Positions 1-64,000 of a stretch of 64,000 nt of DNA are shown piece after piece. Location of the stretch: assembly GCF_025813715.1 (NCBI RefSeq), contig NZ_CP107532.1, positions 4,798,501 through 4,862,500 of the forward strand, read 5' to 3'. The DNA is from Methylobacterium sp. FF17 (lineage in GTDB: Bacteria > Pseudomonadota > Alphaproteobacteria > Rhizobiales > Beijerinckiaceae). Position numbers and translations under genes: made by a program. Under the pieces are notes generated by a model that saw only the letters and a list, made by a program, of their open reading frames with translations, had not been told where the DNA came from and made no database searches. Every line of letters starts with the position of its first letter. The stretch's first letter is position 1.

Positions 1-901
1 TCCACTTGTCGAGACCGCACTGCCCCACCGCGTAGAACATCTCGTTCTCCGAAGGCATTCGGTCGAACGTCTTCAGGTTCCGTTCGATCGGATCCGGATT
101 GAGGAAGGCGTGCGGCGTCTGGACGAGGAACAGCTTCGGATCCGCGCTGAAGTGGCCGATCGTGTCGCGCAGGAACGAGCGGAAGGGGACGTGGTCGGCA
201 TCGAGGACCACGACGATCTCGCTGACCGAGTTCTGAAGGCCGTTATTGAGGTTTCCCGCCTTGGCGTGGAGATTGCGGCGGCGGGTCAGGTAGGAGACGC
301 CGAGATCCGCACAGAGGGCCTGCAGGACCTTGCGACGCGCCCGCGCCTCCTCGGCCTTGCGTGGGTCGCTGTCCGCGCACTTCTGGTCCGTCCCGCCATC
401 GTCAAGAAGCCAGACGGTCAGTTTCTGGGCCGGATAATCCAGGGATTTCGCGGCCGCGAGCGTCGTTGCGAGGATGTGCCGATCCTCGTTGTAGCTCGGG
501 ACGAAGATATCGACGGACGGCAGATCCTCGTCGTCTTCCTGAGCCGGAAGTGGGCGGCGTAGGGGATCGGCGTTGATCACGAGGCTCACGGCCAGGATGT
601 AGAAGCAGTACAGCTCCGCTCCGATCAGGATCACGCCGGCGGTGAAGCCCGGAAGATCGCTGACCGGCGGCAGCGTGCTCGAGAGGCGCCAATAGATGTA
701 GCGCAGCACGACGAGGCTGCCGATCGCGAGGAACACCAGTCGGCCGGTTCGTCCCTTGGCGACCAGCCATAGGACGCTCATGACCACGATGGCGCCGAGA
801 CTCATCTCGAGCTGGACGGTCGTTCCCAAGGGTTGCGACAGCAGCAGGAGGGTCAACGCGGCGCTGGCGAGCCAGATTGTTCGTACGAGAAAGGGTGGCA
901 T
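1..901 (-). CDS. bcsA: Cellulose synthase catalytic subunit BcsA, N-terminal part
   Basis: Inner-membrane family 2 glycosyltransferase that polymerises UDP-glucose into beta-1,4-glucan. The first 300 codons are present and the gene runs off the left edge. Hydrophobic helices occupy about residues 1-35, 40-75 and 85-110. A cytosolic GT domain then starts near residue 130 (VDIFVPSYNE), with the DDG motif (WLLDDGGTD), HAKAGNLNN, and the second acidic motif LDADH. The ATG at 901 opens directly into the first membrane helix. It lies 75 bp downstream of bcsS on the same strand, so the two are probably cotranscribed. The c-di-GMP-binding PilZ domain expected at the C-terminus would lie outside the window. 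Confidence 0.95.
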   Translation of the reverse strand, partial: MPPFLVRTIWLASAALTLLLLSQPLGTTVQLEMSLGAIVVMSVLWLVAKGRTGRLVFLAIGSLVVLRYIYWRLSSTLPPVSDLPGFTAGVILIGAELYCFYILAVSLVINADPLRRPLPAQEDDEDLPSVDIFVPSYNEDRHILATTLAAAKSLDYPAQKLTVWLLDDGGTDQKCADSDPRKAEEARARRKVLQALCADLGVSYLTRRRNLHAKAGNLNNGLQNSVSEIVVVLDADHVPFRSFLRDTIGHFSADPKLFLVQTPHAFLNPDPIERNLKTFDRMPSENEMFYAVGQCGLDKW

Positions 902-976
902 AGGGCCACTCCGCGTTGGTCTGAGGAAATATGAGGACGACGTGACACTGCGAACCGGCAGAGCTCTCGCCGAAGA

Positions 977-1729
977 TCAGAAAGCGATCCGGCCATCGAC
1001 ACTGGTGTAGTATCCGCCCTTGCGGATACGGTCGAAGGCGTAGCCTGCACCGAGGGAGAACTTCATCGGGCCGATGGCGAACCCGGTGACGTGGCCGCCG
1101 GCGCGCCATCCGTTGAAGAAGGCGTCGCCCAGGAGCGTGGCCTCGGGCCCGACGAACACGCCGGGCAGGACCGCGACGCCGGCGCGGAGGCGTGCGTAAT
1201 AGGCGTTGAACAGTGTCGAGTAGGAGGCGTTCGCCGTGAACAGGGTATTCTCGGTGGGATTGACGTAGAGATCCGCGGCAACCTTCGTCCCGATCCCGGT
1301 GCCGACCACCGGATTACCGGGATCCAGGATCGAGAGTTCGTTGTTGCGCACGTTCATGCCGATATAGCCGGCCAGGGCCGCCTGCTGCCAGATCCACTCG
1401 TAACCGAGCAGGACCGTGCCTTCCTGCTGCACGCCGGTGACCGTCTGGCGAACCGCAGCCCCCGGATAGGAATAGGTGCCGGCCACACCCTGAATGCGCA
1501 CCCGCAGCCCGTCGGTGAGGAGGTTGCCGACGGGCGCGATCGTGGCCGTGATCGTCCCGAACGCGGAGTTGTTGGTGGTGACGGTGGCGCTGGCATCGAC
1601 GGCCACGATCCACTCTTCGCCCGCGACCTCCTGCGCCGCGCCCGTATACCAGTCGGCCGCGACGGCAGTGGATGGCGCGAGCGCCAGAACACCGAAAAGG
1701 GCCGACAAGGTTCTCAGGCAGTGGGACAC
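977..1729 (-). CDS. bcsS: Cellulose biosynthesis protein BcsS
   Basis: Secreted or outer-membrane beta-rich protein of the BcsS family found with alphaproteobacterial cellulose operons; its exact role is not settled. I chose the GTG start at 1729: a GAGGG ribosome site lies 9 bases upstream, and the product begins with a short polar segment and a signal peptide ending in TAVAA. The mature part has repeated amphipathic beta-strand patterns (for example LFTANASYSTLFNAYYARLRAG) and ends in an aromatic strand (DGRIAF), as in outer-membrane barrels. An upstream ATG at 1789 would add 20 unlikely residues. It precedes bcsA. Confidence 0.85.
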   Translation of the reverse strand: MSHCLRTLSALFGVLALAPSTAVAADWYTGAAQEVAGEEWIVAVDASATVTTNNSAFGTITATIAPVGNLLTDGLRVRIQGVAGTYSYPGAAVRQTVTGVQQEGTVLLGYEWIWQQAALAGYIGMNVRNNELSILDPGNPVVGTGIGTKVAADLYVNPTENTLFTANASYSTLFNAYYARLRAGVAVLPGVFVGPEATLLGDAFFNGWRAGGHVTGFAIGPMKFSLGAGYAFDRIRKGGYYTSVDGRIAF

Positions 1730-2254
1730 GGTGCGGCACCCTCGGAGGTGGCAGGATTGCGCTTCTTTTCGCGCCGCACCATCAAACACTTGTATAGTTA
1801 ATCCGCGGTTAATCGGGGCGCCCCCTGCCCTATCGCACGGGAGACGTGATGACTGTTTTGATCTTGTCGTTCCGATCTGGAATTGCGGCCCTTATCCATG
1901 AATAGCTGGCGCTACATTATACGAACCGCGCTTTGATGCATGAGGCGAGTGTCATGCTTATTTATCGGAAGGTGAGTTTGATGATGACTCGACTGGGTTG
2001 GCTCTTATTTCAGGGATCTCGAACCGACCGAACCCAAGCGGCAACAGTCGAGTCCAGAAAAGCTTTCGCTACAGAATACATCAGCTTCGGCTGCATGCCC
2101 GACGCGACGAACCATGGGACCCGATGGCCAGATGATCGGCGATGCCCCTGTGGGACTCGCCCTGAGTCGCCCCCGGCGGAGTCCGGATCGGGCCGGCGCC
2201 GGGCCGACCGGGCTCGGTCAGCCCCCCTCTCCGGTCGCCATTCGGTGCCCGAGC
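1730..2254. other. Intergenic region, no gene recognised
   Basis: Upstream flank of bcsS and downstream flank of the sensor gene at 2255-3712. Less GC-rich than its surroundings around 1790-2000, as expected for a promoter region. I see no convincing coding frame. Confidence 0.5.
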
Positions 2255-3712
2255 CTATCCGAGCCGGCGGGTCGCGGCCTCGTAGCGCGGCCGCACGAGG
2301 CCGGGGCTTCGGCGTTCGCTCCCCACCGAGCCGTGTTCGACACTCGGAGCGATCATGACGGGCTCGAAGTACTCCCGGCTCAACGCATAGATGCGGCCCG
2401 AGCCGGCTCCGCCCATCGCCGCGATCCGAAATGCGAGCCGGCGGCCGGATATCCGTTCCGCGCTCGACCGGGTTCGGACGACCACTTCGCGGACGGCCCC
2501 ACGGTCGGCCCGAACCGTTCCGAGCGCATCGCTCATCATCGCGCGATCCTCGGGTTCGACGTGAGCGAGCACGTCTTCGAGCGCGCAGACGCGCTCCGGC
2601 GCGGCTCCGCTCTCCCCATCGTCCCGATCCGTCCAAGTGACCTGGCCGGTCGCCAGGTCGATCTCCCAGCAGGTCGAACCCGATAGCCGACGGATGGCCC
2701 TGATCCGGTCGCGACTGCGGGCGAGGGCCGCCCGTTTCTCCTGGAGCAACCGCTCACGCACCACGCTTCTGTTGATAGCCGAGCGGATGGCCATCGTCAG
2801 ACGATGGACATCGCGGGTGAGTGGGATGGCCACCGGCCGGTTCGCGCCCTCCTGTCGGCAGAGCGCCTCCGCGAAATCCAGGCTGCGCCTGAGCCACCCG
2901 CCGATGAGCCAACCGGCCACGGCCGCGAACAGGCCGGCGCCGAGCAGGACCAGAAGTGGAAGCGCCGCGGCCCCCGTCTCCGGACGTCGGAGGGTCACGA
3001 GCCACCCCACTCCACCGCGCTCCACGTCGCCCACGGTCGCCCGGACCTCGGGACCGCGCGCGTCTGGACCCGACCGGTGGAGGCTGCGTCCCGATCCATT
3101 CAGCACGCTGACCGACAAGCCTCGCCCCCCGTCCGGGAGCGTACGCCGGGCCGCGGCGATCACCGCATCGGTCCATTCGGGCGGGAGTTGGACGGCGACG
3201 ACGCCGAGCGATACGCCCGCGTCGCTCACGGGAGCCGCCACGATGAGATTGCGCGCCACCGCGATGCCCGCCCGACTTCCCCCCGTGGCTTCTCCGACCA
3301 CCAGACCGGACACGGCTTTCGCGAACCAGGGACTGCTCGAAACGTCCGCGCTCACGACGGCCCGGCGCGAGGCCGCAAGGACCTGTCCCGTTCGATCCGC
3401 GAACAGAACGTCGGCGAGTCCGGGATGAAGCCGCTGCCAAGCCGCGAGCAGGCGCGCCGGCGCATCACCGTCCGGCGCGTGGATCGCCAGGCTCTCTGCG
3501 GCGAAGAGAAGGTCCCGCTCGACCGATACGAGGGCGAGTTCTATCCTTTCGGCGATAACCTTGGCCTGATCGCGCCACTCAGCGTCGTTGCGAGCCAGGT
3601 CACCGGTTCCACGATCGCTCGTGCTCAGGACGGCGATGCCACCCAATCCCGTGCTCAGGACGAGCAAGAACGCCAGCAGGCTGCGGAGCGAAGAAAACAG
3701 TCCGTGACGCAT
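2255..3712 (-). CDS. Membrane sensor protein with Cache-like and PAS-like domains, no output domain
   Basis: 485 residues from the ATG at 3712; the frame continues upstream only into IS remnant sequence. One transmembrane helix lies near residues 8-28, followed by a periplasmic region of about 210 residues with a double-Cache/LAPPS-like pattern (coiled helix, then LADVLFADRTGQVLAAS and later LIVAAPVSDAGVSLGVVAVQL). A second helix lies near 255-280, then a HAMP-like/coiled-coil linker, and a PAS-like domain (CWEIDLATGQVTWTD, LAHVEPEDRAMM). No histidine kinase, GGDEF, EAL or methyl-accepting region follows, so any signalling would be through a partner. Family assignment is by pattern only. Confidence 0.7.
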   Translation of the reverse strand: MRHGLFSSLRSLLAFLLVLSTGLGGIAVLSTSDRGTGDLARNDAEWRDQAKVIAERIELALVSVERDLLFAAESLAIHAPDGDAPARLLAAWQRLHPGLADVLFADRTGQVLAASRRAVVSADVSSSPWFAKAVSGLVVGEATGGSRAGIAVARNLIVAAPVSDAGVSLGVVAVQLPPEWTDAVIAAARRTLPDGGRGLSVSVLNGSGRSLHRSGPDARGPEVRATVGDVERGGVGWLVTLRRPETGAAALPLLVLLGAGLFAAVAGWLIGGWLRRSLDFAEALCRQEGANRPVAIPLTRDVHRLTMAIRSAINRSVVRERLLQEKRAALARSRDRIRAIRRLSGSTCWEIDLATGQVTWTDRDDGESGAAPERVCALEDVLAHVEPEDRAMMSDALGTVRADRGAVREVVVRTRSSAERISGRRLAFRIAAMGGAGSGRIYALSREYFEPVMIAPSVEHGSVGSERRSPGLVRPRYEAATRRLG

Positions 3713-3881
3713 AGGCCCGCCGCTGGTTTTTCCAGAACCGGAATCAACCGGACGGTCGAAGACGGCCTGCGAAGATATTATTAAGTACCGTAAACAAATC
3801 CTTAATCGCGCATCGGAGGCGCGGGATTCGCGAGTTTCAGCTGAAAAAGATCTCCCGGCCATTGTAACAACAACCCTTCTT

Positions 3882-4379
3882 GAGGCTGTCATGAACTGGC
3901 TGCGCGTTGTGCGGCCTGTTTGAGCATCAGACAGACGAAGGCGACGATGTGGAAGTCTGCCAATGCTGGGATAGTGCTCGTCGTCTTTGACGAGGCGGCG
4001 GACGCGCGTCACTCAGGCGTAGGAGCGCTCCACCACCCAGCGCGGTGGCAAGAGGACGAAGCCGCGCTTGGCTCGCGGCAGATCGTCGGCCCGTTGCCCG
4101 AAGCACCCGGCCGCCAGCCAGCTTTGGGCGCGCTGGTAGACCGCGTCCCATGGCGGCAGGTCGTCGGGCATCCAGCGCCACGGCGCACCCGTCTTCACGA
4201 CGTAGCGCCGCCCGTTGAACACCGCGCGCAGACTGTGCTCGCGCATCCGCGCGCAACAGCGTCAGAGAGGGAGCGACCAGCGCCCACGCTTCATCCGAGA
4301 CGTCGGACGGGTCGGCTTTGCGTGAAGAGGTCATGCCTCTCCAGCTGGAACCCAGCGGTCACAGGGCCATAACAGCCTC
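3882..4379 (-). mobile_element. Internally deleted IS5-family element with matching terminal inverted repeats
   Basis: The ends carry GAGGCTGTCATG (3882-3893) and its inverse with one mismatch (4368-4379). Between them are the start and end of an IS5/IS427-type transposase with the middle missing. At about 500 bp it is roughly half the usual length and cannot encode an active transposase. It could still be mobilised in trans by a full-length relative, like a MITE. Confidence 0.8.
3889..4334 (-). pseudogene. IS5-family transposase, internal deletion
   Basis: The N-terminus (DVSDEAWALVAPSL, then after a frame change MREHSLRAVFNGRRYVVKTGAPWRWMPDDL) is the insertion-element helix-turn-helix region. 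It jumps directly to the C-terminal segment (RAKRGFVLLPPRWVVERS, then RRLVKD and HIVAFVCLMLKQAA). The DDE catalytic core between these blocks, about 110 residues in the family, is absent, and at least two frame changes are needed to join the parts. The stop at 3889-3891 overlaps the left inverted repeat. Confidence 0.85.
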
Positions 4380-4571
4380 TCGCATCAGCTCTCCCACCAC
4401 GATCGTTCGCAAGATCCGCCGGGAGACTTACCGGTCGGGTGCGGCCGATGCCCTCCTGAAGGGACGGATATCGAGACGGCTGATACCGGTCCGGTTCTGG
4501 TGTACGTATGTCCCGGCCGGCTGCACGGCCCTGCTGGCGCGCCGGTGCGAGGCGGAGGGCGGCGTGTATCG

Positions 4572-4937
4572 ATGCGACTGAGCGATCTATGGCGCGGCCG
4601 GGCACGGGTGATCACGCCCGACCCGGATTATCCGATGCTGGAGCAGGTCATCCGTGGCTGGCTGCATCAGGACATGGATCTGTTCCATTCGACCATGTCG
4701 GACGCGATCGCCGGGTGGTCGGGTCTGGCGGATCCCGACGAACGGGCACGGGTGGTTGCGGAGATCGATCGCTTCTTCGTCGCGGAAGCAGCCGATCCGG
4801 ACGCTGCCCTCGTGAAGCGCTGGGGCCTGGACGTGGACCCGCCGGATATGGGCCGCAGCAGCACCGAATTCCTGCACATGGTGCGCGCGATCGCCGTGGA
4901 CCCGGCCGCGGCATCCAGGTTTCGGGAGCGATGGTGA
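4572..4937 (+). CDS. CdiI_2-type contact-dependent inhibition immunity protein
   Basis: 121 residues. The segment YPMLEQVIRGWLHQDMDL, followed by a helical stretch (RARVVAEIDRFF) and the late motif DPPDMGRSSTEFLHMVR, matches the pattern of the CdiI_2 immunity family, which neutralises a cognate CdiA C-terminal toxin in the cytoplasm. I chose the ATG at 4572 because GGAGGG lies shortly upstream; the frame is open back to 4500 but with low-complexity residues. No CdiA or Rhs toxin gene is visible nearby, so this looks like an orphan immunity gene beside IS debris. Confidence 0.65.
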   Translation: MRLSDLWRGRARVITPDPDYPMLEQVIRGWLHQDMDLFHSTMSDAIAGWSGLADPDERARVVAEIDRFFVAEAADPDAALVKRWGLDVDPPDMGRSSTEFLHMVRAIAVDPAAASRFRERW

Positions 4938-5169
4938 TGGTCCCCACTGCGGAGATGCGACGAGGATGCTCCCGATTGCGGTCGAGATCGGTACTCGTTG
5001 CTGTTCCGGCGACGACACTCTCCGGGAGGGGCCAATTCGTCAGGAGGTAGAGGAATGTGCGTTTTAACGCGTTGTTCGTCACGCCGTACGATGGAGGTCT
5101 GATAGGACCAGTTCATCTCCAGCCCGTTTCTCCGATTATATAGGCGCCAGTCTACCGGAGGGACTCAAC
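4938..5169. other. Intergenic region between two immunity-like genes
   Basis: No coding frame is supported. It contains the GGAGG (about 5157-5161) that serves the TTG start of the next gene. It may be the scar of a lost toxin C-terminal module, but nothing recognisable remains. Confidence 0.4.
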
Positions 5170-5787
5170 TTGCCAGCAGCGTTCGTCGTGGCGCTGGATT
5201 GGATGGAAGAGAACGGATGTGTCCGCAGCTTTGCCGATGATGACGAACGGCAATATGCCACTCTCTACCCTGGACAACCGTCCGGGAGAGGCATGTCCTG
5301 CGTGTCGATCCGTGCCGTTGATCCGGAGGACGCCATCTACTGGATGGGAAAGGACGTCCCTGGTTCGAAACGTCTTGCGCCTTTCATCCGCACAGGCTTC
5401 GATGGGTCCTCCGCAGCCTTGTGGCTCGATCCGAACGACAGGCTTCGTTTCGTGCATCTCGGATCGGGCTCAGGCTCGAGCTGGGCGGGCGTGATTACCG
5501 ATGATCCGATCGAAATGCTGCGCTTCCTCGGCATGGGCTACCCCGAACCATGCTGGCCTCAATATTTCGGGCTCACACCTGAAGAAGCATATGACGCGGA
5601 CGATTTCAGCGACGAAGCCCCATTCACTCCACCCCGCCAGTTCCAGCAGTGGCTGTCCAGCGCCTTCGGTGCGACGATCCTGTCGCACGCTTCCGAATTG
5701 ATTCACACGACCCCAAATATGGACGCCGTCGGTCCGACCGACCCCTTTCTGCTGTGGCTGAGATCAGCTCAGGATCAGGTGGCCTGA
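5170..5787 (+). CDS. SUKH (SMI1/KNR4)-like putative immunity protein
   Basis: 205 residues from a TTG start with GGAGG 8 bases upstream. The central motif GSSAALWLDPNDRLRFVHLGSGSG, then the helix DDPIEMLRFLGMGYPE, and the late QQWLSSAFGATI and DPFLLWLR segments resemble immunity proteins of the SMI1/KNR4 superfamily found in polymorphic-toxin loci. The protein is soluble, with no signal or membrane segment. It is the second toxin-less immunity-like gene in this interval. The family call rests on remembered motifs and is uncertain; the reading frame itself is convincing. Confidence 0.55.
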   Translation: MPAAFVVALDWMEENGCVRSFADDDERQYATLYPGQPSGRGMSCVSIRAVDPEDAIYWMGKDVPGSKRLAPFIRTGFDGSSAALWLDPNDRLRFVHLGSGSGSSWAGVITDDPIEMLRFLGMGYPEPCWPQYFGLTPEEAYDADDFSDEAPFTPPRQFQQWLSSAFGATILSHASELIHTTPNMDAVGPTDPFLLWLRSAQDQVA

Positions 5788-5966
5788 GAGCCGGCTCGCA
5801 AACGCCACAGCCTGCTCGGCTATGCCCATCGAAACGAGAGGGCTCGGAGCGATCCAGCTTTTCACAACGGGATCGCGAAGCGGAAGCGAGCCGCGACTGC
5901 CTTATGAAGCCGCCATCGATCGCATACTGGCTTTCCGTAACGTAGGATGCATCGTCGGACAGCAGG

Positions 5967-6190
5967 TTATGCGTCAGCCCATGCCTTCAACACGCGCACG
6001 TCTCTCGATTCATCTCCAGGCCAAAGCTGCATCACGTACTGGTCATTGTGCGGCCCGGCTACAAGACGGCGGGCGATCGCTTCATCGGAGTAGTCCTCTG
6101 GTAGATCGGGATGGTCCTTGTCGTGCAGGTCTATCTGGAAATAGTCGGCGAAAAGAGTGCCCTGAAGAAGAACGTGGGACGGAGCTGCCC
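5967..6190 (-). pseudogene. C-terminal fragment of a ComJ-like protein
   Basis: About 70 residues (LFADYFQIDLHDKDHPDLPEDYSDEAIARRL, then a degraded tail) resemble the ComJ nuclease-inhibitor family, which also appears as immunity proteins. The N-terminal coding sequence is missing: upstream the frame runs into an out-of-frame reading of the dehydrogenase fragment. Interpreted as debris of an immunity gene. The frame fragment is clear; the family call is tentative. Confidence 0.4.
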
Positions 6191-6205
6191 CCTCAGCCAC
6201 GGAAC

Positions 6206-6445
6206 CTATCGTTCCCACGCATCCAATCCACCGGCTGTGCTGGCTGCTTCGGCCAGTGCGGTAACGGCGGTATCGTTCGCGATGACCTGGCCTGGACCAT
6301 CGAGAGCAGCCTGCGCGTCGTTCATGCGCGCTTGATTCAAGCCGGTGACAATGACCGTGCCGGCCTCCGAAACGATACGCTTCGCACCGGCCAGCCCTAT
6401 ACCGCTCGTTCCGCCAGTGATGAGGCTTGCCGCCTGTCCTGTGTG
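6206..6445 (-). pseudogene. Short-chain dehydrogenase/reductase, N-terminal fragment
   Basis: About 80 residues with the Rossmann glycine motif TGGTSGIG, then the second strand (GTVIVTGLNQARMNDAQAALDG) and the adenine-pocket region (QVIANDTAVTALAEAA). The fold stops before the NAG and YxxxK catalytic motifs, so about two thirds of a ~245-residue enzyme is lost. The coding frame ends in unrelated residues at 6206. Confidence 0.75.
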
Positions 6446-6697
6446 GATGGCTCCCGCATTGCAAGTGACGAATTGAGGTTCTGACGCGTTGGTCGGGTGC
6501 AGTCTTGTGTCCGGCCTGTTGATGCAGTCGTTCATGTTGACCGCTGGCCCTGATGGTATCCGCGAGCTGGGTCCCACTCTGCTTTGCGGGCTATGATGCC
6601 CTGGACTGGCGGCGGGGTGTCCCGGCTCCCGGTCTGACCGGTTCGCCATCAACTCTCATCGTCCTCGCAACCTGGAAAAGTGCTCCGCTTCCTCCGG

Positions 6698-7726
6698 TCA
6701 GGCGGCCGTGGCCGCGGGTGCGCGGTAGGTGCCGCCGCGGGTCATGATCGCCCAGGCGACCCGCGCCGTGCGATTGGCCGCTGCCACGGTCACGACACGC
6801 ACTGGCTTGCGCTGGAGCAGCGCCGGCAGCCGTGGGTCGACCGACGTCGGCGTCGCCTTCGCACGCCGGATCAGAGAGGTCATGCCGACCACGAGCAGGC
6901 GTCGCAGATAACGGTCGCCCATGCGCGAGATCCGGCCCAGGCGCTCCTTGCCGCCGCTGCAGTTCTGCAGCGGTGTCAGGCCCAACGAGGCCGCGAACTG
7001 CCGACCGGAGCGGAAGCGCTCGGGCTCGCTCACCGAGGCGGCCAGCGCTGTCGCCGAGACGATGCCGATCCCGGGGATCGTCGCTAGGCGCTGCGACAGG
7101 TCGTTGTCCCGATGCCAGGCCAGCAACTCCTTCTCCAGCCGGGTGAGCTGGATCTGCACGGCGCCGATCTGATCGGCCAGCCCGGTTACCACACGATGGG
7201 CTAACGGCGGCACCTCGGCCGCGTCTCCGGCTGAGAGCCTGGCCGCCAGTTCGAGCGCATGGCGCAGGCCCCGCGCCATCTCGATCCCGAACTCGGCGAG
7301 CAGGCCGCGGATCATGTTCACCAACTGGGTGCGTTGCTTGACCAGCAGGTCGCGCGTCCGGTGCAGCGCCAGCGCCGCCTGCTGCTCAGTCGACTTCACC
7401 GGCACGAACCGCATGCTGGGGCGCGTCACCGCCTCGCAGATGGCGGCGGCATCGTTCGCATCGGTTTTGCCGCGCTTGACGTATGGCTTCACGTAAGCCG
7501 GCGGCATCAGCCGCACGTCGTGGCCGAGCCTCATCAGTTCCCGGGCCCAGTGGTGGGACGTTCCGCACGCCTCCATGCCAACCAGGCAGCGCGGCAGCTT
7601 GGCGAAGAACGGCACGACCTGCGCCCGCCTCAGCGCCTTGCGAACGACGACCTGCCCAGCTGCGTCGATGGCGTGAACCTGGAAGATGCTCTTGGCCAGA
7701 TCGATGCCGACGGTGGTGATCTCCAT
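6698..7726 (-). CDS. IS110-family transposase
   Basis: 342 residues from the ATG at 7726. The N-terminal RuvC-like DEDD domain shows GIDLAKSIFQVHAID (first Asp), VGMEACG (Glu) and KTDANDAAAI (Asp pair). The C-terminal transposase_20 domain shows IPGIGIVSATAL and LGLTPLQNCSGGKERLGRISRMGDRYLRRLLV, which includes the conserved serine. Both halves look intact and of normal length, so the element may be active. IS110 enzymes act with a bridge RNA from the element's non-coding end rather than with terminal inverted repeats, and none are obvious here. Confidence 0.92.
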   Translation of the reverse strand: MEITTVGIDLAKSIFQVHAIDAAGQVVVRKALRRAQVVPFFAKLPRCLVGMEACGTSHHWARELMRLGHDVRLMPPAYVKPYVKRGKTDANDAAAICEAVTRPSMRFVPVKSTEQQAALALHRTRDLLVKQRTQLVNMIRGLLAEFGIEMARGLRHALELAARLSAGDAAEVPPLAHRVVTGLADQIGAVQIQLTRLEKELLAWHRDNDLSQRLATIPGIGIVSATALAASVSEPERFRSGRQFAASLGLTPLQNCSGGKERLGRISRMGDRYLRRLLVVGMTSLIRRAKATPTSVDPRLPALLQRKPVRVVTVAAANRTARVAWAIMTRGGTYRAPAATAA

Positions 7727-7814
7727 GGGGATGGCTCCTACATCTGCGTCGCTGCTGCTTCGACAGCAACCACATCTTGGCACCGCGATGCCGTCAGTTG
7801 GAGCGGGAGCCATC
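7727..7814 (-). ncRNA. Candidate bridge RNA region of the IS110 element
   Basis: The sequence just upstream of the transposase start is bounded by a perfect 10-base inverted repeat (GGATGGCTCC at 7729-7738 and GGAGCCATCC at 7805-7814) around a loop of about 66 bases. IS110-group elements encode the bridge RNA in the non-coding end upstream of the transposase, so position and folding potential fit. Guide loops were not identified; this is a positional inference. Confidence 0.35.
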
Positions 7815-7908
7815 CACCCCATCTGCTTTTGGGGAGCGCACGCCCAATAGCTGCCGGTATTCGGCGAACTGAATGCCACCGGATCCTGGGCTCCCGGTTT
7901 CCGCCGTT

Positions 7909-8604
7909 TCAGCTCTCGACAGAGAGATCGAGCAATTCGCCAGCCTCGGAGAATTTGGCGGCCAGGACCTGATTGGTGATGTCGTAGCTGCCCCCAAAAA
8001 CCAAATACCTGTCGGCATCCTGCGTGTCCGGGCCAATCAATGACGGCACGAGGAATCGGTAGTCTATCGTGAAGCTTCGCGTCCCGCTCGCGTCAATGCG
8101 ATAGCCGATGGCACACAGCGTAGCGCCGCGAAGGAACTCCTTGGCGGAGATCGCGTCGTCACGCAGCCTGTCGCCGAACAACATCGCCAGATAAGGTGCC
8201 TCGACGTTGCGCAGAAATTCTGGGACCAGATAGTCGGCGAGCAACGAAACCTCATCGAACCCGGCCAGGATCGCACTGCGGACCGCAGCATCCTTCGATT
8301 CGATGGTGCTCAAGAAGCTGGCCAATTGCCCGACACCTTCCGCGGACAGCGAAGGTGCGTGCGTCATGACGTTGATCGTCAGCGAGTGCCCGTCGATGCG
8401 ATAATCGTCGACCGACAGGCACCAGGAGAATTGATCCGCATCGATAACGCCATGACCCGCTGGCAGCGCTGCGTGGCCCCATTCAAGGCCGCCACTCGCG
8501 GAAACCACGGGGGTGGCCACCACGTCGAAGGACCGCAAGTCCGTAACCTCGAAGGGGATGTCATGAACCAGACCCATCTGCATCACCGATCGAATCCACC
8601 GCAT
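7909..8604 (-). CDS. Hypothetical protein
   Basis: Up to 231 residues. The start may be the ATG at 8604, 8583 or 8577; none has a strong ribosome site. The sequence is soluble, with alternating strands and helices and no recognised motif. The tail (RYLVFGGSYDITNQVLAAKFSEAGELLDLSVES) has the look of bacterial DUF/immunity-like alpha-beta proteins, but I cannot name a family. Codon use matches the chromosome. It lies between the IS110 element and the tRNA, outside the integrated element. Confidence 0.6.
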   Translation of the reverse strand: MRWIRSVMQMGLVHDIPFEVTDLRSFDVVATPVVSASGGLEWGHAALPAGHGVIDADQFSWCLSVDDYRIDGHSLTINVMTHAPSLSAEGVGQLASFLSTIESKDAAVRSAILAGFDEVSLLADYLVPEFLRNVEAPYLAMLFGDRLRDDAISAKEFLRGATLCAIGYRIDASGTRSFTIDYRFLVPSLIGPDTQDADRYLVFGGSYDITNQVLAAKFSEAGELLDLSVES

Positions 8605-8984
8605 ATGGATTTACGACAAATCTCAGCTCGAATGATGGCTACCGATGTCTGCGATCGTTGCATTTCCGCGTTCCCGCGAACGTCCGTAAATGGGGCGATT
8701 CCTGTCATTACGTGCAGGCTCTCGCGTCGTTCTAACTCCGATTATGCGGCAGTCCGTTGGCCTCGACATCCATGGTCCACGTAACGCTGTCGGTAATTTG
8801 GTCTGTAAATATGCCTGCTCAGCGGCAAGCAGTAAATTCTGTAGAAGCGTCATTCGCTCCGGGGAACGTGCTGGACCATCTCGGGCGTTATCGGCGAGTT
8901 CAGTATCGCCGGTGCGCCAATGGGCGGCGTCTACGTCGCCATCGCGCGGAGTATCGCGCCACAGCGCAGAATCGGCGGGGCTGG
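8605..8984. other. Intergenic region downstream of the tRNA, no gene seen
   Basis: This is the chromosomal side of the left attachment junction. I find no convincing coding frame. Confidence 0.4.
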
Positions 8985-9071
8985 CGGAAGGGGTGGGATT
9001 CGAACCCACGGTGGAGTTGCCCCCACGGCGGTTTTCAAGACCGCTGCCTTAAACCACTCGGCCACCCTTCC
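8985..9071 (-). tRNA. tRNA-Ser (anticodon UGA)
   Basis: Read on the minus strand it begins GGAAGGG and closes with CCCTTCC plus a G discriminator. The anticodon stem GCGGT/ACCGC holds the loop CTTGAAA, so the anticodon is TGA. The variable arm is long, as in serine tRNAs, and the T arm contains GGTTCGAATCC. The 5' 39 bases lie inside the left 49-bp repeat of the integrative element, so the part beyond the 5' end (right of 9081) is element DNA. CCA is not encoded. Confidence 0.97.
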
Positions 9072-9081
9072 AAGCCCTTGC
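9033..9081. repeat. Left attachment site (49-bp direct repeat, tRNA copy)
   Basis: Identical over 49 bases to 30126-30174. It covers the anticodon loop and the whole 5' half of tRNA-Ser plus 10 bases beyond its 5' end. With the adjacent integrase this identifies it as an attachment core. Confidence 0.93.
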
Positions 9082-9127
9082 AGAAGCTTAAGAATTTGCC
9101 TCTGCCGAAGCACCGGGAAACGGCCCG

Positions 9128-9146
9128 TTGCTACCGATTTGCTACC
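9128..9146. promoter_or_regulatory. Putative integrase arm-type sites, left end
   Basis: Two direct copies of TTGCTACC (9128-9135 and 9139-9146), 11 bases apart, lie just beyond the integrase stop. The same pair occurs near the right end (29987-30006). Their presence near both junctions fits arm-type binding sites for the integrase N-terminal domain. Confidence 0.5.
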
Positions 9147-9149
9147 CAA

Positions 9150-10307
9150 TCAACCGGCAACCCTGTCTATGGCCGCCCGCATGGCGGCGTCAACCTTCGC
9201 GGCGGCGTCCTCCTGCATCCCCGGCATCACGTGGGAGTACAGATCGAGGGTGATGCCGATGCTCGAGTGACCAAGGCGCTCTTGCGCTATTTTGGGATGG
9301 ATGCCGCTCGAGAGCAGCTGTGTCGCATGGCTGTGCCTAAGGTCGTGGAAGCGGATGCGTGGCAGGGAGCTCGACTGAGCCAGGATGCGCGTGAACTCGT
9401 GGGTCAGGCTGTTGGGCTGCACCGGCATCCCGTCCGCCTGTGCGAAGACATGATCGTCATCCGTCAGACGGACGCCAAGCTTCAGAAGCTCCTCGGCTTG
9501 CCGGACGCGCTGACGGCGAAGCTCTTCGACGACAATCGTGGGAAGGGCGACCCGTCGGGCTCTCCCACTCTTCGTCTCTTTCGCCCGGGTACCGCCATGC
9601 GTCTGCTCGGTGCTCTCGACGATCGCGAGCTGCCCGGCAGCGAAGTCAACAGCTCTCCATCGCAGCGCGGTCACCTCACCGCGGCGCAAGCCACAGAGTG
9701 CGCCCAGCAGGACTGGCGTGAACATCCGCGTCTGCCGGAAGTGGGCAAGCAACTGGGCTGTCTCATGGGTATCCAGTGCCCGCATCTTCGTTTTCTCGAC
9801 CTTGGGCCCTCCGACCACATCGGCAGGATTGCGAGCCAGGACCCGCCACTTCACGGCTTGGCTGAGCGCCTGACGCAGGATGCGGTGCATGTGGTGGACG
9901 GTACGGGGCGAGAGACCACCAGAACCATCGCGCCGGCCCCTCACGAGAGCTTTGGAGTACGCGGCCGAAATCTGCTCCGGGCGCAGTTTCGCGAGGACCA
10001 CGCTGCCGAGGAGAGGGACGACGTTTTTCCGAGCCAGCTCGGTGTAGCGCTCGTGGCTGCGCGGGGAGACCTGCGAACGCATGTGGTCGAGCCACCGGTC
10101 GAGGAACTTGGCCAGGGTCTCTTTGCCGGGCTCAACGTAGTCGCCGCCCTGCATCTCGGTGATAAGGCGGGCGCACTCCTTCTGCGCCTCACGCTTCGTG
10201 CCGGTAAACGAGTGCCACTTCCGCCTGCGCTTCCCTCCCTCGGGATCAGGGGCATCAAGAATGATAGCCCAGCGGCCTGGAGAGCGCTCACGGATGTGGC
10301 CTTTCAT
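9150..10307 (-). CDS. int: Phage-type tyrosine integrase
   Basis: 385 residues. The N-terminal arm-binding region is AP2-like (KGHIRERSPGRWAIILDAPD), a core-binding SAM-like domain follows at about 60-165, and the catalytic domain at about 185-370. Catalytic residues are visible: Arg in CGLRRGEVTALRW, HDLRHSHA (His and Arg), LGHSS (His), and the nucleophilic Tyr in TLDLYSHV. It should integrate and excise the element at tRNA-Ser. Its start overlaps the stop of the upstream RHH gene by 4 bases (ATGA), implying translational coupling. The C-terminus lies about 70 bases from the attachment core. Confidence 0.95.
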   Translation of the reverse strand: MKGHIRERSPGRWAIILDAPDPEGGKRRRKWHSFTGTKREAQKECARLITEMQGGDYVEPGKETLAKFLDRWLDHMRSQVSPRSHERYTELARKNVVPLLGSVVLAKLRPEQISAAYSKALVRGRRDGSGGLSPRTVHHMHRILRQALSQAVKWRVLARNPADVVGGPKVEKTKMRALDTHETAQLLAHFRQTRMFTPVLLGALCGLRRGEVTALRWRAVDFAAGQLAIVESTEQTHGGTRAKETKSGRARRVALPTIVVEELRRQRVRQAEELLKLGVRLTDDDHVFAQADGMPVQPNSLTHEFTRILAQSSSLPRIRFHDLRHSHATQLLSSGIHPKIAQERLGHSSIGITLDLYSHVMPGMQEDAAAKVDAAMRAAIDRVAG

Positions 10308-10963
10308 CTTTCCTCCTCGCTTCCCGATTTGTGGATATTGTTCAACTTGCTGTCGTCGCTGTCTGCTTGCTCTCTACGGCGGCGCCACTCTTCAAGGCGA
10401 GGTTTATCAAGCCTAGCTCGCTGCATGGCATTTTCCGAAGTGCTGCCCAATCGTCGCTTCATCGCAGCGAAGACATGCTCGGCATTCGTACCCTCATTCA
10501 CACTTAAATCTAAGTTGGCGCTCGTAATATCTTCCCACAGCTGCTCAGAAACCAGAGCTTGCCAGAACTCGTCAACTACATCCATTTTTTTTGTTTTCTC
10601 TGGAACAGGCCCAGGACGAAGCGCATCAAGAACCCGGAAAATCACTCCCGTTGCAGCATCGAACGCCTGTGGATCTTGTCTCCAATCTTTACCGTGTCCG
10701 TGCAGCAGCTGTGAATTTTGGATGGCCATTGCCACCAGCCTCATAGTCCAAAAATTATCAACACTTCCGAAGGCATCCTCCATCCGGTCTTCGATGCGAA
10801 AGCTGTCGCTCAATCGCCTTTCTACTTCTTGCGATAAAGATCGACCATTAACTTCCGCGGATTCAGCCAATCTCTCTCTTAGATCCGGTCGGATTCGGGT
10901 CGTGAATACAGAGCTCTTTCCTTTAAATTCGCCCGTTGGCGGACGGCCTCGTGCAGCAACCAT
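10304..10963 (-). CDS. Arc-like ribbon-helix-helix DNA-binding protein
   Basis: 219 residues from the ATG at 10963, with GGAGAGG just upstream. The N-terminal region (SSVFTTRIRPDLRERLAESAEVNGRSLSQEVERRLSDSF) is an Arc/MetJ-type ribbon-helix-helix; the remaining 150 residues are helical and unassigned. It is coupled to int, so it may control integration or excision timing and repress the divergent excisionase-like gene at 11069. The region is noticeably less GC-rich than the chromosome. Confidence 0.8.
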   Translation of the reverse strand: MVAARGRPPTGEFKGKSSVFTTRIRPDLRERLAESAEVNGRSLSQEVERRLSDSFRIEDRMEDAFGSVDNFWTMRLVAMAIQNSQLLHGHGKDWRQDPQAFDAATGVIFRVLDALRPGPVPEKTKKMDVVDEFWQALVSEQLWEDITSANLDLSVNEGTNAEHVFAAMKRRLGSTSENAMQRARLDKPRLEEWRRRREQADSDDSKLNNIHKSGSEEER

Positions 10964-11068
10964 GACCCTCTCCAATTTGTCTTCGCTTTTGTAGTCGCCT
11001 CTCTTGCGACGGTCAATGACAGATCGGTATTGTCTGCGCATAGCGAAGCCAAAATAGGACGAGGGTTC

Positions 11069-11281
11069 ATGATCGCGAAAGCCGTTACGCAGGGTGAGCG
11101 CAGAACGATCAGCGTTGAGGAGGCGGGGCGACAGCTCGGTCTCAGTCGAAACACAGCCTACCAAGCGGCGGGGCGTGGAGAGATCCCGACCATCCGGATT
11201 GGTCGCCGCATGCTGGTGCCTCTGGTCGCCTTTGAGCGACTTCTCAATCAGTCGGTGGCCATGCGGCAGGAAGGGGCTTGA
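11069..11281 (+). CDS. Excisionase-like helix-turn-helix protein (AlpA/MerR type)
   Basis: 70 residues. RRTISVEEAGRQLGLSRNTAYQAAGRGEIPTIRIGRRMLVPLVAFERLL is the winged helix-turn-helix pattern of excisionase and AlpA families (HTH_17). I chose the ATG at 11069, preceded by GAGG, over an in-frame upstream codon. It is transcribed away from the int/RHH operon, with about 100 bases between them for a divergent promoter-operator, and is the first gene of the rightward early operon. Confidence 0.85.
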   Translation: MIAKAVTQGERRTISVEEAGRQLGLSRNTAYQAAGRGEIPTIRIGRRMLVPLVAFERLLNQSVAMRQEGA

Positions 11282-11284
11282 GCC

Positions 11285-11485
11285 ATGAAAAAACCCGCGC
11301 ATCGCGGGGCGACGGCGGGTCTCTCGAATGCGTTCCTGGCAGTTCGCGACGAGAGATCTAGCGCAGATCGTCCTGTCCTCCAAGCCAAGCACATTGCCAA
11401 TCGCTTCGGCGTTTCAGCGCTTCATGCAGCGGTGATCGCCGAACTGGCCTTCCCGTCCGCCGAGACCTGGCGGGGTCGCCAATGA
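11285..11485 (+). CDS. Small hypothetical protein
   Basis: 66 residues with AGGAAGGGG upstream of the ATG, and a 4-base overlap with the next gene. No family recognised. The first codons coincide with a GC hairpin (CCCGCG-CAT-CGCGGG, 11294-11308) next to an A-run, which on the minus strand reads as an intrinsic terminator. Confidence 0.5.
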   Translation: MKKPAHRGATAGLSNAFLAVRDERSSADRPVLQAKHIANRFGVSALHAAVIAELAFPSAETWRGRQ

Positions 11486-11754
11486 CCCACCCCGATCTCA
11501 AGCTTACCAAGCTCCTGGCAGACCTCGACGCTGCCCAGGCAGCGCTGTCCAATCACTTGCTCGGTTCGCCCGTGCGTTCCGCCTGCAGCGACGAAGGCAG
11601 CCTCGTGCCCCTGAAAATCGCCGCCGAGGCTTGGGGCATCAGCGAAGACGCTGCCCTGCGTCGGGCTCGCCGCAGCCACGGCGTGAAGCGGTTCGGCCGC
11701 TGGTACTTCCCCGAGTCCGTCGTCTACCCCGCAAAAGTAGGGAACGTGGCATGA
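11482..11754 (+). CDS. Small hypothetical protein with possible HTH
   Basis: 90 residues. The second half (PLKIAAEAWGISEDAALRRARRSHGVKRFGRWYFPESVV) looks like a short helix-turn-helix followed by a beta hairpin, as in excisionase or MerR-like modules. It overlaps both neighbours by 4 bases, so it is part of a tightly coupled early operon. Confidence 0.65.
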   Translation: MTHPDLKLTKLLADLDAAQAALSNHLLGSPVRSACSDEGSLVPLKIAAEAWGISEDAALRRARRSHGVKRFGRWYFPESVVYPAKVGNVA

Positions 11755-11981
11755 GCGACCTCCGCACCATCGCCACTGTCCGCAAGAACAACTCGGAGGA
11801 GATCCGGGTCAGCGTCGCCATCCATGATGGATATGCCCTCGTCGATATGCGGGTGTTCTCGGCGCCCCGGGCCAGCCGCGGCGAGCCCGTGCCGACCAAG
11901 GCCGGCATCTGCGTCGCCCGCTCGAAGCTGCCCGAGCTCATCCTGGCCCTACAGGCTGCCGAGCGCGAGGTGACGCGATGA
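11751..11981 (+). CDS. PC4/p15-like single-stranded DNA-binding protein
   Basis: 76 residues. The pattern IATVRKNNSEEIRVSVAIHDGYALVDMRVF, followed by PTKAGICVARSKLPELILALQAAE, is that of the PC4 transcriptional coactivator fold, which binds single-stranded DNA as a dimer. Immediately before a DnaB helicase it may act in element replication. It is linked to both neighbours by 4-base overlaps. Confidence 0.75.
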   Translation: MSDLRTIATVRKNNSEEIRVSVAIHDGYALVDMRVFSAPRASRGEPVPTKAGICVARSKLPELILALQAAEREVTR

Positions 11982-13387
11982 CGGGCTCCGCCATGGCTAC
12001 CGACCTGGTGCCTCCGAACGCCTTCGACAGCGAGCAGGCGCTGCTCGGCGCCATCATCCACAATAACGATGCCCTGGACCGCGCCAGGGACCACGTGCAG
12101 CCCGGCGACTTCTTCGAGCCGCTGCACCGGCACATCTTCGAGGTGATGATCCAGCGTCGGGATGCCGGCGAGGCCATCGACTTCGGGCTGATGAAGGCCG
12201 TGCTCGGCAACGCGGATCTCGGCGGGTTCACCGTCGGCGGCTATCTCGCCAAGTTGGTGTCGGAGGCCATCACCGTCAGTGGCGCCGCCAGCTACGCCCG
12301 GCTGATCGCCCAGGCCGCTCGCATGCGGCGGGTGCTGGAGACCTCGCAAGCGGCCATCGCAGCCATGACGGCTGGATCGGTGCACAGCCCGACCGAGTAC
12401 GCCGCCTACATGATTGAGGCGCTGGACGAGGTCGCCAGTGCTGGACTTAGCGAGAGCGCCCGGCGTGTTACGCTCGGCCAGGGTGTCGCCAGCGTGCTCG
12501 CCCGGGTGGATCAGACCCGACTCGGCAAGGGCATCCTCGGCGTCCCCTACGGCGTGCCGAAGCTCGACACCTCGACCCTCGGCATGCGGCCCGGCCAGTT
12601 CGTCGTGCTCGCCGGCCGGCCCGCGATGGGCAAGACCACGGTGGCCATCCACATCGCCCTCACGGCCGCGCGCCGCAGTGGCGCGGTCGGTCTGATCTCG
12701 CTGGAGATGAACGCCGAGGAGTTGGCCGAACGGGTGCTCTCGGCCTTGGCCTACAATCCGCGGGAATGGGACCAGATCACCTACCGGGCCATCGCCGAGG
12801 CGCGAGGCCTGTCTGAGGCGGCCATGGCCCGACTGCGTGAGGCGACGGAAGCCTGCGCCGACATCCCCCTTTGGATCGAGCAGCAGCCCGGCCTGACCCT
12901 GTCGCAGATCTCGGCCCGGGCCCGGCAGATGAAGCTGAAGGCTGAGCGCCAGGGCATCCTCTTCGCGGCCCTCATCATCGACCACATCGGCCTCATCCGC
13001 CCATCCAAGCGCTACTCTGGCAACCGGGTGCAGGAGATGACCGAGATCAGCTCTGGCCTGAAGGGGCTGGCAAAGGAGCTCGGCATCCCGGTGCTCGGCC
13101 TCAGTCAGCTCAACCGCGAGGTGGAGAAGCGCCAGGACAAGCGCCCGATCCTCTCCGACCTGCGCGAAAGCGGGTCGATCGAGCAGGACGCCGACGTGGT
13201 GCTCGGGCTGTACCGGGACGCCTACTACCTCGAGCACAAGGCAGACCGCACCGACGTCGAGGAGGACCGCCTCGCCCGCTGCCTGAACACCCTGGAGATC
13301 GAGATCCTGAAGCAACGCTCCGGGCCGACGATCCGGATCGAGTGCTTCTGCGACGTCGCCTGCAACGTGTTGGCGGAGGCACGCTGA
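11978..13387 (+). CDS. dnaB: Replicative DNA helicase, DnaB type
   Basis: 469 residues, close to the usual DnaB length. The N-terminal primase-interacting domain starts at PPNAFDSEQALLGAIIHNNDAL; the RecA-like domain has Walker A GRPAMGKTTVAIHIAL, Walker B ALIIDHIGLI, and the late motifs LGLSQLNREVEKR and DLRESGSIEQDADVV. It unwinds the fork as a hexamer. An element-encoded copy beside a replisome organiser implies autonomous theta-type replication after excision. The stop overlaps the next start (TGATG). Confidence 0.95.
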   Translation: MTGSAMATDLVPPNAFDSEQALLGAIIHNNDALDRARDHVQPGDFFEPLHRHIFEVMIQRRDAGEAIDFGLMKAVLGNADLGGFTVGGYLAKLVSEAITVSGAASYARLIAQAARMRRVLETSQAAIAAMTAGSVHSPTEYAAYMIEALDEVASAGLSESARRVTLGQGVASVLARVDQTRLGKGILGVPYGVPKLDTSTLGMRPGQFVVLAGRPAMGKTTVAIHIALTAARRSGAVGLISLEMNAEELAERVLSALAYNPREWDQITYRAIAEARGLSEAAMARLREATEACADIPLWIEQQPGLTLSQISARARQMKLKAERQGILFAALIIDHIGLIRPSKRYSGNRVQEMTEISSGLKGLAKELGIPVLGLSQLNREVEKRQDKRPILSDLRESGSIEQDADVVLGLYRDAYYLEHKADRTDVEEDRLARCLNTLEIEILKQRSGPTIRIECFCDVACNVLAEAR

Positions 13388-14334
13388 TGGTCGGCTTCTA
13401 CAAGCACGACATCCCGGCCTGGATGGATGGCACGGAAGCGCTCAGCGATGGCGCATACCGCACCTATCACGTCATCGTTCAACTCATCATGCTCAACGAG
13501 GGGCCGATCGCCCTGAATGAGCGCGGTATCGCCGGCCGGTGTAACCAGGCCATCAAATCCTTCCGGGTGCATCTGGACGCACTCCTGAAGGCTGGAAAGC
13601 TCACTCTGAGCGATGGTCGCCTGTCGAACTCACGCGCTGCGGCCGAGCTTCAGGCGGTCATGAAGAACCGTGAGAACGCAGGGAAAGGCGGTTCATCCCT
13701 GAAAAAATCAGCCCAAAACTCGGCTGAGCAGGCTGTGAGCGGTGCATCACGAGCGGATGAACCCTCTATCGACCCTGATAAGCCATTGAAAAACAACGAT
13801 AGAGGGGGAGCGTCGCTTGATAAGATATCAAGCCTAAAAGAGAAGAGAAGAGAAGACTCCCCTATAGTCCCCAAGGGGACGGATCGGTTCGAGGAGTTCA
13901 GGGCAGCCTATCCGCCGAGGAACGTGCGTTTCCAGGCGACCCCTGCCCGAAAGCGATGGCTAGAAGCGCTGAAGCGCGGCGCAGATCCCGAGCAGATCAT
14001 CGCTGGTGCCAAAGGCTACGCCGCCGAGCAGGGTCGGATCGGCAAAACGGGCACCGAGTTCGTCAAAACGGCCGAGGTCTGGCTGCGAAATCAACTGTGG
14101 AACGACTACCAGCCCGAACCGAGCGCTGCCGAAGGGAAGCTGGCCAGTCCGGACAGCTACCTCTCGAGTCTGTCCGACGACGACTGGCGCGGCCACCTCC
14201 GCCGCTGGCGCAGCACTGGCGGGCAGTGGACCCTAGCCAATCGCACCAAGCCGCCGGACGATCCAGGGACGAAGGTGCCGGCGCACCTGCTGGCTGAGTT
14301 GGGCGACGTGACCCTCCTGGCGAGGGCCAGCTGA
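13387..14334 (+). CDS. DUF1376 (YdaU)-type replisome organiser / helicase loader
   Basis: 315 residues. The N-terminal winged-helix domain (GFYKHDIPAWMDGTEALSDGAYRTYHVIVQ) is the DUF1376 type of phage replication proteins. A low-complexity, AT-richer linker occupies about residues 95-165, followed by a small C-terminal domain (AAYPPRNVRFQATPARKRWLEALKRGADPEQIIAGAKGYAAEQ) typical of proteins that recruit DnaB. The order helicase-organiser and the linker sequence suggest that the origin may be inside this gene. Confidence 0.8.
   Translation: MVGFYKHDIPAWMDGTEALSDGAYRTYHVIVQLIMLNEGPIALNERGIAGRCNQAIKSFRVHLDALLKAGKLTLSDGRLSNSRAAAELQAVMKNRENAGKGGSSLKKSAQNSAEQAVSGASRADEPSIDPDKPLKNNDRGGASLDKISSLKEKRREDSPIVPKGTDRFEEFRAAYPPRNVRFQATPARKRWLEALKRGADPEQIIAGAKGYAAEQGRIGKTGTEFVKTAEVWLRNQLWNDYQPEPSAAEGKLASPDSYLSSLSDDDWRGHLRRWRSTGGQWTLANRTKPPDDPGTKVPAHLLAELGDVTLLARAS
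13816..13832. repeat. Palindrome in the AT-rich linker of the replisome organiser gene
   Basis: CTTGATA-AGA-TATCAAG, a perfect 7-base inverted repeat with a 3-base centre, inside the least GC-rich stretch (about 13680-13870) of the gene. A purine tract with repeated AGAAG follows. Candidate origin element. Confidence 0.4.
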
Positions 14335-14738
14335 TGATGAGCCCTGACTTCTCAGGCTTGCGCCACCGGTTCAATTTTCAGCCCAACAGGATCAATGGCT
14401 TAGCCAAATTCTTGGAAGCCGCTCTCCTAAGGCCCTGCGAATTTCCGACCCAATCGGATCAATGGGTTAGCGGAAATCTTACCGCTCCCCGTTTTCGGGC
14501 ATCGGCGATTTGCGCTCCCCAGTCCGGGGGAGCACACCGATTGATCCACCCGGTGCGGGGTTTCAACCGGATCGGGTGGAAACCTCCGGTTCGACAGGTT
14601 TCCGCCGAACCTGGCGTAAACCCCCAGGTGAGGCTGCCGGCATCAGAACGCAAAATTGCGTCGTGCAAATCCAAAGAGTTAGCGGGCTTCGGCCTGCCCA
14701 TGGACCAGCCTTGCAATATAGGGTTCAGCCATGAGTAA
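14334..14738 (+). CDS. Doubtful reading frame over a repeat-bearing region
   Basis: 134 codons starting in a TGATGATGA overlap with the previous gene and ending 8 bases into the next. Composition is unconvincing and no motif is present. The DNA repeats beneath it fall in different frames, so the interval may be regulatory rather than coding. Confidence 0.25.
   Translation: MMSPDFSGLRHRFNFQPNRINGLAKFLEAALLRPCEFPTQSDQWVSGNLTAPRFRASAICAPQSGGAHRLIHPVRGFNRIGWKPPVRQVSAEPGVNPQVRLPASERKIASCKSKELAGFGLPMDQPCNIGFSHE
14382..14477. repeat. Two imperfect ~29-base direct repeats
   Basis: 14382-14410 and 14449-14477 share CCCAA, GGATCAATGG and TTAGC in register. A further inverted GATTGATCC lies near 14540. 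Spacing between starts is 67 bases. They lie just after the replication genes and could be iterons or operator sites. Confidence 0.5.
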
Positions 14739-15198
14739 GCGCGCTTTGGATCGCGACCGCTTCGCGAAATGTCGAGCGCTGATGGACCGCGGCGCCACTG
14801 CAGGCGAGCAGGCCGCTGGGGAAGCTGCAGCCGCCCGAGTCGCAGCCGCAGCCGGTTTAAGCCTGGCTGAGGCCATCAGCCTGGTGGATGCCGCGGACCG
14901 ACGATTCCATTCTGATGCCGCCTCTCAGGACGAACGTGCCCGTCGCCCACAAGCTCGCCCAACTTATGCCTGGGCCGAACCGAAGCAGAAGCCCCACCCC
15001 ATCACCGTTGAGGAGTTGCTGAGGCAAAAAGAGGCCGACGCCGCTCAGAAGAAGGCTGCCGCTGCGCGTCAGGCTAAGCGCGCTCCGAAGGGGGACAAGG
15101 ACTTTGATCGCTGGGCCGAAGAGGCTCGTGAGGCGCAGGCTATGCGGGATCGTGAGTGGGCTGAACGGCGTAAGCAGCGCGAGGAGGCGCAGCCATGA
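14731..15198 (+). CDS. Coiled-coil hypothetical protein
   Basis: 155 residues, very Ala/Glu/Lys/Arg-rich, predicted mostly helical. The start (FAKCRALMDRGATAGEQAAGEAAAARVAAAAGL) recalls the DUF2786 helical hairpin of phage proteins; the C-terminal half is a charged coiled coil. Last gene of the rightward early operon before three leftward genes. No function assigned. Confidence 0.65.
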   Translation: MSKRALDRDRFAKCRALMDRGATAGEQAAGEAAAARVAAAAGLSLAEAISLVDAADRRFHSDAASQDERARRPQARPTYAWAEPKQKPHPITVEELLRQKEADAAQKKAAAARQAKRAPKGDKDFDRWAEEAREAQAMRDREWAERRKQREEAQP

Positions 15199-15250
15199 CT
15201 GCCGCTGAGATCAAGGCTCTGCCCATAGCCAGCGCAGGCAGCCACTCCGA

Positions 15251-15469
15251 TCAGGGTTCGCTTACAGCCTTTTCGGCTTCGACGCTGTCCAGCAGTTCCT
15301 CGGCGCTCATCCAGAGCACACCGGACTCGGAGTGGATGGCGTGCGCGATCAGGCCCATGCCGATCTTCGTCTTGGCGGCGTCGAGTGCCTTCTCAGAGCT
15401 ATCGTGCTCCTCGTGGTTCCAATGTCCCCTCACCTGGTTGGTGCTGTCGCCCCATTCCAAGATCCACAT
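15251..15469 (-). CDS. Small hypothetical protein
   Basis: 72 residues with a strong GAGGAGGG ribosome site before the ATG at 15469. Starts MWILEWGDSTNQVRGHW and has an acidic C-terminus (AEELLDSVEAEKA). No signal peptide or recognised family. First of three short leftward genes (15251-16269), each with a good ribosome site, on the strand opposite to the flanking operons. Confidence 0.65.
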   Translation of the reverse strand: MWILEWGDSTNQVRGHWNHEEHDSSEKALDAAKTKIGMGLIAHAIHSESGVLWMSAEELLDSVEAEKAVSEP

Positions 15470-15604
15470 CGCGCCCTCCTCTTCCGAAAGAGAAGCGGCG
15501 GGCGCGCCAATCCGGTTCCATGAGTTCCTTGCAACGCCCCTGGCGAAGGCTCGGCAGGACATACCCATTCGAAAGTGGGGCGCTCCAAAGCGCCCCAACT
15601 CGGT

Positions 15605-15859
15605 TTACGAAGCTTTGAGCTCAATCAGCTTCCGACCGATGTTGTACAAGCGCTTGTCGTCTTCATGGGCGCATCGCGTGAAGTTTGCGATTTTGTGGTT
15701 GTCTCGCTGGCCCATCTTAAAGGCTTCGATGACGTGCATCATTTCTTTGGCGTCCCCTTTGCTGAATGCTTCCTTCAGCTCAGTGCGACCCTTCACGTCT
15801 TCGCCTTGGTTCAGGCTCCAGTCCAAGTCCTCTTTAACTGATTTCCAGTTTGCGGACAT
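15605..15859 (-). CDS. Small hypothetical charged protein
   Basis: 84 residues with GGGAGGG upstream of the ATG at 15859. Strongly charged and helical (VKEDLDWSLNQGEDVKGRTELKEAFSKGDAKEMMHVIEAFK, ending IGRKLIELKAS). No family recognised. The composition, less GC-rich than neighbours, suggests recent transfer. Confidence 0.65.
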   Translation of the reverse strand: MSANWKSVKEDLDWSLNQGEDVKGRTELKEAFSKGDAKEMMHVIEAFKMGQRDNHKIANFTRCAHEDDKRLYNIGRKLIELKAS

Positions 15860-16044
15860 GTTTCCCTCCCTTGCCCCATGCGGGACGGACATGAGGATAC
15901 GCCGCTTTCTACTCCCGTCGAGCCATCGAGTGCTCGGTGAGCAATCGCCAGGCAAATGGCTTATGGCAAAAGCGGGCCTTTTCAGCGCAGCCTCGATCCA
16001 TCCGGCTTACGGCTAGTCAGCGGCCTACCAAACCTAGCGGATGC

Positions 16045-16269
16045 TCAGCATCGTTCTCTGCTCTTAGATTTCAGGTGCTGTTGGACCTTACTGATCACCG
16101 AGCCGGGGTCGTGCCCCCGGTCCTTTGCGAGCAGCAGCAGGTCGGTCATGAGGTCGACGACATCACATGGCGGAGCAGAGTCTCCCCATCTGCGGGCTGC
16201 TCCTTCGGCGTGAAGGTATGCGTCAAGGGCAATTTGAGCGAGTTCGGCTCGCCGATAAAGCTTAGCCAT
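16045..16269 (-). CDS. Small hypothetical protein
   Basis: 74 residues with GAGGAG before the ATG at 16269. Mostly helical (YRRAELAQIALDAYLHAEGAARRW, then VVDLMTDLLLLAKDRGHD). No recognised motif. Divergent from the rightward operon that begins at 16636. Confidence 0.6.
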   Translation of the reverse strand: MAKLYRRAELAQIALDAYLHAEGAARRWGDSAPPCDVVDLMTDLLLLAKDRGHDPGSVISKVQQHLKSKSRERC

Positions 16270-16635
16270 GGGCGTTCTCCTCGACCGCCCGGCCATGATT
16301 ATTCTAGCCGGTTCGGCCATTTGCTAGTCATCAACTTACCAAACGCTCCAATGTTGTCGACTGCCGTTTATCCCTGGGCATTAGGTAACAAATGATACGC
16401 AGCTAGCTGGTCTAAACAGTACGTCGAGTAGCCTGCATAGGAGAGGCCGGGTCGCCCGCTGTCACAGGCAGGGCAGCGGCGCCCGTGGATGTCAGACCCA
16501 TTGGCGCCGTACTCATGCACGCACAGTGGGGCGGGCCCAAGTCGCTTTCGTATTTGCGAGAGCGCGGAATGTGACCAGGCAAGCGCGGAATGCGACCAGG
16601 TGACTGAGCCCTGAGCGACCGGCACCATCTCGGAC
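16270..16635. other. Divergent intergenic region
   Basis: Separates the leftward small genes from the rightward late-type operon. It holds the tandem 19-base repeat at 16561-16600 immediately upstream of the RHH-like gene. No other coding frame is convincing. Confidence 0.5.
16561..16600. promoter_or_regulatory. Two 19-base direct repeats with 21-base period
   Basis: AGCGCGGAATGTGACCAGG at 16561-16579 and the same with one change at 16582-16600. The period is two helical turns, so both copies face the same side of the DNA, as operators do. The pair ends about 35 bases before the RHH-like gene. Confidence 0.55.
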
Positions 16636-16854
16636 ATGAACTCCGAGATCACCCTTCTCGACCGCATCAACGTGGCCGTCACCAGCGACATCGCTGAGGC
16701 GGTTCGTCAGACCGCAGCGGCTCGCGGCCTCACCGTAGCCGACTATGTCCGCGGGTCTGTGCAGGCCCGACTGATGCTCGACGGGGCTCGCTTCAATCGC
16801 CTTCCGAACCTTCAGCGCCTCGCCACCCGCACGAGCCGCTTCCGCACGCTCTGA
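16636..16854 (+). CDS. Small ribbon-helix-helix-like protein
   Basis: 72 residues. INVAVTSDIAEAVRQTAAARGLTVADYVRGSVQARLM fits a CopG/MetJ-like ribbon-helix-helix: one strand and two helices. It heads the rightward operon and is preceded by the repeated 19-base element, which it may bind. Confidence 0.6.
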   Translation: MNSEITLLDRINVAVTSDIAEAVRQTAAARGLTVADYVRGSVQARLMLDGARFNRLPNLQRLATRTSRFRTL

Positions 16855-16866
16855 TCGGAAACCACC

Positions 16867-17901
16867 ATGCCGAAATCCAAGCCCGTCACCCAGAGCACCA
16901 TCGAGGACCAGCTCACAGGCCTCATCACCACCCGCACCAGCCTACAGGCCCGTCAGGCTGCCCTGGCTGCCGATGTCGAGAAGGCCGTCACCGTCCGTCG
17001 CAAGCTGCTGATCGAGGATGGTGACTCCGCGGCCGTCGCCGAGGCCGAGCGCGCCTGTCGCGAGATCGAGGGCACGGCCTACGGCATCAGCGATGCCCTC
17101 GCCGAGATCGAGCGCCGCATCAGCGAGACGGAAGCCCGGATCGAGGCGGCCCGGGTGGACGCCGAGCGGGAGCGTGTTGTCGGCGGCCTGGAGCAGAATG
17201 CCAGCGACATCGAGGTGGCTACCGCCAATCTGGCCAAGGCCCTGGCCGCTGTCGCCAAGGCGCACAGCATGCTCGCGATCACCATCAGTGGTGCGGCGGC
17301 GGGCCAGTTCGATCCCGCATACGGCACAGCCAGCCCGGTCGACATCGCCAACGCCCTCGTCCTGCAGGGCCTCGTCCATGCCCTGCCTGGCCTGGAGGTC
17401 CACGCCGAGATCAATCCCTGGTCGCTCTACAGCATGCGCCAGCCTGTCGAGGGTACGGACCCAGCCGCGACGGCTGCTGCCTTCGGCCAGCGCCTCCGCG
17501 AGGTCGCCGATCAGATCCGCAGACAGGAGATCGGCCAGGATCTGCCGGTCCACCACGATGCTCTGCCTGACTTCAGCCCGGCCAACGACGAGGTGCTGAT
17601 CTTCGTGATCTCTCCCTTCCAGTACATCGGCGCCGACCGCGTTCAGACGATGGTGACCTCCCCGAGCACGCACCTCCCAGTCCCGGTTGCCGAGCGTGCG
17701 ATCGAGTTGGGCGTCGCCTCGGACCACCAGTCGCGCGAATGGAAGGCCGCCCACCAAGATGCCGGCCTCCACGCGTCCGTCCGTGGAAGCGTCGGCTGGG
17801 AAGACTGCGTCGACATTGAGTTCGATCTGGCGGCTTGGCGGCGAGCCGAGACCGAGCGTCAGCGCGGCGCCTGGCTCACCGACCAGCGTCAAGCCGCCTG
17901 A
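16867..17901 (+). CDS. Hypothetical phage protein with N-terminal coiled coil
   Basis: 344 residues. Residues 1-125 form a long heptad-rich coiled coil (EIEGTAYGISDALAEIERRISETEARIEAARVDAE). The C-terminal 200 residues are globular with strands (DEVLIFVISPFQYIGADRVQTMVTSP) and no recognised motif. Its position before a terminase-small-like gene suggests a structural or packaging role, but this is not shown by the sequence. Confidence 0.6.
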   Translation: MPKSKPVTQSTIEDQLTGLITTRTSLQARQAALAADVEKAVTVRRKLLIEDGDSAAVAEAERACREIEGTAYGISDALAEIERRISETEARIEAARVDAERERVVGGLEQNASDIEVATANLAKALAAVAKAHSMLAITISGAAAGQFDPAYGTASPVDIANALVLQGLVHALPGLEVHAEINPWSLYSMRQPVEGTDPAATAAAFGQRLREVADQIRRQEIGQDLPVHHDALPDFSPANDEVLIFVISPFQYIGADRVQTMVTSPSTHLPVPVAERAIELGVASDHQSREWKAAHQDAGLHASVRGSVGWEDCVDIEFDLAAWRRAETERQRGAWLTDQRQAA

Positions 17902-18012
17902 TCCGAGATCGCCGGGAGTTCTTCTCCTTCGCCCGGCGTAGGCACCCGCGGCAGGCGCGTGGCTCAGGCCATGGCCGCGGGTGCCACCCTTCACCGAGTA
18001 CGGGATCTGCAG

Positions 18013-18381
18013 ATGCCCATCCGCACCGAAACCGAGTACCGCAGCGCTCTCTCCCGCCTCGACGGCGAGAAGACCATCATGCGCAGCCGATCTTTCACCG
18101 ATGACGAGCAGCGGGACTTCGATGCCCTGACGGCCGAGATCGCGGCCTACGAGAAGGGTCGCTCCCCCTCGTCCAGCGGTGCGCCATCGACCCTGCTGCC
18201 GCCCAGGTCCCCCATGCCCCAGGCGTCGGCATCTCATCCCATCGACCCGAGTGCCAGCATGCGCCGCGAGCTCGAGCGCCAGGGCTTGGCCCAGCAGCAG
18301 GCCGGCACCGCCTCCATGTCGACGATGAGCATGCAGCGTGAGCTCAAGCGGGCGGGCCTGACCCCGGCAGACCAAGGTTGA
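18013..18381 (+). CDS. Protein with HigA-like N-terminal segment and short C-terminal repeats
   Basis: 122 residues from the ATG at 18013. The beginning (MPIRTETEYRSALSRLD, then DFDALTAEIAAYEKG) resembles the N-terminal helices of HigA-type antitoxins, but the helix-turn-helix that should follow is absent. Instead the C-terminus has a Pro/Ser-rich linker and two copies of an RREL-x-R-x-GL-like motif (SMRRELERQGLAQ and SMQRELKRAGLTP). No toxin neighbour is seen. Function unknown. Confidence 0.5.
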   Translation: MPIRTETEYRSALSRLDGEKTIMRSRSFTDDEQRDFDALTAEIAAYEKGRSPSSSGAPSTLLPPRSPMPQASASHPIDPSASMRRELERQGLAQQQAGTASMSTMSMQRELKRAGLTPADQG

Positions 18382-18506
18382 GCCGCCCCTGACCAGACCG
18401 TCAGGGACCCTGGGAGGCCAAAACCTATATGGGTGGTCGGGGCCCCCAAACTTCCTAGCGCCAGGGTTCGAAACTCACTTAACACCTCAGGGGCAGCAGA
18501 TCGGCC
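18382..18506. other. Short leader before the terminase-small-like gene
   Basis: 125 bases without a gene. Contains GACCAGACCGTCAGGGACCCTGGG and TGGTCGGGGCCCCC, short GC dyads that could fold, and then the GTG start at 18507. Confidence 0.35.
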
Positions 18507-19121
18507 GTGACCATCACAACTAAGGCTGCACTTGCCGACGAGCTCGGCGTAACTCGCGCCCGCGTCTCGCAATACGTGAAGGCGGGCCTGCCTGTACGCT
18601 CAGACGGTAAACTTGAGCGCGATGAAGCCCTTAACTGGCTTAACCGGAATGTGGTCGGACTTAACAGGGAGCAGGACCGGGGAGTTAACCGGGCCGCTCG
18701 CCTCGCGAAGCCGACGAAGGCCAAGCCAAAGTCCCCGCCAGAGCCCGAGCCCTTCGCGCCCGAAGACCTCGTGCGGGCCATCGTCGTGGCGATGATCCAC
18801 CGGATGGACGCTGTGACCGCCTTCGCAGTGATCGCCGCCGGGGGCAGCGCCGAGACCGCCTACGCCGCCGCCAGCATCGCCCGCTCCGAGATGATGCAGG
18901 CCGGCGGCGACGTGGCGATGGCCTGGGGAGTGCCCGATGGGTTCGACGGCCCGCTCGGGCAGGTCGAGGCTACGCCGTTCCCGCCGAACTGGCCTGCCCT
19001 TGCCGCGATAGCAGGTGAACCGCCCGACCTTGGTCAGTGGCGCGAGGCGGAAACTCGCCGCCCGTACTGGCAAGACCCAGAGCCAGCCGAACCGCCCCAC
19101 CCCTGGGACGTCACCCCTTAG
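18507..19121 (+). CDS. HTH protein resembling a phage terminase small subunit
   Basis: 204 residues from a GTG. The N-terminal helix-turn-helix (TKAALADELGVTRARVSQYVKAGLPVRSDGKLERDEALNWLNRNV) is of the Nu1/terminase-small type that binds the packaging site. A Pro/Lys linker and a C-terminal domain of unknown type follow. A large terminase would be expected next but is not present; a tail assembly-like gene follows instead. It could alternatively be a stand-alone regulator. Confidence 0.6.
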   Translation: MTITTKAALADELGVTRARVSQYVKAGLPVRSDGKLERDEALNWLNRNVVGLNREQDRGVNRAARLAKPTKAKPKSPPEPEPFAPEDLVRAIVVAMIHRMDAVTAFAVIAAGGSAETAYAAASIARSEMMQAGGDVAMAWGVPDGFDGPLGQVEATPFPPNWPALAAIAGEPPDLGQWREAETRRPYWQDPEPAEPPHPWDVTP

Positions 19122-19147
19122 CCCCTCACCGCACGAACGGATCACCC

Positions 19148-19510
19148 ATGCTGAAGCTGACCCCGACCCCGACTGAACCGACGTGGCTCGACCTCCTGCC
19201 GGGGGTGCGGGTGCGCTTGAAGCCGCCCACGGTCCTGACGATCCTGGCGGCGCGCGATGCCGCCACTGAGGTTTACCGGGCCGATCTCCTGAAAGACGCC
19301 GCCGACCGCGACCCCGACGTCATCGTTCACGCGACCATCGCCATGGTGACATCGTACGCGCGCCGGCGGATCGAAGGCTGGGAGGGCGTAGGCGACGATG
19401 CGGGCGAAGCCATCCCCGTGACGCCCGAGAACGTGGACGCGGCCATGGACCTGCACCCGTTCTACGAGGCCTTCGACCGCCTCGTGCTCGCCCCGGCCAT
19501 GGCCGCCTGA
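19148..19510 (+). CDS. Phage tail assembly chaperone-like protein
   Basis: 120 residues from the ATG at 19148. PGVRVRLKPPTVLTILAARDAATEVYR, followed by a helical region, is like the small acidic tail assembly proteins that immediately precede tape-measure genes in siphophages. Assignment relies mostly on gene order (26 bases before the tape measure). No frameshift-generated second product is obvious. Confidence 0.55.
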   Translation: MLKLTPTPTEPTWLDLLPGVRVRLKPPTVLTILAARDAATEVYRADLLKDAADRDPDVIVHATIAMVTSYARRRIEGWEGVGDDAGEAIPVTPENVDAAMDLHPFYEAFDRLVLAPAMAA

Positions 19511-19535
19511 CCTCAGCCGCGCAGGAGGCGCCACC

Positions 19536-22349
19536 ATGCCCACGAACATAGCCATCCGTCTCGGCGTCGAGGGCGGCGCCAGCCTGAAGCGCGAACTCGA
19601 GGAGGCCGGCCGCTCCGGCGAGCAGGCGTTCAAGGGAGTCGGGGCCGCAGCAGAGGCGGCCGCCGCAGCAGCCGACAAGCTGGCGAAGAAGGCCGGCGAG
19701 GCAGGAGACGCAGCACGCCGGGTACCGGGTGCGTCCGGCGGCTCTCCGGCGCCCGCGGCACCCTCAACCCCGTACCCAGCGCCGAGCCCGACCACGGCGC
19801 GCGAGGTCGAGCGCCTGCGGGTTCAGCTGGACGAGGAGTACCGGCGGACGAAGCAACTCGGGACCGCCGAGGTCCGGATCGGCCGCGGAGTGTCCGGCGG
19901 CTACTTCGATGCGGCCGAGGGCGAGCGCCTTCGATCCCTGGCAGCAGCGAAGTACGCGGCGGGCGGCACGAACGACAACGATCCCTCCCGCCGCGGCCTC
20001 TCCAGCTACGACAAGCAGTTCGTGCGCTACCAGGGCTTCGACGTTGCCAGCACCCTCGGGTCCGGCGGATCTCTGACCACGGCCGCTTTCCAGCAGGGCC
20101 CGCAGCTCCTGCAACAGCTTGCCGACCGGGAAGGCGGTCTTGGCGCCGGCCTGAAGCAGCTCGGGGTCAGCGCCCTTGGTCTCGTCACCCCCATCACGGT
20201 GGCAACCACGGCGGTGGGCGGCATGGCCGCGGCGCTGGCCTATGCGGCGATCCAGGCTGGCAAGGACCGGGACGTGCTGGAGAAGGCCACGAAAGGGATC
20301 GGGGCGGCCACTGGTGCCACGATCTCGCAGCTGGACGACCTTGCCCGCGCCAACATGGAGGGCGGCAAGATCTCGGGCTCCACGGCCCGCGAGTACGTGG
20401 CGGCCTACGCCTCCCTCGGCAGCCTCGCCCTCCCGGTGATCGGCGATCTAACCCGCCTCACAGCGGACTACGCCCGGGTGACGGGCCAGGAGGGTGCGGC
20501 GGCGGCAACCGAACTTGGACGGGCGGTCGCTGAGGGCGGTACGGCCCTCGACGGCGTAGCGGCCAAGATCGGCGGCCTCGATGACCGGACCCGGCAGCTC
20601 ATCCAGACCCAGATCGAACAGGGTGATCGCTCTGGAGCGCAGGCCACGGCGGCCGAGTACCTGAAGAGCACGATCGACGCGAACACCGCCGCGACGACCG
20701 GATGGGCCGGCGCCTGGAACGCTGCTACCGCCGCGGCGAACGGCTACTGGGAGGCCGCCAAGCGCATCGCTGGCATCAAGCTCGGCATCGTGCCGGAGGG
20801 CGCGGCCGAGGCGGTGGCACGGCTTCAGGCTTCGGTGGATGCCACGAACCGGACGCGTCAGGCGATGGGCATGGACCCGCTGAACGGCGCGAACAGTGAG
20901 CAGGCCCGGCAGCTGGCCACCGCGAAGGTCATCGCCGACCAGGACCGCATGATTGCCGAGGGCAAGGCTGCCGAGGAGCGGGCTACCAAGGCATCCACGG
21001 CGGCCGGCAACGTCGCTCGGGCAGTCGACCCCAACTTCGCCCGCCTCTCGCAGCTCCGGGAGCAGCAGAACGCCCTGCGCGACGCTCTGGCGGACCCGCT
21101 GGCCCGCTCGAAGCTCTCCGACACCTCGCAGGTGGAGGACGCCTACACCGCGACCACCCGCGCCATCACGACGATGACCGATGCCACCGGTAAGGCAATC
21201 TCGGCCGAAGAGATGGCCAGGCGCTCCGACCAGCTCCGGATCGATGGCCTGAACGCCAAGACGGCAGCCGAGAAAGCGGCCTTGGCCGAGCGCCAGAAAG
21301 CCTTCGACCTCATCGGGAAGATGGTCACCCCGAGCGATGCCCGCGGGCAGATTGACCGGGCATCCTTCCTGGCGCGTGCCGAGACCGATGCGAAGGGCGG
21401 CGGCAGCAAGGGTGCGAGCGGCGAGAAGCTGGACGAATACGATCGAGCCACCCGATCCCTGGAAGACCGCATTCGCCGGCAGGCCGAGGAGGCGACGACC
21501 TTCGGCCAGGGCGCACAGGAGATTGCCCGGTACCGCGCGGAGCAGGATCTCCTCGCCGCTGCCAAACGGGCCGACCGGGACGTGACGTCCGACCTCACGG
21601 CGCAGATCAAGGACTATGCCGATCGGGCCGGCGAGGCTGCGAAGCGCAACGAGGAGCTGCGGGACAGTCTGCGCACCGTGGACAGCGTGCGCAGCGCCGG
21701 GTCCGACAGCATCCGCAGTATCGTCACCGACCTGCAGAAGGGCACCAGCGCCACCAACCTCCTGACCAACGCGACCTCCCGGCTCGCAACGGCCTTCGGG
21801 AACATGGCCTCCGACCAGATCGCAGAGGCCTTCCTGGGCAAGCGTGGGTCCGCCGGGTGGCTCTCGGACTTCCTGAAGCCGTCGACCACCGGGAGCACTG
21901 AGTCCGGTGGCATCGCGGGCTTCCTGGCCTCGGCCAAGAGCTTCTTCGGGTTCGCGGACGGCGGGTACACAGGGGCGGGCATGCGCCTCGAGCCGGCCGG
22001 CATCGTCCACCGCGGCGAGTACGTCATCGACCGGACATCGGTGGACCGGATCGGCATCGGCACCCTGGACGCGATGCGCAAGGGTGCCCATGGATATGCC
22101 GATGGCGGCTACGTCCGGCCCGCCCCAGTCTCCCGCGCCGCCTTCGGCACCCCGGCATCAGCCGACGCGATGCCGAGCGTCGTCATCAACAACAACGGCG
22201 CCCCAGTGCAGGTCCAGTCCGCTCAGATGACTACCGACGGCCAGGGCAACCGGCGCCTGGAAATGACGCTCGGCGACATGGTGGCGACAGGAGCCAAGAC
22301 CCCTCAGGGCCGGCAGGCAGTTGGTCGCCAGAAAATCGTCTCGACCTGA
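19536..22349 (+). CDS. Phage tail tape measure protein
   Basis: 937 residues. Ala-rich coiled coil at the N-terminus, a hydrophobic alpha-helical segment near 195-235 (GVSALGLVTPITVATTAVGGMAAALAYAAI), a long helical middle, and a C-terminal Gly-rich module (GFADGGYTGAG, GIVHRGEYVIDRTSVDRIG, GYADGGYVRP) that is characteristic of tape-measure proteins. It sets tail length and is carried in the tail lumen. Finding it without baseplate, tail tube or capsid genes is unusual. Confidence 0.88.
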   Translation: MPTNIAIRLGVEGGASLKRELEEAGRSGEQAFKGVGAAAEAAAAAADKLAKKAGEAGDAARRVPGASGGSPAPAAPSTPYPAPSPTTAREVERLRVQLDEEYRRTKQLGTAEVRIGRGVSGGYFDAAEGERLRSLAAAKYAAGGTNDNDPSRRGLSSYDKQFVRYQGFDVASTLGSGGSLTTAAFQQGPQLLQQLADREGGLGAGLKQLGVSALGLVTPITVATTAVGGMAAALAYAAIQAGKDRDVLEKATKGIGAATGATISQLDDLARANMEGGKISGSTAREYVAAYASLGSLALPVIGDLTRLTADYARVTGQEGAAAATELGRAVAEGGTALDGVAAKIGGLDDRTRQLIQTQIEQGDRSGAQATAAEYLKSTIDANTAATTGWAGAWNAATAAANGYWEAAKRIAGIKLGIVPEGAAEAVARLQASVDATNRTRQAMGMDPLNGANSEQARQLATAKVIADQDRMIAEGKAAEERATKASTAAGNVARAVDPNFARLSQLREQQNALRDALADPLARSKLSDTSQVEDAYTATTRAITTMTDATGKAISAEEMARRSDQLRIDGLNAKTAAEKAALAERQKAFDLIGKMVTPSDARGQIDRASFLARAETDAKGGGSKGASGEKLDEYDRATRSLEDRIRRQAEEATTFGQGAQEIARYRAEQDLLAAAKRADRDVTSDLTAQIKDYADRAGEAAKRNEELRDSLRTVDSVRSAGSDSIRSIVTDLQKGTSATNLLTNATSRLATAFGNMASDQIAEAFLGKRGSAGWLSDFLKPSTTGSTESGGIAGFLASAKSFFGFADGGYTGAGMRLEPAGIVHRGEYVIDRTSVDRIGIGTLDAMRKGAHGYADGGYVRPAPVSRAAFGTPASADAMPSVVINNNGAPVQVQSAQMTTDGQGNRRLEMTLGDMVATGAKTPQGRQAVGRQKIVST

Positions 22350-22673
22350 CCGACAACGACCTTGAGGCAGATAGCTAACGCTCCTGCGCCGGTAGAGCGT
22401 CCCGGAGCATAGGATCGGCGCGTACGGGCTCGCCTACATGGTCGCGGTCATAGACCGGACGGCGGAGATCGCAACCGACCTAAATCGTCATAACGACGAA
22501 CGTCAGGCCGTATGATACCGCACTACGCTTGCGCAACCGGAGGCGGCCACATGACTACGCATCGTACGGTCGCCCCAAAGCGGCACGTGTGCCATCTGGG
22601 TTCTCTCAGGACCCAGAAAGCACATTCAGTTAGGAAAAACTCGTTGTGCGATCTAGAAGGTTCTAAAGTACGA
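22350..22673. other. Leader of the HD/nucleotidyltransferase operon
   Basis: 324 bases between the tape measure and the HD gene. Contains the hairpin at 22595-22617 and the near-palindrome TAGAAGGTTCTA (22652-22663). The frame open from 22512 has unlikely composition, so I treat it as untranslated. GC content falls sharply here. Confidence 0.5.
22595..22617. promoter_or_regulatory. Hairpin upstream of the HD gene
   Basis: TCTGGGTTC and GGACCCAGA pair fully as RNA with one G-U, around the loop TCTCA. There is no long T-run after it on either strand, so it may be an operator, attenuator or RNA structure rather than a simple terminator. Confidence 0.5.
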
Positions 22674-23765
22674 ATGGCGAACTTGAGTCAGAGGGGCGGG
22701 CATTCGTTTTACGATTTCGTTGAACCTCTTGATCCGGGGACCGGTATCATGGGCGATGGCCTGTACGCAGAACTGGCAAAAACCTCAGCCTTCCAGCGGC
22801 TTAAGCAGGTCAGGTTTCTGGGTGGCATCGACTATATCTTGGTTCCTGCTCCAAATGGGTCGAAGAGCAGGTACACCAGATTTCAGCACAGTCTGGGGGT
22901 TGCCCGCTTAGCGCTCCTCTATGCTCGCCAAAGAGAGATAAGCTACCAAGACCGCCGCACCCTGTACGTAGCAGCGATGCTGCATGACATCGGGCACGCG
23001 CCACTTTCTCACTCTCTGGAACCAACGTTTCTAAAGCACTTTGGTATCGAACATCATAAAGCGACGAGCGATATTATAGCTGGTCGCGTTGATATTGGAA
23101 TAGATGTTTATCAAGTCCTGCGGTGGCATGGAATCAACGTCGAGCAAGTAATTGCCCTCATATCGGGTGAGGACAGCAGCTTCGATGGACTGTTTTCTGG
23201 CCCGATAAACTTTGACACTATTGAAGGAATTCTGCGTTCGCACTCTTACGCGACGGCGTCAGCAACTGTTTACGGTCCCGAAGCGATTACGCGAGCCGCA
23301 ATCTATAGGGATGACCCGAAGTCTAGAGAGCTGATTGATACATTTTGGCACTATAAAAATCTTATGTACAAGACAGTCATCAACTCAGAGTCTGGAATTC
23401 TGGCCGACTTTATATGTCAGAAGTTCATGGAGATGAACATCAGGCATTTTTCTGAGAAGGACTACTATACGACTGAGGACTCGGCTTTTAGAAAAATGCC
23501 TGGCCTCAGAGAGTTGCTCACAAGTAAAAACTTTATGTATATATCTCGTTCATATGCGAACGAACCTATCAACTACCGAGCGCGAAGCTTTTTCATTGAT
23601 CAAAGCATCCCGTTTAAGTCTGAAATGGATGCGTTGCGGTATCAGCAGTCAAAAGAGCAAAAATCGCTCTTGCCGCATTCCGCAACTCAGGTAGGTATCT
23701 TCGGACCAGGCTGGGACCTCCTTAATGAGCACACCTTACGAGCGCAGCAAACTCTTTTCCGATGA
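22674..23765 (+). CDS. HD-domain phosphohydrolase (dGTPase/SAMHD1-like)
   Basis: 363 residues from the ATG at 22674, which starts the conserved part; the ribosome site (AGAAGG, about 15 bases away) is weak. The pattern FQRLKQVRFLGGIDYILVP, then RYTRFQHSLGVARL (His72), MLHDIGHAPLSHSLE (His104-Asp105 plus His108/His113) and later GPINFDTIEGILRS (distal Asp) is that of the SAMHD1/YwfO branch of HD metal-dependent nucleotide hydrolases. Substrates in this branch include dNTPs, cyclic or modified nucleotides; which applies here is unknown. It overlaps the nucleotidyltransferase gene by 41 bases. AT-rich codon use contrasts with the tape-measure gene and indicates separate acquisition. Confidence 0.85.
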   Translation: MANLSQRGGHSFYDFVEPLDPGTGIMGDGLYAELAKTSAFQRLKQVRFLGGIDYILVPAPNGSKSRYTRFQHSLGVARLALLYARQREISYQDRRTLYVAAMLHDIGHAPLSHSLEPTFLKHFGIEHHKATSDIIAGRVDIGIDVYQVLRWHGINVEQVIALISGEDSSFDGLFSGPINFDTIEGILRSHSYATASATVYGPEAITRAAIYRDDPKSRELIDTFWHYKNLMYKTVINSESGILADFICQKFMEMNIRHFSEKDYYTTEDSAFRKMPGLRELLTSKNFMYISRSYANEPINYRARSFFIDQSIPFKSEMDALRYQQSKEQKSLLPHSATQVGIFGPGWDLLNEHTLRAQQTLFR

Positions 23766-24663
23766 GAAGCTTACTGCACTCCGGGAAGGTCTAGGTAATC
23801 TCGTTCCAGCCGGCGAGGCTGTGGTTACTTGTGGTTCTTATGCTAGACGTGAAGCATCTGAAAACTCAGATCTTGATTATTTTATCATTACTCAATGTTC
23901 AGAGGGCGCGTCAGATCACTCGTGGGGTGATAAGGTCAGAGATGTCATTAGTAGCTTGGTAAAAACTGAGCCGGCTGCTGGAGGAGCCTTTTCCGGCATA
24001 ATCCATAGAGCTTCTATGACAAAGGATATTGGTGGAGACGGCGACGACAATGCCCACTTCACCCGCAGAATGCTCTTCTTGCTGGAGGGCGCTTATTTAG
24101 CGAATGAGGCCGAAATTCGCAGCTTTCGCAGGGAAATACTGGAAAGATATATTGGTGAAAAAATAACTAACCCGCAGATTGCCTTATTTCTTCTGAATGA
24201 TGTGATCCGCTACTATAGAACTATGGCCGTTGACTATGAGTTCAAAACGGTCGAGGGCACGAAGCCGAAGCCCTGGGGACTCAGGAACATCAAGCTCGTT
24301 TTTTCACGTAAACTGCTTTACGCGAGCGGTCTGTTCAGCGTTGCAATGACAGTGGATCGAACAAGAGACAAGAAGATCGAGACGCTGGAAAAGTTATTTG
24401 ACATGCCGGTAATCGATCGAATGCAGTACATTTGCGGCAAGAGCGCCATGGAAAACGTTCTGGAGCGCTACAATGTGTTTCTTGAAAGGCTTGAAGATCA
24501 CGATGTTCGCAGTAAATTGACTGCTCTGACTAGAGATGAGCGTAGCGATAAGTTATTTAGAGAAATAAAAAACGAAGGCCACCTGTTTACTCGTGACTTA
24601 CTTAAGCTTTTCGACAACAGCTTCGATTCAACGCATCCCATCAGAAAAGCTGTCTTATTCTGA
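23725..24663 (+). CDS. Nucleotidyltransferase (Pol beta superfamily, MNT/CD-NTase-like)
   Basis: 312 residues. The catalytic signature TCGSYARREASENSDLDYFII provides Gly37-Ser38 and the Asp49-x-Asp51 metal-binding pair. A conserved-looking region (DNAHFTRRMLFLLEGAYLANEAEI) and a helical C-terminal half (NPQIALFLLNDVIRYYRTMAVDYEFKT, LVFSRKLLYASGLF) follow. It should transfer a nucleotide to a protein, RNA or small molecule. Partnered with an HD hydrolase through a 41-base gene overlap, it may form a synthesis/degradation or toxin/antitoxin-like couple. I do not recognise this exact pair as a named system. AT-rich like its partner. Confidence 0.85.
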   Translation: MSTPYERSKLFSDEKLTALREGLGNLVPAGEAVVTCGSYARREASENSDLDYFIITQCSEGASDHSWGDKVRDVISSLVKTEPAAGGAFSGIIHRASMTKDIGGDGDDNAHFTRRMLFLLEGAYLANEAEIRSFRREILERYIGEKITNPQIALFLLNDVIRYYRTMAVDYEFKTVEGTKPKPWGLRNIKLVFSRKLLYASGLFSVAMTVDRTRDKKIETLEKLFDMPVIDRMQYICGKSAMENVLERYNVFLERLEDHDVRSKLTALTRDERSDKLFREIKNEGHLFTRDLLKLFDNSFDSTHPIRKAVLF

Positions 24664-24869
24664 TTAAACGTAAACTCTCAGAGCGTCAGATAAGCCGTCT
24701 ATCAGGATGGAAGGGCCACTTTCCTGGTCGATTACATCCAGAACTCAAGAGTAAACAGTGCAGGCGAAGCGATAAATTTGCACCTCCAGTGTAATGCCTA
24801 CGCGCGTGCACCGATCTGAAATGGGCGAGCAATTAAGCTCGCAATCCCAGATCGACGGAGGACACCTCG
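24664..24869. other. Intergenic region after the HD/NTase pair
   Basis: Convergent boundary with the leftward small genes. I see no gene and no clear terminator. Confidence 0.35.
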
Positions 24870-25088
24870 TCACATGCTGGTGTCGGGAATGTCCTTGCCC
24901 ACAGTCTCGGGCGCAAGCGCTTCCTCGCCCTCCCAGGGTAGGCTTTGCCAGGGCGGCTGTCCGCCACGAACCTCGTAGTCCTCCCGCGATAGCGTCAGCT
25001 GGCCATGCTCGCCATCCTCCGCTCGGATGTGCGTCGGCTGGGGCTGCTTGGGCAGGCACAGGTAGAGGCCTTTGAACGAGGTCGCCAT
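24870..25088 (-). CDS. Small hypothetical protein
   Basis: 72 residues (ATSFKGLYLCLPKQPQPTHIRAEDGEHGQLTLSREDYEVRGGQPPW). A GGAAAGC sequence precedes the ATG at 25088. The strand-turn pattern suggests a small beta-rich protein; no family recognised. First of a cluster of short accessory genes filling the right third of the element. Confidence 0.45.
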   Translation of the reverse strand: MATSFKGLYLCLPKQPQPTHIRAEDGEHGQLTLSREDYEVRGGQPPWQSLPWEGEEALAPETVGKDIPDTSM

Positions 25089-25108
25089 GTGATCTGCTTT
25101 CCGATTGC

Positions 25109-25396
25109 CTACTGGCTGGACCCTGACGGGGGCAGGCCTTGCTCTGGGGTAGGCACTACGCCGAGACCGCCGGCTGCGTTAGGAGGTGCTGCACCGAGAC
25201 GCCGCAGCAGCGCTTCATAGGTCTGTGCGGCTGGCGAGTGCGGCTGGAGCTCGTTCGTGCTGTCCAGAAGCTGCTGGACGTCCTGGACGAACAGGCGCTT
25301 GGCCTCATCACCGCCAGGGAGCGCTTCGAATAGCCGGCTGATCGCGAGCTCGTACAAACCCATGAGGATTTCGAGCTTCTGGGTGTCTTCCGGCAT
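25109..25396 (-). CDS. Small hypothetical helical protein
   Basis: 95 residues, helical for the first 70 (TQKLEILMGLYELAISRLFEALPGGDEAKRLFVQDVQQLLD), then a Pro/Gly tail. Two-helix pattern without a known motif. Same strand and 20 bases from the next small gene, so possibly cotranscribed. Confidence 0.5.
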   Translation of the reverse strand: MPEDTQKLEILMGLYELAISRLFEALPGGDEAKRLFVQDVQQLLDSTNELQPHSPAAQTYEALLRRLGAAPPNAAGGLGVVPTPEQGLPPSGSSQ

Positions 25397-25522
25397 CGTG
25401 CTGTTCGCCCCTGTTATTCAGCCACCCTGATGGCGATAGCATCCCTCGTAGAACAGGGTCTGCGGCTCGAGTGACCGACCCGCATTCGGCTCCTAATTGT
25501 CAGCCGTAGTTCGGTTTCGCCC

Positions 25523-25825
25523 TCAGGGTCTGACCGCCTCAATGTCGTTGACGTAGATGGAGTCCGGCGCACATGGATGCCATTCCTTCTTGGCGTCCAT
25601 CTGGCCCTTGCGACCCCAGCAGTACCCAGCCTGAGCCAATCGCCCGCTCAGGCGGTCTCGCAAGGTGCACTGCTCTTTGATGATAGCCGTGTCGCCGGTC
25701 CCCTCACAGCCTTGGGTCGCCTTGGCCTCGGCAGCCAGGAGCTCCTGAGCGGTCGGAAGTTGCTGCTGCGCAAATGCTTCGCCAGAGGCGATGAGAAGAG
25801 CGAGGACGGCGGCCACGATGCGCAT
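25523..25825 (-). CDS. Small exported protein
   Basis: 100 residues with a clear signal peptide (RIVAAVLALLIASGEAFAQ). The mature part has four cysteines (QGCEG, EQCTL, GYCWG, HPCAP), probably two disulfides, and no recognised domain. Likely periplasmic. A secreted cargo protein is unusual among replication genes. Confidence 0.65.
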   Translation of the reverse strand: MRIVAAVLALLIASGEAFAQQQLPTAQELLAAEAKATQGCEGTGDTAIIKEQCTLRDRLSGRLAQAGYCWGRKGQMDAKKEWHPCAPDSIYVNDIEAVRP

Positions 25826-25886
25826 CCTTGCAGGATAGCCGCCGGGGTGCAGTTGTCGAGGTGGGGCATGACTCTAGATCGAGGCG

Positions 25887-26066
25887 ATGACCGACCTCAA
25901 TTCTCTCCTTGACCGCCTGAAGGCACGCCAACGCGACGTCATCATGCAGGCTTCCAAACAGGACATGCTACCGCCAGACGGCATGCTCAGGCAGATCGCT
26001 GAACTCGAAAACGCGATTGCCGCCGCAGAGGCCGTCGGAGAAGAAGAGGCGGACCGCGACGTATAG
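25887..26066 (+). CDS. Very small hypothetical protein (59 aa)
   Basis: Begins MTDLNSLLDRLKARQRDVIM and ends EEEADRDV, amphipathic helix throughout. The start overlaps no other gene, and codon positions show the element's usual GC bias. Too short for family assignment. Confidence 0.5.
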   Translation: MTDLNSLLDRLKARQRDVIMQASKQDMLPPDGMLRQIAELENAIAAAEAVGEEEADRDV

Positions 26067-26115
26067 ATTCCATACAGCCCGCTGCATTCAGAAGGCGGCA
26101 AGTAACCTGTAGCGG

Positions 26116-26292
26116 CTACCGTTCAGCCTGCCTCGCCAATCGTAGGGCCTTCAGACGCTCAATCTTATCGTCCTGCGCCTGACTGGCGTCCGAGAGCTCC
26201 GTCCAAGCCATCTGTGCGATGCGCTCCTTCTCAGCCTCCCTCGAAACCTGGGACTCAGTGCGCGGCAAGGCCTGGCTTAATCTGAGATGCAT
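26116..26292 (-). CDS. Very small hypothetical protein (58 aa)
   Basis: Starts at the ATG at 26292 with AGGAAG 7 bases upstream. Charged helical sequence (SREAEKERIAQMAWTELSDASQAQDDKIERLKALR). Convergent with the 59-residue gene on the other strand. Confidence 0.5.
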   Translation of the reverse strand: MHLRLSQALPRTESQVSREAEKERIAQMAWTELSDASQAQDDKIERLKALRLARQAER

Positions 26293-26387
26293 GGCTGTCT
26301 TCCTTCTGGGTAGGGATATGTAGGGCGCAGCTGCGAAAAGCGGCTCGTACCAAGTGCTGGGTGTGGTGGCGAAAGACGCGAAAGCGT

Positions 26388-26645
26388 CTATGCCAGCGCC
26401 TGCGGATGCAACGACGGCGTTCCCGAAAATGTCTCCGGGTTGAGCGAACAGCCAGCGTGCTTCCTACGGTGCGCAAGAATGGGGCGTGCACTCGGAGAAT
26501 AGGCACCGTAGGCACTCATCTGCCCATGGCAGGTCGGACAACGCTTCGTATCCAAACGGTGACGTTTTAGGGCTTCTATGACGCTGACCGTCTTCCACGT
26601 GCCGTCAATTTTGACTTCACACGTTAATGGGCGATCTGTTCTCAT
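26388..26645 (-). CDS. Small protein with possible zinc-binding motif
   Basis: 85 residues. CPTCHGQM followed by HRRKHAGC gives a Cys-x2-Cys ... His-x3-His-x2-Cys arrangement that could bind zinc, as in small nuclease or DNA-binding fingers. The N-terminal part (LTCEVKIDGTWKTVSVIEALK) forms strands. No strong ribosome site is seen. Function unknown. Confidence 0.5.
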   Translation of the reverse strand: MRTDRPLTCEVKIDGTWKTVSVIEALKRHRLDTKRCPTCHGQMSAYGAYSPSARPILAHRRKHAGCSLNPETFSGTPSLHPQALA

Positions 26646-26889
26646 TCGTTAGCATGACAGATTTGCAAAGCGATCGAAAGAATCAATTAATCAAACTGCG
26701 CATTTAATTGAGAGTTGCCAAAAACCCGCCGCAGTTTGTGCCGGGCGGGTAAGGTGGTTGTACTCGGGGCAAGCGCACGGCAACCTGAGTGGATACAAGC
26801 CTAGCCGCGCTAGATCACGTTGCACGGGTACGGAGGCGAGGGCTACTCTAATTTATGAGGAAGCACGCGTCAGAACCGCACCCCCTCAA
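26646..26889. other. Intergenic region, AT-rich, with terminator
   Basis: Holds the minus-strand terminator at 26719-26750 and otherwise nothing recognised. Confidence 0.4.
26719..26750 (-). terminator. Rho-independent terminator on the minus strand
   Basis: ACCCGCC (26724-26730) pairs with GGCGGGT (26744-26750). On the minus strand the stem is followed by TTTTT. It would end transcription of the leftward genes starting at 28208. Confidence 0.7.
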
Positions 26890-27186
26890 TTACAAGTCGC
26901 GGCTAACATCGTAGGTGGGTTCTATAGCATTGAGCTGAGCACTTCTCGTCAGCTGATGAAGCACAAGAAACCGTAGCCGTCGTGCGTTATAGGCGAGCGA
27001 TGATTCCCCGGGCTGCCGCTCATCTCCGGACGGACGCGTAAATGCGAAATATTCATTAGACTGACTTAGATTAAGGCCGACGTAGATCTCGGCCCCATTG
27101 TCATCGATCGTGATGCATTTGGCATCTTGCAAGTGCATGCGTTCGGCTGGATCAAAATTCATCTGCTCCACCTTGATGCTTGCCAC
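26890..27186 (-). CDS. Small hypothetical protein
   Basis: 98 residues (ASIKVEQMNFDPAERMHLQDAKCITIDDNGAEIYVGLNLSQSNEYFAF). Beta-rich first half and a basic helix near the end (YNARRLRFLVLHQLTRSAQ). No family recognised. Less GC-rich than neighbours. Confidence 0.5.
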   Translation of the reverse strand: MASIKVEQMNFDPAERMHLQDAKCITIDDNGAEIYVGLNLSQSNEYFAFTRPSGDERQPGESSLAYNARRLRFLVLHQLTRSAQLNAIEPTYDVSRDL

Positions 27187-27205
27187 GAAGGCGGCTTTAA
27201 ATTTA

Positions 27206-27469
27206 TCAATGTAAGGTCGGGGCAGGTTCTAAGAAGGCGCCCATCCCCCCGCCTTCTATGACTGCATCGACAAAGGCATCCATGGCATCGCTGTCCAACC
27301 TGAAGGTTTCGCTCCAAACCGTCGACCAGCCCTTTTGATCGACCACTTCGAGCGTCCAACGATCCCGTGTGCCAGCAGCCCGATAGACTTTCACCGAGAC
27401 TGTTACGCCATTCCGAGTTGCCATGCTCGTGAGGCGAGAAAACTCCATTTTAGGTGCTTCGAGCGTCAT
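27206..27469 (-). CDS. Small hypothetical protein
   Basis: 87 residues from the ATG at 27469; a TTG 15 bases upstream is an alternative. VSVKVYRAAGTRDRWTLEVVDQKGWSTVWSETFRLDSDAMDAFVDAVIEGG is a compact strand-strand-strand-helix pattern, common in small phage-encoded proteins. No named family. Confidence 0.55.
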   Translation of the reverse strand: MTLEAPKMEFSRLTSMATRNGVTVSVKVYRAAGTRDRWTLEVVDQKGWSTVWSETFRLDSDAMDAFVDAVIEGGGMGAFLEPAPTLH

Positions 27470-27636
27470 GGGTATCACTCTCAAGCTGCGAGTTCATTGA
27501 GGGACACGTATGTGTCCCCAGCCCATGGTCCATTCTCAGACAGCTTAGCAGATCTTCTTCTCAGAAGCTGTGGTGATTTCCCTCGTGCGCAAGCCAGATC
27601 CGCGATCCAAGCGCCGAGAGGGGCGAGCATCAGGTT

Positions 27637-27975
27637 TTACCCCTTCGTCCCTTGGAACGGCCGGAACATCCACGCGAGCCGCCCCGTGGCTTCATCCTCG
27701 GCAGCACCTTGCTGCGCCTCGGTGTGGTTCTGAGGCTGCTCTGCGGAGACTCCGTGCATGATCTGACCGAGAAGAGACGGCAGCTCCTGGCCATGCTCCC
27801 TGAGCACGAGTGCGGCCTCTAAGAGCGCGCGGATGTGTCCATCGGGAACCGGCCGGCTCATGATCTGAGCGTCCAGCACTTGGTCAGCGAGGAGCGTCGC
27901 CAAGCGGGCTACCTCGGAGAGGCGATCGAGGGTCTCTGCCCTCTCAATCTCAGGCATCATGAGCTCACTGCTCAT
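27637..27975 (-). CDS. Small hypothetical helical protein
   Basis: 112 residues with GAAGAAG before the ATG at 27975. Helical (ERAETLDRLSEVARLATLLADQVLDAQIM, then IRALLEAALVLREHG). Overlaps the stop of the RHH gene at 27972 by 4 bases, so the two are translationally coupled. A relationship of the antitoxin/toxin or regulator/partner kind is possible. Confidence 0.55.
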   Translation of the reverse strand: MSSELMMPEIERAETLDRLSEVARLATLLADQVLDAQIMSRPVPDGHIRALLEAALVLREHGQELPSLLGQIMHGVSAEQPQNHTEAQQGAAEDEATGRLAWMFRPFQGTKG

Positions 27976-28208
27976 GTCTTCTTCGCAGACCCGGGCGTCT
28001 CAGCCGTTGCGAGATGGGGCTCGTTGCTCAGCGTGCCGGTTGCGGTACCGCCGAGATATCCGTTCGCCTTGAGATGATCGGAGAGCAGCTTTTCCACGAG
28101 CGAGGTCAGAGAGCGCTGATCGTCGGCCGCTGCGCGCTCAGCAGTCTCCTTCAGTTCCGGATCAATCCGAAGGTTGAGGGTTGCCGTCTTCTTTCGCTGC
28201 TCAGCCAT
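27972..28208 (-). CDS. CopG-like ribbon-helix-helix regulator
   Basis: 78 residues. KTATLNLRIDPELKETAERAAADDQRSLTSLVEKLLSDHLK is a typical ribbon-helix-helix with a DNA-contacting strand (TLNLRI). It probably represses its own promoter: repeated GTAACG sites lie directly upstream. Coupled to the next gene by ATGA. Confidence 0.8.
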   Translation of the reverse strand: MAEQRKKTATLNLRIDPELKETAERAAADDQRSLTSLVEKLLSDHLKANGYLGGTATGTLSNEPHLATAETPGSAKKT

Positions 28209-28214
28209 AAAAAT

Positions 28215-28268
28215 GTAACGCCAGTGGCTTGACATCAGGGGTTCAAAGCGTAACGTAAATGGCGTTAC
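28215..28268. promoter_or_regulatory. Probable RHH operator: repeated GTAACG sites
   Basis: GTAACGCCA (28215-28223), GTAACG (28250-28255) and the inverted TGGCGTTAC (28260-28268). The outer two form a perfect 9-base inverted repeat; the inner two form GTAACG-7-CGTTAC. They lie between the RHH gene start and the divergent gene at 28341. Confidence 0.65.
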
Positions 28269-28340
28269 AAAGCAAACGGCCCGCCAAGGTGTTGGAGCAC
28301 CAAAGCGAGCCTGACCACTCACGTCGAGGGACGACGCATT

Positions 28341-28601
28341 ATGGCTACCCCGAATTCTACAGCATCGGCACGCGCCGGTGAACGCTCCCGCTCGCCTTTC
28401 GTAGCGGTTTACTCCCGCCCCATGCCTTTGCTGGAGCCCGATGAAGCCGACGCGGAGGCCGGCCACGTCATCACACTTGTGCGCCCTGACACGGCCCACG
28501 TCCGTGCTCCCCGCTTCCTCGACTTCGCTGGTGACCTCGTCTCGGGTGTCCTGATCATCGCCGGGGGCGTGTTCGCCTACGGCTTTGTGCGGCTCGGTTG
28601 A
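28341..28601 (+). CDS. Small membrane protein
   Basis: 86 residues. Hydrophilic N-terminal 60 residues and one C-terminal transmembrane helix (FAGDLVSGVLIIAGGVFAYGFV). A tail-anchored topology is likely. No family. It is divergent from the RHH gene and shares its operator region. Confidence 0.55.
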   Translation: MATPNSTASARAGERSRSPFVAVYSRPMPLLEPDEADAEAGHVITLVRPDTAHVRAPRFLDFAGDLVSGVLIIAGGVFAYGFVRLG

Positions 28602-28611
28602 GGAGGCTGCC

Positions 28612-29532
28612 ATGAAGTCTGCAAAGAGAGCTGAGGTCAGCAGCGTACGCTCGGACCTGGGACAGCGAGCGAAGGCATCCCGAGCCGCCGCCAAGCGCGT
28701 GTCAACGGCAGCGCTTTCCGCCGTCGAGAAGTCAGATCCGATCCTGCCCCACATCGCTGAGGCCTACCGGCTGATGCGCATCTGCGATGAGGCGTTCGCG
28801 GCGCATGATCAACAAGGATTGGGGGGCACCTTTGAGCAGGCCGACGACGCTCAGGATGCCCTGGTCGCGCACTGCGACAATGTCCTGATGCAAATCCGGC
28901 CGACGAGTGCCGCCGGCGCAGTCGCACTGGCACGCTTTGCGGTAGATTGGTTCGAGAGCCAGGGCGTTCCACTCGCGCGAGACGAGTATGGAACGAGCGT
29001 TCTGCGATTGATTGCGGCCCCATTCTCGCCGGCAGAGCACCCATACGCGAGCCGCCGGGAGCTGAGCACGGCTGCTGCAGCGCCTCAAGGCAGCACCGAA
29101 GCGCCGAGAGCGACTGTCAGCCGGCTACCGCATGCTACTCGCTTAGACGATGTCCTGGATAATGCTCGCAGCTATGCGAACGAGTTCGATTTTAGTCCTT
29201 TCAGCATCAAGGATCTTGCTCACCTTTTCGATGTCGCTCGACACGCGGGCACCTACTGGGGAGACGTCGGCAACATGCCGCTCTCTGGCGGATTCGGCGC
29301 TGACGGTTCCAGCCTGACAAACGTCGGCTGGTTTGTTGAAGGCGAAGAGCAGCGCATGTCGTTTCTGCGCGACCGGTGCGTTGCCGAAATCGCGCAGCGG
29401 GGGCCCACCAATGATTCTGAGCGCGATGAAATCCTCTGCGTGCGCATCGCCCATGAGTTTGACTGTAACGGCCGGATAGATCGCGCGGAGGCACCAAGCC
29501 TCCTCATCGAAGCGTTGAAGGCGTGGGGGTGA
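28612..29532 (+). CDS. Hypothetical protein, phage/element type
   Basis: 306 residues with GAGGAGG before the ATG at 28612. Basic N-terminus (KSAKRAEVSSVRSDLGQRAKASRAAAKRV), helical middle, and a C-terminal region with conserved-looking FSPFSIKDLAHLFDVARHAG and YWGDVGNMPLSGGFGADGSSL. No motif recognised. It overlaps nothing and is followed 3 bases later by a small gene. Confidence 0.6.
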   Translation: MKSAKRAEVSSVRSDLGQRAKASRAAAKRVSTAALSAVEKSDPILPHIAEAYRLMRICDEAFAAHDQQGLGGTFEQADDAQDALVAHCDNVLMQIRPTSAAGAVALARFAVDWFESQGVPLARDEYGTSVLRLIAAPFSPAEHPYASRRELSTAAAAPQGSTEAPRATVSRLPHATRLDDVLDNARSYANEFDFSPFSIKDLAHLFDVARHAGTYWGDVGNMPLSGGFGADGSSLTNVGWFVEGEEQRMSFLRDRCVAEIAQRGPTNDSERDEILCVRIAHEFDCNGRIDRAEAPSLLIEALKAWG

Positions 29533-29534
29533 TC

Positions 29535-29786
29535 ATGAGCAACGTTTTTCGCTTTCCGGCCTCTCGGCGGTTTCAGGCCACCACCATCCCGCGTGAGGAG
29601 TTCCAGCGCCTCGCCGATCTTGCTCTTGATGTCGTCGATCAGATTGTTGCGATCCTCGACGCGGCGGATGGGGATGCCGACTTTGAGCTGGACACTGATC
29701 TCGAACCGTCCCTTGGCGCTCCTGAGGGGCACGAGAGTCAGGTTGTGTGGCTACGAGGCGGCGCCCGAGACTTCGAGACGAGCTGA
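29535..29786 (+). CDS. Small hypothetical acidic protein
   Basis: 83 residues, 2 bases after the upstream gene's stop. Basic start (SNVFRFPASRRFQATTIP), helix (REEFQRLADLALDVVDQIVAILDA) and acidic middle (DGDADFELDTDLEP). Probably cotranscribed with the upstream gene. No family. Confidence 0.55.
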   Translation: MSNVFRFPASRRFQATTIPREEFQRLADLALDVVDQIVAILDAADGDADFELDTDLEPSLGAPEGHESQVVWLRGGARDFETS

Positions 29787-29801
29787 CTCGACCCCGACCA
29801 C

Positions 29802-29897
29802 TCAGTGCTCGTTCGCGTCTGGCTGTGGCAACAGCAGGCCGGCAGTGATGGCAGTCAGGATCGAGACGTAGGCGTAGAAAATCACTGTCTCAGGCAT
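29802..29897 (-). CDS. Possible 31-residue membrane peptide
   Basis: PETVIFYAYVSILTAITAGLLLP is one hydrophobic helix followed by a polar tail. Such short membrane peptides are common near phage ends, but the ribosome site is poor. Confidence 0.25.
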   Translation of the reverse strand: MPETVIFYAYVSILTAITAGLLLPQPDANEH

Positions 29898-29986
29898 GGC
29901 TGGCACTCGATTGAGATAGGGGGCGCTCTTATCCCCTGAACCTCACATTCGAGTGACTGTTCCGCCCTGTGGCGCGGGTAAGGCGG

Positions 29987-30006
29987 TTGCTACCGCTTTT
30001 GCTACC
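29987..30006. promoter_or_regulatory. Putative integrase arm-type sites, right end
   Basis: TTGCTACC at 29987-29994 and 29999-30006, the same octamer pair as at the left end (spacing 12 here, 11 there). Confidence 0.5.
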
Positions 30007-30065
30007 CAACTCATTGATACGAGGTAGGACGGAGAACGATGAGAGAACGCCCGCAATCCGATTTT

Positions 30066-30096
30066 GGCAGTCAGAACAATACTTTATCTGACTGCC
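30066..30096. repeat. Perfect 10-base inverted repeat near the right attachment site
   Basis: GGCAGTCAGA (30066-30075) and TCTGACTGCC (30087-30096) around an 11-base AT-rich loop. It lies 30 bases inside the element's right end; a role in excision-complex assembly or as a transcription barrier is possible. Confidence 0.5.
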
Positions 30097-30125
30097 TGGG
30101 ATTGTGCAGGATGGCCGGGAGCGAA

Positions 30126-30174
30126 TTTCAAGACCGCTGCCTTAAACCACTCGGCCACCCTTCCAAGCCCTTGC
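30126..30174. repeat. Right attachment site (49-bp direct repeat)
   Basis: Identical to 9033-9081. It contains only the 5' half of the tRNA and no functional tRNA. Confidence 0.93.
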
Positions 30175-30285
30175 GGACGCGAGGGACGTTCCCTCCGCCG
30201 AAGCACCGGGCGGTGCTGCCGATGTGTCGCTCGATCGACCGGCGACCTTGTCTATGGCCGGGTGCCGGGCGGCGTCAACCGCCGG
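30175..30285 (-). pseudogene. Relic of an older integrase C-terminus
   Basis: Reading leftward, the residues AVDAARHPAIDKVAG correspond to KVDAAMRAAIDRVAG at the end of the present integrase. The following non-coding bases also match (CCGGTGCTTCGGC and the flank up to the repeat). The stop codon is changed (TGA to CGA) and the arm-type sites are decayed. The rest of this integrase is gone. Confidence 0.75.
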
Positions 30286-30341
30286 TCCGCCTGCCGCCGG
30301 GCGGTGGGACGCGCGGGGTGGTGCGGGCCGGATCGCGGCGC

Positions 30342-30790
30342 TCACCCTGCGGCCTCCGCGGCGGCGGCCTGCATCACGCGGGACACGAGGGCGTAGGTTT
30401 CCGTCCAGGCGGCGCGGACCTCCGGGGTAAATCGGCGCTGAGCCCCTGCGCCGGGGTCCAGAGGCGTGCGGCACCGACCGGCTCGTAAGGCGCCGCCTGC
30501 GTGCCGAACGCGACGTGCCGGCGTCCGAGGGTCTGCAGGGCGGACGCGACCGTGTCGGGCTGGTCGAGGTTCGCCACGGCGAGGCCGAGCATCGCCATGA
30601 GCTTCTTCTTCTGCTCGCGCATGTCCTCGGGGAACAGCGCGCAGCCCCGGCGCGATCGCCAACCGGCGTCCGTGGAAGAGGTCGGCGATCGGCCGGACCT
30701 TCGCAAAACTGTCCTGAACGATGCTGACCTGCTGCGCCGGCCAGGTTTCGCGGAAGGACGTTCTCGCGGTCCCAAGGACAACGGAAGCTC
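30342..30790 (-). pseudogene. Bacterial globin, frameshifted
   Basis: Three consecutive frames give one globin: SIVQDSFAKVRPIADLFHGRR...APGLRA, then LFPEDMREQKKKLMAMLGLAVANLDQPDTVASALQTLGRRHVAFGTQAAPYEPVGAA, then FTPEVRAAWTETYALVSRVMQAAAAEAAG and a stop at 30342-30344. His in GRRHVAFG is the proximal haem ligand. Two frameshifts (near 30640 and 30435) break the gene and the start is unclear. Family: single-domain globins of the flavohaemoglobin type. Confidence 0.85.
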
Positions 30791-30876
30791 ATTTTGTCGC
30801 GCCCAGGCTATACCCGTCTCCACGGCGGGCCGCACCGGGTTTCCGGGGCGGACGCCGACCGTCAGGAGACCCGCGC

Positions 30877-31857
30877 GTGACGTTCACCAGACGCCGAATC
30901 CCGGCCCTTCTCCTCGGCCTCGGGGCCAGTCTCGCCGGCGTGCACCCCGCGGCGCTCGTGAAGCCCGCGGCGGCGCAGGAAGCCGCGCCGGCGACGTTCC
31001 GGATCGGCTACCAGAAGATCGGGCTCATCGTCGTCGCGCGTCAGCAGGCGACCATCGAGAAGCGCCTCGCCGCGCAGGGCACGAAGGTGCAGTGGGTGGA
31101 GTTCCAGGCCGGGCCGCCGCTGCTCGAGGCCCTCAACGCGGGCAGCATCGATTTCGGCTATACCGGCGACGCGCCGCCGATCTTCTCCCAGGCGGCGGGG
31201 GGCAACCTCGTCTACGTGGCCGCCTCCGCGCCCTCCGGAGACGGCGAGGCGATCCTGGTCAAGGCGGATTCGCCGATCCGGTCGGTGGCGGACCTGAAGG
31301 GCCGCAAGGTGGCGGTCGGGCGCGGCACGAGTGCGCACAACCTCCTCATCGCCGCCCTGGAGAAGGCGGGCCTCGCGTTCTCGGACATCACGCCCGCCTA
31401 CCTGACGCCCGCCGATGCCGGCTCGGCCTTCGCCAATGACAGCGTCGAGGCCTGGTCGATCTGGGATCCCTACTTCGCGGCGGCGCAGGCGCGCAGCCGG
31501 ACGCGGGTGCTGACGACCTCCGGCCAGACCCTCGACGTGTCGGCCTACTTCCTGGCCAACAGGACCTTCGCGGACGCGCATCCGGGGATCATCGCCAGCG
31601 CCCTGGCGGCGCTGTCCGAAGCGGCGGCCTGGGCCGACGGCCATCGCGACGCGGTGGCGCAGGCCCTCGCCACCGTGACGGGGATTCCCTTCGCCATCCA
31701 GAAGGCCGCGGCGGATCGCACGCAGTTCGCGGTCCGGCCGCTCTCCGACGCGATCCTGTCCAATCAGCAGGCGACGGCGGACCGCTTCCACCGCCTCGGG
31801 CTCATCCCCCGCGCCATCAGCGTCCGCGACGCGGTCTGGACCCCGCCACGCACCTGA
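30877..31857 (+). CDS. ssuA: Aliphatic sulfonate ABC transporter substrate-binding protein
   Basis: 326 residues from a GTG with AGGAG 8 bases upstream. Arg-rich, possibly Tat-type signal (TRRRIPALLLGLGASL), then the periplasmic fold of the SsuA/NrtA type (FRIGYQKIGLIVVARQQATIEKRL, EFQAGPPLLEALNAGSIDFGYTGDAPPIFSQAAG, VEAWSIWDPYFAAAQ). It should bind a sulfonate-type sulfur source. No permease or ATPase is adjacent, so it would have to use transporter parts encoded elsewhere. The 3' end overlaps the antisense monooxygenase pseudogene by 94 bases. Confidence 0.9.
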   Translation: MTFTRRRIPALLLGLGASLAGVHPAALVKPAAAQEAAPATFRIGYQKIGLIVVARQQATIEKRLAAQGTKVQWVEFQAGPPLLEALNAGSIDFGYTGDAPPIFSQAAGGNLVYVAASAPSGDGEAILVKADSPIRSVADLKGRKVAVGRGTSAHNLLIAALEKAGLAFSDITPAYLTPADAGSAFANDSVEAWSIWDPYFAAAQARSRTRVLTTSGQTLDVSAYFLANRTFADAHPGIIASALAALSEAAAWADGHRDAVAQALATVTGIPFAIQKAAADRTQFAVRPLSDAILSNQQATADRFHRLGLIPRAISVRDAVWTPPRT

Positions 31858-33005
31858 GCGCGGTGCGCGGGGCGATCAAACCCCGCGCCTTCCGCGACCC
31901 CACTCACGGGACGCGGTGGGGCGGCCTCGGCAGGCCGAGATGCGCGCAGGGTCCGGCCCGCGTAATCCGTGCGGAACAGGCCCCGGCGCTGGAGTTCCGG
32001 GATGACGAGGGCGGCGAAATCGTCGAGGCCGCCCGGCAGCGTCGGCGGCATGATGTTGAACCCGTCCGCCCCGTAGGCCTCGAAGCGCTCCTGCAGCGCG
32101 TCGGCGATCCGGCTCGCGGTGCCGACGAGGGTCCAGTGGCCGCGGGCGCCGGCGATGAGCAGGGAGAGTTCGCGGATGGTCAGCCCCTCGCGCCGGGCGA
32201 GGGGCAGGATGAGAGCCTGCCGGCTCCTGCCGCCCTCGGTCTCGGGCAGGTCGGGCACCGGCGCGTCGTCCGGGTAGGCGGAGAGGTCGGCGCCGGTGAG
32301 CTGTTCGAGGAGCGAGCGGCCGACCACGGGGTGGATCAGCGCCTGCAATGCGCCGTCGCGGTCCTGCGCCTCCCCTTCCGTGCGCCCGACCACCGGGAAG
32401 GCGCCCGGCATGATCTTGAGGTGCGCCGGATCGCGGCCGAAGGCCCCCATGCGGCCCTTCAGGTCGGCGTAGAAGGCGGTGGCGTCCGCCAGGGTCGTCT
32501 GCGCGGTGAGCACGATCTCGGCGGTGCGGGCGGCGAGCGCCTTGCCGGCCTCCGACGAGCCGGCCTGCACCACGACCGGATGGCCCTGCGGGGGACGCGG
32601 CACGTTGAGGGGCCCGCGCACCGAGACATGCGCGCCCTCGTGGGACAGGAGGTGCAGCTTGTCGGGATCGAAGAAGCGGCCGGCCTCCCGGTCGCGCACG
32701 AAGGCGTCGTCCTCGTAGGAATCCCAGAGGCCCCGGACCACGTCGACGAACTCCTCGGCCCGGGCGTAGCGGTGGGCATGGGCGAGGTGGCTCTCGCGGC
32801 TGAAGTTCCAGGCCTCGCGCGGGTCGGCGGAGGTCACGAGGTTCCAGCCGGCCCGGCCTTCGCTGAGATGGTCGAGGGAGGCGAACTTGCGGGCGACGTG
32901 GAACGGCTCGTTGTAGGTGGTGGAGGCTGTGGCCGCGAGGCCGATCCGCTCGGTCACCGCCGCGAGATGGGCGCGCAGGTGCAGGGGCTCGCGCCGGCTC
33001 GTCAT
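31764..33005 (-). pseudogene. LLM-type flavin monooxygenase (NtaA/SnaA/DszA family), 5'-truncated
   Basis: 413 codons beginning inside the conserved domain: EPLHLRAHLAAVTERIGLAATASTTYNEPFHVARKFASLDHLSEGRAGWNLVTS normally starts about 90 residues into the protein. The N-terminal strand and substrate region are missing, and the ATG at 33005 sits only 12 bases after the upstream gene's stop. The C-terminal 60 residues (after RTDYAGRTLRASRP) are low-complexity and run antisense into ssuA, as if the normal stop were lost. Probably non-functional; a truncated active enzyme is unlikely. Confidence 0.75.
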
Positions 33006-33017
33006 CGCGGGCCGCCC

Positions 33018-34235
33018 TCAGGCCGATCCGACCCGGTACTCGCGCGGCGGCGCGAGGCCGCTGACCGCGAAGGCGCCGACGATGCGGTCGCGGTAGATCC
33101 GGGGGTTGTGCGAGGCGATGGTGCGGGCGTTGCGCCAGTAGCGGTCGAGGCCCAGGCCCTCCTTCACCGCCGAGGCGCCGAGCGCGTCGAACAGGCCGGT
33201 GGTCGCCTCCAGCACGAGGTTCGTCACCACGGTGACGGCCTGGTTGACCTCGACATCGGCGAGGCTGGCGGAGGCCGTCGTGTCCGCGCCGGCGGCGCGC
33301 GCCTCGAACACCCGCTGCACCGCCTCGGCCGCCTTCAGCACGATGGCGCCCGCCGCGTAGGCGTTGCCCCGGACGCGGCCGACCACCGCCTGGACCTGCG
33401 GATCGTCACGGGTGTGGGCCGCGTTGCCGTGGCTGTAGACGCGTCGGCGCTCGGCCACGAGCCGGGCCACGTCCTCGGCCGCCGCGCGACCGATGCCCGC
33501 GAGCGTGGCGAGGTGCACGAGCTGGAAGAACGCCATGGCGTAGGGAAAGCGCGCCGGATCCGGCTTGATCCAGTCGGGCTCGACCACGACGCCCGTGAAA
33601 TGCGCGGTGCCGCTCGCGGTGAGCGCCTGCCCGAACCCGTCCCAGTCGTCGACGATCTCGACGCCGGGCGCGCGGGTGGAGACCGCCGCCACCACCGGGG
33701 CGCCGTCCTCGTCCTGGGCCGAGAGGTGGATCCAGTCCGCGAAGAGCGAGCCGGTGGTGTAGAATTTCCGGCCGTCCACGACCCGCTCGCCGCCGCGCTG
33801 GCGGATGACGGTGTCGAACTGTCCGACCCGCGCCTCCCCGGTCTCGGAGACGCCGCTGCCGATGGTCTCGCCGGCCGCGATCCGCCCGGTCCAGCGCGCC
33901 CGCCATTCGGGCGAGGTCGAGCAGAGCACGTCCTCGGTGAAGCCGAAATGCGCGCGCAGCGCATTGGTGACGTTGGAATCGGCCTGCGACAGCTCGATCA
34001 GCAGGTTGAACAATTCCGGCAGGTTCGCCCCGTGCCCGCCCGCCTCCTCCGGGAGCCGGAGGGTCGTGAAATGCGCGTCCCGGAGCCAGTCGATCTCGGC
34101 ATGCGGCAGCCGGCGCGCCCCGTCCCGGGCGATCGCCGTGGCGCGGATCTCGGCGAAGACCGGGCGAAAGCGCGTGGCGAGGTCCTCGTAGCGCCCGCTC
34201 GGCCCCGCGCCCCAGCCTGCATCGGTTTGCGACAT
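33018..34235 (-). CDS. Acyl-CoA dehydrogenase-type flavoprotein, SfnB/DszC-like
   Basis: 405 residues. N-terminal helical domain (ARRLPHAEIDWLRDAHFTTLRLPEEAGGHGANLPELFNLLIELSQADSN), central beta domain (GSGVSETGEARVGQFDTVI, FYTTGSLFADWIHL) and C-terminal four-helix domain ending HNPRIYRDRIVGAF. No catalytic glutamate of acyl-CoA oxidation is evident, so the desulfurisation or dimethylsulfone-type subfamily, which uses reduced flavin, is likely. It is divergent from the DszA-like gene at 34538 and next to the broken LLM gene. Cytoplasmic. Confidence 0.85.
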   Translation of the reverse strand: MSQTDAGWGAGPSGRYEDLATRFRPVFAEIRATAIARDGARRLPHAEIDWLRDAHFTTLRLPEEAGGHGANLPELFNLLIELSQADSNVTNALRAHFGFTEDVLCSTSPEWRARWTGRIAAGETIGSGVSETGEARVGQFDTVIRQRGGERVVDGRKFYTTGSLFADWIHLSAQDEDGAPVVAAVSTRAPGVEIVDDWDGFGQALTASGTAHFTGVVVEPDWIKPDPARFPYAMAFFQLVHLATLAGIGRAAAEDVARLVAERRRVYSHGNAAHTRDDPQVQAVVGRVRGNAYAAGAIVLKAAEAVQRVFEARAAGADTTASASLADVEVNQAVTVVTNLVLEATTGLFDALGASAVKEGLGLDRYWRNARTIASHNPRIYRDRIVGAFAVSGLAPPREYRVGSA

Positions 34236-34537
34236 GGTCTGTGAGATCCCGTACCTGAACGGCGCCGGTGTGGCGGCAGGCGCTGAGATCCGGGATTATG
34301 ATCGGAAACTCAAGACGTTCCATGGTATTTCTGCGGTGAATGGTCAAATTTAGAAGCCGTTTCCCCGATCTCGACAGCAGAAAAACGATCTTTCTCTATG
34401 ATCGTCGAAGTGAAAAAGAACGTTCTTGTTGACCTGCCGGGGTTGGCGACTACCCTGACCGTCGCCACTGCGCCGTCGCGTGACATCGCGTGACATCGCG
34501 TCCGTCGAGCGTGGCCTCCGCGCAACGGAATCCCTCT
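34236..34537. promoter_or_regulatory. Divergent promoter region of the sulfur-scavenging genes
   Basis: 302 bases without a gene. Contains the perfect palindrome AAGAACGTTCTT (34416-34427) and the tandem decamer TGACATCGCG twice (34481-34500). Lower GC than its neighbours. Likely sites for sulfur-starvation regulators. Confidence 0.55.
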
Positions 34538-35950
34538 ATGACGAACCGCCGAGAACTCCGGCCGCGCGAACTCCGGCTGAACGCCTTCCAGATGGCCTCG
34601 CCGGGCCACACCTGGGCCGGCCTGTGGCGGCACCCGCGCGACACGGGCAGCAGCTACAACAGCCTCGACTACTGGGTGGATCTGGCGCGCACCGCCGAGC
34701 GCGGCCTGTTCGACGGGGTCTTCCTCGCCGACGTCCTCGGTCAGTACGACGTCTATGGCGGCAGCGCCGATACCGCCCTGGCCCGGGCCGCGCAGGCGCC
34801 GAGCCTCGACCCGTTCCTGGTGGTGCCCGCCATGGCACAGGCCACCCGCCATCTCGGATTCGGGGTCACCGCCAACCTCACCTACGAGCACCCCTACCCC
34901 TTCGCCCGGCGGATCACGACCCTCGACCACCTCACCGGCGGCCGGGTCGGCTGGAACACCGTCACCGGCTACCTGGAGAGCGGGGCGCGGGGCATGGGCC
35001 AGGACAGGGCCCGCGACCATGACGCGCGCTACGAGGCGGGGGAGGATTTCCTGGCGGCCGCCTACAAGCTCTGGGAGGGAAGCTGGGCGGACGACGCCGT
35101 CCGCCGCGACCGGGCCGGCGGCGTCTTCACGGACCCCGCCAAGGTGCACCGCATCCGCCACGACGGACCCTATTACCGGGTCGACGGCCGCCACCTCGCG
35201 GAGCCCTCGCCCCAGCGCACGCCGGTCCTCTACCAGGCCGGGACGTCGAGCCGGGGCCGGCTGTTCGCCGGGCGCCACGCGGAGGCCGTGTTCCTCAACG
35301 GCCAGACCAAGCCCCTGGCGGCCCAGGCCGTGCGCGCCATCCGCGAGGCCGCCCGTGCCGCCGGGCGCGACCCCCACGACATCCGCATGTTCCTCGGCGC
35401 CACCGTCATCGTGGCGCCGACCCGCGCCGAGGCCCTGTCCCTCCGCGACGAATATGCCCGCTACCTCGACGTCGAGGGCCAGCTCGCCCTGGTTTCCGGC
35501 TGGACCGGCATCGACCTGTCGGTCCTGGGGCCTGACGAGGCCCTGGCCTACGTGAAGACCAACGCCATGCAGTCCCTGGTGGAGACCCTGACGCAAGGCG
35601 GCGAGCGGCCCTTCACCCGGGCCGACTTCGCCGAGTTCGGCCCGCGCGGCGCGCGCGCGCCCTTCATCGTCGGCGCGCCCTCGGAGGTCGCCGACGAACT
35701 CGTCGCCTGGGCCGAGGCCACCGATGCCGACGGATTCAACCTGACCCGCGCGGTGGCCCCCGAGACCCTCGAGGCCTTCGTCGACCTCGTGGTGCCGGAA
35801 CTGCAGGCGCGCGGCGTCTTCAAGACGCGCTACCGGGAGGGGACGCTCCGGGAGAAGCTGTTCCCGGACGCCGGGCCCCGTCTCAAGGCGAGCCATCCCG
35901 GTGCGGGGTTTCGTCCCGAGGCGCCGGGCGCGGTGCGGGTTGCCTCCTGA
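34538..35950 (+). CDS. LLM-class FMN-dependent monooxygenase, DszA/NtaA type
   Basis: 470 residues from the ATG at 34538. The family hallmarks are intact: RLNAFQMASPGHTWAGLWRHPRDTGSSYNSLDYWVDLAR, LFDGVFLADVLGQYDVYGGS, VPAMAQATRHLGFGVTANLTYEHPYPFARR, LDHLTGGRVGWNTVTGYLESGARGMG, and the late LYQAGTSSRGR. It would use FMNH2 from a separate reductase to split C-S or C-N bonds in sulfones or chelates. It is a full-length counterpart of the broken gene at 31764-33005. Confidence 0.9.
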   Translation: MTNRRELRPRELRLNAFQMASPGHTWAGLWRHPRDTGSSYNSLDYWVDLARTAERGLFDGVFLADVLGQYDVYGGSADTALARAAQAPSLDPFLVVPAMAQATRHLGFGVTANLTYEHPYPFARRITTLDHLTGGRVGWNTVTGYLESGARGMGQDRARDHDARYEAGEDFLAAAYKLWEGSWADDAVRRDRAGGVFTDPAKVHRIRHDGPYYRVDGRHLAEPSPQRTPVLYQAGTSSRGRLFAGRHAEAVFLNGQTKPLAAQAVRAIREAARAAGRDPHDIRMFLGATVIVAPTRAEALSLRDEYARYLDVEGQLALVSGWTGIDLSVLGPDEALAYVKTNAMQSLVETLTQGGERPFTRADFAEFGPRGARAPFIVGAPSEVADELVAWAEATDADGFNLTRAVAPETLEAFVDLVVPELQARGVFKTRYREGTLREKLFPDAGPRLKASHPGAGFRPEAPGAVRVAS

Positions 35951-36216
35951 ACCGGGTCGATGCGGAGGGAGGACAGGTGTTTCGGCACCCGGAACGGGCC
36001 GGAGAAACATCGATCCAAGGTTTGGCTAAAATTCGGAAAAGCGTTTTCTTGCGTGTCGGCGATCAGTGTCTGTAGAAAGGATGAATAATGCGTGATCGTC
36101 CTGCCGTACGGCAAATGATCCGAAGTCGAACACGCTTGAAACCTGGTGCGCGCCGCCCGGTCCCGTGATGGGCCGGGGTGAGGCCGCGCCGGACCCGATA
36201 TCCCGATCCGGAGCCG
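35951..36216. other. Promoter region of the second ssuA-like operon
   Basis: Contains the imperfect dyad GGAAAAGCGTTTTCTT (about 36035-36050). No coding frame seen. Confidence 0.4.
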
Positions 36217-37212
36217 ATGATGACCGACGACACGCCGCGCGGGGCGACCCCGTCGCGCCGGATGATCCTGCGCGCCGGGATCGGCGCCGCCGCGCTCCTG
36301 CCCCTGGGCGCCCCGGCGGTGCGGGCGGCCGAGCGCACCGTTCGCCTGAGCTACCAGCGCTCCTCGACCCTGCTCACCGTCCTGAAGGCGAAGGGCACCC
36401 TCGACGCGCGCCTGAAGCCGCTGGGTTTCGCGCCCTCCTGGCACCTGTTCACCAGCGTGATCGAGCCGATGAACGCTGGGGCGGTCGATCTCCACGCGGA
36501 CGTGGCGGACGCGGTGCCGATCTTCACGCAGGCCGCCAACGCGCCCCTGACCTTCTACGCCCGCGAGGTCGGCGCGCCCTCGGCCGAGGCCATCATCGTC
36601 CCGGCCGAATCGCCGATCCGCACGATCGCCGACCTGAAGGGCCGCACGGTGGGGGTGTCGCGGGGCTCGGGCTGCCACTTCATCCTGGCGGCGGCGCTCA
36701 GGAACGCGGGCCTCGGCATCGCCGACATCAAGCCGGCCTACCTCCAGGCGCCGGAAGGGCTCGCGGCCTTCGGCCAGGGCAGCCTCGATGCCTGGGTGAT
36801 CTGGGATCCGTTCCTCGCCATCGCGCAGGCCAAGCGCCCGGTCCGGGTGCTCGCCGACGCCACCGGCCTGTCGAGCTACCACCGCTACTATCTGGCCAAT
36901 GACAGCTTCGTGGCCGAGAACCCCCACGTGGTCGCGGCCGTCTACGAGGCCCTGAAGGAGGCCGGCCGCTGGGTGAAGGCCGAGCCGGAGGCGGCGGTGG
37001 CCCTGCTCGCCCCGATCTGGGGCGACCTGTCGCCGGAGGTCGTCGCTACCGTGAACCGGCGGCGGACCTACGAGGTCACCCCGGTCGTGCGTGCGGAACT
37101 CGGCGAGCAGCAGGCCATCGCCGACACCTTCCACGAGGCCCGGCTGATCCCGCGCAGGCTCGACGCCACGGGCGTGCGCATCTGGCAGCCCTCCGGCGCG
37201 CGGGCGGGCTGA
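36217..37212 (+). CDS. ssuA: SsuA/NrtA-type substrate-binding protein
   Basis: 331 residues; ATGATG at 36217-36222 leaves two start choices, the second better spaced from GGAG. Twin-arginine signal (PSRRMILRAGIGAAALLPLG...VRA), then the family pattern (VRLSYQRSSTLLTVLKAKGTLDARL, VDLHADVADAVPIFTQAAN, LDAWVIWDPFLAIAQAK). It should bind a sulfonate or related sulfur compound in the periplasm. The monooxygenase gene begins 1 base after its stop. No permease or ATPase is adjacent. Confidence 0.88.
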   Translation: MMTDDTPRGATPSRRMILRAGIGAAALLPLGAPAVRAAERTVRLSYQRSSTLLTVLKAKGTLDARLKPLGFAPSWHLFTSVIEPMNAGAVDLHADVADAVPIFTQAANAPLTFYAREVGAPSAEAIIVPAESPIRTIADLKGRTVGVSRGSGCHFILAAALRNAGLGIADIKPAYLQAPEGLAAFGQGSLDAWVIWDPFLAIAQAKRPVRVLADATGLSSYHRYYLANDSFVAENPHVVAAVYEALKEAGRWVKAEPEAAVALLAPIWGDLSPEVVATVNRRRTYEVTPVVRAELGEQQAIADTFHEARLIPRRLDATGVRIWQPSGARAG

Positions 37213-37213
37213 G

Positions 37214-38257
37214 GTGAGCCCCCCGCCCCGCTTCGGGATCTGGGCCGCCGTCCACGGCGCGCGGGCCGCCCACCACGATCCGGACGAACCGGACGACGCC
37301 ACCTGGGAGCGCAACCGCGCCCTGGTGCTGGAGGCCGAGGCGCTGGGCTTCGACGCGGTGCTCGTCGCCCAGCACACGGCCAACCCCTTCGACGATGCCC
37401 GCGACCAGCTGGAGGCCTGGACGGCCTCGGCCGCCCTGGCGGCCCTCACCCGCCGCATCGAGATCATCGCGGCGATCAAGCCGGGGCTCTACCACCCCGT
37501 CGTGCTCGCCAAGATGGCCCTGCAGATCGAGCACATCGCTCAAGGGCGCTTCGCCCTGAACCTGGTGAATGCCTGGAACCGGGCCGAGTTCGAGCGGGCG
37601 GGCCTCCCGTTCCCGGCCCACGACGCGCGCTACGCCTATGGGGCCGAATGGATCGGGCTCGTCGACCGGCTGATGCGGGGCGAGCGCGTCACCCATGCGG
37701 GCCCGCATTTCCAGGTCTCGGATTACCAATTGCGCCCGGCCGGGACCTTCCGGCCGCGCCCGACGATCTATCTCGGCGGCGAATCGGAGCCGGCCCGTGC
37801 GCTCGCGGCCGAGCGGGCCGATGTCTGGTTCATCAACGGGCAGCCCCTCGCCGACGTCGCGGCCCTGATCGCGGATTTGGCCCGTCGGCCCACCGCCCGG
37901 ACGCCCCTGCGCTACGGCCTCTCCGCCTTCGTGATCGCCCGCGAGACGGACGCGGCGGCAGAGGCGGAGCACGCCCGGCTCCTCGCCCTGGCGCATCGCG
38001 ACGCGGCCCTGCGGGCCGAGACGCGGGCCCGCACCGATGCGGCGAGCGTGATGTTTGCCAAGACCGACGCGGCGGCCAGCCGCCACGTGGGCACCAACGG
38101 CGGCACGGCGGCCGGGCTGGTGGGCAGCTACGCGACCGTCGCGGAGCGCATCCGCGCCTTCCACGGGGCCGGCATCGCGCTGTTCATGCTGCAGTTCCAG
38201 CCCTTCGAGGCGGAGATGCGGCGCTTTGCCGAGCATGTCCTGCCCCGGGTGCGCTGA
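37214..38257 (+). CDS. LLM-class monooxygenase, SfnG/SsuD-like
   Basis: 347 residues from a GTG 1 base after the ssuA stop. Pattern: FGIWAAVHGARAA, VLEAEALGFDAVLVAQHTAN, LTRRIEIIAAIKPGLYHPVVLAKMALQIEHIAQGRFALNLVNAW, IYLGGESEPARALAAERADVWFINGQP. This is the FMNH2-dependent dimethylsulfone/alkanesulfonate monooxygenase type, releasing sulfite or methanesulfinate. SfnG is the closest remembered relative; substrate not determinable. Confidence 0.85.
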   Translation: MSPPPRFGIWAAVHGARAAHHDPDEPDDATWERNRALVLEAEALGFDAVLVAQHTANPFDDARDQLEAWTASAALAALTRRIEIIAAIKPGLYHPVVLAKMALQIEHIAQGRFALNLVNAWNRAEFERAGLPFPAHDARYAYGAEWIGLVDRLMRGERVTHAGPHFQVSDYQLRPAGTFRPRPTIYLGGESEPARALAAERADVWFINGQPLADVAALIADLARRPTARTPLRYGLSAFVIARETDAAAEAEHARLLALAHRDAALRAETRARTDAASVMFAKTDAAASRHVGTNGGTAAGLVGSYATVAERIRAFHGAGIALFMLQFQPFEAEMRRFAEHVLPRVR

Positions 38258-38415
38258 GCCCCGGGCCCGCGCCGGCTCCGGTGCCGCCTGCGACAAGCCG
38301 CTTGCCACGAACCGCTCCCTGCCCTCATAAGAGAACAGAGAGAGAACTGACGGGGCGCCGGCCGGCACGGTCGAGGCGCGGCCCGGACGGATCGCGGGGG
38401 CGGCGGGGCACGGTC

Positions 38416-40863
38416 ATGACGGTGAGTGCCACGCCCGGTCCGGTGCCCGGCCGCACGCTGTTCTTCTTCGAGAAGCCCTCGGCGATGCGCCAGCTCCAGC
38501 GCTTCTTCCGCTCGCCCGGCACCGTCTGCGTCGCGGCCGAGGGGCACCTCCTCGCGGCGGAGGAGCCCGGCCGGATCCGGCCCGACTGGAAGCCCTGGCG
38601 CTTCGAGGCCCTGCCCATCGTCCTCGACGCCATCCCGCTCCAGTGCGGCACGAACCGGTCCGGCCAGTCCCATGCGGGCCGGATCGCCGCCATCGCCCAG
38701 GCGTTGCGGGGCGTCGAGCGGGTCATCATCGCCACCGATCCGGGGCGCGAAGGCTCGATGATCGCCTGGGAGGTACTGGAGCATCTCGGCTGGCGCGGGC
38801 GCGTGGATCGCCTGAAGCTCGGGGCGCTGGACGACGTCTCGATCCGGCGCGCCTTCGCGACCCTGGCGCGGGAGCCGGATTCGGGGGAGCGCGACTACGC
38901 GGCCTATCTCGAGGCGCTCTGCCGCCAGTACGAGGATTACCATCTCGGCCTGAACGGCACCCGCGCCATCTCCCTGCGCCTGCGCCCGCCCGCCTTCCGC
39001 GAGCCCTGGCGCTTCGGCGGCGTGCAGTCGCCCACCCTCGCCATCCTGGCCGATCTCGAGGCGCGCATCCGCTCCTTCGTGCCGCAGGACTTCTACAAGG
39101 TGGCGCTGCACGTGGAGACGGGCACCGGCGCCGCCCTGACCCTGTGGCACATGCCCAAGGAGCGGATCTTCGCGCGCGGGACGGCCGAGGCCATCGCGGC
39201 GGCCGCCGCCGCCTGGTCCGGGCCGCTGGCGGTGGAGCAGCGCGACGTGCGCCGCGCGCCGCCGCGCCTGTTCTCGAAGGACACCCTGGCCCGGCGCTGC
39301 GCCAAGCGCTTCGGCTGGGACCCGCAGCACACCGCCCGGCTGGCCCAGGAACTCTACGACCAGGGCTATCTCAGCTATCCGCGCACCGAGTCGGAATCGC
39401 TGCCGGAGGGGCAGGCGGGGGATGCCGGCGCGGTGCTCGCCGCCATCGGTCGCGTGCGCCCCGATCTCGCGGCCCTGATGACGGACGACCCCATCATCCG
39501 GCGCGGCGCGAAGGGTCACTACGTCAAGGATCCGGGCGAGCACCACGCCATCGTGCCCCTGCGCAAGGTGCCGGAGGGGGGCCGGCTGAACGCCGAGCAG
39601 ATCCGGCTGTGGGACCTCGTGGCGAAGGCCTACGTCGCCGCCCACCTGCCCGACGGCATCGATGCCCGCACCAGCGTGGCGGCGGAGGTTTCGGTGGGGG
39701 AGATCCCGGAGGCAGCGGCCGCGCCGGGCCCGAGGCGCTTCTCGGTGACCGGCCGCGTCGTCCGGGTGCCCGGCTGGCGGGCGGTCTACGGCGCCGAGGC
39801 GGAGGCCGAGCCCGACATCGTCCCCGGCAAGGCGCGGCGCGAGGACGAGGCCAGCGTCGCCCGCCTGCCGGCCGTGACCGACGGCGAGGCCGCCCGCGCC
39901 ACCGGCGCCGAGATCGCGCAGGCGGTCACCGAGCCGCCCCGGCGCATCACCCGCGGCGAGTTGCCGGTGGTGATGGGCCGCCTCATCGATCAGGTCGAGG
40001 ATCCGGCGGCCAAGCGCGCCCTGGAGAACCCCGTCAACCCGAACGAGCCGAAGGGGCTCGGCACGGCGGCGACCCGCGACACCATCCTGCCCAAGCTCCT
40101 CAAGAGCCACTACATCAGCCTGGCCGGCGGCAAGGATCCGGCCATCACCGTGACGGAGGTGGGGCTCGCCTTCATCGCGGCGGTGCGGCGGGTGTTCCCG
40201 GCCTATGGCGATCCGGTGGGGCGGGCGATGTTCGAGGCGGATCTCGCCGAGATCGGCCGGGCCACCACCCGGGCGGACGCGCTGGCGCGGGCGGACCGCT
40301 TCCGTGCGCGCACCCGCGCCCGGCTCGACGCCCTGATCGACGCCATCGGGCGGGCGGAGGTCGTCAGCCTCGATCCCGGCCTGATCCCGCCGGGCGCGAA
40401 CCCGGCGGCCCAGGGCGAGGCCCGTCCGCCGACGCCCGCCATGGTGGCCTTCGCGGTGTCGCTGGCCGCCCGCAAGGGCGTGCCCCTGCCCCGCGGCTGC
40501 AAGAGCAGCCTCGCCCGCTGCCGGGCCTTCCTCGACGCCCATGCGGGGCCGCGCCCCGAGGCCCGCGACGGGGTGGGCGCGGAGCGGGCCCCGAGCGCCG
40601 CCATGCTGGCCTATGCGCGCCGCCTGGCCGAGGACCGGGGCCTCGCCTGCCCGCCCGAGGTCGAGGCGCGCTTCGACGCATGTCGCCGCTTCCTCGATGC
40701 CCACGCGCCCAAGGTGTCCGAGTCCGAGGGCTCAGCAGCGGGGGCTTCCGCCGCGCCCGCACGGCCCGCGACGCGCGCCCCGCGCGGCAAGGCCCGGCCG
40801 GTATCCGCGCAACGGTCACGGGCCGGCACGCGGGGCGCCGCCCGGCCGGCGGCGTCGCCCTGA
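38416..40863 (+). CDS. topB: DNA topoisomerase III (type IA)
   Basis: 815 residues from the ATG at 38416. Toprim domain at about 12-130 (FFFEKPSAMRQLQRFF, ATDPGREGSMIAWEVLEHLGW), catalytic Tyr in YLSYPRTESESLPEG, domain IV (QSPTLAILADLEARIRSFVPQDFY) and the late GLGTAATRDTILPKLLKSHYI. C-terminal to the core are two copies of a ~40-residue helical repeat ending CRAFLDAHA and CRRFLDAHA, then a basic tail, instead of zinc fingers. Relaxes negatively supercoiled DNA and decatenates. Stand-alone gene followed by a hairpin. Confidence 0.92.
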   Translation: MTVSATPGPVPGRTLFFFEKPSAMRQLQRFFRSPGTVCVAAEGHLLAAEEPGRIRPDWKPWRFEALPIVLDAIPLQCGTNRSGQSHAGRIAAIAQALRGVERVIIATDPGREGSMIAWEVLEHLGWRGRVDRLKLGALDDVSIRRAFATLAREPDSGERDYAAYLEALCRQYEDYHLGLNGTRAISLRLRPPAFREPWRFGGVQSPTLAILADLEARIRSFVPQDFYKVALHVETGTGAALTLWHMPKERIFARGTAEAIAAAAAAWSGPLAVEQRDVRRAPPRLFSKDTLARRCAKRFGWDPQHTARLAQELYDQGYLSYPRTESESLPEGQAGDAGAVLAAIGRVRPDLAALMTDDPIIRRGAKGHYVKDPGEHHAIVPLRKVPEGGRLNAEQIRLWDLVAKAYVAAHLPDGIDARTSVAAEVSVGEIPEAAAAPGPRRFSVTGRVVRVPGWRAVYGAEAEAEPDIVPGKARREDEASVARLPAVTDGEAARATGAEIAQAVTEPPRRITRGELPVVMGRLIDQVEDPAAKRALENPVNPNEPKGLGTAATRDTILPKLLKSHYISLAGGKDPAITVTEVGLAFIAAVRRVFPAYGDPVGRAMFEADLAEIGRATTRADALARADRFRARTRARLDALIDAIGRAEVVSLDPGLIPPGANPAAQGEARPPTPAMVAFAVSLAARKGVPLPRGCKSSLARCRAFLDAHAGPRPEARDGVGAERAPSAAMLAYARRLAEDRGLACPPEVEARFDACRRFLDAHAPKVSESEGSAAGASAAPARPATRAPRGKARPVSAQRSRAGTRGAARPAASP

Positions 40864-40872
40864 TCCGATGGA

Positions 40873-40898
40873 GCCGCGATCCTGGATCAGGTCGCGGC
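40873..40898. terminator. Hairpin downstream of topB
   Basis: GCCGCGA (40873-40879) pairs with TCGCGGC (40892-40898) and CCTG with CAGG inside. The stem is strong but has no T-run, so it would stabilise the 3' end or act with Rho. It also covers the stop codon of the convergent 42-residue gene. Confidence 0.5.
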
Positions 40899-41015
40899 GG
40901 GGCGGCCGCGCAGGAGCCCGCCGAAGCTCTGGAACGGAAGCCAGAGAAGTTTCAGGGACGCCCGGATGGTCAGGACGGCGGCGACGGTGAAGAGCGCCAG
41001 CAGCGTTTTGATCAT
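40887..41015 (-). CDS. Small membrane protein (42 aa)
   Basis: IKTLLALFTVAAVLTIRASLKLLWLPF is one membrane helix, followed by a basic tail (GGLLRGRPAAT). AAGGA lies 9 bases before the ATG at 41015. Too short for family assignment, but start, ribosome site and topology are consistent. Confidence 0.45.
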   Translation of the reverse strand: MIKTLLALFTVAAVLTIRASLKLLWLPFQSFGGLLRGRPAAT

Positions 41016-41374
41016 GGGTTCGTTTCCTTATCCGGGACCGCCTGGCCTCTGCTTGCGGCAGGACCACCGGCCTCCACCAATGGGCTCGGAGAACAGGGCG
41101 GGATTAAGGACAACCCTGGGCGCGACCGGCCTCGAACGTCCTTCGCCGCGCCGATGTCCGTCCGGCCTCTTACCACGCCGATCCCGCGAGGCTGGGGCCG
41201 GATTGGTTAACAAATCCTTTGATGCGACGGGCGCCCCGCGTCGGCGAGGCCGAGCCTGTCACCGAATGGCGGGCGACCCGGGGGGATAGGCAGGGGCCGC
41301 CTGCCCCCCTATCACCGGGCGACCCCCGCGCCCTCTCGTTCCCATGACCCGTCCTATCCCATGACCCTTGCCCC
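41016..41374. other. Intergenic region upstream of the LysR gene
   Basis: No gene recognised; holds the promoter side of both the small membrane protein and the LysR gene. Confidence 0.35.
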
Positions 41375-42265
41375 ATGACCCTGGACCAGTTGCGGATCTT
41401 CGTGGCGGTGGCCGAGCGCGAGCACGTCACCCGGGCCGCCGAGGCGCTCAACCTCGTGCAGTCGGCGGTGAGCGCGGCCATCGCCACCCTCGAGGGCCGG
41501 CATGCCACGAAGCTGTTCCACCGGGTCGGGCGCGGCATCCAGCTCACGGAACCCGGCCGGGTCTTCCTCGACGAGGCGCGCGCCGTCCTGGCCCGGGCCG
41601 AGGCCGCCGAACTGGTGCTGGCCGATCTCAGCGGCCTGCGCCGGGGGACGCTCGCCCTCCAGGCGAGCCAGACCATCGCCAGCCACTGGCTGCCGGCGCA
41701 CCTCGTGGCCTTCCGCCGGGCCTATCCGGAGATCGTGCTGCGCCTCGAGGTCGGCAACACGGCGGAGGCCGCCGCCGCCGTCCGCGAAGGCCGGGCCGAA
41801 CTCGGCTTCGTCGAGGGCGAGCGCGACGATCCCGCCCTGGCGAGCACGGAGGTGGCGCGGGACGAACTCGTGCTCGTGGTGGCGCCCACGCATCCCTTCG
41901 CGGGCGGGGGCGCGATCGGGCGCGAGGCCCTCGCGGCGGCGGACTGGGTCCTGCGGGAGCCGGGCTCGGGCACCCGCTCGGCCTTCGAGGCCGCCCTGGA
42001 GGCGCGCGGCCTCCCGCCCGCCGGCCTGAAGGTGGCCCTGGAACTGCCCTCGAACGAGGCGGTGCGGGCGGCGGTGGAGGCCGGCGGCGGGGCGAGTGTG
42101 CTGTCGGCCTCGGTGGTCGCCGGCGCCCTGCGCGCCGGCACCCTGGTGCGGGCCGACCTCACGCTGCCGGCGCGGCTCTTCCGGGTGCTGCGGCACCGGG
42201 AACGCTACCGCAGCCGCGCGGCGGACGCGCTCCTCGCCCTCATCGCCCGCGCGCCCGCCGGCTGA
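41375..42265 (+). CDS. LysR-family regulator (YeiE/CysB-like)
   Basis: 296 residues. N-terminal winged helix (LDQLRIFVAVAEREHVTRAAEALNLVQSAVSAAIATLE), effector domain from about residue 90 (LALQASQTIASHWLPAHLVAFRRAYPEIVLRLEVGNTAEAAAAVREGRAELGFVEG). It is convergent with the YeiH gene, with 37 bases between stops. YeiE-type regulators control YeiH and sulfite tolerance in other bacteria, so it probably regulates its neighbour. Confidence 0.85.
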   Translation: MTLDQLRIFVAVAEREHVTRAAEALNLVQSAVSAAIATLEGRHATKLFHRVGRGIQLTEPGRVFLDEARAVLARAEAAELVLADLSGLRRGTLALQASQTIASHWLPAHLVAFRRAYPEIVLRLEVGNTAEAAAAVREGRAELGFVEGERDDPALASTEVARDELVLVVAPTHPFAGGGAIGREALAAADWVLREPGSGTRSAFEAALEARGLPPAGLKVALELPSNEAVRAAVEAGGGASVLSASVVAGALRAGTLVRADLTLPARLFRVLRHRERYRSRAADALLALIARAPAG

Positions 42266-42302
42266 GAAGTCCTGCCCAAGGCGAGAGAAGCCCCGCTCGG
42301 GA

Positions 42303-43415
42303 TCAGAGAATACCCAGGCCGCGGATCAGCCCGAGGCTGATGCCGCCCAGCGCCAGCAGGGAGGCGACGACGGCGAGGGTGACGCGCAGCCCGGCGCGGG
42401 CGACGACCCGCACGTCGACCCCGAGGCCGAGGGCCGCCATCGACACCACGGTGAGCAGGGTTGCGGCCCGGGCGAGGATCGGCAGGACGGCCTCGGGGAT
42501 CAGCCCCGCCGCACGCAGCCCGGCGAGCGCCAGGAAGGCCAGGATGAACCAGGGCACGAGGCGGTGCAGCGGGACGCGGTCCGGCGCGGGGCTTCCCGGC
42601 CGACCCGACCGCCTCCGCCCCAGCGAGAGGGCCAGCACCACGGGGCCGAGCATCAGCACCCGCACGAGCTTGACCAGGGTGCCGACCTGCACGCTGAGCG
42701 CGGCGACCGGGGCGGTGGCGGCGAGCACCTGCGGCACGGCGTAGACGGTGAGGCCGGCCAGCACGCCGTACTGCATCGGCGACAGGCCGAGCAGCGGCAC
42801 CAGCAGCGGCAGGAGGACGACCACCAGCACGCCAAGCACGGCCGTGAAGGCGATGGAGGCTGCGACGTCCTCACCCTCGGCACCGATGACCGGGGCGGTG
42901 GCGGCGATCGCCGCGTTGCCGCAGATGGAATTGCCGCAGGCCACCAGCATCGCCAAGCGGTGCCGCAGGCCGAGCGCCCGGCCGATGGCGTAGCTCGTCG
43001 CGATGGATACGGCGACGACCCCCGCGATGCCGAGGAGGAGGCCGGGGCCGGCCTCCAGCAGCGTGGTCAGGCTCAAGGAGGCGCCGAGCAGCACCACGGC
43101 GATTTCGAGCACGGTCCTGGCCCCGAAATCGATGCCGGCGTCCCAACGCGGCGCGGGCGTCCACAGGGTGCGCAGCACGGTTCCGATCAGGATGGCGAGC
43201 ACCAGCGCTTCGAGCCAGGCATTGCCGAACAGGCGCACCTCGACGGCTTCGAGGAGCATCGCCGCCGCGCTCACCGCGAGGCAGAGCGCCAGGCCGGGCA
43301 GGTGCGCCGTGATGTGCGCGGTTATGTGCGCAGTGAGGCGCGTGCGCAGGGGCGCGGGGGCTCGCGTGATGCGGTCGGGCGGGTCGGTGGCGGTCATGGG
43401 GGCGTCGTTCGTCAT
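42303..43415 (-). CDS. yeiH: YeiH/UPF0324 family membrane protein (putative sulfate/sulfite exporter)
   Basis: About 370 residues from the ATG at 43415 (one at 43430 is possible). Nine or ten transmembrane helices with the family motifs GIDFGARTVLEIAVVLLGASLSL and LVACGNSICGNAAIAATAPVIGA. The N-terminus carries an odd TAHITAHITAHLPG repeat. It exports an anion or sulfur compound in the inner membrane, a fit to the sulfonate-catabolic genes upstream, which release sulfite. Confidence 0.85.
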   Translation of the reverse strand: MTNDAPMTATDPPDRITRAPAPLRTRLTAHITAHITAHLPGLALCLAVSAAAMLLEAVEVRLFGNAWLEALVLAILIGTVLRTLWTPAPRWDAGIDFGARTVLEIAVVLLGASLSLTTLLEAGPGLLLGIAGVVAVSIATSYAIGRALGLRHRLAMLVACGNSICGNAAIAATAPVIGAEGEDVAASIAFTAVLGVLVVVLLPLLVPLLGLSPMQYGVLAGLTVYAVPQVLAATAPVAALSVQVGTLVKLVRVLMLGPVVLALSLGRRRSGRPGSPAPDRVPLHRLVPWFILAFLALAGLRAAGLIPEAVLPILARAATLLTVVSMAALGLGVDVRVVARAGLRVTLAVVASLLALGGISLGLIRGLGIL

Positions 43416-43630
43416 GACCCATAGGCCCATGTCGCGACCGTTCGATCCAACAGAACGTGGCGATGCATTCGTTCTGATATCGTGATGATACGGTTGGGAG
43501 GCGCAACCCGCCGTCACCGTGGCGGGGACCTCGCGGTCGGCGCCGCCCCGCCCTACCTGCCCGGCGGCACGGCCCTGGCAAGGCGCCCGCCGGTCCGGCG
43601 AGCCGAGGGGGCCGCGACGCGAGGAATGCC

Positions 43631-44560
43631 ATGACGAACACACGCTGCACCCTGATCGGCGTCCGCGTGCAGGAGGGCGCCGGCCGGCTCGGCTGCGACA
43701 TGGGGCCGAGCGCCTACCGGGCGGCGGGGCTGGCCGAGACCCTGTCCGGCCTCGGGCTCGACATCGTCGATGCGGGCGACCTCGCGCCGGGCCCCGCCAG
43801 CCCGCGCGCCCATCCCAACGGGGTCCTGCGCCACCTCGGCGCCGTCGCGGCCTGGACGGCGGTGATCGCGGACGCCGCCTACGCGGCGAGCGCCGAGGGC
43901 CTTCCGATCTTCCTCGGCGGCGACCACAGCCTCTCGGCCGGGACGCTGTCCGGCCTCGGCCGCCGGGCCGCCGAGGAGGGGCGTCCGCTCTTCGTGCTCT
44001 GGCTCGATGCGCATGCGGATTTCCACACCCTCGACACCACCACGAGCGGCAACCTGCACGGCGTGCCCCTCGCCTACGCCACCGGGCGCGCCGGCTTCGC
44101 GGGCTACCTGCCGGCTCCGCCCGCCCCTATCGACGCCCGTCATGTCTGCCTGATGGGCACGCGCAGCCTCGACCCGGCGGAGCGCGTCGCGGTGCGCGAG
44201 TCGGGCATGCTGATCCACGACATGCGCACCCTCGACGAGGCCGGTGTCGTCGCTCCCCTGCGGACCTTCCTCGAACGGGTCGCGGCGGCCGGCGGGCGCC
44301 TGCACGTCAGCCTCGACGTGGATTTCCTCGATCCCGGCATCGCGCCCGGCGTCGGCACCACGGTGCCGGGGGGCGCCACCTTCCGCGAGGCGCACCTGAT
44401 CATGGAGATGCTGCACGATTCCCGCCTCGTCGGCAGCCTCGACCTCGTCGAGCTCAACCCCTTCCTCGACGAGCGCGGGCGCACCGCTCACCTGATGGTG
44501 GATCTGGCCGCGAGCCTGATGGGCCGTCGCGTCCTCGACCGGCCGACGCAGAGCTACTGA
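43631..44560 (+). CDS. rocF: Arginase
   Basis: 309 residues. Metal ligands of the ureohydrolase family are all present: [19 protein letters not shown] and [31 protein letters not shown] and the late [16 protein letters not shown] are arginase-type. Hydrolyses L-arginine to ornithine and urea with two Mn ions, cytoplasmic. Stand-alone gene. Confidence 0.93.
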
Positions 44561-44709
44561 CGGCGGACCTCGACCGGGGGGCGCGGGTCATCCGTCCGGG
44601 CGGCCCCGGGTTGGATCGGAAACGATCGAGGCCGTCAGGATTTTCGTAAACCAACTTGGGTTAGGCCTTGTCGGATCGACCCGAGACCAGGACCTGACGA
44701 GACCACACA

Positions 44710-45957
44710 ATGGGGCGCGAGGCGCAGGGCGGAGAGGCGGGGCGGTTGGTCGCCCTCGACCGTTACGACATCCTCGATACGCCCCGGGAAGAGGGCTTCG
44801 ACCGCATTACCCGGCTGACGCGGCGCATCTTCGACGTGCCGATGTCGACCATCACGCTGATCGACGGGCATCGGCAGTGGTTCAAGGCGCGGTCGGGCGT
44901 GGAAGCCTGCGAGACCGCGCGGGGGCCGGCCCTGTGCAACGTCGCCATGCGCGAGCCCCGCATCCTCGTGGTGCCGGATGCCCGCGCCGATGCACGCTTT
45001 TGCGAAAACCCCTTCGTGACCGGTCCGCCGCGGATCCGGTTCTATGCCGGGGTTCCCCTGCGAACCCCCGACGGCCACAGCATCGGCACCCTGTGCGCCA
45101 TGGATACGCGTCCGCGCGCCTTCTGCGACGGGGAGGCCGAGACCCTCGCCGACCTGTCCCAGATCGTGATGGGCGAACTCGAACTGCGCCGCGTCGCCAT
45201 GACGGACAGCCTCACCGGGGTGCTGTCGCGCCGGGCCTTCCGGGACGAGGGCGCCCGCGCGCTCGCCCTGGCCCTGCGTTACGGACACCCGCTCGCCTGC
45301 ATCATGGTGGATCTCGACCACTTCAAGGCCGTCAACGACGGCTACGGGCATCCGGCCGGCGACCGCGTCCTCTCCGCGATGGCGTCCGCCTGCCGCAGGG
45401 AGCTGCGCACCTCCGACGCCTTCGGCCGGGTGGGCGGCGAGGAGTTCGCGGTGCTCCTGCCGCACACCGATCTCGCGTCGGCGATGATGGTCGCCGAGAA
45501 GCTGCGGGCCGCCATCGCGCAGCTTCGCGTGGCGACGCCGGCCGGCCCCCTCCGGGTCAGCGCCAGCTTCGGCGTGGCGGCCCTCGACGCCACGGTGACC
45601 GAACTCGACGGGCTGCTGCGGAACGCCGATGCCGCGCTCTACGCCGCCAAGGCGGGGGGGCGGGACCGCTGCGTCGCGCACGGGCCGTCGCGTGAACCAG
45701 CGCATGGCCCGGCGTCTGGGCGGCGCCCGGCGATCCGCACGCGCGTGCTCAAGGCGGGCTGGCTCTCCCTCGAAGGCGGGCGCACGCGCGTCGACTGCAC
45801 CGTCCGCAGCCTGTCCGACGAGGGGGCGGGCCTGAAGGTGATGGACGCGGGCGTGATCCCCGAGACCTTCGAACTCGTCATTGAGGCCGATCACTTCTCC
45901 CGCCCCTGCCACGTCGTGCTGCGGGCGGACGGGCACCTCGACGTGGCGTTCCGCTGA
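44710..45957 (+). CDS. Diguanylate cyclase with GAF and PilZ-like domains
   Basis: 415 residues. GAF domain at about 20-155 (MSTITLIDGHRQWFKARSGVEACETARGPALCNVAM), GGDEF domain at about 165-320 with active site GGEEF (RVGGEEFAVLLPH), and an intact inhibitory RxxD site (RTSD) five residues upstream. A C-terminal domain at about 335-415 (RTRVLKAGWLSL, CTVRSLSDEGAGLKV) resembles PilZ, with RPAIR present but the D/NxSxxG motif altered (SLSDEG). It makes c-di-GMP, and the PilZ-like domain may sense it. Candidate input for the cellulose system. Confidence 0.88.
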   Translation: MGREAQGGEAGRLVALDRYDILDTPREEGFDRITRLTRRIFDVPMSTITLIDGHRQWFKARSGVEACETARGPALCNVAMREPRILVVPDARADARFCENPFVTGPPRIRFYAGVPLRTPDGHSIGTLCAMDTRPRAFCDGEAETLADLSQIVMGELELRRVAMTDSLTGVLSRRAFRDEGARALALALRYGHPLACIMVDLDHFKAVNDGYGHPAGDRVLSAMASACRRELRTSDAFGRVGGEEFAVLLPHTDLASAMMVAEKLRAAIAQLRVATPAGPLRVSASFGVAALDATVTELDGLLRNADAALYAAKAGGRDRCVAHGPSREPAHGPASGRRPAIRTRVLKAGWLSLEGGRTRVDCTVRSLSDEGAGLKVMDAGVIPETFELVIEADHFSRPCHVVLRADGHLDVAFR

Positions 45958-46044
45958 GGGCCGCCCCGCGCGGCGACGGTGCCGCGTCCGCGCCTCCGGG
46001 CGCCTCAGCGGGTCTCGGCGGGTCTCGGCGGGGCTCAGCGGGGC

Positions 46045-47055
46045 TTAGCGGGTCTTGCCCACCGCGATGATCGCGCTTTCGGTGAGCGAGAAGACGATGC
46101 CGGCCGCGCGCAGGGCCGCCACCGCGCGCTGGCGGCTCGCGGGGCCGAGGGCGGGGGCGTCCTCCTCGAACCGGCGGATCGTCGAGAGCGAGAGGCCGCT
46201 GGCGCGCGACAGATCGGTCATCGACCAGTCGAGGAGGGCCCGGGCGGCCCGGATGTGCGGGCCTTCGATCCGCTGTTCCAGGCCGTGCCGGAGCGGTCCG
46301 GCGGCCCGCGCCGGGAGGTCGATGGGACCGACGTAGTTCGTCCAGTACGCGAGCGCGCCCTGCGCGTCGGAGGTCGGGATCATCACCATGCGGTATCGCA
46401 CGGTCTCGCCGTTCGCGAGCCTCAGGGTCGGCGTCGTGTGGAGCAGGCTCTGCGTGAGGTAGAGTTCGCGGCCGTACTCCCTCCAGTGCCGACGCTCGCT
46501 CGGCAGGATCGGACGGGTCGGCTCCTCGATGAGTTCGTCCTCGGGAAGCCCCACGAGTTCCTGCCATTCCGGCGAGAAGGCGCGGAACGGGTAGATCGCC
46601 GTCGTCGAGGTGAAGGCCCGCACCCGGTCGAAGATCGCGCGGTCCTGGCGCCGCCGGACCGCCTGCGCCCGCGCCAGGACTTCCCGGTCGCTGACGTCGA
46701 TGAGGATCCCCTGTGCCGAGAGCGGCCGGCCGGATGGCGAGACCCGGACCTCAGCGCGGCTCATTACGGTGCGGATCGTCGAATCCGGGCGCAGGATCCG
46801 GAAGCTCTGGTCGGGGAGGATGCCGAGCTGGTTCGACCCGAAGGGATTCATCGCGGGCGGACGGTCCGCCGGATGGATGAGGCTGTACAGGATCCGGTAA
46901 TCGGCCGTGACGGCGTCGCGGCAGAGACCCAGGATGCCGTAGAGCCCGGGAGACCACACATGGCAATCGTCGGAGAAATGCCAGCTCCAGTGGCCCGTCA
47001 GCCCGAAGCCTTCGAGGAGGCGGAGTGTCTCGGGGGGAGAGAAGCGGGCGGGCAT
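46045..47055 (-). CDS. PAS-PAS helix-turn-helix regulator
   Basis: 336 residues. First PAS at about 15-130 (GHWSWHFSDDCHVWSPGLYGILGL, YSLIHPADRP), second PAS-like at about 150-245 (FRAFSPEWQELVGLPEDELI, VRYRMVMIPTSDAQGALAYWTNYVGPI), and a C-terminal XRE-type HTH (ARALLDWSMTDLSRASGLSLSTIRRFEED). It lies divergent from the YhaO gene and may sense redox or a small ligand. No cofactor residues can be assigned. Confidence 0.78.
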   Translation of the reverse strand: MPARFSPPETLRLLEGFGLTGHWSWHFSDDCHVWSPGLYGILGLCRDAVTADYRILYSLIHPADRPPAMNPFGSNQLGILPDQSFRILRPDSTIRTVMSRAEVRVSPSGRPLSAQGILIDVSDREVLARAQAVRRRQDRAIFDRVRAFTSTTAIYPFRAFSPEWQELVGLPEDELIEEPTRPILPSERRHWREYGRELYLTQSLLHTTPTLRLANGETVRYRMVMIPTSDAQGALAYWTNYVGPIDLPARAAGPLRHGLEQRIEGPHIRAARALLDWSMTDLSRASGLSLSTIRRFEEDAPALGPASRQRAVAALRAAGIVFSLTESAIIAVGKTR

Positions 47056-47294
47056 GCGCGTTCGAAGGAGATGGCTTCCGGGGGATGCGTCGATCTAGAT
47101 CATTGACAGGGATCAGGATCTTACCTCGCCGCTCGGCCGGCGGCAATCCGCAGAATGCCGTGCTCCGGGGCCGTCGCCGGGGCCTGCGTGCCGCAGCGTT
47201 GCAATCCTGCGCCAAACCCGCGACCTTGCGGCCCCTCCCCCGATCCCGGCCCGGCCCAGCCTCGCCCGGGCGGCCCCTGCTCCACCCGGAAACC

Positions 47295-48587
47295 ATGTCC
47301 GCGTTCAGCTTCATCCACGCCGCCGACCTGCATCTCGGCAGCCCGCTGAGCGGGCTCGCCCTGAAGGATCCGGACATCGCCCGGCGCTTCGCCTCGGCTG
47401 GGCGCCGGGCCTTCGAGGACCTCGTCAGCCAGGCGATCGAGCGGCGCGCCGCCTTCCTGATCGTGGCCGGCGACGTCTATGACGGCGACTGGTCGGACAA
47501 CACCATCGGGCTGTTCTTCGCCCGCCAGGTCGCCCGCCTCGACCGGGTCGGCATCCCGGTCATCCTGGTGCGCGGCAACCACGATGCCGAGAGCGTCATC
47601 ACCCGCTCCATCACCCTGCCGCCCTCCGTGCGCAGCTTCTCCGCCACGCGGGCCGAGACCCACCGCCTCGACGCGTTCAAGGTGGCGCTGCACGGGCGCA
47701 GCTTCCCCAACCGGGCCGTGGAGGAGAACTACGCCCTGACCTACCCGGCCGCCCTCCCCGGCTGGTTCAATATCGGCGTCCTGCACACCTCCTGTACGGG
47801 GCACGCGGCCCATGCCACCTACGCGCCCTGCTCGGTGGCGGATCTGGCGGGGCGCGGCTACGCCTACTGGGCGCTGGGCCATGTCCACGAATACGCCGAG
47901 CTCGCCCGCGATCCCTGGATCGTGTTCCCGGGCAACCTCCAGGGCCGCAGCATCCGCGAGTGCGGCCCCAAGGGCGCCGTCGCCGTGTCCGTCGCCGACG
48001 GCCGGGTGCGGAGCGTGGAGCGCCTGATCGTGGATCAGGCCCGCTTCCACCACCTGGAGGTCGATCTCTCCGAGGCTTCGACCGAGCGCGAGGCGGTGGC
48101 GGCCATCGAGGCGGCCCTGCGCCCGCTCGGAGACGCCGCCGCGGCGCGGCTCATGGCCGTGCGGGTGCGCCTGCACGGCGAGACGCCGGCCCATGACCGC
48201 CTCGCGGCCGACCGCGAGGGACTCACCGCCGAGATCCAGGCCGCCGCCCACCGGATCCACGAGGACATCTGGCTGGAGCGCCTGAAGATCGAGACCGCCC
48301 GCCCGCGTCGGCCCCGCACCGAGGCGCGACCCGACGCCTTCGCCGCTATCGACCCCGCCACGCTGCTGGCGGCCGTGGACCACGATCCCGAGTTTCGCGC
48401 CCGCGCCCGCGCGGCGCTCGCCGAGATCACCGCCAAGATGCCGGGTGCCTCGCTGCCGGGTTCTTCGCTACCAGGTTCTTCGCTGCCGGGCGGTCTGGCC
48501 GAGGACGACCTCGCCGCCGATCTCGATGCCCTCTGCGCGGAGGCCGAGGCGGTGATCCTCGGGCGCCTGACCGGCCGCACCTGCTGA
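47295..48587 (+). CDS. yhaO: YhaO/SbcD-like DNA repair exonuclease subunit
   Basis: 430 residues from the ATG at 47295. Calcineurin-like metallophosphoesterase motifs: IHAADLHLG, VAGDVYDGDW, VRGNHDAE, VLHTSC and LGHVHEYAEL. The C-terminal region is helical, with a low-complexity linker near residues 382-400 encoded by a 15-bp tandem repeat. Likely nuclease partner of the YhaN-like ATPase 79 bases downstream, as in Mre11/Rad50-type pairs. Confidence 0.88.
   Translation: MSAFSFIHAADLHLGSPLSGLALKDPDIARRFASAGRRAFEDLVSQAIERRAAFLIVAGDVYDGDWSDNTIGLFFARQVARLDRVGIPVILVRGNHDAESVITRSITLPPSVRSFSATRAETHRLDAFKVALHGRSFPNRAVEENYALTYPAALPGWFNIGVLHTSCTGHAAHATYAPCSVADLAGRGYAYWALGHVHEYAELARDPWIVFPGNLQGRSIRECGPKGAVAVSVADGRVRSVERLIVDQARFHHLEVDLSEASTEREAVAAIEAALRPLGDAAAARLMAVRVRLHGETPAHDRLAADREGLTAEIQAAAHRIHEDIWLERLKIETARPRRPRTEARPDAFAAIDPATLLAAVDHDPEFRARARAALAEITAKMPGASLPGSSLPGSSLPGGLAEDDLAADLDALCAEAEAVILGRLTGRTC
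48441..48485 (+). repeat. 15-bp tandem repeat, 3 copies, inside yhaO
   Basis: CCGGGTTCTTCGCTA-type units at 48441-48455, 48456-48470 and 48471-48485 encode PGASL-PGSSL-PGSSL. An in-frame expansion in the linker between the core and the C-terminal helices. Confidence 0.8.
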
Positions 48588-48666
48588 GATCGTCCCTGTG
48601 TCGCCGGTTTTGCAGGAACCGGCGACCGCGTCCGCGAAACCCGCTCCGTAACCGCCCAAGGTCCCG

Positions 48667-51600
48667 ATGCGTCTCCTCAGCCTCGATCTCGAACGCTACG
48701 GCCCCTTCACGGGCCGCACGGTGAGGTTCCGCGAGGGCGCGCGCCTGCACGTGGTGCTCGGGCCCAACGAGGCCGGCAAGAGCTCGGCGCTCAGCGCCGT
48801 CACCGACCTCCTGTTCGGCATCGAGACGCGCACCCGCTACGACTTCCTGCACGACATGCCGCAGATGCGGATCGGGGCGGAGATCCGCGCCGCCGACGGG
48901 CGCCGCCTCGCCTTCCGCCGGCGCAAGGGCACCCGGAACACCCTGGTCGACGCCGCCGACGGGGCCCTGCCCGAGGATGCGCTCGCGCCCTTCCTCGGCG
49001 GCCTGTCGCGCGACGTGTTCTGCCGCGCCTTCGGGCTCGATGCGCGCTCGCTCCGGGCGGGGGCGGCGGAGATGATGGACGCCGAGGGCGAGGTCGGCGC
49101 GAGCCTGTTCGCGGCGGCCTCGGGCCTGCGCGGCTACAGCGGCCTCCAGGCCGAGCTGGAGGCCGAGGCGGCCGAGGTGTTCACCCCGCGCGCCAGCCAG
49201 AAACGCACGTTCTACCAGGCGCTTGGCCGCTACGAGGAGGCCCGCAAGGCGATCCGCGCAGGCGAGCTGCGCGCCGGGGATTGGCGCGACCTCAACGGCG
49301 AGATCGAGGCGGCGGGCGCGCAGCTCGCCGAGATCAAGGCGGCGCGCGGGCGCATCGCCGCCGAGCAGGCGCGGCTCGCCCGGCTGCGCCGGGTCGGCCC
49401 CCTGCTCCAGGCCATCGACGGGATGGCCCAGCGCGCCGGGGCCGAGCCCGACCTCGTCGCCGTGCCGGACGCCTGGATCGACCGGCTCGGCGCGGGGCTG
49501 GCGGCCCTGCGGGCGACGGGGGAAGCCGCGGCCCGGACCGGGGCCGCCGCGCGCGAGGCGGCGCTGGCCCTCGAGGGGGTACCGGTGGACGAGGGCGTGC
49601 TCGCCCGGGCCGACGAGATCCTGGAGGCGTTCCGGGGCATCGACCGGTTCGACAAGGGCGGCATCGACCTGCCCCGCATCCGGGGCGAGGCCGACGGGTT
49701 CGGGCGCGAGCTGGCGCATCTTGCTGCACGCATCGGCCTGCCCGATGCGGAGATGTTGCGCGCCCGCCAGCCCTCCGATGCGGCCCGCACCCGCATCGAG
49801 GGTCTGATCCGCGCCGGGCGCGAGGACGCGGCCACCCTCGGCCGGCTGAGCCAGGACCGGGACGCCCGCCGGGCCGAGCAGGAGCGGCTCGCCGCCGCGA
49901 TGGCGGGGGCGGGCGGGCTCGCCGACCCCGCCCCCCTGCGGGCCGACCTCAAGGCCTTCGCCACCCTCCGGCGCGACCTCGACCGGCGCGAGGACCTCGA
50001 CGCCTCGGTGACGCGCGAGGCCCGCTCGATCGCCGCGCAGGCCGCCCGGCTGAGCCCGCCGGTGCCGGACCTCGCCGCCTACGCGGCCGGGCGCCCGCCC
50101 TCCGCCGAGGCGGTGGCGCGTTTCCGGCGCGACCTCGACGCGGAGGCGCGGGAGCGCGACCGGGCCGCCGACCGGCGCGCGGCGGCGGGGGCGGCGGTGG
50201 CCCAGCGCCGGGCCCGCCTGCGGGCCCGCGAGGGTGGACGGCCGATCCCGAGTCCGGCGGACCTGCGCGCGCTGCGCGCCGCCCGCGACGCCCTGCTCGC
50301 CGCCCTGCCCGGCGGCGCGCCCGACGCCTTCGCCCGCTTCGGCGCGGCCCTCGCCGCCGCCGACCGGGCCGCCGACGACCTCGTCAGCGATGCCGCCCGC
50401 GTCGCCGAGCAGGCGGCCGATGCCCGGAGCCTGGAGGCCGAGGAGGCCGAGGCGGCGGCCGCCGCCGAGGCGCTCGCCGCCTGCGAGGCCCGCCTGGCCG
50501 AAGGGGCAACGGCCTGGCGCGAGGCCTGGGCGCCCTGCGGGATCGTGCCCGCCGCCCCGGTCGAGATGGCCGCCTGGCTCGGCGAGGTCGAGACGCTCCT
50601 CGACGACGCCCAGGCCCTCGAGACCACGCGCCTGGAGGAGGCCCGCACCGCCGCCCGGGTGGAGGCCTGCCGGGCGCCGCTGGCCGACCTCAGCCGCCGG
50701 GCCGGGCTCCCCGAGCTCGCGGGCCTCGATGTCGGGCGGATGCTCGCCCGGGTGGAGGACCGGGTCGCCGAACTCGCCCTGCGCTGGGAGGCCGTGCGCG
50801 ACGCCAAGACCCGCGCCGCCAGCGCCGCCGAGCAGATCGCCCGCACCGAGGCGGCCCTGGCCGAGGCGCGGGCGCGGGCCGCGTCCTGGCGCGAGGGTTG
50901 GGGGCCGGCGCTCGCCGGCCTCGGCCTGCCTCCGGAGGCCGGCCCCGACGAGGCCGAGGCGGCGCTCGCCGCCTGGCGGGCGGTACCGGCGGCCCTGGCC
51001 GAGCGCGACAACCGCCTCGGCCGGGTCAACGGCATCGTCCGGGACCTGGAGACTTACCGGGACGCGGTTGCGCGGCTGATCGGGGCGGTGGCGCCGGATC
51101 TGGCCGGCCTGCCGCCCACCGCCGCCATGAAGGCGGTCCACACCCGCCTGCAGAACGCCCTCAAGGGCGAGAGCCGGCGGGCGGAGCTGGCGCGCCAGCG
51201 CGCGGCGGCCGAGGCGGCGGGCGCGGCGGCGGCCCGGGCGGCGCAGGCGGCGCGGGCCGACCTCGCCGCCCTGCTGGCCGAGGGCCCGGCCCTGCCCCCG
51301 GACACCGACCCGGAGGCCCTGCATGCCCGCCTCACCGCCCGCCGGGCCTGGGAGGCGGAACTCGCCGAGCGCCGGGCCGAGCTGGCGCGGGCGGGCGACG
51401 GCCTGCCGGAGGCGGCGTTGCGGGCGGACCTCGCGGCGCTCAGCGGCGACGACATCGAGGCGCAGCTCGCCAACCTCGCGGCCGAGGCGGACGACCTCGA
51501 CAGGAGCGGACAGCGCGCCTTCGCCGACCGCGACCGCCACGAGCGCCGCCGGGCCGAACTGGAGGGCGGCATCGGGGCCGAACTGGCCCTGGCCCAGCGC

Positions 51601-52113
51601 AAGGCGGCCGAGGCCGAGCTGCAGGCGCAGGGGCGGCACTGGGCGGTGCTGAAGCTCGCGGGCCTGATGCTCGGCACCGCCATCGGCCGCCACCGGGCCG
51701 GCCAGCAGGACCCCCTGCTGACCCGCTCCGGCGCCCTGTTCGGGGCCCTGACCGGGGGCGCCTTCGCGGGCCTCGCCCAGGATTACGACGCCGCCGACAC
51801 CCCCCGCCTCGCCGGCCGCCGCGCCGGGGGCGAGCTCGTGCCCGTGGAGGGCCTGAGCGAGGGCACCCGCGACCAGCTCTACCTCGCCCTGCGGCTGGCC
51901 TACCTGGAGGATTACGCCACCCGCTCCGAGCCCGCTCCCTTCGTGGGCGACGACCTCTTCCTCACCTTCGACGACGCCCGCACCGCCCACGGCCTCGAAG
52001 CCCTGGCGGCGGTGGGCGACACGATCCAGCCCATCCTGTTCACCCACCACCGCCACGTGGCGGAGCTGGCCCGGGACCGGCTCGGGGATGCGGTGGACGT
52101 GCTCGACCTGTGA
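48667..52113 (+). CDS. yhaN: YhaN/SbcC-like AAA family ATPase
   Basis: 1148 residues. Walker A GPNEAGKSS at residues 37-45 with family motifs FTGRTVRF and HDMPQMRIGAEIR; a long Ala/Arg/Glu-rich coiled coil between about 170 and 990; C-terminal signature EGLSEGTRDQLYLALRLAYLEDYA, Walker B FVGDDLFLTFDDART and the H-loop LFTHHRHVAELA. It probably forms an SMC-like clamp with the YhaO nuclease and acts in DNA end processing. Confidence 0.9.
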   Translation: MRLLSLDLERYGPFTGRTVRFREGARLHVVLGPNEAGKSSALSAVTDLLFGIETRTRYDFLHDMPQMRIGAEIRAADGRRLAFRRRKGTRNTLVDAADGALPEDALAPFLGGLSRDVFCRAFGLDARSLRAGAAEMMDAEGEVGASLFAAASGLRGYSGLQAELEAEAAEVFTPRASQKRTFYQALGRYEEARKAIRAGELRAGDWRDLNGEIEAAGAQLAEIKAARGRIAAEQARLARLRRVGPLLQAIDGMAQRAGAEPDLVAVPDAWIDRLGAGLAALRATGEAAARTGAAAREAALALEGVPVDEGVLARADEILEAFRGIDRFDKGGIDLPRIRGEADGFGRELAHLAARIGLPDAEMLRARQPSDAARTRIEGLIRAGREDAATLGRLSQDRDARRAEQERLAAAMAGAGGLADPAPLRADLKAFATLRRDLDRREDLDASVTREARSIAAQAARLSPPVPDLAAYAAGRPPSAEAVARFRRDLDAEARERDRAADRRAAAGAAVAQRRARLRAREGGRPIPSPADLRALRAARDALLAALPGGAPDAFARFGAALAAADRAADDLVSDAARVAEQAADARSLEAEEAEAAAAAEALAACEARLAEGATAWREAWAPCGIVPAAPVEMAAWLGEVETLLDDAQALETTRLEEARTAARVEACRAPLADLSRRAGLPELAGLDVGRMLARVEDRVAELALRWEAVRDAKTRAASAAEQIARTEAALAEARARAASWREGWGPALAGLGLPPEAGPDEAEAALAAWRAVPAALAERDNRLGRVNGIVRDLETYRDAVARLIGAVAPDLAGLPPTAAMKAVHTRLQNALKGESRRAELARQRAAAEAAGAAAARAAQAARADLAALLAEGPALPPDTDPEALHARLTARRAWEAELAERRAELARAGDGLPEAALRADLAALSGDDIEAQLANLAAEADDLDRSGQRAFADRDRHERRRAELEGGIGAELALAQRKAAEAELQAQGRHWAVLKLAGLMLGTAIGRHRAGQQDPLLTRSGALFGALTGGAFAGLAQDYDAADTPRLAGRRAGGELVPVEGLSEGTRDQLYLALRLAYLEDYATRSEPAPFVGDDLFLTFDDARTAHGLEALAAVGDTIQPILFTHHRHVAELARDRLGDAVDVLDL

Positions 52114-52206
52114 GGGGCGGGGCGGATCGCGGCCCGGAACCGGCCGCCGGGGAGCGGACCGTGTCGATCCGGGCGACGTCCCTCCCGCAGGGGCTCCCGC
52201 AGCCCC

Positions 52207-53325
52207 TCAGGTCACCCGCCAGCCCCGGTAGCCGACGAGCGGCGCGGCCCGCACGGTCCCGGCCTCGGCGGCGTCGCGCAGCCGGCTCCACCAGTGCAGC
52301 GGAATGCGGAAGTCGTGATGGGCGAGGGTGCGGTCGACGAGGCAGGCGACCTGCGCCTCGGTCTCCGGGGTGAGCGGCCGGCCGGCGAGCTCGTTCGGGG
52401 GCCGCGGATCGGCATCCCGCACCACCGACGCCCAGGGCGCCCCCCAGACCCAGCGGGCGAAGCGGTCGTTCGCGGGTCCGAAATGGGCGTCGATGCGCGC
52501 GAGCACGGCCGGATCGTCGCCCCGGAACGGCGTGGCGTCCCAGCCCCGGACCCAGGCCTCGCCGTCGATGAACCGGCCGATCTGGCGGGGATGGACCTGG
52601 GCCTGCCGGTGGACTCCGAGGCGGCGGAGGCGGCGGCTCGCCTCGACCGCGAGGGGACCGGGCGAGCGGTTCTCGACGCGGTCGCGCTCGTCGGCCCCGA
52701 TCAGGTGGCCGATCCGCCCGGTGAGATCGGTCGCCGCGACGAAGCGCTCCACCAGGGAGCCCGCCGCGCGCCGGTCCCGCAGCGGAAGGGCCCGGATGCG
52801 GCCGTCGGCGGCCGCGATCCAGGGTTCGACCAGGGCGCGATAGTCGAAGCGGGCGGAGCGCCAGGATTGCCGCGCGAAGGCGCGGAACGGGCGCAGCTCG
52901 CGGATCATCTGGGCCCGGTGGCTGTAGAGGGAGTTGAGGTGCTCGGAGGGCGCCTTCACCACGACGGCGACCTCCATGGCGAAGCCGTGTCGGCTCAGGA
53001 TCGCGCGCAACTGCTCCGGTACGCCGAAGCGCCGCTGCTGCTGGGCGAAATCCTCGTAGGACAGGATGACCGTGTCGGCCTGCGTCCCGGCGAGGGTGCG
53101 CGCGAGGGACTCGAGGCATTCCGCACGCTCGCGGGCGGGGCGGCGCCCGTCCAGGGTCTCGCCGAAAGCCTGGTGATTCGGATCGTCCCAGGTCACCGAG
53201 CGCGGCTTGATCTCCGGGTAGAGCACGCCGTGGCGGACGAGTTCGGGCCGCAGGTGGGTCAGGACGGTCTGCAGCGACGTCGAGCCGGTGCGCGGCATGC
53301 CGATATGGACGAGACAGCGTCGCAT
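52207..53325 (-). CDS. Sulfotransferase-like P-loop protein
   Basis: 372 residues. N-terminal 5'-phosphosulfate loop (CLVHIGMPRTGSTSLQTVL), then YEDFAQQQRRFG and the helix VVVKAPSEHLNSLYSHRAQMIREL resembling the 3'-phosphate binding region. The C-terminal half has no known motif. It would transfer sulfate from PAPS to a glycan or lipid. It starts 6 bases after cysC on the same strand, so PAPS supply and use are encoded together. Confidence 0.7.
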   Translation of the reverse strand: MRRCLVHIGMPRTGSTSLQTVLTHLRPELVRHGVLYPEIKPRSVTWDDPNHQAFGETLDGRRPARERAECLESLARTLAGTQADTVILSYEDFAQQQRRFGVPEQLRAILSRHGFAMEVAVVVKAPSEHLNSLYSHRAQMIRELRPFRAFARQSWRSARFDYRALVEPWIAAADGRIRALPLRDRRAAGSLVERFVAATDLTGRIGHLIGADERDRVENRSPGPLAVEASRRLRRLGVHRQAQVHPRQIGRFIDGEAWVRGWDATPFRGDDPAVLARIDAHFGPANDRFARWVWGAPWASVVRDADPRPPNELAGRPLTPETEAQVACLVDRTLAHHDFRIPLHWWSRLRDAAEAGTVRAAPLVGYRGWRVT

Positions 53326-53331
53326 CGCCGG

Positions 53332-53997
53332 TCAGACCGCGGCCGGGGCCAGGATACCGGGGCGCGTGCCCGCGACGGGCGCCCGCCGCGCCGCCGCACC
53401 CCCGGGCCAGGCGCTGAGCCCCAGCAGCACGTCGACCAGCGGGCGCGCCGATTCCGCGATGCTGCGGTTCTCGGTGACGATGGTCAGGTCCGGGTTGCCC
53501 GGCGGCTCATAGGGCGCGGAGATCCCGGTGAAGTCGGGGATCTGACCCGTGCGGGCGCGCCGGTACAGGCCCTTCGGGTCGCGGGTCTCGCAGACCGGCA
53601 GGGGCGTACTCACGAAGACGTCCATGAAGGGGAGGTCCCCGGCGATGCGGCGGGCATTCGCGCGCTCGGCGCGCAGGGGCGAGATCAGCGAGACGAGGAC
53701 GATCAGCCCGGCCTCGGCCATCAGGGCCGCCGCCTCGGCGGCCCGCCGCACGTTCTCGTCGCGATCCTTCGGGCTGAAGCCCAGGTCGCGGTTGAGCCCA
53801 TTGCGCAGGGTGTCGCCATCGAGGACCACGGTGTGACGCCCGCGGGCGGTGAGGGTCCGGTCGACCGCATCGGCGATGCTCGATTTCCCCGATCCCGACA
53901 GACCCGTGAACCAGGCTATGACCGGCCGTTGCCGAAGCTGAATCCAGCGGGATTCGCGCGGCTGAAGGATGTGCGGCGTCAGGTTATTCGATGTCAT
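53332..53997 (-). CDS. cysC: Adenylylsulfate kinase
   Basis: 221 residues from the ATG at 53997; a GTG at 54018 is an alternative. P-loop FTGLSGSGKSS, DGDTLRNGLNRDLGFSPKDRDENVRR and YRRARTGQIPDFTGISAPYEPP are intact. It phosphorylates adenylylsulfate to PAPS. The absence of ATP sulfurylase genes nearby, and the sulfotransferase next door, point to sulfation rather than assimilation. Confidence 0.92.
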   Translation of the reverse strand: MTSNNLTPHILQPRESRWIQLRQRPVIAWFTGLSGSGKSSIADAVDRTLTARGRHTVVLDGDTLRNGLNRDLGFSPKDRDENVRRAAEAAALMAEAGLIVLVSLISPLRAERANARRIAGDLPFMDVFVSTPLPVCETRDPKGLYRRARTGQIPDFTGISAPYEPPGNPDLTIVTENRSIAESARPLVDVLLGLSAWPGGAAARRAPVAGTRPGILAPAAV

Positions 53998-54183
53998 CAA
54001 TTTAACCCAGCGTATCACTGTCGACAGGTTATCGCGGCGCGTTCGAGAAATTCAACGATTTCACGGTTTCTGGATTTTTCTGGCCTCTGGTTACGTCAGA
54101 AGACAGTATTCGTTCTTTCCGATCCGCGCACGTGTTCGCGTTCGACCGGAGGATCGTTGACACCTCCTTTATGTGGGAAATTA

Positions 54184-55299
54184 TCACACGTCAATCGTGC
54201 GGGTGGCTTTCGGAGGCTGGACTTCCCTCCGTCCAGGCGCGGCGGCGGGCCGTCGCCAGATCGCCCGGCCCAGCAGCAGCCCGAGCCGCCGGCAGAACAG
54301 CGCCACGCCGAGGCACCACATCACCCCTGCCAGCAGGGCGCTCGCCAGCTTCACGAGGCCGCTGACGAGGGCCAGGGCCCCGCGTCCGAGGAGTGCGAGG
54401 GTGGCGCGGGTGCGGGGGCCGAGGCGCTCGGCGAGGCGGACGGCGCGGGTGACGTCGGCCGGGTCGCGGGCGAGACCGAGCACCTGCATCACCCCGCGCT
54501 GGCCGGTGCGGCGGCCGAGCGCCACGGAATCGGCGGCCAGCCCGGTCAGGCGTGCCACCGCGCCGGGGCGCACCGCGAGGCCCGCGGCGGCGCGGGCGCC
54601 GGCGAGATCCAGGCGGGCGGAGGCCGTGACGGCGCGGGCCAGGGCCTCGCGGTCGAGGCCGGTGCGCAGGGTGCGGCCGAGGCTCACGGTCAGGGCGGGC
54701 GAGAGCCGGCCCCCGCGCCGGGCCGCCTTCAGCACGGTCATGCCGGCGCGCGCGCCCGCGCCCGCGCCCCCCGCCCAGGTGGCGGCGGTCAGCGGCAGGC
54801 CCACCAGCGCCATGCCGAGCACGAGGGCATCGTAGGGTTCGTTCCGGGCGTAGCGCCCGCCCTCGCGGAGAAGGTCGCGCACGTCCCCGATCCCCGTGAC
54901 GTCGGCGGCGAGCGACCCGGCGAGGCCGGCCGTCCCCTCCGCCTCGCCCGAGACGGCGCCGTGCGCGAAGTCCCGTGCGGCGCGCGAGACCCGGTTTCCG
55001 GCAAGGGCCTCGACCCGGGCGCGGCGTGCCGGATCGATGGCGATGCCACGCGCCTCGGCCAGCGCCAGGAAACTCTGGGCCAGGTCCTCGTCCTCGGCCG
55101 CGAGGGCGGCGTCGAGCCCCGCGCTCAGACTCTCCGGCGTGGCCGCGCGCTCCAGGCGGATCTCGGCGAGCGTTCCGGGATCGTCGGCCGCGCCGAGGAG
55201 CCGGCCCGCCAGGATCGCCGGCGCGACGACGGGGGCGGCCGCCACCGCCAGGGTCGCGCCACCCGCGAGCAGGCCGATCCAGGCCACCAGACCGCGCAT
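54184..55299 (-). CDS. Hypothetical membrane protein
   Basis: 371 residues from the ATG at 55299; an upstream frame to 55764 is open but lacks a signal. Signal/anchor helix (VAWIGLLAGGATLAVAAAPVVAPAILAG), helical middle with a membrane stretch (DALVLGMALVGLPLTAATW), and a C-terminal hydrophobic pair (GALALVSGLVKLASALLAGVMWCLGVALFCRRLGLLLG). Ends in a basic cytoplasmic tail. No family recognised; it lies between the cysC operon and lysR. Confidence 0.55.
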   Translation of the reverse strand: MRGLVAWIGLLAGGATLAVAAAPVVAPAILAGRLLGAADDPGTLAEIRLERAATPESLSAGLDAALAAEDEDLAQSFLALAEARGIAIDPARRARVEALAGNRVSRAARDFAHGAVSGEAEGTAGLAGSLAADVTGIGDVRDLLREGGRYARNEPYDALVLGMALVGLPLTAATWAGGAGAGARAGMTVLKAARRGGRLSPALTVSLGRTLRTGLDREALARAVTASARLDLAGARAAAGLAVRPGAVARLTGLAADSVALGRRTGQRGVMQVLGLARDPADVTRAVRLAERLGPRTRATLALLGRGALALVSGLVKLASALLAGVMWCLGVALFCRRLGLLLGRAIWRRPAAAPGRREVQPPKATRTIDV

Positions 55300-55352
55300 G
55301 CGCCCCACCCTCCGGGTTCTCGCGACGACGGGATGCGGCCCGCGCGTCCGGC

Positions 55353-56261
55353 TCAACGTTCCGGTCCACCGTAGCGCTGATGCAGGCGGCCGGCGAAGCG
55401 GTCGGCGAACTTCGCCGTCGCCACCGGCAGGGTGCGGCCGCGCAGCTGCGCCAGGATCAGCGCCATCGGGTCCAGATCGCGGGGGTCGATGGGGCGGGAG
55501 CACAGGCGCGGGTCGTCGGGGATGCCGCTCGGCACCTGCAGGCTGACCGCGTCCTCGCGCAGCACCAGGTTGCGCAGGAATTCGAGCGAACTCGATTCGA
55601 TGACGGGCGCGAGCGGCGTGCCCCGCCGCGCCAGCGCCTCGTCGAGGTGGTGGCGGATGGCGAGCGAGCGGTCCGGCAGCGCCAGCGGATGCGCGAGGCA
55701 GTCGCGCAGGCGCACCGGCCCGGCTTCGGCGGCGAGCGGATGCCCCGCCCGCACCAGGGCGCACAGGGTCTGGCGGCAGGAGAACAGCACCTGCATCTCG
55801 GCGGAGGGCGGCGGCTGCAGCACCAGGGCGAGGTCCGCCTCGAACCGGGCCAGCGCGGCCACCGCCTCGGCGTGATCGCGCACCTGCACGGAGAAGGTGA
55901 CCTGGGGGAACTGCGCCCGGTAGGCCTCCACCTCGTCCGGCACCACGTGGGTGACGAAGGCCTGGCTGCAGGCCAGCGCCACGTGGCCGCGCCGGACGCC
56001 CGAGAGGTCGGCGATCTGCGAGCGCACCCGCTCCAGGTCCGCGCGCTGGTCGCGGATGTGGCGCACCAGCAATTCCCCCGCCGCGTTGAGGCGCATCCCC
56101 TGCGCCACCCGCTCGAAGATCGGCGTGCCGAGCTCGTATTCCAGATCCTGGATCTGCCGGGTCAGCGCCGAGGGGGTGATGTTGAGCCGCTCCGCCGCCC
56201 GGCGGATCGCCCCGTGGCGGGCGACTTCCGCCACGTAGGTGAGGATGCGCAGATGCTTCAT
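55353..56261 (-). CDS. LysR-family regulator of the ABC importer operon
   Basis: 302 residues from the ATG at 56261. HTH: MKHLRILTYVAEVARHGAIRRAAERLNITPSALTRQIQDLE; effector domain from about 90 (ALACSQAFVTHVVPDEVEAYRAQFPQVTFSVQVRDH). Divergent from the SBP gene at 56385, with 123 bases between. LysR proteins usually regulate the gene they diverge from. Confidence 0.88.
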   Translation of the reverse strand: MKHLRILTYVAEVARHGAIRRAAERLNITPSALTRQIQDLEYELGTPIFERVAQGMRLNAAGELLVRHIRDQRADLERVRSQIADLSGVRRGHVALACSQAFVTHVVPDEVEAYRAQFPQVTFSVQVRDHAEAVAALARFEADLALVLQPPPSAEMQVLFSCRQTLCALVRAGHPLAAEAGPVRLRDCLAHPLALPDRSLAIRHHLDEALARRGTPLAPVIESSSLEFLRNLVLREDAVSLQVPSGIPDDPRLCSRPIDPRDLDPMALILAQLRGRTLPVATAKFADRFAGRLHQRYGGPER

Positions 56262-56384
56262 CGCGGGGCCCGGCCGGTGTCCCCTCCCTGTTGCCCCGAA
56301 CGCAACGGCCCGGTCAAGAAACAGCACTCGTGCGCAACACCGCTGCTCCCTAGCATGGGCCTGAAATCCCGCCGGAGCCTGCCC

Positions 56385-57344
56385 ATGATCCGCCGCCGTA
56401 CCCTTCTCGCCGGCCTCGGCGCTGGTCTCCTGTCCGCGCCCCTCGGCATGGCGCGCCCGGCGCGCGCGCAGGGGACGACGGTGATCCGGATGGGCTCCCT
56501 GAAGCTGATCCACTCCATCGCGCCGCATTTCTACGAGCAGTTCACCCCGGCCGGCTACCGGGTCGAGGTCGTGCCCTTCGAGAGCCCCACCGAGTGCAAG
56601 AACGCGGTGGTGACGCAGTCGGTGGAGTTCGGCACCTTCGGCATCGCCGCCGGCACCCTCGGGGCGGCCGCCGGCGAGCCGCTGGTCATCATCGCCTCCA
56701 CCTGCAATCGCGGCATGGCGATCATCGCCAAGAAGGATGCGGGCATCGCCACCCTGAAGGACCTGAAGGGCAAGCGCGTCGCCCTCTGGCCCGGCTCGAC
56801 CCAGGAGGTCTTCGCCCTGGAGCGCCTCCGCCAGGAGGGGATGAGCGTCAAGGACATCACGCCGGTGCGGATCTCGTTCTCCGAGATGCACATCGCGCTG
56901 GCGCGCGGCGACATCGACGCCTACGTGGGCGCCGAGCCGGCCCCCGGCGTCAGCCTCGCCAGCGGCATCGGCAGCCTCGTGGAGTATCCCTACGGCACCG
57001 AGATGGGCGCCCTCAACATGGTGTTCGGCGCGCATGCCGAGACCATCGCGAAGAAGCCCGAGATCGTCCGCACCATGCTGGAGATCCACCGCAAGGCGAC
57101 CGACTACGCGCAGGGCAACCGCGCGGCGATGATCGCCATGGCGGTGGCCAAGCTCGGGCAGAAGCGCGAGGCCCTGGAGCTCTCCGCCCCCAATGTCGAG
57201 CTGAAGTGGAAGCTCGGCGAGACCGAGATCGCCCAGGCCAAGGTCTATGCCGACCGCATGCTGGCCCTGAAGCAGATCAAGCGCCTGCCCGACTTCGCGA
57301 CCTTCATCGACACCCGCTTCGTCGACGCCATGAGGGACGCGTGA
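56385..57344 (+). CDS. NitT/TauT-type ABC substrate-binding protein
   Basis: 319 residues. Twin-arginine-like signal (IRRRTLLAGLGAGLLSAPLGMARPARAQ), then the NMT1/THI5-like fold (TVIRMGSLKLIHSIAPHFYEQF, VVPFESPTECKNAVVTQSVEFGTFGIAAGTLGAAAGEPLVIIAST). GGAG lies 8 bases before the ATG. The ligand is unknown; a cyclic amide, pyrimidine or formyl-containing compound is suggested by the hydrolases downstream. Confidence 0.88.
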   Translation: MIRRRTLLAGLGAGLLSAPLGMARPARAQGTTVIRMGSLKLIHSIAPHFYEQFTPAGYRVEVVPFESPTECKNAVVTQSVEFGTFGIAAGTLGAAAGEPLVIIASTCNRGMAIIAKKDAGIATLKDLKGKRVALWPGSTQEVFALERLRQEGMSVKDITPVRISFSEMHIALARGDIDAYVGAEPAPGVSLASGIGSLVEYPYGTEMGALNMVFGAHAETIAKKPEIVRTMLEIHRKATDYAQGNRAAMIAMAVAKLGQKREALELSAPNVELKWKLGETEIAQAKVYADRMLALKQIKRLPDFATFIDTRFVDAMRDA

Positions 57345-58225
57345 GCGCCGCGCCGGCCGCCCTCGCGGCGGCGCCCGTGCCGGAGGCGGCGCCCCGCCCG
57401 CGCCTCGCGCTGCCGTGGATGCGCTTGCCTTGGGCGCGTCTGCCTTGGGGACGTTTGCGCGAGGCCGCCCTGGCGCTCGCCATCCCCGCCGGACTCGCCC
57501 TCGTCTGGCATCTCCTCACCACCGGGCGGCCCTACAGCCTGATCCCGCCGCCGGCCGAAGTCTGGACGGCGCTGGTCGACCTCGCGGTGGGGGGCATCAA
57601 CGACGACGCCTTCAGCGCCACCCTGCTCACCCATCTCGGCGCCTCGCTGTCGCGGGTCTTCGGGGGCTTCGCCCTCGCGGTGCTGTGCGCCCTGCCGCTG
57701 GGCCTCCTCATCGGCCGGGTGCCGCTGATGCGCCAGCTCCTCGACCCGACCTTCCAGATCCTGCGCCCCGTGCCCGTCACCGCCTGGCTGCCGCTCGCCA
57801 TGATCCTGTTCGGGCTCGGGCCGCGCTCGGCCTACTTCCTGGTCTTCCTCGGGGCGTTCTACCCGATCCTCGTCAACACCATCTTCGGGGTGCGCTCGGT
57901 GGAGCCGCGCCTGTTCGAGGCGGCCGCGATGCTCGGCTGCCGGGGCTCGGCCCAGTTCCTCCGGGTGGTGCTGCCCGCCGCCCTGCCGTCGATCTTCACG
58001 GGGCTGCGCCTCGGCCTCGGCTTCGCCTGGGTGGTGATCGTGGTCGGCGAGATGACCGGGGTGCAGACGGGGTTGGGGGCCATCATCATGGAGGCGCGCC
58101 AGCTCTCGCGCACCGAGATCGTGATCTGCGGCATGATCGTCATCGGGGTCGCCGGCTTCCTGTCGGACCGAATCGTGATGGCGCTGGGCCGCCGCCTCCT
58201 CGCCTGGAGTCCGTCTCATGGTTGA
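57341..58225 (+). CDS. ABC transporter permease, NitT/TauT type
   Basis: 294 residues from the GTG at 57341, overlapping the SBP stop by 4 bases. The N-terminus carries a tandem LPWMRLPWARLPWGRL tract. Six membrane helices; EAA-like loop (EAAAMLGCRGSAQFLRVVLPAALPSIFTGLRLGL). Inner-membrane channel of the importer. Confidence 0.9.
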   Translation: MSAAPAALAAAPVPEAAPRPRLALPWMRLPWARLPWGRLREAALALAIPAGLALVWHLLTTGRPYSLIPPPAEVWTALVDLAVGGINDDAFSATLLTHLGASLSRVFGGFALAVLCALPLGLLIGRVPLMRQLLDPTFQILRPVPVTAWLPLAMILFGLGPRSAYFLVFLGAFYPILVNTIFGVRSVEPRLFEAAAMLGCRGSAQFLRVVLPAALPSIFTGLRLGLGFAWVVIVVGEMTGVQTGLGAIIMEARQLSRTEIVICGMIVIGVAGFLSDRIVMALGRRLLAWSPSHG

Positions 58226-58265
58226 CCGTGCCTATGGTTGACCCTGCCCATGCTTGAGGTGTTCC

Positions 58266-59045
58266 ATGGCTGAGCCCACCCTGCCGATCCTCGACATCCG
58301 CGACGTCGGGAAAACCTTCGCGGTCCAGGGCAAGACCATCACGGCCCTGAAGGGCGCGAATCTGAGCGTGAAGCGCGGCGAGTTCATCTGCCTGCTCGGC
58401 GCCTCGGGCTGCGGCAAGTCCACCCTGCTGCGCATCGCGGCCGGTTTCGAGACCGCCTCGTCGGGGGAGGCGTGCATGTGGGGCAAGCCCATCGCGGGGC
58501 CGGACCCCTCGCGCGGCATGGTGTTCCAGGATTACGGCCTGTTCCCCTGGCTGAGCGTGCGCGACAACATCGGCTTCGGGCCGAAATCGCGCGGGCGCCC
58601 GGCGGCGGAGATCCGGGACACGGTGGCCCGCTACATCGACCTCGTGGGTCTGGGAGCCTTCGCGGACGCGCATCCGCACCAGCTCTCGGGGGGCATGAAG
58701 CAGCGCGTCGCCATCGCCCGGGTGCTCGCCAACGAGGCGGAGGTGGTGCTGATGGACGAGCCCTTCGGGGCGCTCGACGCCATGACCCGCGAGCGCCTGC
58801 AGGACGAGCTCCTCGACCTCTGGAGCCGCACCGGGCTCACCGTGCTGTTCGTCACCCACGCCATCGAGGAGGCGATCTTCCTCGCCGATCGCGTCGTGGT
58901 GATGTCGCCGAGCCCGGGGCGGATCGACGCCGTGCACGACATCGCCCTGCCCCGGCGCCGCGACGTCTCCAGCCCCGCCTTCAACGACATCCGCCGGATG
59001 CTCTCGGCCCAGCTCCACAGCCACCACGGCCGCGTGGCGGCGTGA
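58266..59045 (+). CDS. ABC transporter ATP-binding protein, NitT/TauT type
   Basis: 259 residues from the ATG at 58266. Walker A GASGCGKST, Q-loop QDYGLFPWLSV, signature LSGGMKQRV, Walker B EVVLMDEPFGALD, H-loop VTHAIEEA. Powers uptake by the upstream permease. The bases 58220-58262 repeat ATGGTTGACC-like words, but the first good start is 58266. Confidence 0.92.
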   Translation: MAEPTLPILDIRDVGKTFAVQGKTITALKGANLSVKRGEFICLLGASGCGKSTLLRIAAGFETASSGEACMWGKPIAGPDPSRGMVFQDYGLFPWLSVRDNIGFGPKSRGRPAAEIRDTVARYIDLVGLGAFADAHPHQLSGGMKQRVAIARVLANEAEVVLMDEPFGALDAMTRERLQDELLDLWSRTGLTVLFVTHAIEEAIFLADRVVVMSPSPGRIDAVHDIALPRRRDVSSPAFNDIRRMLSAQLHSHHGRVAA

Positions 59046-59192
59046 GGGGAGGCGCGTAACACGGCGCTCAACCGTCGCCACGCGTCCACGAGTCCCGAAA
59101 GCGGGCCTTCCCCTCCCCGCAAGGGGGAGGAGAACCGGGCGGCGCCCGTGACGCGGGCTCGCATCCCTCCAGAACAGATCCCGCGAACCCCC

Positions 59193-60110
59193 ATGACCGA
59201 ACCGGACTTTTCCGATCCCCGCCGGCCCGAGCATCGCCTCGCCTACCGGGCCGCGATCGACCGGCCGCGCCTCGCCCTGCCGGGCGGCAAGCGCGTGGCG
59301 CTCTGGCCGGTGGTGAACGTCGAGCACTGGCTCATCGACAACCCGATGCCGCGCCAGGTCCTGGTGGCGCCCACCGGCGCGGCCCTGCTGCCGGATCTCG
59401 CCAACTGGGGCTGGCACGAATACGGGATGCGGGTCGGGTTCTGGCGCGTCCTCGCGGCGTTCGAGGCGCGCGGCATCCGCCCGACCCTGTCGATCAACGG
59501 CTCGGTCTGCGAGGCCTATCCCCGGGTGGCTGAGGCCGCGCACGCGGCCGGCTGGGAGTTCATGGGGCACGGCTTCCACCAGGTCCCGACCCAGCGCATC
59601 GCCGACGAGCCCGCCATGATCGCCCGCACCCTCGACGCGATCCGGGCGGTGACGGGGTCGAACCCGCGCGGCTGGCTCGGCCCCGGCCTCACCGAGACCC
59701 TCGACAGCCCGGACCACCTCGCCGCCGCCGGCCTCGACTATGTCGGCGACTGGGTGGTGGACGACCGGCCCTGCCGCATCGTCACCGCGACCCGCCCGCT
59801 CATCACCCTGCCCTACTCGGTGGAGCTGAACGACATCCCCCTCCTGGCGATCCAGCACCACCGCGCCGACGAGTTCGTGGACCGGGCGCTGGCCCAGCTC
59901 GAACGCCTCGCGGCGGAGGCGGCGGGCGACGGCCCGCTCGGGGGCGCCAAGGTGATGGGCTTCGCGATCCACCCCTACATCACCGGCGTGCCCCATCGCA
60001 TCGGCCTGCTGGAGCGCCTCCTCGACGCGTGCCTCGCCCGCGACGACGTCTGGTTCGCGCAAGGGGGCGACCTCGTGGACTGGTACCGGGGCACCGGCGA
60101 TGCGTCCTGA
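59193..60110 (+). CDS. Polysaccharide deacetylase-family hydrolase (PuuE-like)
   Basis: 305 residues. NodB-type barrel: RVALWPVVNVEHWL, FEARGIRPTLSINGSVCEAYPRV, AGWEFMGHGFHQVPTQRIADEPAMIARTLDAIRAVTG, GWLGPGLTETLDSPDHLAAAGLDYVGDW. This subgroup includes cyclic-amide hydrolases such as allantoinase PuuE as well as glycan deacetylases. No signal peptide, so it is cytoplasmic, in keeping with a catabolic role on the imported compound. Confidence 0.75.
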   Translation: MTEPDFSDPRRPEHRLAYRAAIDRPRLALPGGKRVALWPVVNVEHWLIDNPMPRQVLVAPTGAALLPDLANWGWHEYGMRVGFWRVLAAFEARGIRPTLSINGSVCEAYPRVAEAAHAAGWEFMGHGFHQVPTQRIADEPAMIARTLDAIRAVTGSNPRGWLGPGLTETLDSPDHLAAAGLDYVGDWVVDDRPCRIVTATRPLITLPYSVELNDIPLLAIQHHRADEFVDRALAQLERLAAEAAGDGPLGGAKVMGFAIHPYITGVPHRIGLLERLLDACLARDDVWFAQGGDLVDWYRGTGDAS

Positions 60111-60936
60111 GGCGGATTGGCGGACCCTCGACCGCGCGGCCCTGAGCCGGGCCTACGACAACACCGGCGCGGTGGCCGACAGCGCCGCCCGCCTCGCCGA
60201 CTGGGCCGCGCGCAGCGCCCGGCTCCGGGCGGCACCCGGCCACGCCCTCGACATCCCCTACGGCCCGGGCCCGCGCAACCGCATCGACCTGTTCGCCTGC
60301 GGCCGGCGGCACGCGCCGCTCCTGGCCTTCATCCACGGGGGCTACTGGCAGCGCAACGCCAAGGAGGGCTTCGCCTGCATGGCGGAGGGGCCGCTGGCCC
60401 TGGGGATGGACGTGGCGCTGATCGGCTACACCCTGGCGCCGGAAGCGTCGCTGACGCGGATCGCCGACGAAATCCGCGCGGCCCTCGGCACCCTGCGCGC
60501 CCGGGACGCGGTCGCCGGCCTCGCGCGCCGGCGCCTCGTCGTCTCCGGCTGGTCCGCCGGCGGCCACCTCGCCGCCCTGGCGCTCGCCTGGCCCGAGGTC
60601 GATGCGGCCCTCGCCGTCAGCGGGGTCTTCGACCTCGCGCCCATCGCCCGGACCACCCTCGACGACGCCCTGCGGCTGACCCCGGACGAGGTCGAGGCCC
60701 TGTCGCCGATCCGGACGATGACGGAGCGCGCCGCGCCCCTGGTCGTCGCCCACGGCGCGCGGGAGCTGCCGGAATTGCAGCGGCAATCCCGGGCCTACGC
60801 CGAGGCGCGGGCGCAGCGGGACCTGCCCACGCGGCTGCAGGCGATCGCCGGGGCGGACCATTTCTCGATCCTGGAGGCGCTGCGCGCGCCCGGCGGAACG
60901 CTGGCGCGGGCGGCCGCCGAACTGGCCGGGGCATGA
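60100..60936 (+). CDS. Alpha/beta hydrolase, kynurenine formamidase/esterase-like
   Basis: 278 residues overlapping the deacetylase by 11 bases. Oxyanion motif FIHGGYWQ, nucleophile elbow VSGWSAGGHLA (Ser), and the late His in AGADHFSI. This arrangement occurs in formamidases and carboxylesterases. Last gene of the importer operon; probably takes the ring-opened or formyl intermediate. Confidence 0.78.
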   Translation: MRPEADWRTLDRAALSRAYDNTGAVADSAARLADWAARSARLRAAPGHALDIPYGPGPRNRIDLFACGRRHAPLLAFIHGGYWQRNAKEGFACMAEGPLALGMDVALIGYTLAPEASLTRIADEIRAALGTLRARDAVAGLARRRLVVSGWSAGGHLAALALAWPEVDAALAVSGVFDLAPIARTTLDDALRLTPDEVEALSPIRTMTERAAPLVVAHGARELPELQRQSRAYAEARAQRDLPTRLQAIAGADHFSILEALRAPGGTLARAAAELAGA

Positions 60937-60960
60937 AACTGTTTTCGCGCCGCCATCCTC

Positions 60961-61045
60961 GCCAAGGGTTCGTCCTCGGCAAGACCTCGTGCCAGCCAAG
61001 ACGGCGTGCCCGGCAAGACGGCGTGCCCGGCAAGACATCATTCTC
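60961..61045. repeat. 17-bp degenerate tandem repeat, 5 units
   Basis: Units of the form GGCAAGACNNCGTGCCC start at 60961, 60978, 60995, 61012 and 61029; the two central units are nearly identical. Lies between the importer operon's end and a convergent small gene. Confidence 0.75.
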
Positions 61046-61143
61046 GCCGAGAACTCAGTTGCCATCGCGAAAGCATCAAAGGTTAAGCTGTCGACGGACC
61101 ACATAAACAACATGTGATATGGAATTTTGTCAGCTTGGCCGGT

Positions 61144-61365
61144 TTATTCGCTTGGCAAGATCTGCAGGCGGTGTAACTCCTGTCCCCTGCTATCCTTGAT
61201 CACCAGATCCCAGGGGCCGTCCACATCCTGCAACTCGCCGGTGCCGCGCAGTTCCTCGATCACGATCGCGGCCTGCTCGATGGCCTCAGCGAGGTCCGCC
61301 GCATCGGCACCCTCGGGGTCGGGCATCGTGATCCGGCCGTCGGTCAGGTCGAAATGGAAGCGCAT
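61144..61365 (-). CDS. DUF6894-like small protein
   Basis: 73 residues from the ATG at 61365. MRFHFDLTDGRITMPDPEGADAADLAEAIEQAAIVIEELRGTG then a strand ending VIKDSRGQELHRLQILPSE is the pattern of a small protein family frequent in Methylobacterium and other Rhizobiales. Soluble, role unknown. It stands alone, convergent with the importer operon. Confidence 0.7.
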   Translation of the reverse strand: MRFHFDLTDGRITMPDPEGADAADLAEAIEQAAIVIEELRGTGELQDVDGPWDLVIKDSRGQELHRLQILPSE

Positions 61366-61716
61366 GGAGGGAACCGCTTTCCGGAACACGGGACGGCGCA
61401 CGTGTGAAGGATTCGATTCCAACGTGGTGCGACGTGATCCCATTCGCGCGCATGCCATCATGCGTCGGGCCAGTTTTCGCCGAACAGATTTTTCGCCAAA
61501 GGAGCGCCAGGATGCGGGAAGACAGGAAAGACGATGCCCGACGGGCACATGTGTCTGTCTCCCGCCCCCTTGCTGACCTCTCGGATCGTGGGCGTGCCGG
61601 CACGGAATAGCAATTCCCCCACAATGGGCCCTTGACGTCGGCCGTCAGTTGTTTCCCGATGCTTTTGTGCGCTGCGGCGTGAGCAATCGGGGTAGTCGGG
61701 AAGGAAGGTCGGATCG
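61366..61716. other. Intergenic region, no gene seen
   Basis: Overlapping open frames lack coding composition. It contains the likely promoter of the small gene at 61144. Confidence 0.35.
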
Positions 61717-61845
61717 ATGATGGAAGCCCAGGAACACCCCGCCGTTCAGGCGGCCTCGTTTCTCGCACAGAGACTTCCGATCCTGCGGGCCCATATCCGG
61801 ACGATGGTCAGGCGCCTGAACGACGGGACGAAGCCCCGCGACTGA
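61717..61845 (+). CDS. Very small hypothetical protein (42 aa)
   Basis: Starts ATGATG with AGGAAGG 8 to 9 bases upstream. Product: MMEAQEHPAVQAASFLAQRL then LRAHIRTMVRRLNDGTKPRD; amphipathic, basic at the end. No family, isolated. Confidence 0.4.
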   Translation: MMEAQEHPAVQAASFLAQRLPILRAHIRTMVRRLNDGTKPRD

Positions 61846-62094
61846 CGGGGTTTTACGGGCGCGGTCCTCGGTTGCGGGGCAAAAGCCCGCTCGGGGCGCT
61901 CGTCCCCGCGCCGGCCCGCGCGTTCGCCCGGGGATCTCGCAAGCGCGAAGGCGGGTCCCGGATCCGGGATCGGGACATCCGGGCACATCGCCCGGATGTA
62001 TTAGGACGGACGCGCGGAAGCGCCGGCGCGATCCCTGCGACAGGCGGTCACGAGGCCGGCGACGGGCGGCGCGATCCGTCGCCCCGCTCGCTCG

Positions 62095-62170
62095 GCGCTC
62101 CCGCCAGGCCCCAGCGCTCCCGCCAGGCCCCAGCGCTCCCGCCAAGCCTTAGCGCTCCCGCCAAGCCTTG
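62095..62170. repeat. 19-bp tandem repeat, 4 copies, spanning the hlyD-type gene end
   Basis: Units at 62095, 62114, 62133 and 62152 (GCGCTCCCGCCAGGCCCCA or GCGCTCCCGCCAAGCCTTA type). The rightmost unit is the last coding part of the adaptor gene (KAWRER); the stop codon falls in the third unit. Confidence 0.85.
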
Positions 62171-63501
62171 GCGATCTGGTCCGACAGCGGCTTGATGAGG
62201 TAGCTCAGCACCGAGCGGTCGCCGAGCTGCACGAAGCTCTCCACCGGCATGCCGGGCACGAGGCGGGCGGTGCCGAGGCGCTGCTTCTGGTCCTCCGGCA
62301 CCCGGATGCGGGCGACGTAGAAGCTCATGCCCGTCTTCGGGTCGGTGGTCACATCCGCCGAGACCCGGCTCACCACCCCGTCGATCTCCGGGGTGAGGCG
62401 CTGGTTGAAGGCGGGAAAGCGCAGGACCGCCGGCTGGTTGAGGCGGACGTTGTCGATGTCCTGCGGCTGGATCTTCACCTCCACCGCGAGCTGGTCGGCC
62501 TCGGGCACGATCAGCATCGCGGGTTCGGAGGGCGTCACCAGGCCGCCGATCGTGTGCACCGTCATCTGGTGCACGGTGCCCGATTGCGGAGCGCGCATCT
62601 CGATCCGCTTGAGCTGGTCCTCGGCCGCGACGCGCTTCTCCACGAGCTCCGACCACTTGCCGCGGATCTCGGCGAGATCCTTGCCGGTCTCGGTGCGCAT
62701 GTCGCCGTCGATCTGCAGGATCTGCAGCTCGGTCTCGGCGATCTTGCCCCGGGCCGAGGCGATCGAGGCGGTGAGCTGGCCGCGCTCGCCGTCGAGGCGG
62801 GCGGCGTCCCGCTCCAACGCGTTGACGCGGGCGAGCGAGACGAGGTTCTTGGCGTAGAGCTCGCGCACGCCCGTGAGTTCGCCGGTGATGAAGCCGATCT
62901 CGCGCGCCTTGGCGGCGACCTGCTCGGTGAGCCCCTTGATCTCCTCGCGCAGCTGCTGGACGCGCTCGCGCAGCTGGGCCTTCTGGCCCTCGCGGCCCGC
63001 CACGCGGGAGGTGAACAGCCGGGTCTCGCCCTCGATCAGGAGGGCCACCGCCGGCTCGCTCGCCTGGCGGGCCAGGAGCTCGCGCGGGAAGGTGATGCGG
63101 GCCGCCCCGTCGCGCTCGGCCTCGTTGCGGGCGCGCCGCGCGGCCAGCTCGTCGAGGGCCTTCAGGACGATGTCGAGGCTGGACCGGACCTGGGTCTCGT
63201 CGAGGCGGATGAGCACGTCGCCGGCCTGGACCCGGGCGCCCTCGCGCACCAGCAGCTCGCCGACCACGCCGCCGGTGGGGTGCTGCACCTTCTTGACGTC
63301 GGACTCGACCACGAGCTGGCCCGGCGCGATCACCGCTCCGGAGATGTGGGTGAAGGTGGCCCAGCCGCCCACCCCCAGCACCAGCACCGCCCCGAAGGCG
63401 ACGCTGAGGGCGAGGTGGCGGCGGATCGACCCCTGCGCCGTGGGGCGCGGGGCCATCAGGGCGGGCATGCCGTTCAAGGGGCTTACGGCGGTGGCCATCA
63501 C
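62149..63501 (-). CDS. prtE: Type I secretion membrane fusion protein (HlyD/PrtE family)
   Basis: 450 residues. Short cytoplasmic N-terminus, one transmembrane helix (LALSVAFGAVLVLGVGGWATF), lipoyl half (VESDVKKVQHPTGGVVGELLVREGARVQAGDVLIRLD), long coiled-coil hairpin at about 140-300, second lipoyl half (IEMRAPQSGTVHQMTVHTIGGLVTPSEPAMLIVPE) and a beta-barrel domain. It links the inner-membrane ATPase to an outer-membrane TolC channel. Its ATG overlaps the ATPase stop by 4 bases. Confidence 0.92.
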   Translation of the reverse strand: MMATAVSPLNGMPALMAPRPTAQGSIRRHLALSVAFGAVLVLGVGGWATFTHISGAVIAPGQLVVESDVKKVQHPTGGVVGELLVREGARVQAGDVLIRLDETQVRSSLDIVLKALDELAARRARNEAERDGAARITFPRELLARQASEPAVALLIEGETRLFTSRVAGREGQKAQLRERVQQLREEIKGLTEQVAAKAREIGFITGELTGVRELYAKNLVSLARVNALERDAARLDGERGQLTASIASARGKIAETELQILQIDGDMRTETGKDLAEIRGKWSELVEKRVAAEDQLKRIEMRAPQSGTVHQMTVHTIGGLVTPSEPAMLIVPEADQLAVEVKIQPQDIDNVRLNQPAVLRFPAFNQRLTPEIDGVVSRVSADVTTDPKTGMSFYVARIRVPEDQKQRLGTARLVPGMPVESFVQLGDRSVLSYLIKPLSDQIAKAWRER

Positions 63502-64000
63502 GCGCTCTCCTGCAGGGAACCGGGTTGCGCGCCCCCGGCGCGGGTCTCGACGGGAACCGAGGCCGGGCGCAGCACGCGCTTCAGGACCTCGTCCTTGGGG
63601 CCGAAGGCCTGGGCGCGCCCGTCGGCCATCATCAGGATGAGGTCCACCGCCGCGAGGGCACTCGGACGGTGGGCGATGACCACGCAGATGCCGCCGCGCT
63701 GGCGCACCCCGAGGATCGCCTGCGTCAGGGCGTTCTCGCCCTCGGCGTCGAGGTTGGCGTTCGGCTCGTCGAGGATGACGAGGAACGGGTTGCCGTAGAG
63801 GGCGCGGGCGAGGCCGACGCGCTGGCGCTGGCCGGCGGACAGGCCCGCCCCGCCCTCGCCGATGCGGGTGTCGTAGCCCTCCGAGAGGCGCAGGATCAGG
63901 TCGTGGACCCCCGCCGAGCGGGCGGCGGCGATCACCGCCTCGGAGGGCGCGGTCGGATCGAAGCGGGCGATGTTCTCCGCCACGGTGCCGGCGAACAGCT
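63498..64000 (-). CDS. prtD: Type I secretion ATPase/permease (PrtD family), C-terminal part
   Basis: Only the nucleotide-binding C-terminus is present; the gene continues beyond the right edge. Visible: LFAGTVAENIARF, GYDTRIGEGGAGLSAGQRQRVGLARALYGNP (signature), FLVILDEPNANLD (Walker B), VVIAHRPSAL (H-loop). Exports a C-terminal-signal protein such as an RTX protein. Coupled to the adaptor gene. Confidence 0.92.
   Translation of the reverse strand, partial: LFAGTVAENIARFDPTAPSEAVIAAARSAGVHDLILRLSEGYDTRIGEGGAGLSAGQRQRVGLARALYGNPFLVILDEPNANLDAEGENALTQAILGVRQRGGICVVIAHRPSALAAVDLILMMADGRAQAFGPKDEVLKRVLRPASVPVETRAGGAQPGSLQESA

Follow-up and report, generated by a model that had tools for sequence, protein, structure and literature searches.

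A Clover-like pair of an HD-domain protein and a nucleotidyltransferase in a Methylobacterium prophage remnant

An HD-domain gene and an overlapping nucleotidyltransferase (NTase) gene form a real and conserved cassette in the 64,000-nucleotide stretch of Methylobacterium sp. FF17 DNA analysed here (the window). We consider it probable that these genes make up a Clover-like anti-phage module, the cargo of a prophage remnant, whose NTase holds back a SAMHD1-type dNTPase until a phage infects the cell. The original prediction of a linked HD hydrolase and NTase cassette is well supported; the catalytic residues are intact, and the distribution is patchy and mobile. It had also taken the system for a candidate undescribed one, but the dNTPase-NTase architecture was described in 2025 as Clover (PMC12265719). 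The novelty that remains lies in the SAMHD1-type branch of the effector, the unsettled chemistry of the restraint and the swapped partners of the NTase.

In the mechanism that we propose, the HD protein would be the effector, a SAMHD1-type dNTP triphosphohydrolase which splits dNTPs into nucleoside and triphosphate, depriving phage DNA synthesis of its substrates. SAMHD1 is a human antiviral dNTPase, and it is from this enzyme and from CloA of Clover that we infer both the activity and the dNTP starvation; of the actions originally proposed for the pair, dNTP depletion is the most likely for the HD protein. The two-aspartate site of the NTase would make a product that holds the effector off in healthy cells, a role suggested by analogy with Clover, Hailong and MNT-HEPN systems. 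Phage infection would presumably act as the trigger: phage enzymes would raise the dNTP pool, the restraint would be overcome and the effector would fire. In studied Clover systems the restraining product is the small molecule p3diT (PMC12265719); that p3diT is also the product in the branch of the window's pair, and dTTP the cue, is a guess.

The gene pair and the element that carries it

The features of the pair and of the element, in window coordinates, are as follows.

22674..23765, + strand: HD-domain protein, a putative SAMHD1-type dNTP triphosphohydrolase (363 aa, start inferred)
23725..24663, + strand: Pol-beta-type nucleotidyltransferase (312 aa), a relative of PADLOC PDC-M70A
23725..23765, + strand: overlap of the HD and NTase genes, 41 bp
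22983..22988, + strand: HD motif codons, H104-D105 (H and D in 37/37 loci)
23869..23877, + strand: D49-L50-D51 codons, with the metal-binding acids of the NTase (D49 and D51 in 37/37 loci)
9028..9117, no strand: left attachment repeat, overlapping the tRNA-Ser(TGA) gene at 8982-9071 (- strand)
30121..30210, no strand: right attachment repeat, 87% identical to the left copy
9150..10307, - strand: tyrosine integrase of the element (PF00589, 7.5e-24)
11978..22349, + strand: phage genes upstream of the pair, the last being the tape measure gene (19536-22349)

The HD open reading frame spans 22512..23765 on the + strand and encodes 417 aa when counted from its first ATG, while an in-frame ATG at 22674 gives the 363-aa protein, near the usual length of its relatives. 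The 162 bases of the frame upstream of this likely start (window 22512-22673) are open, and a longer HD protein (404 aa) is also found in the Methylobacterium relative P0122. Both frames and their overlap are as originally described, and so are the residue numbers H104/D105 (counted from 22674) and D49/D51. All three HD signature motifs (TRFQHSLGV, MLHDIGHAPLSH and FDTIEGILR) are present in the HD frame and the Pol-beta nucleotidyltransferase signature CGSYARREASENSDLDYF in the NTase frame. Pfam searches assigned PF01966 (HD, 1.1e-11) to the former and PF01909 (NTP_transf_2, 6.4e-5) to the latter, each above the curated cut-off. The AT-rich codon use noted earlier is also evident, GC at third codon positions being 0.533 for the HD gene and 0.486 for the NTase gene against 0.855 for the tape measure gene. 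The start of the NTase gene lies inside the HD gene, and the NTase is probably translated from the same message.

The pair had been placed in the cargo position of an integrative element, and the direct repeats at tRNA-Ser, with the integrase gene just within the left end, agree with this. The element is bounded at about 9.03-30.21 kb, with about 21.1 kb between the repeats. Its right repeat contains only a part of the tRNA-Ser gene, and ARAGORN recognises one tRNA only. The phage genes upstream of the pair encode a DnaB-like helicase, a replication/primosomal protein, a small-terminase-like protein, a tail assembly chaperone and the tape measure. 'Prophage remnant' is our reading of the element; the PHROGs comparison covered 19 window ORFs, and no portal, capsid or large terminase was found among these.

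Linkage, distribution and neighbourhood

When species genomes were scanned with the NTase alignment, the HD gene was observed to adjoin the NTase gene in 28 of 29 loci, and the sole exception (L036) begins at a contig end. Residue conservation and gene order were assessed in a set of 37 loci, made up of the window, 28 loci from the species genomes, seven from other genomes and one Escherichia coli plasmid. Among the 36 loci with both genes, window excluded, the genes are co-directional in 35 and convergent in one (L030). The co-directional genes overlap in 25 loci, are separated by at most 100 nt in seven and by a longer gap in three; NTase starts for this count were picked by a simple rule, and that of L020, one of the 25, is unsure. 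With linkage conserved to this degree, the two ORFs are not paired by chance.

Co-occurrence was also examined in 298 genomes of the window's family. The NTase model hits 12 of them at 1e-10, and eight of these at 3.4e-44 or better; the HD profile matches 85 at 1e-5 and eight at 5e-76 or better, the next-best match being 2e-17. The eight genomes with the strong HD match are the same eight that carry the close NTase. At least four of them recur in the set of 29 loci (L009, L020, L025 and L029, with identical match values), so the two counts are not independent. In the close family, homologues of the two proteins are found together rather than apart. The remaining four of the 12 NTase-positive genomes (23-31% identity) had no HD match within about 4-5 kb. 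In a sample of the class, NTase matches occurred in 6 of 385 genomes, four of which, including that of the window, have the HD gene adjacent; in G267 it lies about 7 kb away, and in G128, whose NTase is 27% identical, none was found nearby. Linkage is thus near perfect in the close family and was not seen for distant NTases. The genomes that carry a distant NTase only, with no HD gene nearby (four of 12 in the family, one of six in the class), count against the Clover-like reading.

In the phylum sample, 7 of 398 genomes matched the NTase at 1e-5, namely that of the window, G267, G708 and G711, which belong to one genus, and three others with weak, partial hits near 1e-6. The HD gene of G267, G708 and G711 is on the same contig as the NTase, 0.8 to about 8 kb off, which indicates that the unit can be split and yet both genes kept. 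In all three of these genomes (loci L004, L084 and L083 for G267, G708 and G711, respectively) the NTase is near a gene that we read as an adenosylhomocysteinase. The presence of both genes in three of three genomes, with the NTase in a similar setting, is what a metabolic or housekeeping unit of dNTP homeostasis would give. We regard such a role as highly improbable, since most relatives are without the pair, the close pair being confined to eight of the 298 family genomes, and since base composition is atypical and the setting mobile. The distribution in the close family is unlike that of housekeeping genes.

Pairwise distances of the HD protein and the NTase across the 37 loci were correlated (r = 0.838, the best of 2000 permutations reaching 0.348), a value which includes shared ancestry and is alone no proof of interaction.

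A distant HD and NTase pair (28-30% identity) was found on a 4499-bp E. coli plasmid from cat faeces (L037, NZ_CP092257.1), where the HD gene crosses the start of the record; a pair of this type occurs in one of 5426 complete E. coli genomes. This plasmid pair is one of 12 plasmid records matched by the HD protein, none of which covers more than 80% of it. Six phage records (Listeria and Staphylococcus) were also matched, at 27.6-29.2% identity and again none over more than 80% of the protein. Neither the phage collection nor the viral contigs yielded a relative of the NTase.

These settings bear on whether the pair could be a toxin-antitoxin or element-maintenance module with no selected anti-phage role, which we consider quite unlikely. 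The distant pair fills about 2 of the 4.5 kb of its small plasmid, the window's pair is in a prophage remnant, and both overlapping genes and an effector that is likely to be toxic are usual in modules of this sort. On the other side, the studied Clover systems, which have Dgt-type effectors, defend against phage (PMC12265719), and defence genes lie near some of the loci. An AbiE pair lies before the Methylobacterium symbioticum pair and an integrase after it, a type IIG enzyme is near the Bradyrhizobium DOA9 pair (L014), a type I restriction enzyme is near L025, and a helicase near L018 matches DRT and Gabija models. In an uncontrolled survey of ten hand-picked neighbours, five had matches to clear defence proteins, two to generic enzymes and three to nothing. 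A broader PADLOC and Pfam tally took in 123 ORFs (at least 170 aa, at most five per locus) from about 165 of the 218 computed, the later loci being partly covered; it has no control set, and we therefore claim no enrichment.

Residues and folds of the two proteins

The metal ligands of both proteins are retained throughout the close family. In the HD protein, R69, H72, H104, D105, H108, H113, E116, H128 and D181 are invariant in 37/37 loci, and Y232 and Y323 are likewise kept in all 37. Searched against the PDB, the HD profile gave 80 matches, and 2o6i (1.1e-17) and SAMHD1 (3.7e-13) were among the best 60. The solved CloA chains 9p8s-9p8v were not among these 60, so that any match of the profile to them would be no better than about E 0.8, whereas three Dgt-type queries do recover the same chains in PDB sequence searches. 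On these sequence searches the HD protein belongs to the SAMHD1 branch, other than the Dgt branch of solved CloA. The CloA chains were also not among the best 50 fold matches of the HD model, which does not mean that the folds differ.

Comparison with SAMHD1 and with the Enterococcus faecalis structures 2o6i, 3irh and 4lrl, which we take to be EF1143, revealed a common fold, common metal ligands and common catalytic histidines, as judged from the predicted model and the alignment. The window's HD protein differs from both in being paired with an NTase, and from SAMHD1 in having E116 at a position where we take the human enzyme to have Asp. SAMHD1 D137, presumably the Asp of the GTP site, aligns in our alignment with a variable position which is K36 in the window's protein. 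GlnD has NTase and HD joined in one protein; a GlnD-like uridylyl-removing pair was considered and rejected, the HD protein belonging to the SAMHD1 branch.

In the NTase, D49 and D51 are invariant in 37/37 loci, and D107 and E121 are kept in all 37 as well. We compared its active site with the pattern of Clover NTases, [D/E]h[D/E]..h[D/E]h. The expected place of the third acid is strand 92-94 of the model, where position 93 is acidic in 13 of the 37 loci; judged by this alignment, no third catalytic acid appears to be kept at the place that is usual for it. The closest folds to the predicted NTase model, found with Foldseek, are GlnE and DrrA. The C-terminal tail (window 24631-24663) is unusually conserved for the end of a protein, with H304 kept in 35/37 loci, P305 in 36/37, I306 in 33/37 and F312 in 30/37.

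The model thus resembles GlnE, a protein-modifying enzyme, and the chemistry of DrrA is also protein modification. It is possible, though somewhat unlikely, that the NTase is a protein nucleotidyltransferase which silences the HD protein by an attached nucleotide, for example at the invariant Y232 or Y323, with no free signal; MntA silences HepT by attaching a nucleotide. The pair makes restraint by a free nucleotide directly testable against modification of the effector. The GlnE/DrrA-like fold, the inconstant third acid, the lack of NTase relatives in the phage and viral sequences searched and the branch of the effector are all points against the Clover-like reading.

Comparison with known systems

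The NTase matches the PADLOC candidate PDC-M70A at 9.2e-54, against 1.1e-146 for an NTase that stands beside PDC-M70B. The partner in PDC-M70 is the TIM-barrel-like M70B and in the window's pair the HD protein, which gave no match to PDC-M70B at E <= 10; the name 'PDC-M70' was not found in the literature searched. NTases of the wider family, about 30% identical to that of the window, have other partners at three plasmid loci:

L038, 5022-6727: the gene after the NTase matches PDC-M70B (2.2e-105)
L040, 5025-6712: the gene after the NTase matches PDC-M70B (2.6e-106)
L039, 4935-6630: a histidine phosphatase gene directly follows the NTase

The M70B copy of L038 matches a xylose-isomerase-like TIM barrel in Pfam, while that of L040 had no Pfam match; the two are 80% identical. 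This swap of partners is a lead from three loci. It would fit a broader idea, which we hold to be unlikely, that a single NTase scaffold acts as an exchangeable restraint on several unrelated small-molecule enzymes. In the branch of the window's pair it would covalently nucleotidylate its partner and make no p3diT, and Clover would then represent one result within a broader NTase-effector family whose chemistry of control varies. The partners would be a SAMHD1-type dNTPase in the window, a xylose-isomerase-like TIM barrel in PDC-M70 and perhaps a histidine phosphatase elsewhere.

MntA-HepT (MNT-HEPN) and CBASS had been named as possible parallels. MntA-HepT has in common with the pair the NTase GSx10DxD motif and a probably toxic hydrolase, but membership was rejected because the partner is a PF01966 HD protein rather than a HEPN RNase; the window's NTase also has a large extra helical part. 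CBASS is not favoured, since no CD-NTase family was among the family matches listed for the NTase and the partner is an HD protein; a single CdnE chain matched the NTase model, at Foldseek rank 47 (E 0.34). Hailong, with its NTase HalB, resembles the pair in having an NTase as the possible restraint of a defence operon.

Clover, which we favour as the closest relative, is a dNTPase-NTase anti-phage operon described in a 2025 preprint, with more than 650 systems reported. Its CloA, a dTTP-activated dGTPase, is restrained by the p3diT that CloB makes, and loss of CloB activity is toxic (PMC12265719). The preprint cites Nicastro et al. 2023 (PMC10681802) for a two-gene system. Its Fig. 1a legend names, as a representative, a Clover operon from M. 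symbioticum SB0023/3. The available portion of the text reports no test of a Methylobacterium system, and in it 'Methylobacterium' occurs once, in the figure legend, and 'SAMHD1' twice, in reference titles (PMC12265719). Among the literature titles and abstract openings searched, no HD-NTase pair was described except in this preprint.

The M. symbioticum SB0023/3 genome contains a relative of the window's pair (L009, on contig NZ_CABFPH010000038.1; NTase 60% and HD protein 51% identical). In whole-genome searches, from which contig C183 was judged, PF01909 was found at six places and PF01966 at 11. The two lie within 2 kb of each other at two places, the L009 pair and one 950-aa frame which we took for GlnD. 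A crude motif scan of about 3-5 kb found no NTase near the three Dgt-type genes of this genome, nor near one such gene each in the window's genome and in Bradyrhizobium DOA9. Since L009 is the only two-gene HD-NTase pair found there, the named Clover operon would, by exclusion and as far as the legend goes, be of the window pair's family. The window's NTase would be tied to CloB indirectly, through this operon. Among plasmids, 11 records from the best 60 of 261 dGTPase tblastn matches had no NTase annotated or seen beside the Dgt-type gene, and no CloB was recognised in the four records found by tblastn with the E. coli plasmid NTase.

The window pair's family has the Clover layout, in which an HD dNTPase-like gene and an NTase gene make up a two-gene operon, with an HD motif and an HE dyad in the effector and two aspartates in the NTase. 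CloA H117/D118 and H126/E129 have the same spacing as H104, D105, H113 and E116, which are kept in 37/37 loci. It differs in that solved CloA is Dgt-type with a 473-aa chain, whereas the window's effector is by sequence SAMHD1-type and 363 aa long, and in that no third acid appears to be conserved in its NTase on the strand where one is usual. Homology to a Dgt-type CloA is a property of the studied CloA; the preprint, in its available portion, speaks of dNTPase-NTase systems. The pair therefore looks like a Clover-like variant, and we file it as such rather than as proven Clover. If this reading is right, a bacterial SAMHD1-type enzyme locked to an NTase would be a close mechanistic parallel to SAMHD1 in phage defence, and immunity by dNTP depletion would draw on both the Dgt and the SAMHD1 branch of HD enzymes, with a common type of control by an NTase.
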